Virus record (IMG/VR): IMGVR_UViG_3300032246_000716
Span: 1 to 26,556 of that record
DNA length: 26,556 bases
Origin: a virus
Reading direction: 5' to 3' (one strand)
Shown here: positions 1 through 26,556 of the stretch, one piece after another
Position numbering within the stretch: the stretch's first letter is position 1
Layout: every line of letters starts with the position of its first letter
Program-made: the position numbers and the translations under genes
The notes under the pieces: generated by a model
Told to the model about the DNA's origin: nothing
Databases searched by the model: none
What the model saw: only the letters and a program-made list of their open reading frames with translations

Positions 1-198
1 AACAAATCTTCAAATGATTACTCTTTAAATGTAGGTGAAACAGACAAAACATTTACAGCTTACTTTAAAGCAGATAACTTCAAGATTATTTCTGATGATT
101 ATGACGTTGCTATTTCTAAAGCAAAGATCAGCCACTTTATAAACAGAAGTAAACCAGTACAGTATTGGATAGCATTAGAGCCAGATTCGGAGTTCTAA
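1..198 (+). CDS. 45: Sliding clamp gp45, C-terminal part (cut by window start)
   Basis: This open frame enters at base 1 and runs 65 codons to TAA at 196-198. It ends in a strand pattern typical of the last lobe of T4-like sliding clamps, with WIALEPDSEF at the C-terminus comparable to the VVALEADSTHDF ending of T4 gp45. The trimeric clamp encircles DNA, tethers polymerase gp43 and, in T4, also activates late transcription through gp33/gp55. The best support is position: it lies directly before gene 44, as in T4. The N-terminal two thirds are missing only because the window begins here. The next ATG follows after a single base. Confidence 0.8.
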   Translation, partial: NKSSNDYSLNVGETDKTFTAYFKADNFKIISDDYDVAISKAKISHFINRSKPVQYWIALEPDSEF

Positions 199-199
199 T

Positions 200-484
200 A
201 TGAAATTCTCCAGAACGGAATGGCATCAAGTCGCTTCTGAATTTCAATGTGATCTTCCTGATGAAGAAGTCATAAAGATATTTGGTTCAGTACAACGCTT
301 AAAAGAAATCATATCACACCAAGAGCAACAATGGGGTAGTGATATAGAACCTATGGGCGAACCTCCAACAGAAGAAGAAAACGAGTTGTTAGACGAGGCT
401 TGTGCTAATTATTCTGAAAGAGTTGATGATTGGTGGACAGATCGTAAAGGTGGTTACGAAGTTAGTTATAGTTATGAAAAATAA
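200..484 (+). CDS. Hypothetical acidic protein between genes 45 and 44
   Basis: A 94-residue acidic protein that I do not recognise. It is rich in Glu and Asp, has several Trp residues in the second half (DDWWTDRKGGYEV) and has no membrane segment or signal peptide. GGAG at 189-192, inside the end of gene 45, is a suitable ribosome binding site for the ATG at 200. It sits between the clamp and clamp-loader genes, where T4 has little or nothing, so it is probably co-transcribed with the replication genes. Small acidic phage proteins are sometimes DNA mimics or host-protein inhibitors, but nothing here shows that. Confidence 0.7.
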   Translation: MKFSRTEWHQVASEFQCDLPDEEVIKIFGSVQRLKEIISHQEQQWGSDIEPMGEPPTEEENELLDEACANYSERVDDWWTDRKGGYEVSYSYEK

Positions 485-499
485 ATTGAGGATTATATT

Positions 500-1444
500 A
501 TGTCAGACTTTTTGTGGGTTGAAAAATACCGACCAAAGAAGATACAAGATTGTATCTTATCAGAAGATTTAAAACAAACTTTCTTAGAGTTCGTTAAGAA
601 AAAAGAAATACCTAATCTGTTATTATCAGGTACAGCAGGCACAGGTAAGACTACTGTAGCTCGTGCTTTATGTGATGAAATAGGTGCCGACTATATTATC
701 ATAAACGGTTCAGATGAAGGCCGCCAGATTGATACATTAAGAAACAAAATCAAAAACTTTGCTTCTACTATTTCACTTACCAAAGATGCCAATCATAAAG
801 TTGTAATTATAGATGAGGCCGATTATATGAACGCCGAATCGGTACAACCAGCATTAAGAAACTTTATCGAAACGTTTTTTAATAACTGTAGATTTATCTT
901 TACTTGTAATTACAAAAACAAAATCATACCTGCTCTACATAGTCGTTGTACTGTAATTGACTTTAGAATCGTTAATGGTCAAAAGGTAAAAACGGCCACT
1001 CAATTAATGGATAGATTATCTATTATCTTAAAAGATGAAGGTGTTGAATTTGATAAAAAGGTATTGGCAGAAGTAATACAGAAATACTATCCAGATTTTA
1101 GAAGAACCATAAATGAATTACAAAGATATTCAGTACGTGGTAAAATTGATAGTGGTATTCTTTTTAGTTTATCAGAAGAAAATAATAAAGACCTTATCGT
1201 TAAATTAAAAGACAAAGACTTTAATGGTATGAGAAAATGGGTTATACAAAACTTAGATAAAGAACCTAGTGCTTTATTTTCAAGTATCTATGATAATCTT
1301 TATGAATATTTAGAACCTAAATCTATACCACAGGCAGTATTAATTATTGCTGGGTATCAATATAAGGCGGCCTTTGTTGCTGATCAAGAAATTAATATGG
1401 TGGCCTGTTTAACAGAGATAATGGCAGGATGTAAATTTAAATGA
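500..1444 (+). CDS. 44: Clamp loader large subunit gp44 (AAA+ ATPase)
   Basis: A 314-residue AAA+ protein of the RFC small-subunit type. The start WVEKYRPKK is the hallmark of RFC/gp44 proteins. Walker A is GTAGTGKT at 44-51, Walker B is VVIIDEAD at about 101-108, and the SRC arginine-finger motif is at 148-150. Four gp44 subunits with one gp62 load the gp45 clamp on primer-template junctions using ATP. Length matches T4 gp44 (319 aa). GAGGA upstream is a good ribosome binding site. The stop TGA at 1442-1444 overlaps the next gene's ATG (ATGA), suggesting coupled translation. Confidence 0.96.
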   Translation: MSDFLWVEKYRPKKIQDCILSEDLKQTFLEFVKKKEIPNLLLSGTAGTGKTTVARALCDEIGADYIIINGSDEGRQIDTLRNKIKNFASTISLTKDANHKVVIIDEADYMNAESVQPALRNFIETFFNNCRFIFTCNYKNKIIPALHSRCTVIDFRIVNGQKVKTATQLMDRLSIILKDEGVEFDKKVLAEVIQKYYPDFRRTINELQRYSVRGKIDSGILFSLSEENNKDLIVKLKDKDFNGMRKWVIQNLDKEPSALFSSIYDNLYEYLEPKSIPQAVLIIAGYQYKAAFVADQEINMVACLTEIMAGCKFK

Positions 1445-1680
1445 CATTTAAAAGTTTTATAAACAATTGGAAATTAAATAGTTCAGAAACAGCTTTAAGA
1501 AGTTTTGTAAAAGCCTATAGTTACAGATGTTGCGGAACTTTAACAACAATAATAATATCATATTGTATTACAGGCAAATTTATTGTGAGTTTAGGAATAG
1601 GAGCAGTTGAAATGATAGTTAAACCACTTATATATTGGTGCCATGAACGTGTATGGAACAGAATTAAATGGGGAAGATAA
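1441..1680 (+). CDS. DUF2061 small membrane protein
   Basis: A 79-residue protein matching the DUF2061 pattern: a conserved Tyr-Arg and Gly-Thr pair (YSYRCCGTLTT), a hydrophobic stretch ending in YCITGK, a second segment with IGAVEMIVKP, and the C-terminal signature HERVWNRIKWG. It should cross the membrane twice. DUF2061 proteins occur in many bacteria and marine phages, and their function is unknown. It starts inside the gene 44 stop (ATGA) and ends 6 bases before a tRNA. With that tRNA it interrupts the 44-62 pair that is adjacent and translationally coupled in T4. Its N-terminus (MTFKSFINNW) resembles the capsid-targeting N-termini found later in this window but lacks the cleavage glutamate. 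Confidence 0.85.
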   Translation: MTFKSFINNWKLNSSETALRSFVKAYSYRCCGTLTTIIISYCITGKFIVSLGIGAVEMIVKPLIYWCHERVWNRIKWGR

Positions 1681-1686
1681 TAACAA

Positions 1687-1761
1687 GCGGGCATAGTTCA
1701 GTGGTAGAATAATAGTTTACCAAACTATAGGTCGTGGGTTCGAGTCCCACTGCCCGCTCCA
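1687..1761 (+). tRNA. tRNA-Gly, anticodon ACC, CCA encoded
   Basis: A complete 75-nt cloverleaf can be drawn by hand. The acceptor GCGGGCA pairs with TGCCCGC and is followed by T and an encoded CCA. The D stem is GTTC/GAAT, the anticodon stem ATAGT/ACTAT, and the T stem GTGGG/CCCAC with loop TTCGAGT. The body and the U discriminator are those of bacterial tRNA-Gly. The seven-base anticodon loop TTACCAA puts ACC at 34-36, so it would read GGU. A34 glycine tRNAs are almost absent from bacteria. The gene lies inside the clamp-loader operon, and its 3' end is 7 bases from the gene 62 start. Confidence 0.93.
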
Positions 1762-1768
1762 AAATTAT

Positions 1769-2158
1769 ATGTACGAATTAAAAGAGTATTTAAAAGCGAT
1801 AAACGAAACTAAAGAACCACTATTAGATAGTGATGATTCTACATGGGAAAAGAAGTACCCACCATATATTATAAATCGTTGTTTATCTATGTTCTGGGAT
1901 ACCGTAATGCCGGCCAATGAAATGAATGGGTTACACTTCTTGGATAAGAAGTTACAATTTCATTTTTTAATAAATAGTATCAGAAAAAAGAAGCGATTTG
2001 GTGGTAAGTGGTTATCACAAACCAAATTGAAAGATTTAGAGTATGTTAAAGAGTATTATGGTTATAGCAATGAAAAGGCAAGAGAGGCCTTAACTTTATT
2101 GACCAAAGAACAATTGGAACATATTAAGAAAAAATTATATAAAGGTGGGAGAGATTAA
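1769..2158 (+). CDS. 62: Clamp loader small subunit gp62
   Basis: A 129-residue protein that I assign to the gp62 family as found in marine T4-like phages. Supporting segments are WEKKYPPYIINRCLS, the ANEMN...LDKKLQFHFLINS segment and the basic RKKKRFGGKW. Position between 44 and regA is the T4 order. It is shorter than T4 gp62 (187 aa). gp62 is the non-ATPase subunit of the 4:1 clamp loader. There is no Shine-Dalgarno sequence before the ATG, because the tRNA occupies the upstream bases and leaves only a 7-base gap. In T4 gp62 translation is coupled to gene 44; here that coupling cannot work in the same way. The stop TAA shares its last base with the ATG of regA. Confidence 0.88.
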   Translation: MYELKEYLKAINETKEPLLDSDDSTWEKKYPPYIINRCLSMFWDTVMPANEMNGLHFLDKKLQFHFLINSIRKKKRFGGKWLSQTKLKDLEYVKEYYGYSNEKAREALTLLTKEQLEHIKKKLYKGGRD

Positions 2159-2592
2159 TGGTAGATAATATTAAGTGGTCGATAGAGGACATGTTAGAGG
2201 TAACAATCAAACAGCCTGATGACTTTTTAAAAGTAAGAGAAACACTTACAAGAATTGGCGTAGCGTCAAGAAAAGACAAGACTTTATTTCAGTCATGTCA
2301 TATACTTCATAAACAAGGTAAATATTACATAGTACACTTTAAAGAGTTATTTGCTCTTGATGGTAAGACAGCTACATTATCAGAAAACGATATTCAAAGA
2401 AGAAATACAATCGCAATATTATTAGCAGATTGGTCTTTAATTGACATAGTTAAAAAAGAGGCCGCTGAAAACAAAGCCCCTTTAAGTCAAATTAAAGTAT
2501 TACCATTTAAAGAAAAAAAAGATTGGATACTATCAGCAAAATATAATATTGGTAAAAAAATAGTTAAAGATGATGAAACAAATGGTGAATAA
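2158..2592 (+). CDS. regA: RegA translational repressor
   Basis: A 144-residue homologue of T4 RegA (122 aa), which binds early mRNAs near their start codons and represses their translation. Family segments are clear: PDDFLKVRETLTRIGVAS, LFQSCHILHKQGKYYIVHFK, RRNTIAILLADWSLIDIV and KKDWILSAKYNIGKK. About 13 residues precede the usual start and about 10 acidic residues follow the usual end. It overlaps gene 62 by one base and lies in the T4 order. In T4, RegA represses its own cassette (44, 45, regA), so self-regulation of the upstream genes is likely here. The next gene begins immediately after the TAA. Confidence 0.95.
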   Translation: MVDNIKWSIEDMLEVTIKQPDDFLKVRETLTRIGVASRKDKTLFQSCHILHKQGKYYIVHFKELFALDGKTATLSENDIQRRNTIAILLADWSLIDIVKKEAAENKAPLSQIKVLPFKEKKDWILSAKYNIGKKIVKDDETNGE

Positions 2593-4080
2593 ATGCAAGT
2601 ACCTAAATTTAGAGACTTTATAAAAGAAGAAAGACAGCAAGACGAAACCGATCCTATTACGGTCGTTGTCATTAGCAAATCTTCTCCTAAAGTAAGACGA
2701 CAGAAAACTGGTAATAAGAAATCTAAAAAAGAAATTACAGTAAGTTTTGTACAGAAGTCTTGTGCTAAAAGAAAAATACCTTGTTACATAATCAATACAA
2801 AATTCTCAATTATCACAGATAAAGACGAAGGAAAAAATACATTAACTATCTATAACTATGATGGTGAAGATGGTGAACAAACATTCATTGGTAAGAATAC
2901 AGTAGTTATTACAAGAGCAGGTGCCATAGAAGATGAAGCAGGACTTTCTTTAATATCAGCATTTCAAAACTCTGGTGCTTTTATGTTAAATACCAGGTCA
3001 GCAATGTTAACTTGCGATAACAAATTAACTTCAGCATTGTTATTTGAAAAGTTTAATATACCAACTCCAAAGACAGCATTCATATCAAACGAAAAGAATT
3101 TAGATAACGCATTAAAACTAGTAGGTAATAAATTTCCAGTTATTGTGAAAACATTAACAGGCACACAAGGTATTGGTGTAGTTAAAGTTGATAGTTACGA
3201 TTCATTAGTATCAGTAGTACAAGCATTGTTTAAACATGATGCTGAATTGTTATTACAAGAATATATGCCAACAGATTCAGATGTAAGAACATTCGTAGTA
3301 GATAATAAGATATTTGCGTGCACTAGACGTGTTAAGAAGTCTGGTGAATTTAGATCAAACGTTCATAGAGGTGCGATTGCTGAACCATATAAACTTTCAG
3401 ATGAAGAAATAGAAATAGTTTTAAGAACAGCACGAGCATCAAAAGCATATCTTGTAGGTATAGATCATATTAATTACAAAGGAAAAATTTACGTATTAGA
3501 AGCAAATGGTTCACCAGGAACTGGAGCTGATTATGAGGGATATCATTATGAAGATTATATAGATACACCTAATACAATAGGTCCAATTAAAGGTAGCCAG
3601 TTAGTTGATAATGTTATAGAATATATTTCAGACAGAAAACATTGGGATAGACAATCAATCGTAGAAGTAGGTTATCTAGAAACTGTAGAATTATCTACAG
3701 TAGGTAAAGTGAGAGCAAAATTAGATACAGGTAATGGTGCTGAAACTTGTGCTCTACATGCTGAAGAGGTGGAAGTAAAAGATGGTAAAGTTTCTTGGAA
3801 ATATGACGGAAAAAAACACACCAGCAAGTTAGAAGGATATCATAAAATTTTTAGGGCTAATACTAATGATGGTGAAGGAGAAAAAAGACCAGTTGTTAAA
3901 TTAGATTTAACATTTAATGGGTTTACATATAAAGATGTATCGTTTGGACTTGATGAAAGAAAAAGATCAGCGTCTGATGTATTGTTAAATAGAGATATAA
4001 TTAGAAAAATGAATGCTTCAGTAAATCCAAATAGAGAATTTGTATTAAGTAGAAGAATAAAACCTATTGACAAAAAGTAA
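2593..4080 (+). CDS. RimK-like ATP-grasp ligase fused to RimB-like retropepsin domain
   Basis: A 495-residue two-domain protein. Residues from about 20 to 345 form a RimK-type ATP-grasp amino-acid ligase: TPKTAFISN, the nucleotide-binding PVIVKTLTGTQGIGV, LLLQEYMP and the metal-binding EANGSPGTG at 303-311. RimK adds glutamates to the C-terminus of ribosomal protein S6. Residues from about 350 to 490 look like the RimB / ATP-dependent zinc protease family (retropepsin-like), with LDTGNGAETCALHA from 377 and the C-terminal VLLNRDIIRKMNASVNP...FVLS. In bacteria these are usually separate neighbouring genes. The N-terminus KFRDFIKEE resembles the capsid-targeting sequences of the late genes here. 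The substrate in this phage cannot be told from sequence; ribosomal protein S6 or another C-terminus is the family-based guess. Confidence 0.88.
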   Translation: MQVPKFRDFIKEERQQDETDPITVVVISKSSPKVRRQKTGNKKSKKEITVSFVQKSCAKRKIPCYIINTKFSIITDKDEGKNTLTIYNYDGEDGEQTFIGKNTVVITRAGAIEDEAGLSLISAFQNSGAFMLNTRSAMLTCDNKLTSALLFEKFNIPTPKTAFISNEKNLDNALKLVGNKFPVIVKTLTGTQGIGVVKVDSYDSLVSVVQALFKHDAELLLQEYMPTDSDVRTFVVDNKIFACTRRVKKSGEFRSNVHRGAIAEPYKLSDEEIEIVLRTARASKAYLVGIDHINYKGKIYVLEANGSPGTGADYEGYHYEDYIDTPNTIGPIKGSQLVDNVIEYISDRKHWDRQSIVEVGYLETVELSTVGKVRAKLDTGNGAETCALHAEEVEVKDGKVSWKYDGKKHTSKLEGYHKIFRANTNDGEGEKRPVVKLDLTFNGFTYKDVSFGLDERKRSASDVLLNRDIIRKMNASVNPNREFVLSRRIKPIDKK

Positions 4081-4095
4081 GAAGTATAGTATAAT
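4067..4095 (+). promoter_or_regulatory. Consensus sigma70 promoter before gene 4121
   Basis: TTGACA at 4067-4072 and TATAAT at 4090-4095 are separated by exactly 17 bases, a perfect host-type promoter. It overlaps the end of the RimK-like gene. It should start transcription near 4102, about 19 bases before the ATG at 4121, leaving a short leader containing AAAAGGA. It would drive the block 4121 - ferredoxin - DNA polymerase early in infection with the host RNA polymerase. Confidence 0.85.
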
Positions 4096-4120
4096 AAAGT
4101 AAATTGAAAAGGAATATATT

Positions 4121-4432
4121 ATGTCAGAAGTAAAAATCTTTAGATTAAGTACAGGTGAAGATGTTATCGGTCAAAAAGCAGAAGATAGCGATTCAAATTT
4201 AACTCATATTAAACAACCATTTGTAATTGTACCAATGCAATCAAAACCAGGTGGGCCAGTATCTTTGGCGTTAACTCCATATATGCCTTATGCTGAAGAA
4301 GAAACAATTGTACTTAAAACTAATAATATAATAACAGAAGTAGATCCAAAATTAGAAATCAAAAATTCATATAATCAGCATTTAGGAGCAGGAATAATAG
4401 AAGTAAAAAAACCTAAACTTATTATAGATTGA
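4121..4432 (+). CDS. Conserved marine-phage hypothetical protein (small beta protein)
   Basis: A 103-residue protein beginning VKIFRLSTGEDVIG, with later segments IKQPFVIVPMQ, LALTPYMPYAEEETIVLK and IITEVDP. I recognise this as a type common in marine T4-like phages, but I know no experimental function. Alternating hydrophobic residues suggest a small beta barrel, perhaps Sm-like; that is fold speculation. It is the first gene behind the strong promoter at 4067-4095 and has a good AAAAGGA ribosome binding site. Its stop TGA (4430-4432) overlaps the ferredoxin ATG (TGATG), so the two are probably translated together. Confidence 0.75.
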   Translation: MSEVKIFRLSTGEDVIGQKAEDSDSNLTHIKQPFVIVPMQSKPGGPVSLALTPYMPYAEEETIVLKTNNIITEVDPKLEIKNSYNQHLGAGIIEVKKPKLIID

Positions 4433-4770
4433 TGATTAAAGTATATTTTGTTAGAAACGGTCTGAAAATTAGAGTTGATGTTCCTATCGGCATGACTTTA
4501 ATGGAAGCCGCAAAAAAATATAGTGTAATAGATATAAGAGAAATAACTGCTGATTGTGGTGGTTCTTGTGCATGTGGTACATGTCATGTTATAATAGATG
4601 AACGTTGGATTGATAAACTTTTACCAATGAATGAAAATTGCGCTGAATTAGATATACTAGAATTTGATAAACAATATAAAAAAGGATTGAGTAGATTAGC
4701 CTGCCAAATACAATTAACAAAAGAACACGATGGCTTAATTGCTCACTTATTGGATGAAGATATTAGATAA
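4432..4770 (+). CDS. Adrenodoxin-type 2Fe-2S ferredoxin
   Basis: A 112-residue ferredoxin. The cluster ligands are clear: C42-x5-C48-x2-C51 (in CGGSCACGTC) and C91 (in LACQI), the adrenodoxin/putidaredoxin arrangement. I chose ATG at 4432, overlapping the preceding TGA, rather than the in-frame TTG one codon upstream. Ferredoxins carry electrons; in marine phages they have been linked to host metabolism or to phage ribonucleotide reductase and desaturase partners, none of which is in this window. The stop TAA (4768-4770) shares one base with the ATG of the DNA polymerase gene, so an electron carrier is translationally coupled to the polymerase. Confidence 0.93.
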   Translation: MIKVYFVRNGLKIRVDVPIGMTLMEAAKKYSVIDIREITADCGGSCACGTCHVIIDERWIDKLLPMNENCAELDILEFDKQYKKGLSRLACQIQLTKEHDGLIAHLLDEDIR

Positions 4771-7259
4771 TGAACTTTTACAAATCAGTTATAGAACACA
4801 GAGGTAAACTTCTAGTCAGAGGTATACATGAAGAAAAAGAATATAAAGAACGAATAGACTTTGGGCCAACTCTTTATTCTTTAACTCAACAACAAACAGA
4901 ATTTAAAACCTTACAAGGCCAATATTTAAAACCTATTACATTTAAAACTATTGATGACGCTAGAAGATTTAGACGTGAAGTAGTTACAGACAATTCGCCT
5001 ATCTACGGCCTAGAGAGATATCATTATCAATATATTAATAAATTTCATCCTGATAATATAGATTGGGATAAGAAGTTTATTAAAATCTTTACACTAGATA
5101 TAGAAACTAGTTGCGAAAGTGGTTTCCCAGATGTACAAAATCCTATAGAAGAAATACTTTGTATTACAGTTAAGAATCAATCCAATAAACAAATACTAAC
5201 TTGGGGAACTGGTGATTATAAAACAGATAGAACAGATATAACTTATGTAAAATGTAAATCTGAAAAAGAATTAATGTTTGAGTTTATGAAGTTTTGGATT
5301 AAAAACTATCCAGACGTTACAACAGGTTGGAATACAAAATTCTTTGATATACCTTATTTACTTAGTAGAATTACTTTGGTTGCTGGTGAAAAGGTAGCTC
5401 AAAAGATATCGCCTTGGAATCTAATTCAAAAAGAAGAAATATTGGTAAGAGGAAGACCGCAAACTGTCTATGAAATAAAAGGCATAACCAATTTAGATTA
5501 CCTAGATTTATATCAATGGTTTATACCCACTAGACAAGAAAGTTACAAGTTAGATTTTATAGGTGAATTAGAACTTGGTCGTGGTAAAGATGAAATGAAA
5601 CACGACACATTTAAAGATTGGTACACAAATGACTTTCAATCATTTATTGATTACAATATTCAAGACGTTGAAATCGTTGACGCATTAGAAGATAAACTAG
5701 GACTAATTGATTTATCATTAACTGTTGCTTATGAATCTAAAGTAAACTATGGTGATATCTTTTCACAAGTAAGAGTGTGGGACACTTTAATAGCCAATCA
5801 TTTATTAAAAAAAAATATTTGTATTCCTCCACGTGAAGATAATATTAAAAATGAAAAATATGAAGGCGCTTATGTAAAAGAACCACAACTTGGCATGCAC
5901 AAGTGGATTGTTTCATTTGATATTAACTCCCTATATCCGCACATTATCATACAATATAATATTTCACCAGAAAAAATTATTGGTTTAAATTCAGAAGGAA
6001 TATCAGTTAATAAAATGTTAGACAAGTCAACATCATTAGAGTATTTAAAAGATAAAAATGTTTGTATCACACCGAATGGTGCATTGTTTAAAAATGATAG
6101 TCAAGGTTTTTTACCAGAGATGATGGAAACAATGTACAATGAACGTGTTGTTTTTAAAGACAGAATGTTAAAAGCAAAAAAAGAATATGAGAAAACAAAA
6201 GATCCGAGTTTAGTGAGAGAGATATCACGTTGCCACAATATTCAATGGGCAAGAAAGATTGCTCTAAACTCAGCTTACGGAGCAGTAGGCAACGAATACT
6301 TTAGATATTATGACGTTAGACAGGCCAGTGCCATAACAACAGCTGGTCAATTTATCATTAGATTTATAGAAGAAAAGGTTAATACGTATTTGAATGATAT
6401 ATTAAAACCAGAAAATAAAATAGATTACATTGTGGCATCTGATACAGATTCTATTTACGTTACATTAGATAAACTTGTAGAACAAACTTGTAAAGATAAA
6501 ACAGAAGATCAAGTGTGTAATTTTTTAAATAAGGTTGTTGATAGTAGAATTGAACCATTCTTAAATAAATGTTTTGAAGAACTTGCTGACTATACAAACG
6601 CATTTAAGAACTGTATGGTAATGAAACGAGAAGTAATTGCCAACAAAGGTATCTGGGTAGCAAAGAAAAGATATATGTTGAATGTATTAGATGAAGAAGG
6701 AGTTAGACTTTCTCAACCTAAGTTAAAGATTATGGGTATCGAAGCAGTTAAATCTTCAACACCACAAGTTTGTAGAGGTAAAATTAAAGAGGCCATTAAA
6801 ATTATAATGAGTAAAGATGAAGATACTTTACAAAAATTTATTGCTGATTTTAAAAAAGAGTTTTTTACAATGTCTGCTGAACAGATATCTTTTCCTAGAT
6901 CATGTAATAATATGAAAAAGTATTATGACAGTAATAATATCTTTATTAAAGGTACGCCAATACATGTTAAAGGTTCTTTAATTTACAATCATCAGATAAA
7001 AGAATTTAAACTTAAAAGTAAATATCCTTTAATACAAGAAGGAGATAAAATTAAGTTTCTTAAACTTATAGAAGCAAATCCATTTAAGTTTGATGTTATA
7101 AGTTATATAACAACATTACCAAAAGAATTTAATTTACAACAGTATATAGATTATGAAACTCAATTTGAAAAAACATTTTTAGATCCAATGAGATTTATAT
7201 TACAATCTATTGGATGGTCGCAAGAAAAGAAAGCAAACTTAGAGGCATTTTTCGCATGA
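4770..7259 (+). CDS. 43: DNA polymerase gp43 (family B)
   Basis: An 829-residue replicative polymerase with 3'-5' proofreading. Exonuclease motifs: LDIET with D110 and E112 (Exo I), TGWNTKFFDIPYL (Exo II), YNIQDVEIVDAL (Exo III). Polymerase motifs: DINSLYP at 384-390 (A), the Lys-then-NSAYG motif at 500-504 (B), DTDS at 558-561 (C), and KKRYMLNVL. It is somewhat shorter than T4 gp43 (898 aa). The C-terminal ANLEAFFA resembles the clamp-binding tail that docks on gp45. It overlaps the ferredoxin gene upstream and the next gene downstream (ATGA at 7256-7259). All catalytic residues I looked for are present, so it should be active. Confidence 0.97.
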   Translation: MNFYKSVIEHRGKLLVRGIHEEKEYKERIDFGPTLYSLTQQQTEFKTLQGQYLKPITFKTIDDARRFRREVVTDNSPIYGLERYHYQYINKFHPDNIDWDKKFIKIFTLDIETSCESGFPDVQNPIEEILCITVKNQSNKQILTWGTGDYKTDRTDITYVKCKSEKELMFEFMKFWIKNYPDVTTGWNTKFFDIPYLLSRITLVAGEKVAQKISPWNLIQKEEILVRGRPQTVYEIKGITNLDYLDLYQWFIPTRQESYKLDFIGELELGRGKDEMKHDTFKDWYTNDFQSFIDYNIQDVEIVDALEDKLGLIDLSLTVAYESKVNYGDIFSQVRVWDTLIANHLLKKNICIPPREDNIKNEKYEGAYVKEPQLGMHKWIVSFDINSLYPHIIIQYNISPEKIIGLNSEGISVNKMLDKSTSLEYLKDKNVCITPNGALFKNDSQGFLPEMMETMYNERVVFKDRMLKAKKEYEKTKDPSLVREISRCHNIQWARKIALNSAYGAVGNEYFRYYDVRQASAITTAGQFIIRFIEEKVNTYLNDILKPENKIDYIVASDTDSIYVTLDKLVEQTCKDKTEDQVCNFLNKVVDSRIEPFLNKCFEELADYTNAFKNCMVMKREVIANKGIWVAKKRYMLNVLDEEGVRLSQPKLKIMGIEAVKSSTPQVCRGKIKEAIKIIMSKDEDTLQKFIADFKKEFFTMSAEQISFPRSCNNMKKYYDSNNIFIKGTPIHVKGSLIYNHQIKEFKLKSKYPLIQEGDKIKFLKLIEANPFKFDVISYITTLPKEFNLQQYIDYETQFEKTFLDPMRFILQSIGWSQEKKANLEAFFA

Positions 7260-8359
7260 AAACTTTAACTAAAGAACAAGCGTTACATTGTGCTAAAATA
7301 TTTAAAGATTATTTTGGTGGGTTTAATCGTATAGATGATTATATGAGAGATCAAAAATTGGCCTCTATACAAAATATTCCTGCTGGATTACCAGGCATGA
7401 GTTTAGAAGATGATTTGTTTTCTGATTTTACAATGTCTCCTAATGATATGAAGTTAGAAGTATTGAAAATAGACAATACAACTTGGGACACGTGTCTTAC
7501 TATGATTTCAAGTCATACAAATATGATTAATATTCCTGGCAAAACTTTAAAATTAGCAGTTAAAGAAATGACAACTAATAAATTTGTAGGATTTATAAGA
7601 TTGGGTTCACCAGTTATTAATATGAAACCTAGAAATGAAATGTTAGATAATATTCCTGATCTATCACAGTTTAATAAAACTACCATTATGGGTTTTGCAA
7701 TAGTGCCTTCACAACCTTTTGGTTACAATTATCTTGGTGGTAAACTGTTGGCGGCTATTTGTTGTAGTCATTATGTAAGAGAATTATTAAACAAAAAATA
7801 TGGTATGAATTTATGTTTATTTGAGACGACAAGTTTATATGGTAGTACTAAAACTATCAGTCAATATGATGGTATGAAACCTTATGTCAGATATAAAGGC
7901 CTAACGGATAGTGATTTTGTTCCTAATTTAAATGGAAAGCCTTATGAACAATTAAAAGACTACGTTGAGAACATAGTAGGCGAATTAGTAAAAGAAGATG
8001 CGTCTAGTAAGAAGTTGAAGTTAACCAACGCAATCATAGGTTTAATTAAACGATCCTTAAAAGACGACAAGACTGAACTAGAAGATTTTAATAAAGTTAT
8101 CAACAACGCAAAAGACTTGACCGAACAAAAAAGATATTATATAAGCCATTATGGTATTAAGAATTATATTGATATAGTAAATGGTAAAGCAGATACTATT
8201 ATTAAAGATGATACCTATGATAAATTTGAACTAGAAAGTATCATAGAATGGTGGAGAAAGAAAGCAACCGTTCGTTATGAAACTTTAAAGAAAGAAAATA
8301 GAATACGAAACGAACTTGAAATCTGGACTAAAAATAATGATTTACAAATCATCCGATAA
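7256..8359 (+). CDS. Possible DUF4338 / DruA-like protein
   Basis: A 367-residue protein starting at ATG 7256 (MKTLTKEQAL), overlapping the polymerase stop; an upstream in-frame start at 7214 would lie within gene 43 and is less likely. The core region at about 145-215 resembles DUF4338, the DruA family named from the Druantia defence system: GFAIVPSQPFGYNYLGGK, then TTSLYGS near 190 and the YDGMKPYVRYKG segment. The C-terminal part is helical and charged (ESIIEWWRKKATVRYETLKK). It has no signal or membrane segment. DruA function is not established biochemically. In a phage replication operon it could act in DNA transactions or host interference. The family call is from remembered motif similarity and is moderate. 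Confidence 0.5.
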   Translation: MKTLTKEQALHCAKIFKDYFGGFNRIDDYMRDQKLASIQNIPAGLPGMSLEDDLFSDFTMSPNDMKLEVLKIDNTTWDTCLTMISSHTNMINIPGKTLKLAVKEMTTNKFVGFIRLGSPVINMKPRNEMLDNIPDLSQFNKTTIMGFAIVPSQPFGYNYLGGKLLAAICCSHYVRELLNKKYGMNLCLFETTSLYGSTKTISQYDGMKPYVRYKGLTDSDFVPNLNGKPYEQLKDYVENIVGELVKEDASSKKLKLTNAIIGLIKRSLKDDKTELEDFNKVINNAKDLTEQKRYYISHYGIKNYIDIVNGKADTIIKDDTYDKFELESIIEWWRKKATVRYETLKKENRIRNELEIWTKNNDLQIIR

Positions 8360-8371
8360 AGAAATCATTTA

Positions 8372-8379
8372 TATAAATA
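8372..8379 (+). promoter_or_regulatory. T4-type late promoter TATAAATA before speD
   Basis: TATAAATA is an exact match to the T4 late promoter recognised by the gp55 sigma factor. It lies in the only non-coding gap between the DruA-like gene and speD. A start near 8385 would give a short leader before the ATG at 8402 or 8432. Confidence 0.7.
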
Positions 8380-8401
8380 AACTTATAACATATTTGATGT
8401 G

Positions 8402-8893
8402 ATGGTGGAAGAAACTTTAAAAAATAGAGAGATGGATAAAAATAACTTATTAATACACAAGCACTTAATTATTCGTGCTGAAGTAAAAAACCCCCCAAAA
8501 GACGAACAGAAACTTACCGAGTGGATGAAAGAGTTTATTTCTTTTATCAATATGAAAGTTTTAATGGGACCTTACGTTAAATATTGTCCTACACCAGGCA
8601 ACCGTGGTATTACAGGTGTGGCCGTTATTGAAACAAGTCATATAGCAATACACGTATGGGACGAAACCGACCCAGCCATCATGCAGTTTGATGTTTATAG
8701 CTGCTCAGAATTTGACCCTTATAAAATAGCAGACAAACTACAAGCTGATTTTGACGTAGTAAAACTAGACTATAAGTTCCTTAATAGAGAAACTGAATTG
8801 AAACCTATAAGATTAAAGAAAGATACAATGAAAAATTATGCAAATAGTAATAATCAACAGACTTCAGAACCCACCCTATTTAATATCTCCTAA
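8402..8893 (+). CDS. speD: S-adenosylmethionine decarboxylase proenzyme (SpeD)
   Basis: A 163-residue AdoMet decarboxylase of the bacterial SpeD type, which makes the aminopropyl donor for spermidine. The enzyme cleaves itself before a serine that becomes the pyruvoyl cofactor. That region is TSHIAIHVWDE with S79 and H84, followed by FDVYSCSEFD with C101, matching the Ser/His/Cys triad of SpeD. The residue before the cleaved serine is Thr rather than the usual Glu. It is longer than Thermotoga SpeD (about 130 aa), with an N-terminal extension and a polar tail. No good ribosome binding site precedes ATG 8402; ATG 8432 (MDKNNLLIHK), after AGAGAG, is an alternative. Phage speD is a known marine auxiliary metabolic gene. 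Confidence 0.9.
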   Translation: MVEETLKNREMDKNNLLIHKHLIIRAEVKNPPKDEQKLTEWMKEFISFINMKVLMGPYVKYCPTPGNRGITGVAVIETSHIAIHVWDETDPAIMQFDVYSCSEFDPYKIADKLQADFDVVKLDYKFLNRETELKPIRLKKDTMKNYANSNNQQTSEPTLFNIS

Positions 8894-8910
8894 CTTTCCT
8901 CCAAAAGAAC

Positions 8911-8939
8911 TTGACAATCTAAAGGAAATGTTATATAAT
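8911..8939 (+). promoter_or_regulatory. Consensus sigma70 promoter before uvsX
   Basis: TTGACA at 8911-8916 and TATAAT at 8934-8939 are 17 bases apart, a perfect match to the host vegetative promoter. Transcription would begin near 8946 and give a leader of about 43 bases ending in AAAAGGAG before the ATG at 8989. It should make uvsX, helicase 41 and the genes between them an early transcription unit. Confidence 0.85.
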
Positions 8940-8988
8940 GAGAATATCAAATACATATTAATATCTAGCGAAAAGGAGAATTTAGAAT

Positions 8989-10011
8989 ATGAGCAGTTTT
9001 TTAAAAGACATAATTAAAGATGTAGGCAATGAATACGCAACACTAGTAAGTGATGGTATTGATAGTGCTGATGTAACAAATTTTATAGATACAGGTTCGT
9101 ATTCTTTCAACGCATTATTATCAGGAAGTATTTTTGGTGGTCTACCAGGAAATAAAATTACAGCAATAGCAGGTGAAGCAGCCACAGGTAAAACATTTTT
9201 TGCTTTAGGAATTTGTAAAAACTTTTTAGATAAAAATAAAGAAGCGGGTGTAATATATTTTGAATCTGAAAGTGCTATATCTAAAGAGATGATTATATCT
9301 CGTGGTATTGACGCAACAAGAATGGTAATTGTTCCTGTAGCAACTGTACAAGAATTTAGAAATCAATCAATAAAAGTATTAGACAAATACTTAGAACAAC
9401 CAGAAGATAAAAGAAAACCTTTAATGCTTGTATTAGATAGTTTAGGTATGTTATCTACAACTAAAGAAATGGAAGATACAGCAGAAGGAAAAGAAACACG
9501 AGACATGACGAGAAGTCAAATCGTAAAATCAACATTCAGAGTTTTAACATTGAAACTTGGCAGGGCAAAAGTTCCAATGATAATGACCAATCACACCTAT
9601 GACGTAATAGGTTCTATGTACCCACAAAAAGAAATGGGTGGTGGTTCTGGTCTTAAATACGCTGCCTCATCAATCATCTATCTCGGCAAAAGAAAAGAAA
9701 AAGATGCCGACAACGAAGTGATTGGTAATATTATCCACTGTAAAAACTACAAGTCAAGGTTAACAAAAGAAAATGCTCAAATAGATGTGAGACTAACATA
9801 TAAAGAAGGATTAGATCGTCATTATGGTTTGTTAGAAATTGCTGAAGAAGCAGGCATTTTCAAAAAAGTATCAACAAGATATGAAATGCCAGATGGTTCA
9901 AAAGTATTTGGTAAGAATATCAATGATGAACCTGAAAAGTATTTTACAAAGGAAGTATTGAAACAGATAGATGAAACAACAAAGAAAAAATTCCTCTACG
10001 GAGAAGAATAA
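8989..10011 (+). CDS. uvsX: UvsX recombinase (RecA-like)
   Basis: A 340-residue RecA-family strand-exchange protein. Walker A is GEAATGKT at 62-69, preceded by [23 protein letters not shown] and the Walker B-like [11 protein letters not shown] follow, and [12 protein letters not shown] with [10 protein letters not shown] matches UvsX. UvsX coats single-stranded DNA and drives recombination-dependent replication and repair. The length is somewhat below T4 UvsX (391 aa). It has a strong AAAAGGAG ribosome binding site and its own perfect sigma70 promoter, implying high early expression. The order uvsX - small gene - 41 mirrors T4 uvsX-40-41. Confidence 0.96.
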
Positions 10012-10288
10012 AATAAAGTATCTTTTCGTACAAAAAGATGGTGATGACTTTACTTGTATCAAGTTAATTGAGGACAAGTATTTGGGTGTTGTCTATAAGT
10101 ACGGTAATGTGGCTTTTGCTAAAGATGAAAAGCCTGATGGAACATTGCCAATGAAATTTGATTATGATATAATTAAAAATCCAGACAATATAGATACTAA
10201 CAATCAACAATTTATTGATTATATTGGCGATATATTAATAGAGCTTTTAGAAAAACAATTGACAGATGGAAAAGTTGAATTTAAGTAA
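9971..10288 (+). CDS. Hypothetical protein between uvsX and 41; start uncertain
   Basis: A frame of 105 residues from ATG 9971, overlapping the uvsX 3' end by 41 bases. The recognisable body starts later, at [17 protein letters not shown]. There is no other ATG, GTG or TTG near the end of uvsX. GGAG at 10000-10003 is 9 bases before an in-frame ATA at 10013, so either the long overlap is real or a rare AUA start is used. The protein is acidic with no membrane segment. It occupies the place of T4 gene 40, but I see no likeness to gp40. It overlaps gene 41 by 23 bases. Function unknown. Confidence 0.7.
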
Positions 10289-11648
10289 TGAACGAATAGA
10301 GATTACAGTACTACGTAATTTCATATTCAATGAAGCTTTCACAAGAAAGGCATTACCTTTTTGTAAGGAAGATTATTTTACAAATCGCAACGAAAGAATA
10401 CTTTTTAGAGAAATAGATATATTCGTAAACAAATATAAAAACATTCCTACTAAAGAAGCATTAACTATAGAACTTAGTCAAAGAAAAGATATTAATGAAG
10501 ATGAATTTAAATCTGTAAAAGAATTATTAGAATCATTAACTAATGAGACTGTAGATTTACAATGGTTGTTTGATACTACAGAAAAGTTTTGTAAAGATAG
10601 AGCAGTACATAATGCCGTATTAACTGGTATTAAAATATTAGATAAGAAAGATCCAAGACTTACACCAGAAGCAATACCAGGCATTCTTGCTGATGCCTTG
10701 GCCGTTTCTTTTGACAACCATATAGGACATGATTATATAGAAGATGCTACTAAACGATTTGATTTTTATCATACTAAAGAAAAAAAATATCAATTTGATT
10801 TATCTTATATGAATCGTATTACAAAAGGTGGCGTACCACCTAAAACCTTAAACATTGCCTTGGCAGGTACAGGTGTTGGTAAATCTTTGTTTATGTGTCA
10901 TTGTGCTAGTGCTTTTCTAACACAAGGGTTAAATGTATTGTATATTACTTTAGAGATGTCAGAAGAAAGAATAGCAGAACGTATTGATGCTAATTTATTA
11001 GATGTAACTATGGACGATTTACATACAATGCCTAGACAAATCTATGATGATAAAATTACTAAGATCAGAGATAAGACAGCAGGCAAATTAATTATAAAAG
11101 AATATCCAACAGCATCAGCACACGCTGGCCATTTTAGAGCATTGTTAAATGAACTGGCTTTAAAGAAATCATTTAGACCAAATGTAATCTTTATTGATTA
11201 TTTAAATATATGTTCTAGTAGTAGATTTAAAGGTGGAAATATATCTTCGTACTTCTTCATCAAGGCAATAGCCGAAGAACTACGAGGTCTTGCTGTAGAG
11301 TTTAATGTACCAATCTTTAGTGCTACACAAACAACCAGAACAGGATTTGTAAGTACTGATATTGGTTTAGAAGATACTTCTGAATCGTTTGGTCTTCCAG
11401 CAACTGCTGACTTTATGTTTGCTTTAATATCAAATGAAGAATTAGAAGCATTAGGTCAAATGAAGATTAAACAATTGAAGAATCGTTATAATGATCCATC
11501 TATCAATCGTGCCTTTATTATTGGTGTAGATAGAGCTAAGATGAAGTTATATGATGTATCTAATAATGCTCAAAACATTGTAGATAGCAACCAAAAAGAA
11601 CCGACAGTTAAAACAAGTTATGATAAATTCTCGGACTTTAAAATATGA
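10266..11648 (+). CDS. 41: Replicative DNA helicase gp41 (DnaB-like)
   Basis: A 460-residue hexameric helicase of the T4 gp41/DnaB class that unwinds the lagging-strand template and works with the primase. The N-terminal helical domain covers roughly residues 1-150. The RecA-like core has Walker A AGTGVGKS at 200-207, VLYITLEMSEERIAERI (motif 1a), NVIFIDYLNI (Walker B) and FSATQTTR (sensor region). Length is close to T4 gp41 (475 aa). ATG 10266 lies inside the previous gene. The stop TGA overlaps the HNH gene start (ATGA at 11645-11648). Neither primase gp61 nor loader gp59 is in this window. Confidence 0.96.
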   Translation: MEKLNLSNERIEITVLRNFIFNEAFTRKALPFCKEDYFTNRNERILFREIDIFVNKYKNIPTKEALTIELSQRKDINEDEFKSVKELLESLTNETVDLQWLFDTTEKFCKDRAVHNAVLTGIKILDKKDPRLTPEAIPGILADALAVSFDNHIGHDYIEDATKRFDFYHTKEKKYQFDLSYMNRITKGGVPPKTLNIALAGTGVGKSLFMCHCASAFLTQGLNVLYITLEMSEERIAERIDANLLDVTMDDLHTMPRQIYDDKITKIRDKTAGKLIIKEYPTASAHAGHFRALLNELALKKSFRPNVIFIDYLNICSSSRFKGGNISSYFFIKAIAEELRGLAVEFNVPIFSATQTTRTGFVSTDIGLEDTSESFGLPATADFMFALISNEELEALGQMKIKQLKNRYNDPSINRAFIIGVDRAKMKLYDVSNNAQNIVDSNQKEPTVKTSYDKFSDFKI

Positions 11649-12148
11649 TATTTAATAGAAAAGAGTATATGAAAAAGTATTCAAAAAAATATAATTTAAA
11701 AAATAAACAAAAAGTGACAGAAAAAAAAAAAGAATGGTATTTAAAAAATAGAAAACATATTTTAAATTATAAAAAAGAATATAGTTTAATAAAAAATTAT
11801 GGATTAACACTTAAACAATACGAAGATATGATAAAAAATCAAAATTATGAATGTAACATTTGTTCAAAAAAATTTAATAACAAAATTAAAAGTTTAACAG
11901 CTTGTGTGGATCACGACCACGAAACAGGTAAAACTAGATCCATATTATGTCTCTCTTGTAATGCTGCTTTAGGGTTTATTAAAGAAAATATAATTTCTAT
12001 TTCCAATATGAAAAAATATCTTTATAAATATAAAACTGATGAACAAATAGAAAAGTTTGGTATTATAAAACCTCAAAAAAAATTAAAACAATTAGAAGAA
12101 AAAATTAAATTGATTGAAAAAGAATTAATCGAGAATTATAATATATGA
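11645..12148 (+). CDS. Endonuclease VII-type HNH endonuclease (probable homing gene)
   Basis: A 167-residue protein with a recombination endonuclease VII/HNH domain. YGLTLKQYEDM precedes zinc ligands C70-x2-C73; then come the catalytic DHDHETG at 89-95 and C102-x2-C105 followed by NAALGFIKEN. The first 50 residues are Lys/Tyr-rich repeats of the kind seen in phage homing nucleases, and the last 40 form a charged helix. The gene is richer in A runs than its neighbours. It fits exactly between gp41 and the next gene, with ATGA overlaps on both sides. It is more likely a freestanding homing nuclease than the T4 gp49 resolvase, but the domain alone does not settle this. Confidence 0.88.
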   Translation: MIFNRKEYMKKYSKKYNLKNKQKVTEKKKEWYLKNRKHILNYKKEYSLIKNYGLTLKQYEDMIKNQNYECNICSKKFNNKIKSLTACVDHDHETGKTRSILCLSCNAALGFIKENIISISNMKKYLYKYKTDEQIEKFGIIKPQKKLKQLEEKIKLIEKELIENYNI

Positions 12149-12402
12149 AAAGACAAAAAGTAAGATTTCATAAGAGCGATAAAAGACCTAGCCATCTAGG
12201 AGAACAGTTGTCTTATGAAAAAAAGATGATTAAAAAAGAAAAAAGTATTTTATGGCAGGCCATTGAACAACCAACAGGCACTATAATAAGACAATCTTTT
12301 TTTGAAGAAGATGTGGATAGTTTAGTTAAGTTTCAAAATGAAAACCGCCAATGGCAACGTAATGGTGGCATACCCAATTTTCTTTGCGACAACATTAAAT
12401 AG
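12145..12402 (+). CDS. Conserved T4-like phage hypothetical protein downstream of 41
   Basis: An 85-residue protein with a strongly basic N-terminal third (MKRQKVRFHKSDKRP) and a conserved-looking C-terminal part, FFEEDVDSLVKFQNENRQWQ, then GGIPNFLC. I recall similar proteins in marine T4-like phages near gene 41, with no known function. No membrane segment or signal peptide. Its ATG overlaps the HNH stop. It is the last gene before the first late promoter of the virion-like block, so it probably ends the uvsX-41 early unit. Confidence 0.75.
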   Translation: MKRQKVRFHKSDKRPSHLGEQLSYEKKMIKKEKSILWQAIEQPTGTIIRQSFFEEDVDSLVKFQNENRQWQRNGGIPNFLCDNIK

Positions 12403-12410
12403 TATAAATA
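12403..12410 (+). promoter_or_regulatory. T4-type late promoter TATAAATA opening the capsid-targeted enzyme block
   Basis: An exact TATAAATA directly after the stop codon of the 85-residue gene. A start near 12416 leaves about a 54-base leader with GAGAGAGAA before the ATG at 12470. There is no other late-promoter match until 20394, so this one may serve the whole 12470-20385 run of near-contiguous genes. Confidence 0.75.
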
Positions 12411-12469
12411 GTATTATTGATATAGTTTATGGTTAGTTTGACTTTGTTTATGGGAACAATGAGAGAGAA

Positions 12470-13690
12470 ATGTTTAGTTTTAAAGGATTTATAACAAAGG
12501 GTACTAACACCCATTTAGAACATTTAGAAGATTCTATTATAGATAGAGGTTCTAAAGGCGGTAAAGACGCTGTTCTATTTTTAAAAGCAATCAAAAAAAT
12601 GCTTACAGGCAATGTAGGCGGTCGACTTAACGTAACTGTTAAATGGGACGGCGCGCCAGCAGTTATCTGTGGTGTTAATCCTGAAAACGGAAAATTCTTT
12701 GTTGGTACTAAATCAGTATTCAACGTAAATCCAAAAATCAATTATTCAACAGGTGATATAATGAAAAATCATTCTGGTCCTTTAGCACAAAAACTTCAAG
12801 TTTGTTTAAGAGAATTATCTAAATTAGGCATTACAGGTATTTTACAAGGCGATCTTTTATTTACAAAAGGCGATATTAAAACAACTACAATAGATGATGA
12901 AGAAATGTATGTGTTTACACCCAACACAATTACATATGCTGTACCAGTTAATAGTACAATAGGCCAGAGAATAGCACGTGCTAGATTAGGTATTGTATTT
13001 CATACTGTTTATACAGGTAAAGATATGAAGCATCTTGCCGCAAGTTTTGGAAGTTTATCAGGCTTTCCTAAATCATCTTCTATCTTCATAACAGATGCCA
13101 CTTATAAAGACACATCAGGTTCAATTACATTTAACAAATCGGAAATGGGAACGTTTGATAATATTATTTCTATGGCTGAAGGTTCTTTATATAAAGCAGC
13201 TCCAGTTTTAAACATTCTTAATGTTAGTGATCCTTTAGCAGTAGGTTATAAACTTAAAACATTTTTTAATTACTACATTAGAAATTCACAAGGAGATATG
13301 GCCAAAGTAAAAGATTTAGTAGATATGTTTAGAGTGTATTATAATAACATGTTACAACAAGAAGTAGATGCTGTAAGTAAAGAAGAAACAAAAAACAAAT
13401 ATAGAAAAATTAGAGATGGCGGATTAGATTTTATAGATAGCAATAAACAAGCAATTTACTTTACCATAGCTAGTCATATATCATTACAAAGAGCTAAAAA
13501 CTTTTTGATAAGAAAAATGAATCAAATACAAAGCATTGGCCAGTTCATAAGAACACCAGATGGATTTAAAGTAACTAATCCAGAAGGATATGTGGCCGTT
13601 GATAGAGTGAAAGGTGCTGTTAAACTAGTTGACAGATTAGAATTTAGTAGAGCAAACTTTACAATAGCCAAAGATTGGCTGAAAGGATAA
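12470..13690 (+). CDS. Ligase-like nucleotidyltransferase (DUF6267-type), late-expressed
   Basis: A 406-residue protein that I associate with the uncharacterised phage family DUF6267. It shows the motif order of covalent nucleotidyltransferases (DNA/RNA ligases and capping enzymes). Motif I is KWDG at 58-61, motif III-like is LQGDLLF at about 125-131, motif IIIa-like is GIVFHTVYTG near 174-183, motif IV is EGYV at 372-375, and a motif V-like stretch AVKLVDR follows from about 383. About 190 residues separate IIIa and IV, a large helical insertion. If active, K58 would take AMP and seal nucleic-acid ends. The N-terminus MFSFKGFITKG resembles the capsid-targeting leader but lacks the cleavage Glu. 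First gene behind the late promoter at 12403. The ligase assignment is inference from motifs. Confidence 0.72.
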   Translation: MFSFKGFITKGTNTHLEHLEDSIIDRGSKGGKDAVLFLKAIKKMLTGNVGGRLNVTVKWDGAPAVICGVNPENGKFFVGTKSVFNVNPKINYSTGDIMKNHSGPLAQKLQVCLRELSKLGITGILQGDLLFTKGDIKTTTIDDEEMYVFTPNTITYAVPVNSTIGQRIARARLGIVFHTVYTGKDMKHLAASFGSLSGFPKSSSIFITDATYKDTSGSITFNKSEMGTFDNIISMAEGSLYKAAPVLNILNVSDPLAVGYKLKTFFNYYIRNSQGDMAKVKDLVDMFRVYYNNMLQQEVDAVSKEETKNKYRKIRDGGLDFIDSNKQAIYFTIASHISLQRAKNFLIRKMNQIQSIGQFIRTPDGFKVTNPEGYVAVDRVKGAVKLVDRLEFSRANFTIAKDWLKG

Positions 13691-13691
13691 T

Positions 13692-13979
13692 ATGAAATCA
13701 TTTAAACAATTTATAAACGAAGCGGCTGTAGATTCAAAAGGACTTAAAAGTTCTACAGGAGGATTAACACAAAAGGGTAGAGATTATTATAATCGTAAAG
13801 ATGGTAGTCATCTAAAAGCGCCTGTAACAAAAAAGCCATCTGAATTAAAAAAAGGTAGTAAGGCATATAATAGACGTAAGTCATTCTGTGCTCGTATGTC
13901 TGGTAATCCAGGCCCAATGAAAGACGATAAAGGAAGACCGACTCGTAAAGCATTGGCATTAAGAAAGTGGAATTGCTAG
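13692..13979 (+). CDS. DUF6321-type small basic protein with capsid-targeting N-terminus
   Basis: A 95-residue very basic protein. It opens with MKSFKQFINE then Ala, almost the T4 internal-protein capsid-targeting leader (MKTYQEFIAE then Ala) with a prohead-protease I-x-E site. Residues 15 onward match the uncharacterised DUF6321 pattern: SKGLKSSTGGLTQKGRDYYN, then KKPSELKKGSKAYNRRKSFC and ARMSGNPGPMKDDKGRPTRK, ending ALRKWNC. The basic, Gly/Lys-rich body would suit DNA binding inside the head, like the T4 internal proteins. Its stop overlaps the GTG start of the kinase gene by one base (TAGTG). Confidence 0.85.
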   Translation: MKSFKQFINEAAVDSKGLKSSTGGLTQKGRDYYNRKDGSHLKAPVTKKPSELKKGSKAYNRRKSFCARMSGNPGPMKDDKGRPTRKALALRKWNC

Positions 13980-14665
13980 TGAAATCGTTTGAACAAATAC
14001 TTTCAGAAGGCTTATACGATCCAGGTATCTTTAAGGCTTTTTTTTTAGCAGGTGGGCCAGGTTCTGGTAAATCATTTGTTACTAGAAACGTATTCTCAGG
14101 TTCAGGTTTAAAAATTGTTAACTCGGATATTATATTTGAAAACAGTTTAAAGAAAATGGGATTATCTTTATCTATGCCGGATGAAGAACAATACTTTAGA
14201 GATATAATGAGAACAAGAGCAAAAGCAACAACCGAAAATCAATTAGATTTATATATCAAAGGCAGATTAGGTTTAGTTGTAGATGCTACAGGTAGAGATT
14301 TTAACATAATACAAAGTCAAGCAGGATTATTAAAACAATTAGGTTATGATTGTTATATGGTATTTGTTAATACTAGTTTGGAAGTAGCATTAGAAAGAAA
14401 CTCTAAAAGAGAAAGAGTTGTACCCGAATACATTACAAAACAATCATGGCAAGGTGTTCAAAATAATATAGGTAAATTTCAAAACTATTTTGGTATGGAA
14501 AATTTTATAGTTGTAGATAATAGCAGATCAGAACAAGAATTAGTTACGATAACAATGAATAAAATAAATTCAGTTGTTAGAAGATTTTTAAATACACCTA
14601 TTAAAAGTTATATAGCAAAAAGATGGATGGCCAAAGAAAGAATGGCAAGGAGAAAAGATGTTTAA
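13979..14665 (+). CDS. P-loop kinase, polynucleotide kinase / zeta-toxin type, with capsid-targeting N-terminus
   Basis: I start this gene at GTG 13979, overlapping the previous TAG, because it gives MKSFEQILSE then Gly, matching the leader of its neighbour; an in-frame GTG at 13967 would add four residues. The 228-residue product has Walker A GGPGSGKS at 25-32, a catalytic-type Asp in IVNSD at about 50, LVVDATGRD, and an arginine-rich lid (ERNSKRERVVPEY). This is the layout of T4 Pnkp 5'-kinase and zeta-type kinases. It has no phosphatase domain. With the ligase-like gene two upstream, a 5'-end phosphorylating role is attractive; phosphorylation of a small metabolite is the alternative. Confidence 0.85.
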   Translation: MKSFEQILSEGLYDPGIFKAFFLAGGPGSGKSFVTRNVFSGSGLKIVNSDIIFENSLKKMGLSLSMPDEEQYFRDIMRTRAKATTENQLDLYIKGRLGLVVDATGRDFNIIQSQAGLLKQLGYDCYMVFVNTSLEVALERNSKRERVVPEYITKQSWQGVQNNIGKFQNYFGMENFIVVDNSRSEQELVTITMNKINSVVRRFLNTPIKSYIAKRWMAKERMARRKDV

Positions 14666-16961
14666 ACTAATTAAAGAAGCAGTAATAGATATACCTAGAC
14701 GTACTTATGCTAAAGACGTATTTGATAACGCAGATACAGAAAATCCAAAACTAAAACAATCTGTATTAGACATTATTAATGCTCAATTAAAAGAATTTGA
14801 AAAACTTTATCCTATTAAAAAATATAGTTTAGTTGGTTCAAGTATTACAAAACATTATAGAAATGACGCAGACTTAGATATAAATGTTTTATTTGATGTT
14901 GCTTCTGCTGATAGAGAAGCAGTTAGAATTAAATTATCACATCAGTTAAGAGGTATTAATGGTAAACTAATTCCAGGAACTAAACACCCAATTAACTATT
15001 ACATCATAACAGATCCAAATGTAAAAGAAACTAACGATAAAATGGCTGATGGAGTATTTGATATTAAAAACAATACTTGGATAAGAAAACCAAAAGAATT
15101 TAAATTTGATGCTAATAGATATGCGGCCGACTTTGAAAGAAAAGTAAAAGAGATAGATGTAATAGAAGGAGAATTAAAAAGAGATATCATTGATTACAAA
15201 GAGTTAACAGAATTAAATCCTGATGATGTTTTAAATCTACAAGAAATTGTAAATGAAAAGATATCTAAGATAGAAGATGATATTAAACATTTAGTTGACA
15301 TTGGTAATACAGTATTAAAAGATAGACGAGACGCTTTTGCTACTGATATGACACCAGAAGAAATAAGAACATTTAGTAAAAAGAATTTATTACCTAAGAA
15401 TGTTATCTATAAGATGTTAGAAAAATATCATTATTTAAGATTGTATCATCAATTAAAAGATATATTAGATGATGGTAAAATAACAGACGCAGAAATACGT
15501 TCTATAAAAACAGAAGGAGTTAATAAATCTTTTGCATTTACTTTTGGCAGATTTAATCCACCAACAATAGGACATGAAAAATTATTACAAAAGGTTGCAA
15601 GTTTAGGATCAGAATATAAAATATTTTTAAGTAGATCACAAGACGCAGTTAAAAATCCATTAACACCATCAGACAAATTAAAATGGATGACAACTATATT
15701 TAAATCTTATGCTAGTCATATATTAATAATGCCTACAAATATGGTATTAGAATTAGCAGCAAAAATTTACAGTATGGGTTACACAAATGTAACTATGGTT
15801 GTTGGTAGTGATAGAGTAAGAGAATTTGATACTATACTAAACAAATATAATGGCGAAAGAAACAGACATGGTTTCTATAACTTTGAAAAGATAAATGTAG
15901 TATCAGCAGGCGAAAGAGATCCTGATGAAGAAGGCGTAACAGGAATGAGTGCGAGTAAATTAAGAAACTATGCTTCAAGAGGAGATTTAAAAAATTTTAA
16001 AAGAGGAATACCAGGAAATTTAACAGAGAAACAAAAGAACGAATTATTTTTTGATGTTAGAAAAAATATGGGATTATCAGTTAGTTTGGCCGCAGAATTT
16101 GAACCAACAGAAATGCCTAAAACTTTACAACAATTTGAAACACAACAAGTAAGAGACTTATACATTAGAGAAATGATATTCAATATTAACGAACAAGCAC
16201 ACAACGTCAATTTAGATGTAAAAGGAAAAGTAGTAAGACGAGGAACAAATTATATTGTATTAGAAGATACAAATAACAACCTTCACAAATCATGGATTTG
16301 GGATTGTATTCCAATAGCCGCAGATAAAGAAGTAATGGTACGAGAATACAATTTAGATATTGATTACGGATTTAAAGCCGTATCGGAAATTAAAAAAGAA
16401 GATCAACAAGAGCAACGAAAAAAAATATTTAAAGAATTGAAAAAGGATTTAATTAAGATGACAAAAAAAGAAGCATACGATATAGGGCATGATTATGCTC
16501 TACACACCTCTAAGACAACACCAGGAGAACCTGGTTACGACCCAAATTACAAAGGCACAACATATACACCTAGTAACACAGAAGATAATAAAGAGTTAGT
16601 AACACAAGGTAGATCATATCCTGATGGTGAAAAAATACCAAATGTATTGCCACCAAAATATATGCCAGCTAATTCAAAAGAAGTACCAGAAGGACAAAAC
16701 TGTTATAATTGCGAATATGGTAGTAAAAATGAAGGTAATTACTGTACTTTATTTAACGCTAAAGTAAGACCAACATACTGGTGTGCTAAATGGGAACCAA
16801 GTGATAAGAAAGTGTCCATGCAAGATATAGAAGAATGGGCTGGTGCAAATGATACAATAGATAAATATAGACAAAGATATGGTAATAACTATCAATCTAA
16901 GATTGACGAAGTTAAACAAAAAATGATGTCTTTCAAAGAATATAATAAGGATAAGAAATAA
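14658..16961 (+). CDS. Multidomain protein: pol-beta NTase + NMN/cytidylyltransferase-like + HiPIP-like Cys domain
   Basis: A 767-residue fusion. Residues 1-8 (MFKLIKEA) hold an I-x-E leader. A pol-beta-type nucleotidyltransferase follows: GSS at 60-62 and the metal-binding D72-x-D74. A helical linker runs to about 285. Residues 290-445 are a HIGH-superfamily adenylyl/cytidylyltransferase: FTFGRFNPPTIGH (TIGH at 303-306), LTPSDKLKWM and the MSASKLR loop at 430-436, as in NMN adenylyltransferases. Near the C-terminus lie C682-x2-C685-x10-C696-x12-C709 with YWCAKW, resembling the HiPIP 4Fe-4S signature. It ends MMSFKEYNKDKK. The gene overlaps the kinase gene by 8 bases and the next gene by one. 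Possible roles are NAD metabolism or nucleotide addition to RNA or DNA ends; the substrate is unknown. Confidence 0.8.
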   Translation: MFKLIKEAVIDIPRRTYAKDVFDNADTENPKLKQSVLDIINAQLKEFEKLYPIKKYSLVGSSITKHYRNDADLDINVLFDVASADREAVRIKLSHQLRGINGKLIPGTKHPINYYIITDPNVKETNDKMADGVFDIKNNTWIRKPKEFKFDANRYAADFERKVKEIDVIEGELKRDIIDYKELTELNPDDVLNLQEIVNEKISKIEDDIKHLVDIGNTVLKDRRDAFATDMTPEEIRTFSKKNLLPKNVIYKMLEKYHYLRLYHQLKDILDDGKITDAEIRSIKTEGVNKSFAFTFGRFNPPTIGHEKLLQKVASLGSEYKIFLSRSQDAVKNPLTPSDKLKWMTTIFKSYASHILIMPTNMVLELAAKIYSMGYTNVTMVVGSDRVREFDTILNKYNGERNRHGFYNFEKINVVSAGERDPDEEGVTGMSASKLRNYASRGDLKNFKRGIPGNLTEKQKNELFFDVRKNMGLSVSLAAEFEPTEMPKTLQQFETQQVRDLYIREMIFNINEQAHNVNLDVKGKVVRRGTNYIVLEDTNNNLHKSWIWDCIPIAADKEVMVREYNLDIDYGFKAVSEIKKEDQQEQRKKIFKELKKDLIKMTKKEAYDIGHDYALHTSKTTPGEPGYDPNYKGTTYTPSNTEDNKELVTQGRSYPDGEKIPNVLPPKYMPANSKEVPEGQNCYNCEYGSKNEGNYCTLFNAKVRPTYWCAKWEPSDKKVSMQDIEEWAGANDTIDKYRQRYGNNYQSKIDEVKQKMMSFKEYNKDKK

Positions 16962-18880
16962 TGAGTTTCATTAAAGAATCAAAAAACGCTTATAAACAAG
17001 TACAAGAAAATCATATTGCAATTGCTATGGGTAAAATGCTAGATGACGAAGGCAGTATGATATTAAATCAATTAGAAGAATTAGAACGTGCTATTAAAAT
17101 GATTCGTGATTACGTTGGTACTGATTATGAAAAACAATTACCAGCATGGGTTCAATCTAAAGTTACATTAGGAAGTGATTATATATCTACAGTAGGTAAT
17201 TATCTTTCTAGTAAAAACGAAAAAGTAACAGAACAAGCTATTAAAGAAGAAGTAGATTTAGAAGAAACTTCATTAACCTCTATTCACAAAATGAAAGAAG
17301 ATGGAAAAACAGCAGAAGAAATAGCAAAAGAATTAAAACTAAACGCAGGTCTAGTTAAAAAGATTTTAGGCGAAGAAGTAGAATTAAAAGAATTTACAGA
17401 TGTTATGCTTGCTGCTCTTAAAAAAGAATACGATCCATTAAAAGGTAAAACAATTACTACTTCACAGTATCAACAATTAAAAAATATATTGCTTAAACTA
17501 CAAGATGGCGACTTAGAAAAATTACAAAAACAAAATATACCATTTGCTTCAACAGGAGCTGGTTCAATATTGAGAGTAAGAAAATCACCAGTTAAAATAA
17601 CAAATATTAAAGTACCAGGTTTAGAAGGTATGGCCGAAGAAATTAAAGTAGATAAACCAGCAATAATAAAAAGTTTACAAGATAGATTAAAAAAACTTCA
17701 ATCAGATCCAGATCATGGTGGTAAAAAAGATATGATTGCCTATGTTCAATCTAAAATCAAAATGATTCAATCTAAAAAAGAAGAAAAACAAATTGCTGAA
17801 GCAAACGAAGAAAAATTATCCGATCAAGCAAAAAAACAAGGATTAGAATATTATGGTTTTGGCCGTTATGGTAAAGATAAAACAGTTACTCACAAGTCAG
17901 TAAATGGAAACTTACAAGCATTACCAAAAGATCAACAAACAAAAGCTGATGATAAAGAATCTAAACCAGAAAAAGTTGATACGGTAACAGATTTAAAAAA
18001 TACCGCTGATCAAGTTGGATTTGATGATTTAAATATAAATGATGATGAAAAAAATATATATTTTACCAGAGAATTTGATCCTACATTATATGATGAAGAT
18101 GATGTAAAAGATGAATATAATAATATTGTTAAAATGTTAAACAAAAAAGGTATAAAATACAAACCAAATTTTGATCAAGATGTTGAAATTGATAATGATC
18201 AGGAGTATATGCAAATTAATTTTTCTGTAAAAAAAGAAGAAGTTAAATTAACAGAAAATAATTCAGAAGATTTATATAAAAAACTTGGTTGGAATTTAAA
18301 TAATAAAACTTATGGGGCTACTCTTACACATTCAAAACACGGTGTTATTGAAGTAGATAGATATGGTGAATGGCATCATAAACCTAAAAACATAAATTCA
18401 ATTTCAACTGTAGCTTACAAACCTCTGGCATTTGGAAAAAATAATGATTTAAGTAAGTATATATCTTCATTAAAAGAAGAAACAGAATTAAAACCAGTTC
18501 CTAGTTTAGAAGATAGTGCTAAGAAACACAATGTAGATATTGAAGCATTAAAGAAACAATTAGAAAAAGGTGTCAAGGTTGAAAGCGAACATACAGATGA
18601 TATTAAGGTTGCTGAGAAAATAGCATTAGCACATTTAGATGAAAGACCAGATTACTATGAACAAATAGATAAATTGGAAAAGAAACCAGTTGAAAAAGTA
18701 GAAGAAGTAAAAGAACCTACAGGCGATTTGAAAGATGCTTGTTGGACAGGTTACGTAGCTATTGGAACTAAAATGAAAAATGGAAAACGTGTACCAAATT
18801 GTGTACCTAAATCAGAAGCATATAAAGGTGCTAAAGCAGTAGTAGAAAATGCTTTCAAAAAATTAAAGGAGAAAAAGTAA
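16961..18880 (+). CDS. Large modular virion-like protein with DUF5661-type domain
   Basis: A 639-residue acidic and Lys-rich protein. The start MSFIKES offers an I-x-E cleavage site. Modules recognisable by eye: a small helix-turn-helix-like unit near 110-135 (KMKEDGKTAEEIAKELKLN then VKKILGEE); an YYGFGRYGKD segment near 300; a DUF5661-like unit near 515-570 (SLEDSAKKHNVDIEALKKQL, EHTDDIKVAEKIALAHLDE, PDYYEQI); and a C-terminal unit CWTGYVAIGTKMKNGKRVPN then CVPK. I have seen such modules scattered through marine T4-like virion proteins. Low-complexity charged linkers join them. It probably belongs to the head core or internal proteins. No catalytic motif seen. It overlaps the next gene by one base, after AAGGAG. 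Confidence 0.75.
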   Translation: MSFIKESKNAYKQVQENHIAIAMGKMLDDEGSMILNQLEELERAIKMIRDYVGTDYEKQLPAWVQSKVTLGSDYISTVGNYLSSKNEKVTEQAIKEEVDLEETSLTSIHKMKEDGKTAEEIAKELKLNAGLVKKILGEEVELKEFTDVMLAALKKEYDPLKGKTITTSQYQQLKNILLKLQDGDLEKLQKQNIPFASTGAGSILRVRKSPVKITNIKVPGLEGMAEEIKVDKPAIIKSLQDRLKKLQSDPDHGGKKDMIAYVQSKIKMIQSKKEEKQIAEANEEKLSDQAKKQGLEYYGFGRYGKDKTVTHKSVNGNLQALPKDQQTKADDKESKPEKVDTVTDLKNTADQVGFDDLNINDDEKNIYFTREFDPTLYDEDDVKDEYNNIVKMLNKKGIKYKPNFDQDVEIDNDQEYMQINFSVKKEEVKLTENNSEDLYKKLGWNLNNKTYGATLTHSKHGVIEVDRYGEWHHKPKNINSISTVAYKPLAFGKNNDLSKYISSLKEETELKPVPSLEDSAKKHNVDIEALKKQLEKGVKVESEHTDDIKVAEKIALAHLDERPDYYEQIDKLEKKPVEKVEEVKEPTGDLKDACWTGYVAIGTKMKNGKRVPNCVPKSEAYKGAKAVVENAFKKLKEKK

Positions 18881-19866
18881 TGACAAGATATTTAGAAATT
18901 AAACCAGGCAGTATAACAGAAGTAACAAAAAAATTAAGAGAAGATTATGATGCTTACTTTAAAAAAGAATTAGAAAAAGAAGGAAAATCATTAGCATCAA
19001 TGACTGATGCTGAAAAGAAAGCCTTTTTTAATAGAGTTGATAAAGGTTACAATGCTAAAGATGAAGCAACTTCACAAGATGTATCTCCAAGTTTAGCAAA
19101 TAAACCTTCAGAAAAATCTAAAACAACTTTAGTAGCAGGTCCAAATGGAAAAGAACATGTAATAAGAATACCTGTAGAAAAATTAGCAGACTATAAGAAA
19201 AAAGGTTATGTTGAAGCTGAAAGTTTTGTACCAGAAGCAGCCAATGAACCATACGCTATTGGAATGGCCGCAGCTATGAAATCAACAGGCGATACACCTC
19301 CGTTAAAAAAATCTACAATAACAAAAGCTCACGATATTGCTAAAAAAGTAAAAGAAGAAGAATTAACAGCTGGTCAAAAAAAATTACCACCAGCACTTCA
19401 AAAAGCTATAGATAAAAAAGAAAAGAGTGAAGATGTTGAAGCAGACGAAATGAATAAAAAGCAAAAAGAAAAAAGTGGTCAAACAGAACCAGTTAAATTT
19501 GCCAAGTATGAAGAAGAAAAAGAAGAAGATATTAATGAAGCTGGCATGAAAGAAATTGATACAACTAACCAAGAAATAAAAAGACTCAGAGTTAGATTAC
19601 AACAATTAAGAGATTCTGAAAACGCAGCTGCTGGTGGAGATACTACAAATATTGAAAAACAAATACACCAAACACGTAGTGCTTTATTAGATTTACAAAA
19701 GAAAGCTTTAGACAAAAAAGTTGAAGTTAAGGAAGGCAAAATGACTTACAAGTCATATAAAAAGTCTATGAAAAAGGAAGAAAATCCTAAAAATATGAAA
19801 ACGACTTTAACAGGCCAACCTGTAACTAAGATTGATGTTGAACCTAAATTAGCAGGCCATAATTAA
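18880..19866 (+). CDS. Lys/Glu-rich virion-like protein
   Basis: A 328-residue, highly charged, largely low-complexity protein. Recognisable bits are SMTDAEKKAFFNRVDKGYNA near 40-60, ELTAGQKKLPPALQKAIDKK near 165-185, a coiled coil near 225-280 (TTNQEIKRLRVRLQQLRDS), and a C-terminal motif TTLTGQPVTKIDVEP that recurs as MTGEPLTKINTSP in the gene at 23166. These resemble parts of marine T4-like structural or internal head proteins. A short internal GKMTYKSYKKSMKKEE echoes the leader peptides of its neighbours. Function unknown; a head-core or scaffold-like role is the best guess. Strong AAGGAG ribosome binding site. Confidence 0.75.
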   Translation: MTRYLEIKPGSITEVTKKLREDYDAYFKKELEKEGKSLASMTDAEKKAFFNRVDKGYNAKDEATSQDVSPSLANKPSEKSKTTLVAGPNGKEHVIRIPVEKLADYKKKGYVEAESFVPEAANEPYAIGMAAAMKSTGDTPPLKKSTITKAHDIAKKVKEEELTAGQKKLPPALQKAIDKKEKSEDVEADEMNKKQKEKSGQTEPVKFAKYEEEKEEDINEAGMKEIDTTNQEIKRLRVRLQQLRDSENAAAGGDTTNIEKQIHQTRSALLDLQKKALDKKVEVKEGKMTYKSYKKSMKKEENPKNMKTTLTGQPVTKIDVEPKLAGHN

Positions 19867-19884
19867 GACATAATCTGAAGTTTT

Positions 19885-20385
19885 ATGGATAAGTTACCTC
19901 GTATATATTGCGATATGGATGGAGTGTTGTGTGATTTTAAATCCGCAGCAATTAAAACTACAGGAATGCCTATTGATAAGTGGATGGAAAATGATGATAG
20001 TGATGATAAATGGAAACCTATAGTAGATAAAAAAGATTTTTGGCATACATTACCATGGTTATCTGGTGGCCAACAACTCTGGTCTTATATTAACAATTAT
20101 CAACCACACATATTGTCAGCATATGTAGAACATACAAGTGATCCAAATTGTATTCCAGGAAAAAGATCATGGGCAATATCTCATTTAGGTATACCAGCAA
20201 ACAGAATCAATCTAGTTAAAAGAAAAGAAAAACAAAATTATGCCAAAGTTAATGGTGAACCTGCTGTATTAATAGATGATTATATAAAAAACATTAATCA
20301 ATTTAAAGCTCGAGGCGGTATAGGAATACTACACACCAGTGCGGCCAACACCATATCACAGTTAAAAAAACTAGGTTTCAAATAG
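19885..20385 (+). CDS. HAD-family phosphatase, 5'(3')-deoxyribonucleotidase-like
   Basis: A 166-residue HAD hydrolase. The catalytic DMDGV at 10-14 (nucleophile D10, acid D12) is followed by a small cap (WHTLPWLSGGQQLW). The later motifs are HILSAYVE near 80, a Lys in VKRKEKQNY and the C-terminal metal site LIDDYIKNI near 135. Size and DMDGVLCDF fit the 5'(3')-deoxyribonucleotidase group, which dephosphorylates nucleoside monophosphates; polynucleotide phosphatases share the fold. It has no capsid-targeting leader. It lies at the end of the late block that also holds the kinase and ligase-like genes, so it could supply the phosphatase step that the kinase lacks. Confidence 0.85.
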   Translation: MDKLPRIYCDMDGVLCDFKSAAIKTTGMPIDKWMENDDSDDKWKPIVDKKDFWHTLPWLSGGQQLWSYINNYQPHILSAYVEHTSDPNCIPGKRSWAISHLGIPANRINLVKRKEKQNYAKVNGEPAVLIDDYIKNINQFKARGGIGILHTSAANTISQLKKLGFK

Positions 20386-20393
20386 TAAATTCT

Positions 20394-20401
20394 TATAAAT
20401 A
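20394..20401 (+). promoter_or_regulatory. T4-type late promoter TATAAATA before 20455
   Basis: An exact TATAAATA in the gap after the HAD gene. A start near 20407 gives a leader of about 48 bases ending in AAGGAGAG before the ATG at 20455. A dedicated promoter plus a strong ribosome binding site suggests high late expression. Confidence 0.8.
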
Positions 20402-20454
20402 TTAACATACATCAACAAATTGAGTACTTAACAATAATTTAAGGAGAGAATAAT

Positions 20455-20745
20455 ATGTCAAGTTGGGGAAAAACAGACGCATATACAACAGCACCTTTAT
20501 GGGCTGCTGCTATCGTAAAATTAGCACCTACAAGAACAAACGTACAATCGTTATTTGAAAACGCATCAGCTGATGCTTTCATAACTAATGCTACGGTAGG
20601 TTTGTTTAATTATACTACTACAGAAACGCAATCTAGCAAAATAGCGCATACTGGTTGGGTTTTAAAAACAACTGGTAAGAGTGGTTCTGGTAGAAGTGGT
20701 AGAATACAATATCAAACTTTAGTTTGTTTGACAAGTAATTCGTAA
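20455..20745 (+). CDS. Conserved small virion-like protein
   Basis: A 96-residue protein starting MSSWGKTDAYTTAPLWAAA, with FITNATVGLFNYTT, AHTGWVLKTTGKSG and SGRIQYQTLV. I recognise this pattern as common in marine T4-like phages, sometimes in several copies, always uncharacterised to my knowledge. The Gly, Thr and Ser content and alternating hydrophobics suggest a beta-rich structural protein. It is bracketed by its own late promoter and a strong hairpin terminator, so it is a single-gene, highly expressed late unit. This fits a capsid decoration or other abundant virion protein; that role is inferred from context only. Confidence 0.8.
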   Translation: MSSWGKTDAYTTAPLWAAAIVKLAPTRTNVQSLFENASADAFITNATVGLFNYTTTETQSSKIAHTGWVLKTTGKSGSGRSGRIQYQTLVCLTSNS

Positions 20746-20760
20746 TACTATTAACAATAG

Positions 20761-20778
20761 GAGCGGCTTCGGCCGCTC
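20761..20778 (+). terminator. UUCG hairpin terminator after 20455
   Basis: GAGCGGC - TTCG - GCCGCTC is a perfect 7-bp, mostly GC stem with an extra-stable UUCG tetraloop, standing out in very AT-rich sequence. It is followed by TT and then a late promoter, with only a short U run, so termination could be partial. It also could protect the 3' end of the upstream mRNA from decay. Confidence 0.8.
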
Positions 20779-20779
20779 T

Positions 20780-20787
20780 TATAAATA
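20780..20787 (+). promoter_or_regulatory. T4-type late promoter TATAAATA before 20854
   Basis: An exact TATAAATA directly downstream of the UUCG hairpin. A start near 20793 gives a leader of about 60 bases, containing a small CCC-GAAA-GGG hairpin and ending in AGGAGAA before ATG 20854. Confidence 0.8.
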
Positions 20788-20853
20788 TATAAACAAAGTG
20801 ATCTAAGTAAATACTTAGAGTAGCATTCCCGAAAGGGTTTATAGGAGAATAAA

Positions 20854-21303
20854 ATGGCAGATAAGAAAATCACGGCGCTTACCGATTTAGGTACAGCATT
20901 AGCAAGTACAGATTTACTTCACGTAGTACAAGATCCATCAGGCACACCAATTAATAAAAAAGTATCAACAGCCAATGTATTTAATAACATTCCATCTTGG
21001 ATTGGATTAAAACAAACAGCACAAACATTAAGTGCTAGTGGTGCGGCTAACGTTACTACGGCAATTACAATTGTTGACGCAACATCAGGAGTAAGAGCAG
21101 TTACACTTGCTGATGGTTCAGATGGGCAAATTAAAACAATTATAGATACAGCAACAACTGGTACAAATGCGATTACTATAACACCTACAAATCTTAGAGG
21201 TTATACATCAATCGTATTAAACGCACCAGGAGAAACAGTTACACTATTATTCAAAAGTTCTAAATGGAATATTATTGGTGGACACGGTTACTCTGCTAGT
21301 TAA
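20854..21303 (+). CDS. Conserved beta-rich virion-like protein
   Basis: A 149-residue protein. The N-terminus [20 protein letters not shown], with [12 protein letters not shown], is a motif I associate with marine phage structural proteins, including tail or fibre components. The rest is Thr/Ala/Gly-rich with alternating hydrophobics ([20 protein letters not shown]) and ends in [14 protein letters not shown], a typical extracellular beta fold. It has its own late promoter and strong ribosome binding site, so it should be abundant late. A surface or fibre-associated virion protein is likely, but which structure it joins cannot be told. Confidence 0.78.
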
Positions 21304-21308
21304 TTAAA

Positions 21309-21851
21309 ATGAAAAGATTTAAGTCTTATATTAAAAATGAAGATTTAAAGGAATTTGAAGAAGATTGTATATTAAACGAAACAAAAAAGGAAGAACAAAT
21401 GAAAAGTTTTAAACAACATATAAAAGAAGCACACTATGAAGGTGATGCTCAAGGTGTTGGAACAACGGATAATAATAATTCTGTAGAAGATAGCAGAATT
21501 GGAGCTCACAATATTGAAAACGCAAATGTATTAAAACAAGTTAATGCTTTTGTAGGATCAATAGCAGACCGTGAGTATATTAATCCTGACCACGCTATTT
21601 CTGAATTAAGAGAAAAACTAGGCAGACTTGGATTATCTTTTGATAATATAGCATTAGAAGGAGATAAAGGTACTGTAACAGTTAATCTTAAACAATTTGG
21701 TGGCAGATACGGTAAAGATACTGATTCTAAACCAGATGAAGTGATTAATGATGACGGTATCAGCCATAGAAAAGAAGGCGGATTGAAGCTTGAGTTTAAC
21801 TTTGAAAAATTAAATAATAATAGTTCAAAGGTTTACGCTAAGCTAATTTAG
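21309..21851 (+). CDS. Conserved virion-like protein with tandem targeting leaders / two possible starts
   Basis: From ATG 21309 the frame gives 180 residues; an in-frame ATG at 21399 gives 150. The first start (MKRFKSYIKNEDL) has no ribosome binding site. The second is preceded by AAGGAAG and reads MKSFKQHIKE then Ala, a textbook capsid-targeting leader with an I-x-E site. The body has NVLKQVNAFVGSIADREYIN and HAISELREKLGRLGLSF, then QFGGRYGKD and NDDGISHRKEGGLKLEF. I recall similar proteins in marine T4-like phages, with function unknown. Either 21399 is the main start, or both are used to make two isoforms with different leaders. Probably an internal head protein. Confidence 0.75.
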   Translation: MKRFKSYIKNEDLKEFEEDCILNETKKEEQMKSFKQHIKEAHYEGDAQGVGTTDNNNSVEDSRIGAHNIENANVLKQVNAFVGSIADREYINPDHAISELREKLGRLGLSFDNIALEGDKGTVTVNLKQFGGRYGKDTDSKPDEVINDDGISHRKEGGLKLEFNFEKLNNNSSKVYAKLI

Positions 21852-21858
21852 TTTAGTA

Positions 21859-22221
21859 ATGTTTAAACAGATTACCAAAGAAAATTGGTTATTGTTTGCA
21901 CAACATCATTATGATAATCCAACTCTGGAAAAAGAAAAAGAGTTTTACGAGGATTTAAAAAGATTTAAATATCTTAAAAGATTATTTCGTAAATATGCTT
22001 TTACAGGGGATTTTAACGTAAGATTAGTTGTCAATCATATTATAGTATTACAAAATGTCTTTGGTGTTGAAGCGGCAGTTACATTATTGTTACATAAATT
22101 AGATGTGCGATTTTGGCCAGCTTTAAAATCTGTTTTAGATTATTTAAACTATTTGTATCCACATGAATTACATCAAGTGGATGCTGATATAAAAGTATAT
22201 GAAATATTAAAAGGATTATAA
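21859..22221 (+). CDS. Conserved T4-like phage hypothetical protein
   Basis: A 120-residue, mostly helical protein: MFKQITKENWLLFAQHHYDN, FYEDLKRFKYLKRLFRKY, LVVNHIIVLQNVFGVEAAVT and LLHKLDVRFWPALKSVLDYL. I recall close relatives in marine T4-like phages, always next to the gene that follows here, but no function. The early ITKE could be an I-x-E cleavage site, although the residues around it look like part of the fold. Its stop shares a base with the next ATG (TAATG), so the pair are co-translated and may form a complex. Confidence 0.8.
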   Translation: MFKQITKENWLLFAQHHYDNPTLEKEKEFYEDLKRFKYLKRLFRKYAFTGDFNVRLVVNHIIVLQNVFGVEAAVTLLLHKLDVRFWPALKSVLDYLNYLYPHELHQVDADIKVYEILKGL

Positions 22222-22691
22222 TGGCAAATAGAATAGTAGATTTGTTAATTACTTATAGAATAGTAAAACTTATATCCACACCTTGGGATCAACAAGAGGC
22301 ATTTAAGTTTGGTATTATAGATAAGAACGGCAAAGTTTTAAGAAACTCTAGTAAATTAAATACTGAAGCTGAAAGAGATTCTTATACCGTATTACACCGA
22401 TTTATATTTAATTTAAAAAGAATATTACAAAAAGTAGGTATGGGATCTTCTTTATCTTCTTTCGCAGTGGCATTAGCTTTTATTCTTAAAGAAGATAAAG
22501 AACTTCAAAAGCATAAATCCTTAATAGAAAGTACAGTAGTTTCTTATCTTAAACAAATTGATGTATATGATAAGTTATTAAATGAAGTAAAAGTTATAAA
22601 AGAAAGTAATGAAGAACCTTTTATGAATTGTTTTGGAATAGACGTATATGAAAAAGATGGAGAATTAATATCAGAATATGAAAAAATTTAA
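22221..22691 (+). CDS. Conserved T4-like phage hypothetical protein, partner of the preceding gene
   Basis: A 156-residue protein starting MANRIVDLLITYRIVKLIST, with EAFKFGIIDKNGKVLRNS, SYTVLHRFIFNLKRILQKVG and SSFAVALAFILKED. The tail is acidic. I recall it in marine T4-like phages as an uncharacterised conserved gene. No catalytic motif, and the hydrophobic stretches look amphipathic rather than transmembrane. It overlaps the gene before by one base and the gene after by 14 bases, suggesting one translational unit. A virion or morphogenesis role is inferred only from position. Confidence 0.8.
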   Translation: MANRIVDLLITYRIVKLISTPWDQQEAFKFGIIDKNGKVLRNSSKLNTEAERDSYTVLHRFIFNLKRILQKVGMGSSLSSFAVALAFILKEDKELQKHKSLIESTVVSYLKQIDVYDKLLNEVKVIKESNEEPFMNCFGIDVYEKDGELISEYEKI

Positions 22692-23166
22692 AAATTTTAG
22701 AGAAACTAATCAAACTTGTAAAGTAGGAGAATATTATTGCTATACAGATCAAAAATGTAAACCAATACCATCAAATTATAAAGTAGATAATAATGGAATG
22801 TTAGTAAAAGAAGATGGCGGCGCTGCCGGTATGATGGGGTCAGCACCAGCAAATAATGTTGGTGGTGGAAATATTGCAGGTGTGGGTGTAGGACCTGCTG
22901 GTGAGCCTGGAGTTAGTCCTAAAGATAATATTACTGGCCAAGGTTTTGGTCTTAGAAAAAAGAAAAAAAATCCTGTTATGGGAATGTTAAAAAGAAAAGT
23001 ACAAGAGAATAATGATAATAATAATATTGTTTTAAAACAAGTATTAGACGGACTGGACAAAACGGATTTAGTCATAGATAATATGAATCAATCAAAACAA
23101 ACAGAAATTAAAGTTATCAAAGAAGAACCTAAAAAATCTTTTAAAGAAAAATACAATATAAAATAA
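22678..23166 (+). CDS. Gly-rich virion-like protein with CKPIP domain
   Basis: A 162-residue protein. The start MKKFKNFRE then Thr resembles the targeting leaders of its neighbours. A small four-cysteine domain follows (TCKVGEYYCYTDQKCKPIP), with cysteines spaced as in a compact metal- or disulfide-bound knot. Next comes a Gly/Ala-rich stretch (GGGNIAGVGVGPAGEPGVSP), then a basic patch RKKKKNP and a charged C-terminus ending FKEKYNIK. I recall these modules in marine T4-like structural proteins. Function unknown. It overlaps the next ATG by one base. Confidence 0.75.
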   Translation: MKKFKNFRETNQTCKVGEYYCYTDQKCKPIPSNYKVDNNGMLVKEDGGAAGMMGSAPANNVGGGNIAGVGVGPAGEPGVSPKDNITGQGFGLRKKKKNPVMGMLKRKVQENNDNNNIVLKQVLDGLDKTDLVIDNMNQSKQTEIKVIKEEPKKSFKEKYNIK

Positions 23167-23744
23167 TGACTAAAAAAACATATAAAACATTTAAAGAATT
23201 TGCTAAAGATTATTTAAAAGAATATGATGATGCTAACTTTGCTGGTATAGGTGGGTTCTCAATTGGTAGTATGGATTCTATGAAGCCTGATGCCGATCTA
23301 GGAGATACAGCACCAAGCAATCAAGGGACAGGTGATAGTAGAGGTACTATGGCCGTTATGCCTTCTAAAAACATTCAACACAAATTAAATAGAAAAGATC
23401 ATAATAAAAAAGACGAAAAAGGTAAAACTATGACAGGAGAACCTTTAACTAAAATTAATACAAGTCCTACAATAGATGATACACAAGATATTAAAGATAC
23501 AACAGAACAAACAATACAAAATTTACAGTTTGTAAACGAAAAGGTTGCTAAAGATAGTATAGATAAAATAGAAATCTCTAAACAATCAATCGTTCACAAG
23601 GTTCAGGCCGCTATCAGTATGGCTGAGAGAGCTAAAGTAGCATCTGAAAGAGCAGTAAACGAAGAAACAAAAATAAATCTAGTAGCTGCTCACAACGTCT
23701 ATAAAACTTTTATAGATAAACTTAAAAAGGAGTTAAATAAATGA
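23166..23744 (+). CDS. Virion-like protein with capsid-targeting-like leader
   Basis: A 192-residue charged protein. The leader YKTFKEFAKDYLKE then Tyr fits the targeting pattern with an L-x-E site. Middle: ANFAGIGGFSIGSMDSMKPD, then NIQHKLNRKDHNKK. The motif KTMTGEPLTKINTSP matches the TLTGQPVTKIDVEP motif in the gene at 18880. The last 90 residues are probably a coiled coil (AAISMAERAKVASERAVNEE). Probably an internal head or core protein. The stop TGA overlaps the ATG of the following small membrane protein gene (ATGA at 23741-23744). Confidence 0.75.
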   Translation: MTKKTYKTFKEFAKDYLKEYDDANFAGIGGFSIGSMDSMKPDADLGDTAPSNQGTGDSRGTMAVMPSKNIQHKLNRKDHNKKDEKGKTMTGEPLTKINTSPTIDDTQDIKDTTEQTIQNLQFVNEKVAKDSIDKIEISKQSIVHKVQAAISMAERAKVASERAVNEETKINLVAAHNVYKTFIDKLKKELNK

Positions 23745-23875
23745 TTAAGATATTAGTGTTAATCGCAATAGGTGTAGTTATTGGTTGGTACATTCCTAGA
23801 CCAGCTATATTGGACACCGCTGTAAACAAAGTGAAGAATCTTATAAATACTATTAAAGGAAAGTTTACTAGTTAG
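23741..23875 (+). CDS. Small one-TM membrane protein (44 aa)
   Basis: A 44-residue protein: one N-terminal hydrophobic segment (MIKILVLIAIGVVIGWYIP) then a basic amphipathic tail (AVNKVKNLINTIKGKF). AAAAAGGAG lies just upstream and the ATG overlaps the previous stop, so it is very likely translated. A late promoter is embedded in its 3' end. It is the first of six small membrane proteins in a row. Role unknown; lysis-related or envelope-modifying function is plausible from context. Confidence 0.75.
   Translation: MIKILVLIAIGVVIGWYIPRPAILDTAVNKVKNLINTIKGKFTS
23842..23849 (+). promoter_or_regulatory. T4-type late promoter TATAAATA before the holin-like gene
   Basis: An exact TATAAATA inside the last codons of the 44-residue gene. 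A start near 23855 lies about 29 bases before ATG 23884, so the holin-like gene has its own late transcript. Confidence 0.7.
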
Positions 23876-23883
23876 GTTATTAT

Positions 23884-24351
23884 ATGTTAAGTTTATTAGG
23901 TACACTATTAGGTTTTGGTACTTCCATTATACCTTCTATATTTGATTTCTTTAAAGAAAAATCAAAAAGAGCAGCTGACTTAGAAGAATTAAAACTTCGA
24001 GCAGACATTCAAGCTAGAGGTATAGAACTTAACATTAAACAAGTACAAGCACAGGTCGAAGTAGAAAATTCAAAAGCTGAAACTGCTCAAATGGCAGGCT
24101 TATACGCACAAGATGCCGCATTAAAAGGTGGTGCATTTATTGATAGTATGAGAGCCTCTGTTCGACCTGTTGTTACCTATATATTTTTTATTCTATTCGT
24201 TACAATTAAAGTATCAGCTCTGATCGTTTATATGAGATCAGGTGCCAATTTCGTAGATTCAATACCTAAACTATGGGACGAAGAAACAGCTGGATTATTC
24301 TCAGCTATCGTTGCTTTCTGGTTTGGTAACAGAGCATTCTCTAAAAAATAA
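23884..24351 (+). CDS. Holin-like protein (GTA 3-TM holin type)
   Basis: A 155-residue protein. Hydrophobic segments at about 1-20 (LLGTLLGFGTSIIPSIFDFF), 95-118 (VVTYIFFILFVTIKVSALIV) and 130-150 (AGLFSAIVAFWFGNRAF) flank a long amphipathic helix (ELKLRADIQARGIELNIKQV). The SMRASVRPVVTY junction and the WFGNRAF ending match the family named 'Holin of 3TMs, for gene-transfer release'. Such proteins are taken to permeabilise the inner membrane. In T4-like marine phages the holin is often unassigned, so this is a candidate. No endolysin is recognisable in this window. Confidence 0.78.
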   Translation: MLSLLGTLLGFGTSIIPSIFDFFKEKSKRAADLEELKLRADIQARGIELNIKQVQAQVEVENSKAETAQMAGLYAQDAALKGGAFIDSMRASVRPVVTYIFFILFVTIKVSALIVYMRSGANFVDSIPKLWDEETAGLFSAIVAFWFGNRAFSKK

Positions 24352-24386
24352 TCAATAATATCAATTAACAGTAAAGGAAACTTTAT

Positions 24387-24461
24387 ATGGAAATACTTTT
24401 CGGAGTTATTATAGTTGTGTTGTGTTGGTATATTATATGTAGGAACGATAACAATGACTAA
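24387..24461 (+). CDS. Very small membrane protein (24 aa)
   Basis: A 24-codon frame: a single hydrophobic helix (MEILFGVIIVVLCWYIIC) and an acidic end RNDNND. AAAGGAAA is 7-9 bases before the ATG, a good ribosome binding site, and the gene overlaps the next ATG by 8 bases. The size makes it uncertain, but the ribosome binding site, hydrophobic pattern and neighbours support it. Confidence 0.55.
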   Translation: MEILFGVIIVVLCWYIICRNDNND

Positions 24462-24582
24462 AAGATTTAAAATAATTCTTTCAGTTATGTTTATATTGGC
24501 ATTACTAGCAGGCGCTCGTTATGCTTATTCAAATAATGAGTTAGAAAAAAACGTTATAAATAGTATTACAAACAAGAGATAA
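24454..24582 (+). CDS. Small membrane protein (42 aa)
   Basis: A 42-residue protein with basic start MTKRFK, one hydrophobic segment (IILSVMFILALLAGARYAYS) and a polar tail. The hydrophobic part ends in AGA, so it could be either a signal anchor or a cleaved signal peptide. AGGAAC upstream can serve as ribosome binding site. A late promoter lies in its 3' end. Function unknown. Confidence 0.65.
   Translation: MTKRFKIILSVMFILALLAGARYAYSNNELEKNVINSITNKR
24555..24562 (+). promoter_or_regulatory. T4-type late promoter TATAAATA before the membrane-protein pair
   Basis: An exact TATAAATA within the preceding small gene. A start near 24568 leaves a leader of about 17 bases before ATG 24585. It could serve both members of the pair at 24585 and 24866. 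Confidence 0.65.
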
Positions 24583-24584
24583 TT

Positions 24585-24863
24585 ATGGACTTTTTAAAAT
24601 TAGCAATTGATGTTGGATTCCCAATAGCGGCTGCCATTGCAGGTGGTTTCTTTGTATTCTTAACTTTAAAATTTATCTTAGCTTCAGTTACAGGTGATGT
24701 AAAGAAACTTAGTGGTATAATTGAAGCACTAGATAATAGAGTTAAAACTATGAATGCTGATGTAATAAGAATAGATACTTTAGTTAGTTCTACATTAAGA
24801 ATTAGACCTGATGTAGAAAGAATTGGAAGAGCTAACGGTAAAGAGGACGCCAGAAAAGATTAA
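24585..24863 (+). CDS. One-TM protein with coiled coil, first of a tandem pair
   Basis: A 92-residue protein: an N-terminal membrane helix (VGFPIAAAIAGGFFVFLTLK), then a heptad-like helix (LSGIIEALDNRVKTMNADVI, IDTLVSS), then a basic/acidic tail. The next gene has the same design, with GFPI then Ala residues at the same place (GFPIIAAFGMGYFIYFVWKW), so the two look like diverged duplicates. The plan is that of small holin-like or BhlA/UviB-like proteins. A membrane-depolarising or lysis-regulating role is possible, but not shown. Confidence 0.75.
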   Translation: MDFLKLAIDVGFPIAAAIAGGFFVFLTLKFILASVTGDVKKLSGIIEALDNRVKTMNADVIRIDTLVSSTLRIRPDVERIGRANGKEDARKD

Positions 24864-24865
24864 TT

Positions 24866-25126
24866 ATGGGTAAAGATTTAGCAACACTTATCAATCAGTA
24901 CGGGTTTCCAATCATAGCGGCCTTTGGTATGGGGTATTTTATATACTTTGTATGGAAATGGGTTACTACAGAAATCAAACCAGTAATGAGTGAGACTAGT
25001 AAGACATTAATAGCATTGGTAGATAGAATAAGAATGTTAGATAATGATCTTATAAGACTTAATACTAAGTTAAATTTGATATTAGAGTACCAAGAAGAGC
25101 AAGAAAAGAATAAAAAAGACAAGTAA
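24866..25126 (+). CDS. One-TM protein with coiled coil, second of a tandem pair
   Basis: An 86-residue protein: LATLINQYGFPIIAAFGMGY and a second half rich in aromatic residues (FIYFVWKWV) form one membrane helix. It is followed by a coiled-coil-like helix (ALVDRIRMLDNDLIRLNTKL) and a charged end (EEQEKNKKDK). It parallels the protein encoded just upstream in order and in the coiled-coil pattern (DNRVKTMNADVIRIDTL versus VDRIRMLDNDLIRLNTKL). BhlA/UviB-like holin-related proteins share this plan. The curli genes begin 27 bases after its stop, behind a late promoter. Confidence 0.78.
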   Translation: MGKDLATLINQYGFPIIAAFGMGYFIYFVWKWVTTEIKPVMSETSKTLIALVDRIRMLDNDLIRLNTKLNLILEYQEEQEKNKKDK

Positions 25127-25139
25127 ATCAATCAATTTA

Positions 25140-25147
25140 TATAAATA
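25140..25147 (+). promoter_or_regulatory. T4-type late promoter TATAAATA just before csgF
   Basis: An exact TATAAATA whose last base is only 6 bases before ATG 25154. If the start site follows the T4 spacing, transcription begins at about 25153, giving an essentially leaderless csgF mRNA. No Shine-Dalgarno sequence is present between 25127 and 25153. Confidence 0.7.
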
Positions 25148-25153
25148 TAGCGT

Positions 25154-25621
25154 ATGAAAGCACTATTAAAAATAGTGCTAGTAGCCACTTTTAGTTATGG
25201 TTTTTTGATAACTACTGGCACAGCAGGTCCTTTACCTGATTATAATTTCAAAAGTCCCGCTTTTAATGGCAATGGATACAGTACGCATGAGTTAACTAAG
25301 TACAACTTAGAACAAACTCGAGCGAAAGAAATTCAACAAGCTATTGAAGCAAAGGTAGCAGCAGTTAAAGCTGAGGCTAAGAATACTCCTATTAATCAAT
25401 TTATGGTTAATTTGGAGTCTAGGATTTATGCTCAGATTAGTCAGAACTTAGCAACAGCTATGTTTGCTGATGGAGCATCTACAACAGGTTCAATGGGCTT
25501 TCAAGGCAACACTATATTTTGGCAAAAGAATGGAACAACAAGTATTACATTAAAGGTAACTGATACACTTGGTAATCAAACAACGATTGAAGTGCCACTA
25601 GGACAGTTTACTTTTAATTAA
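25154..25621 (+). CDS. csgF: CsgF-like curli assembly protein
   Basis: A 155-residue secreted protein. A signal peptide (MKALLKIVLVATFSYGFLIT, ending near TAG) is followed by PDYNFKSPAFNGNG, which parallels the mature N-terminus of E. coli CsgF (FQFRNPNFGGNP), the part that plugs into the CsgG pore. A helical middle (INQFMVNLESRIYAQISQNL) and a beta C-terminus (IFWQKNGTTSITLKVTD, LGNQTTIEVP) match CsgF as well. CsgF couples secretion of curlin to fibre nucleation outside the outer membrane. It lies one base upstream of a clear csgG. The residues between the N-terminal plug and the helix are rich in charged residues. Confidence 0.85.
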   Translation: MKALLKIVLVATFSYGFLITTGTAGPLPDYNFKSPAFNGNGYSTHELTKYNLEQTRAKEIQQAIEAKVAAVKAEAKNTPINQFMVNLESRIYAQISQNLATAMFADGASTTGSMGFQGNTIFWQKNGTTSITLKVTDTLGNQTTIEVPLGQFTFN

Positions 25622-25622
25622 T

Positions 25623-26441
25623 ATGATAAAAATACTTTTAACATTAGGATTATTGGTTCTATCAAATTGTGCACTATCACAAAAGGCAGGTTTAGAATCT
25701 AAACCAGAGATTACCGAAATGAAATTACAAAAAGAATTTGATAGTATACCATCTCCAGCACAAAAGAAAATTACTGTGGCAGTTTATAGTTTTCAAGATA
25801 AAACTGGTCAAAGAAGAAACACTCCTAATATAGCAAGTTTCTCTACAGCAGTAACACAAGGCGCAGAACCATTCCTTATTAAAGCATTACAAGATGTTGG
25901 TCAAGGACAATGGTTTGATGTGGTAGAAAGAGTGAACGTAGATAACTTAGTTAAAGAAAGAACCATTATTAAACAAATGAGAGACATGTTTGAAGGAATA
26001 AATGCTAAGAATTTACAACCATTACAATTTGCAGGTGTAATAGTTGAAGGTGGTATTATAGGTTATGACAGTGGTATGGAATCTGGTGGTTTGGCATATA
26101 AGTGGTTAGGTGTAGGACCTCAATCACAGTATTCAAAAGATATTGTTACTATTAGTTTAAGAGCAGTATCAGTGAGCAGTGGTAAAGTTTTGGCCACTAT
26201 AACAGTAAGTAAAACGATATACAGTACAGGAGACAGTATTGCTATATTAAAAGCTTTTAGAGGCGGTACAGCATTTTTTGAAGCTGAAACAGGATTGACA
26301 ATCAACGAACCTACTACTTTAGCAATAAAAGCAACAGTAGAAGCAGCAGTAGTTGAATTAATAAAAGAAGGTGAACGTAAAGGCATTTGGTCTTATAAAA
26401 AAATAACAAATAACAACGAGGGAAAAAATGAACAAAAATAA
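25623..26441 (+). CDS. csgG: CsgG-like curli outer-membrane secretion pore
   Basis: A 272-residue protein with high similarity to E. coli CsgG (277 aa) over its length: PSPAQKKITVAVYSFQDKTG, ASFSTAVTQGAEPFLIKAL, FDVVERVNVDNLVKER, GVIVEGGIIGYDSGMESGG, YSKDIVTISLRAVSVSSGKV, KGIWSY. CsgG forms a nine-subunit outer-membrane channel for curlin. The N-terminus has a lipoprotein-type signal with C16 (VLSNC), although Asn at -1 is unusual. Of the E. coli constriction residues the Phe before STAV is kept, while the Asn before it is Ser. It overlaps the curlin-like gene start by 14 bases. Phage carriage is remarkable; I recall csgF/csgG-like genes mentioned for related pelagimyophages, but cannot verify that here. 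Confidence 0.93.
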   Translation: MIKILLTLGLLVLSNCALSQKAGLESKPEITEMKLQKEFDSIPSPAQKKITVAVYSFQDKTGQRRNTPNIASFSTAVTQGAEPFLIKALQDVGQGQWFDVVERVNVDNLVKERTIIKQMRDMFEGINAKNLQPLQFAGVIVEGGIIGYDSGMESGGLAYKWLGVGPQSQYSKDIVTISLRAVSVSSGKVLATITVSKTIYSTGDSIAILKAFRGGTAFFEAETGLTINEPTTLAIKATVEAAVVELIKEGERKGIWSYKKITNNNEGKNEQK

Positions 26442-26556
26442 AATAGTACCTTGCTTGGTAGCGATTTTTATATCCACAACAGCATTAGCAGCTGATGATT
26501 TAATTTATATAGACCAAGTAGGTTCAAGTTCTACTGTAACAGTAAATCAAACTGGT
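26428..26556 (+). CDS. Curlin-like secreted protein, N-terminal part (cut by window end)
   Basis: An open frame of 43 codons reaching the last base. GAGGGA lies 5-6 bases before the ATG. A Sec signal peptide (IVPCLVAIFISTTALA then ADD) leads into IDQVGSSSTVTVNQTG. The two Gln residues are 11 apart with the pattern Q-x-G-x8-Q-x-G, as in curlin repeats of CsgA/CsgB (QYGGGNSALALQ). Only one repeat is visible. Following csgF and csgG, it is probably the amyloid subunit or nucleator that the pore exports. More repeats downstream of the window would confirm it. Confidence 0.7.
   Translation, partial: MNKNKIVPCLVAIFISTTALAADDLIYIDQVGSSSTVTVNQTG

Follow-up and report, generated by a model that had tools for sequence, protein, structure and literature searches.

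What is the function of a very common phage gene that carries nothing more than a DUF label? The question is raised by a T4-like myovirus from IMG/VR (record IMGVR_UViG_3300032246_000716), of which we analysed a stretch of 26,556 nucleotides, here called the window. Downstream of the genes for a clamp loader, a B-family DNA polymerase, UvsX and a DnaB-type helicase lies a DUF6267 gene (12470..13690, plus strand) encoding 406 amino acids, for which the reading frame, the Pfam match and an AlphaFold2 model lead us to predict a covalent nucleotidyltransferase. The label itself, assigned by a first-pass annotation made from the DNA letters, is confirmed by a full-length match to Pfam PF19782 (1–376; E 1.8e-116; 390 bits at a cut-off of 27). 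The protein belongs to PHROG 455, the same family as T4-GC 71 of the cyanophage literature. As that annotation had supposed, PHROG 455 is without assigned function, and none is given in the libraries or the literature searched. We counted DUF6267 in at least 469 phage records, mainly from phages of Synechococcus and Prochlorococcus, along with a few from phages of Pelagibacter, Methylophilales, Vibrio and others; T4 lacks it. The nearest isolate relative of the window protein is in Pelagibacter phage HTVC008M (50%).

Active-site motifs and the helical insertion

Homologues were gathered from IMG/VR and GTDB contigs, and 86 sequences with 25–84% identity to the window protein were aligned. Motif I, KWDGAPA (residues 58–64; 12641..12661; this and all following motifs on the plus strand), contains the predicted nucleotidyl-accepting Lys58, located at the end of strand 53–58 in the AlphaFold model, and is nearly universal (K58 in 85, D60 in 86 and G61 in 85 of the 86 sequences). 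It is followed by a motif Ia-like FFVGTKSVF (residues 76–84; 12695..12721), whose K81 and F84 are each present in 86/86, and by a motif III-like QGD (residues 126–128; 12845..12853) within strand 124–132 of the model, whose Asp128, again found in 86/86, replaces a Glu. His178 of the motif IIIa-like GIVFHT (residues 174–179; 12989..13006) does not vary in the 86 sequences either. Motif IV, EGYV (residues 372–375; 13583..13594), and motif V, KLVDR (residues 385–389; 13622..13636), complete the set: E372, G373 and K385 occur in 85/85 ungapped rows, Lys385 is joined by an invariant Arg389, and Val387 replaces the second Lys of motif V. N267, K343 and F392 belong, with R389, to the other positions that are invariant or nearly so.

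The five segments on which the nucleotidyltransferase reading had been built, K58-W-D60-G61, QGDLLF (126–131), GIVFHTVYTG (174–183), EGYVAV (372–377) and AVKLVDR (383–389), are present where they had been placed and in the claimed order I, III, IIIa, IV, V, to which the invariant K81 adds motif Ia. K58, E372 and K385, whose invariance that reading depended on, are constant in the 86 relatives save one degenerate copy of 257 amino acids, the sole family member that deviates from KxDG. Because the motif residues are invariant in 86 sequences down to 25% identity, their occurrence in the window protein is not due to chance. About 20 residues follow motif V, and the C-terminal OB domain that carries motif VI in DNA ligases and capping enzymes is missing from the window protein.

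Motifs IIIa and IV are separated by an all-helical insertion (residues ~223–351; 13136..13522, plus strand), which comprises five helices in the model and includes the invariant N267 and K343. The first-pass annotation had described a long insertion at this place; its length is as claimed, with 194 residues from H178 to E372 in the window protein, and part of it is restricted to one branch of the family. In the tree, a long-form clade (64 of 84 rows) is distinguished from a short-form clade of 20 rows (support 100/100), from which ~100 of the insertion residues are absent; isolates of short-form length are P-SSM2, S-T4 and ACG-2014f. Since short forms keep 126 residues with three helices (H134 to E260 in the member that we modelled), the helical domain is family-wide, long forms having ~100 residues of their own in it, and N267 and K343 are located in the common part. 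PADLOC matches on this helical region (PtuA, 0.009) were rejected as noise.

Leader sequences and gene neighbourhood

The window protein starts with a capsid-targeting-like leader, MFSFKGFITKGT (residues 1–12; 12470..12505, plus strand), recognised from homologous leaders, the model and the tree, in which the Glu of the cleavage site is changed to Lys. Internal proteins of T4 reach the head via an N-terminal capsid-targeting sequence, and gp21 cuts after L/I-X-E (PMC9026906). Many long-form DUF6267 proteins follow the consensus MxxFKxFLxE/A (slash, predicted cleavage position), with starts such as MKSFQTFLNE/AK, MQSFKQYLSE/AR, MKFTEYLTE/AT and FKELLTE/AKA. The leader in HTVC008M reads YNDLLVE/D. 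A loose version of this pattern is met by 35 of 64 dereplicated long forms, compared to 6.5 expected from shuffles, and by one of 24 sequences classed as short, which has a leader of the long-form type. Similar leaders are found on 10 of 17 kinases and 25 of 49 HIGH-type proteins. Cyanophage short forms lack the leader, as do several long forms, and 5 of 10 UvsX N-termini, which belong to non-packaged proteins, fit the loose pattern as well. These latter observations would be expected if the leader were an ordinary amphipathic N-terminus with no capsid-targeting signal, a serious reading to which we give somewhat less credence. The excess over shuffles and the L/I-X-E site of gp21 argue against it, as do residues 1–10 of the window protein, which are disordered in the model, the leader being outside the conserved domain.

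Evidence from virions also bears on this point. The cytidylyltransferase GC190, encoded directly after DUF6267 in S-SM1 and starting with the same kind of leader (MKKFSAFLNE/AERS), was detected in purified S-SM1 virions (PMC3037559), which speaks against an ordinary N-terminus; in the passages covered, DUF6267 (GC71) is not named among the virion proteins. S-CREM2 virions contain a cytidylyltransferase too, for which the authors allow for contamination (PMC10665884), and this would suit an ordinary N-terminus.

The window protein and its closest relatives form a clade (MFSFKGFITKGT and variants, 11 rows, 100/100) in which the Glu is gone. Because this Glu-less clade is a single branch nested among Glu-bearing sister rows, the cleavage site was probably lost once. 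As a consequence of this loss, the window protein may escape cleavage while still being targeted, or may no longer be packaged. By analogy with T4, where Asp at position 10 of the leader blocks processing and leaves targeting intact, the protein could be packaged without being cut.

At least six other window genes carry a T4 capsid-targeting-like leader, starting at 13692 (FINE/A), 13967 (ILSE/G), 14658 (LIKE/A), 16961 (FIKE/S), 21309 (HIKE/A) and 2593 (FIKE/E), which suggests a large set of putatively head-packaged proteins in the window phage. The last of these encodes a RimK-like ATP-grasp domain fused to an ATP-dependent Zn-protease-like domain (2593–4080; leader FRDFIKE). Three of them directly follow DUF6267 on the plus strand: a DUF6321 protein with the N-terminus MKSFKQFINE/A (13692..13979; Pfam PF19846, E 2.6e-27), a P-loop kinase of the AAA_33/Zeta/polynucleotide-kinase-like type with the leader KSFEQILSE/G (13967..14665; AAA_33, E 2.9e-13; PHROG polynucleotide kinase, E 9.5e-8), and a 767-amino acid protein with a HIGH-type adenylyl/cytidylyltransferase domain and the start MFKLIKE/A (14658..16961; CTP_transf_like, E 4e-6; TIGR00125, E 6.9e-7). 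The 767-amino acid chain also contains a weak polymerase-beta-like nucleotidyltransferase region (~43–85; NTP_transf_2, E 0.02, below cut-off).

This neighbourhood recurs at long-form loci, where within 6 kb the DnaB helicase is found in 38 of 80, the P-loop kinase in 18 of 80 and the 767-amino acid nucleotidyltransferase in 29 of 80; none of the three was found within 3 kb of short forms. The HIGH-type transferase is present at 28/75 long-form viral loci, 17/33 genome loci and 7/14 named-phage loci. In some phages DUF6267 is even fused to a HIGH-type domain, which is C-terminal at three loci and N-terminal at one, and a fusion is also found in S-PM2 (A0A0M6VVW4, 591 amino acids). In the first S-PM2 record (AJ630128; locus L423, 5992–7771), DUF6267 is split into two open reading frames, and the gene named “Cytitidyltransferase” (GC190) holds its C-terminal half. 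A HAD phosphatase-like gene (19885–20385) was considered as a Pnkp-type repair phosphatase and rejected, as it is NT5C-like, lies 6 kb away and is near DUF6267 in few loci.

Other genes of the window were noted in passing. A DruA-like protein of the DUF4338 type (7214–8359; Pfam E 1.6e-6, PADLOC E 1.1e-7) adjoins the DNA polymerase gene, and other phages also have members of its family close to DUF6267. An S-adenosylmethionine decarboxylase (speD-like) gene is located at 8399–8893, and CsgF-like and CsgG-like curli secretion genes adjoin each other at 25154–26441 (Pfam E 9.6e-15 and 7.2e-45).

Predicted fold and profile likeness to ligases

AlphaFold2 modelled the window protein with a pLDDT of 89.1 and a pTM of 0.84, and a short-form member of 293 amino acids with a pLDDT of 93.7 and a pTM of 0.88. 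Foldseek comparison of either model with the PDB gave no match at E ≤ 0.001 (best E 0.09, probability 0.41) and low TM-scores. For the short-form model, ranks 1–11 are all DNA or RNA ligases or a capping enzyme, including 2hiv, 3rr5, 9dfa, T4 Rnl2, T4 Rnl1-ATP (9do4, rank 5), 2cfm, LigA and human RNGTT, and superfamily members account for 25 of the best 50 matches. Ligases or a capping enzyme make up 13 of the best 50 for the long-form model. Weak matches to ATP-grasp enzymes were obtained with both models, to D-Ala ligase for the short form and to acetyl-CoA carboxylase chains for the long form. The concentration of ligases among the short-form matches is not a chance effect, because sequence searches found 67 distinct sequences of three of these families (LigA, ATP DNA ligase and Rnl2 relatives) among 177,635 PDB sequences. 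The nearest solved folds are covalent nucleotidyltransferases. Neither of the two findings that would have refuted the first-pass reading, variable motif residues or a different predicted fold, was made, and the reading is supported, the ligase chemistry being a prediction.

Sequence comparison is less uniform along the protein. Single-sequence and profile searches of the PDB sequences gave no ligase match, and in whole-family HHalign runs the Rnl1, Rnl2, RNA ligase, LigA and ATP ligase profiles scored at or below control level, an adenylate-kinase-like control ranking above the ligases over the whole length. In a register test with ligase HMMs, KxDG was placed on the ligase Lys in none of the Rnl1 (0/197), Rnl2 (0/232) and RNA-ligase (0/149) domains, in 7 of 138 LigA domains and in 1 of 140 ATP-ligase domains. 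We then compared motifs IV–V with an RLIG1-type alignment of three bacterial proteins and 71 viral-contig relatives, which scored 27–34%, compared to 7% for Rnl1 and at most 1.2% for controls; 0 of 60 column shuffles reached the RLIG1-type or the Rnl1 score. When the insertion was cut out, HHalign brought motifs I, IV and V of DUF6267 and RLIG1-type proteins into register, and the N-terminal half did not rise above the adenylate-kinase-like control. The profile–profile comparison, which had been proposed as a check, yields a specific signal at motifs IV–V only and a whole-length score at or below control, and suggests a likeness to RLIG1-type proteins that falls short of proof of common descent.

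By the tests run, DUF6267 is outside the Pfam families of both enzymes. The scan of the 86 members gave no match to the T4 Rnl1 family PF09511 over cut-off, and the C-terminal RNA-binding domain is missing; neither the matches of the window protein nor the families listed for the 86 members include the RLIG1 family PF17720. A match to RNA_lig_T4_1 in one of the 86 (E 0.017), among 73 mostly noise families, was discounted as evidence. Independently of DUF6267, a widespread RLIG1-like phage family of ~180–200 amino acids with KxDG and EG(x)V motifs was observed (L439–L513).

Taken together, DUF6267 is likely to be a divergent covalent nucleotidyltransferase of the ligase/capping superfamily, and its sequence indicates that it is probably catalytically active. 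Within this superfamily, RNA 5′ capping, or NMP transfer with a protein or small molecule as acceptor, in a pathway shared with the HIGH-type (NMNAT/cytidylyltransferase-like) partner, is an unlikely but arguable role: the adjacent or fused HIGH-type transferase, the rank of RNGTT, the single Lys in motif V and the lack of an OB or RNA-binding C-terminal domain would all suit it, whereas the nearest motif pattern is that of an RNA ligase (RLIG1, Rnl1) and the polynucleotide-kinase-like kinase next door fits end healing and sealing. The unanimity of the top 11 short-form matches and the agreement in order and spacing of motifs I, Ia, III, IIIa, IV and V make it improbable that the protein adopts a different fold, for instance ATP-grasp or a novel one, and resembles ligases in its motifs by chance, even if Foldseek E-values above 0.001, the weak ATP-grasp matches and profile scores near control level point in that direction. 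That the nucleotidyltransferase fold has lost catalysis and is retained for a virion or scaffold role, as the lost second Lys of motif V, the Asp for Glu in motif III and the capsid leader of many members might imply, is very improbable given that all predicted catalytic residues are invariant across families at 25–30% identity.

Proposed activity and comparison with known systems

For DUF6267 as a covalent nucleotidyltransferase we propose a reaction that would begin with a lysyl-N-NMP intermediate, formed when Lys58 attacks ATP or another NTP at its alpha-phosphate; K81 (Ia), D128 (III), H178 (IIIa), E372 (IV) and K385 (V) would hold nucleotide and metal. Transfer of the NMP to an acceptor would follow, the likeliest candidate being a 5′-phosphorylated RNA end, which would be sealed; RNA end joining is our best guess for the reaction. 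Binding of the acceptor or of a partner is the probable task of the helical domain that separates IIIa from IV and includes the invariant N267 and K343. The leader-bearing protein of many phages in the family is probably packaged in the head and injected alongside the DNA, accompanied by the HIGH-type nucleotidyltransferase and the P-loop kinase encoded nearby; it may therefore act as an enzyme that reaches the host as infection begins.

The T4-like capsid-targeting leader on many long-form DUF6267 proteins and on the neighbouring cytidylyltransferase is a new observation. The DUF6267 leader suggests delivery of nucleotide-chemistry enzymes by the virion. To our knowledge, virion delivery of such enzymes is known mainly for T4 Alt and internal proteins. 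That marine T4-like phages carry and inject a whole RNA-end kit, consisting of an RLIG1/Rnl1-like ligase (DUF6267), a P-loop kinase and HIGH-type nucleotidyltransferases, is a speculative extension that we think doubtful; if true, RNA or tRNA repair or RNA-end modification would precede any phage gene expression. Nucleotidylation of Lys58 is a testable assignment at the level of a single residue and would open up a very common gene of phages that infect mostly marine cyanobacteria and pelagic bacteria.

DUF6267 resembles the T4 internal proteins (Alt, IPI–III) in having a short leader at the N-terminus that ends in L/I-X-E, as in members of the MKSFKQFLTE type. It differs from them in that its mature part is a predicted nucleotidyltransferase, that the window copy is without the cleavage Glu and that packaging is deduced from the leader. 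With ATP- and NAD-dependent DNA ligases and mRNA capping enzymes it shares the predicted adenylation-domain fold and the motifs, without their OB domain and motif VI.

The closest systems are minimal RNA ligases, namely the catalytic domain of T4 Rnl1 and RLIG1. In T4 Rnl1, we take K119, E159 and K240 to be motif residues. The set in the sequence from AF158101 is K99, K119, E159, E227 and K240, and the spacings I–Ia, Ia–III and IV–V are 20, 40 and 13 residues, compared to 23, 47 and 13 in the window protein. Over motifs IV–V, T4 Rnl1 reads EGYVAVMKDGSHFKIKSDW and the window protein EGYVAVDRVKGAVKLVDRL, with EGYVAV in common and Val387 in place of the second motif V lysine, K242. Unlike T4 Rnl1, DUF6267 is without the C-terminal RNA-binding domain and has an insertion inside the catalytic domain.

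RLIG1 (C12orf29; PF17720) is likewise a minimal RNA ligase without the RNA-binding domain of Rnl1, with the active residues K73, R89, E174, His195 (motif IIIa), E240 and K253 and 13 residues from IV to V (PMC11494293). DUF6267 is set apart from it by the 126–194-residue helical domain between IIIa and IV, Asp in place of Glu in motif III, an N-terminal HLEHxED motif, often a capsid leader, and no detectable whole-length homology. The likeness to RLIG1 is indicated by the invariant His178 at motif IIIa, and the two have in common a minimal domain with no OB or RNA-binding C-terminal domain, KxDG, a basic Ia residue, EG(x)V and a Lys located 13 residues past the motif IV Glu.
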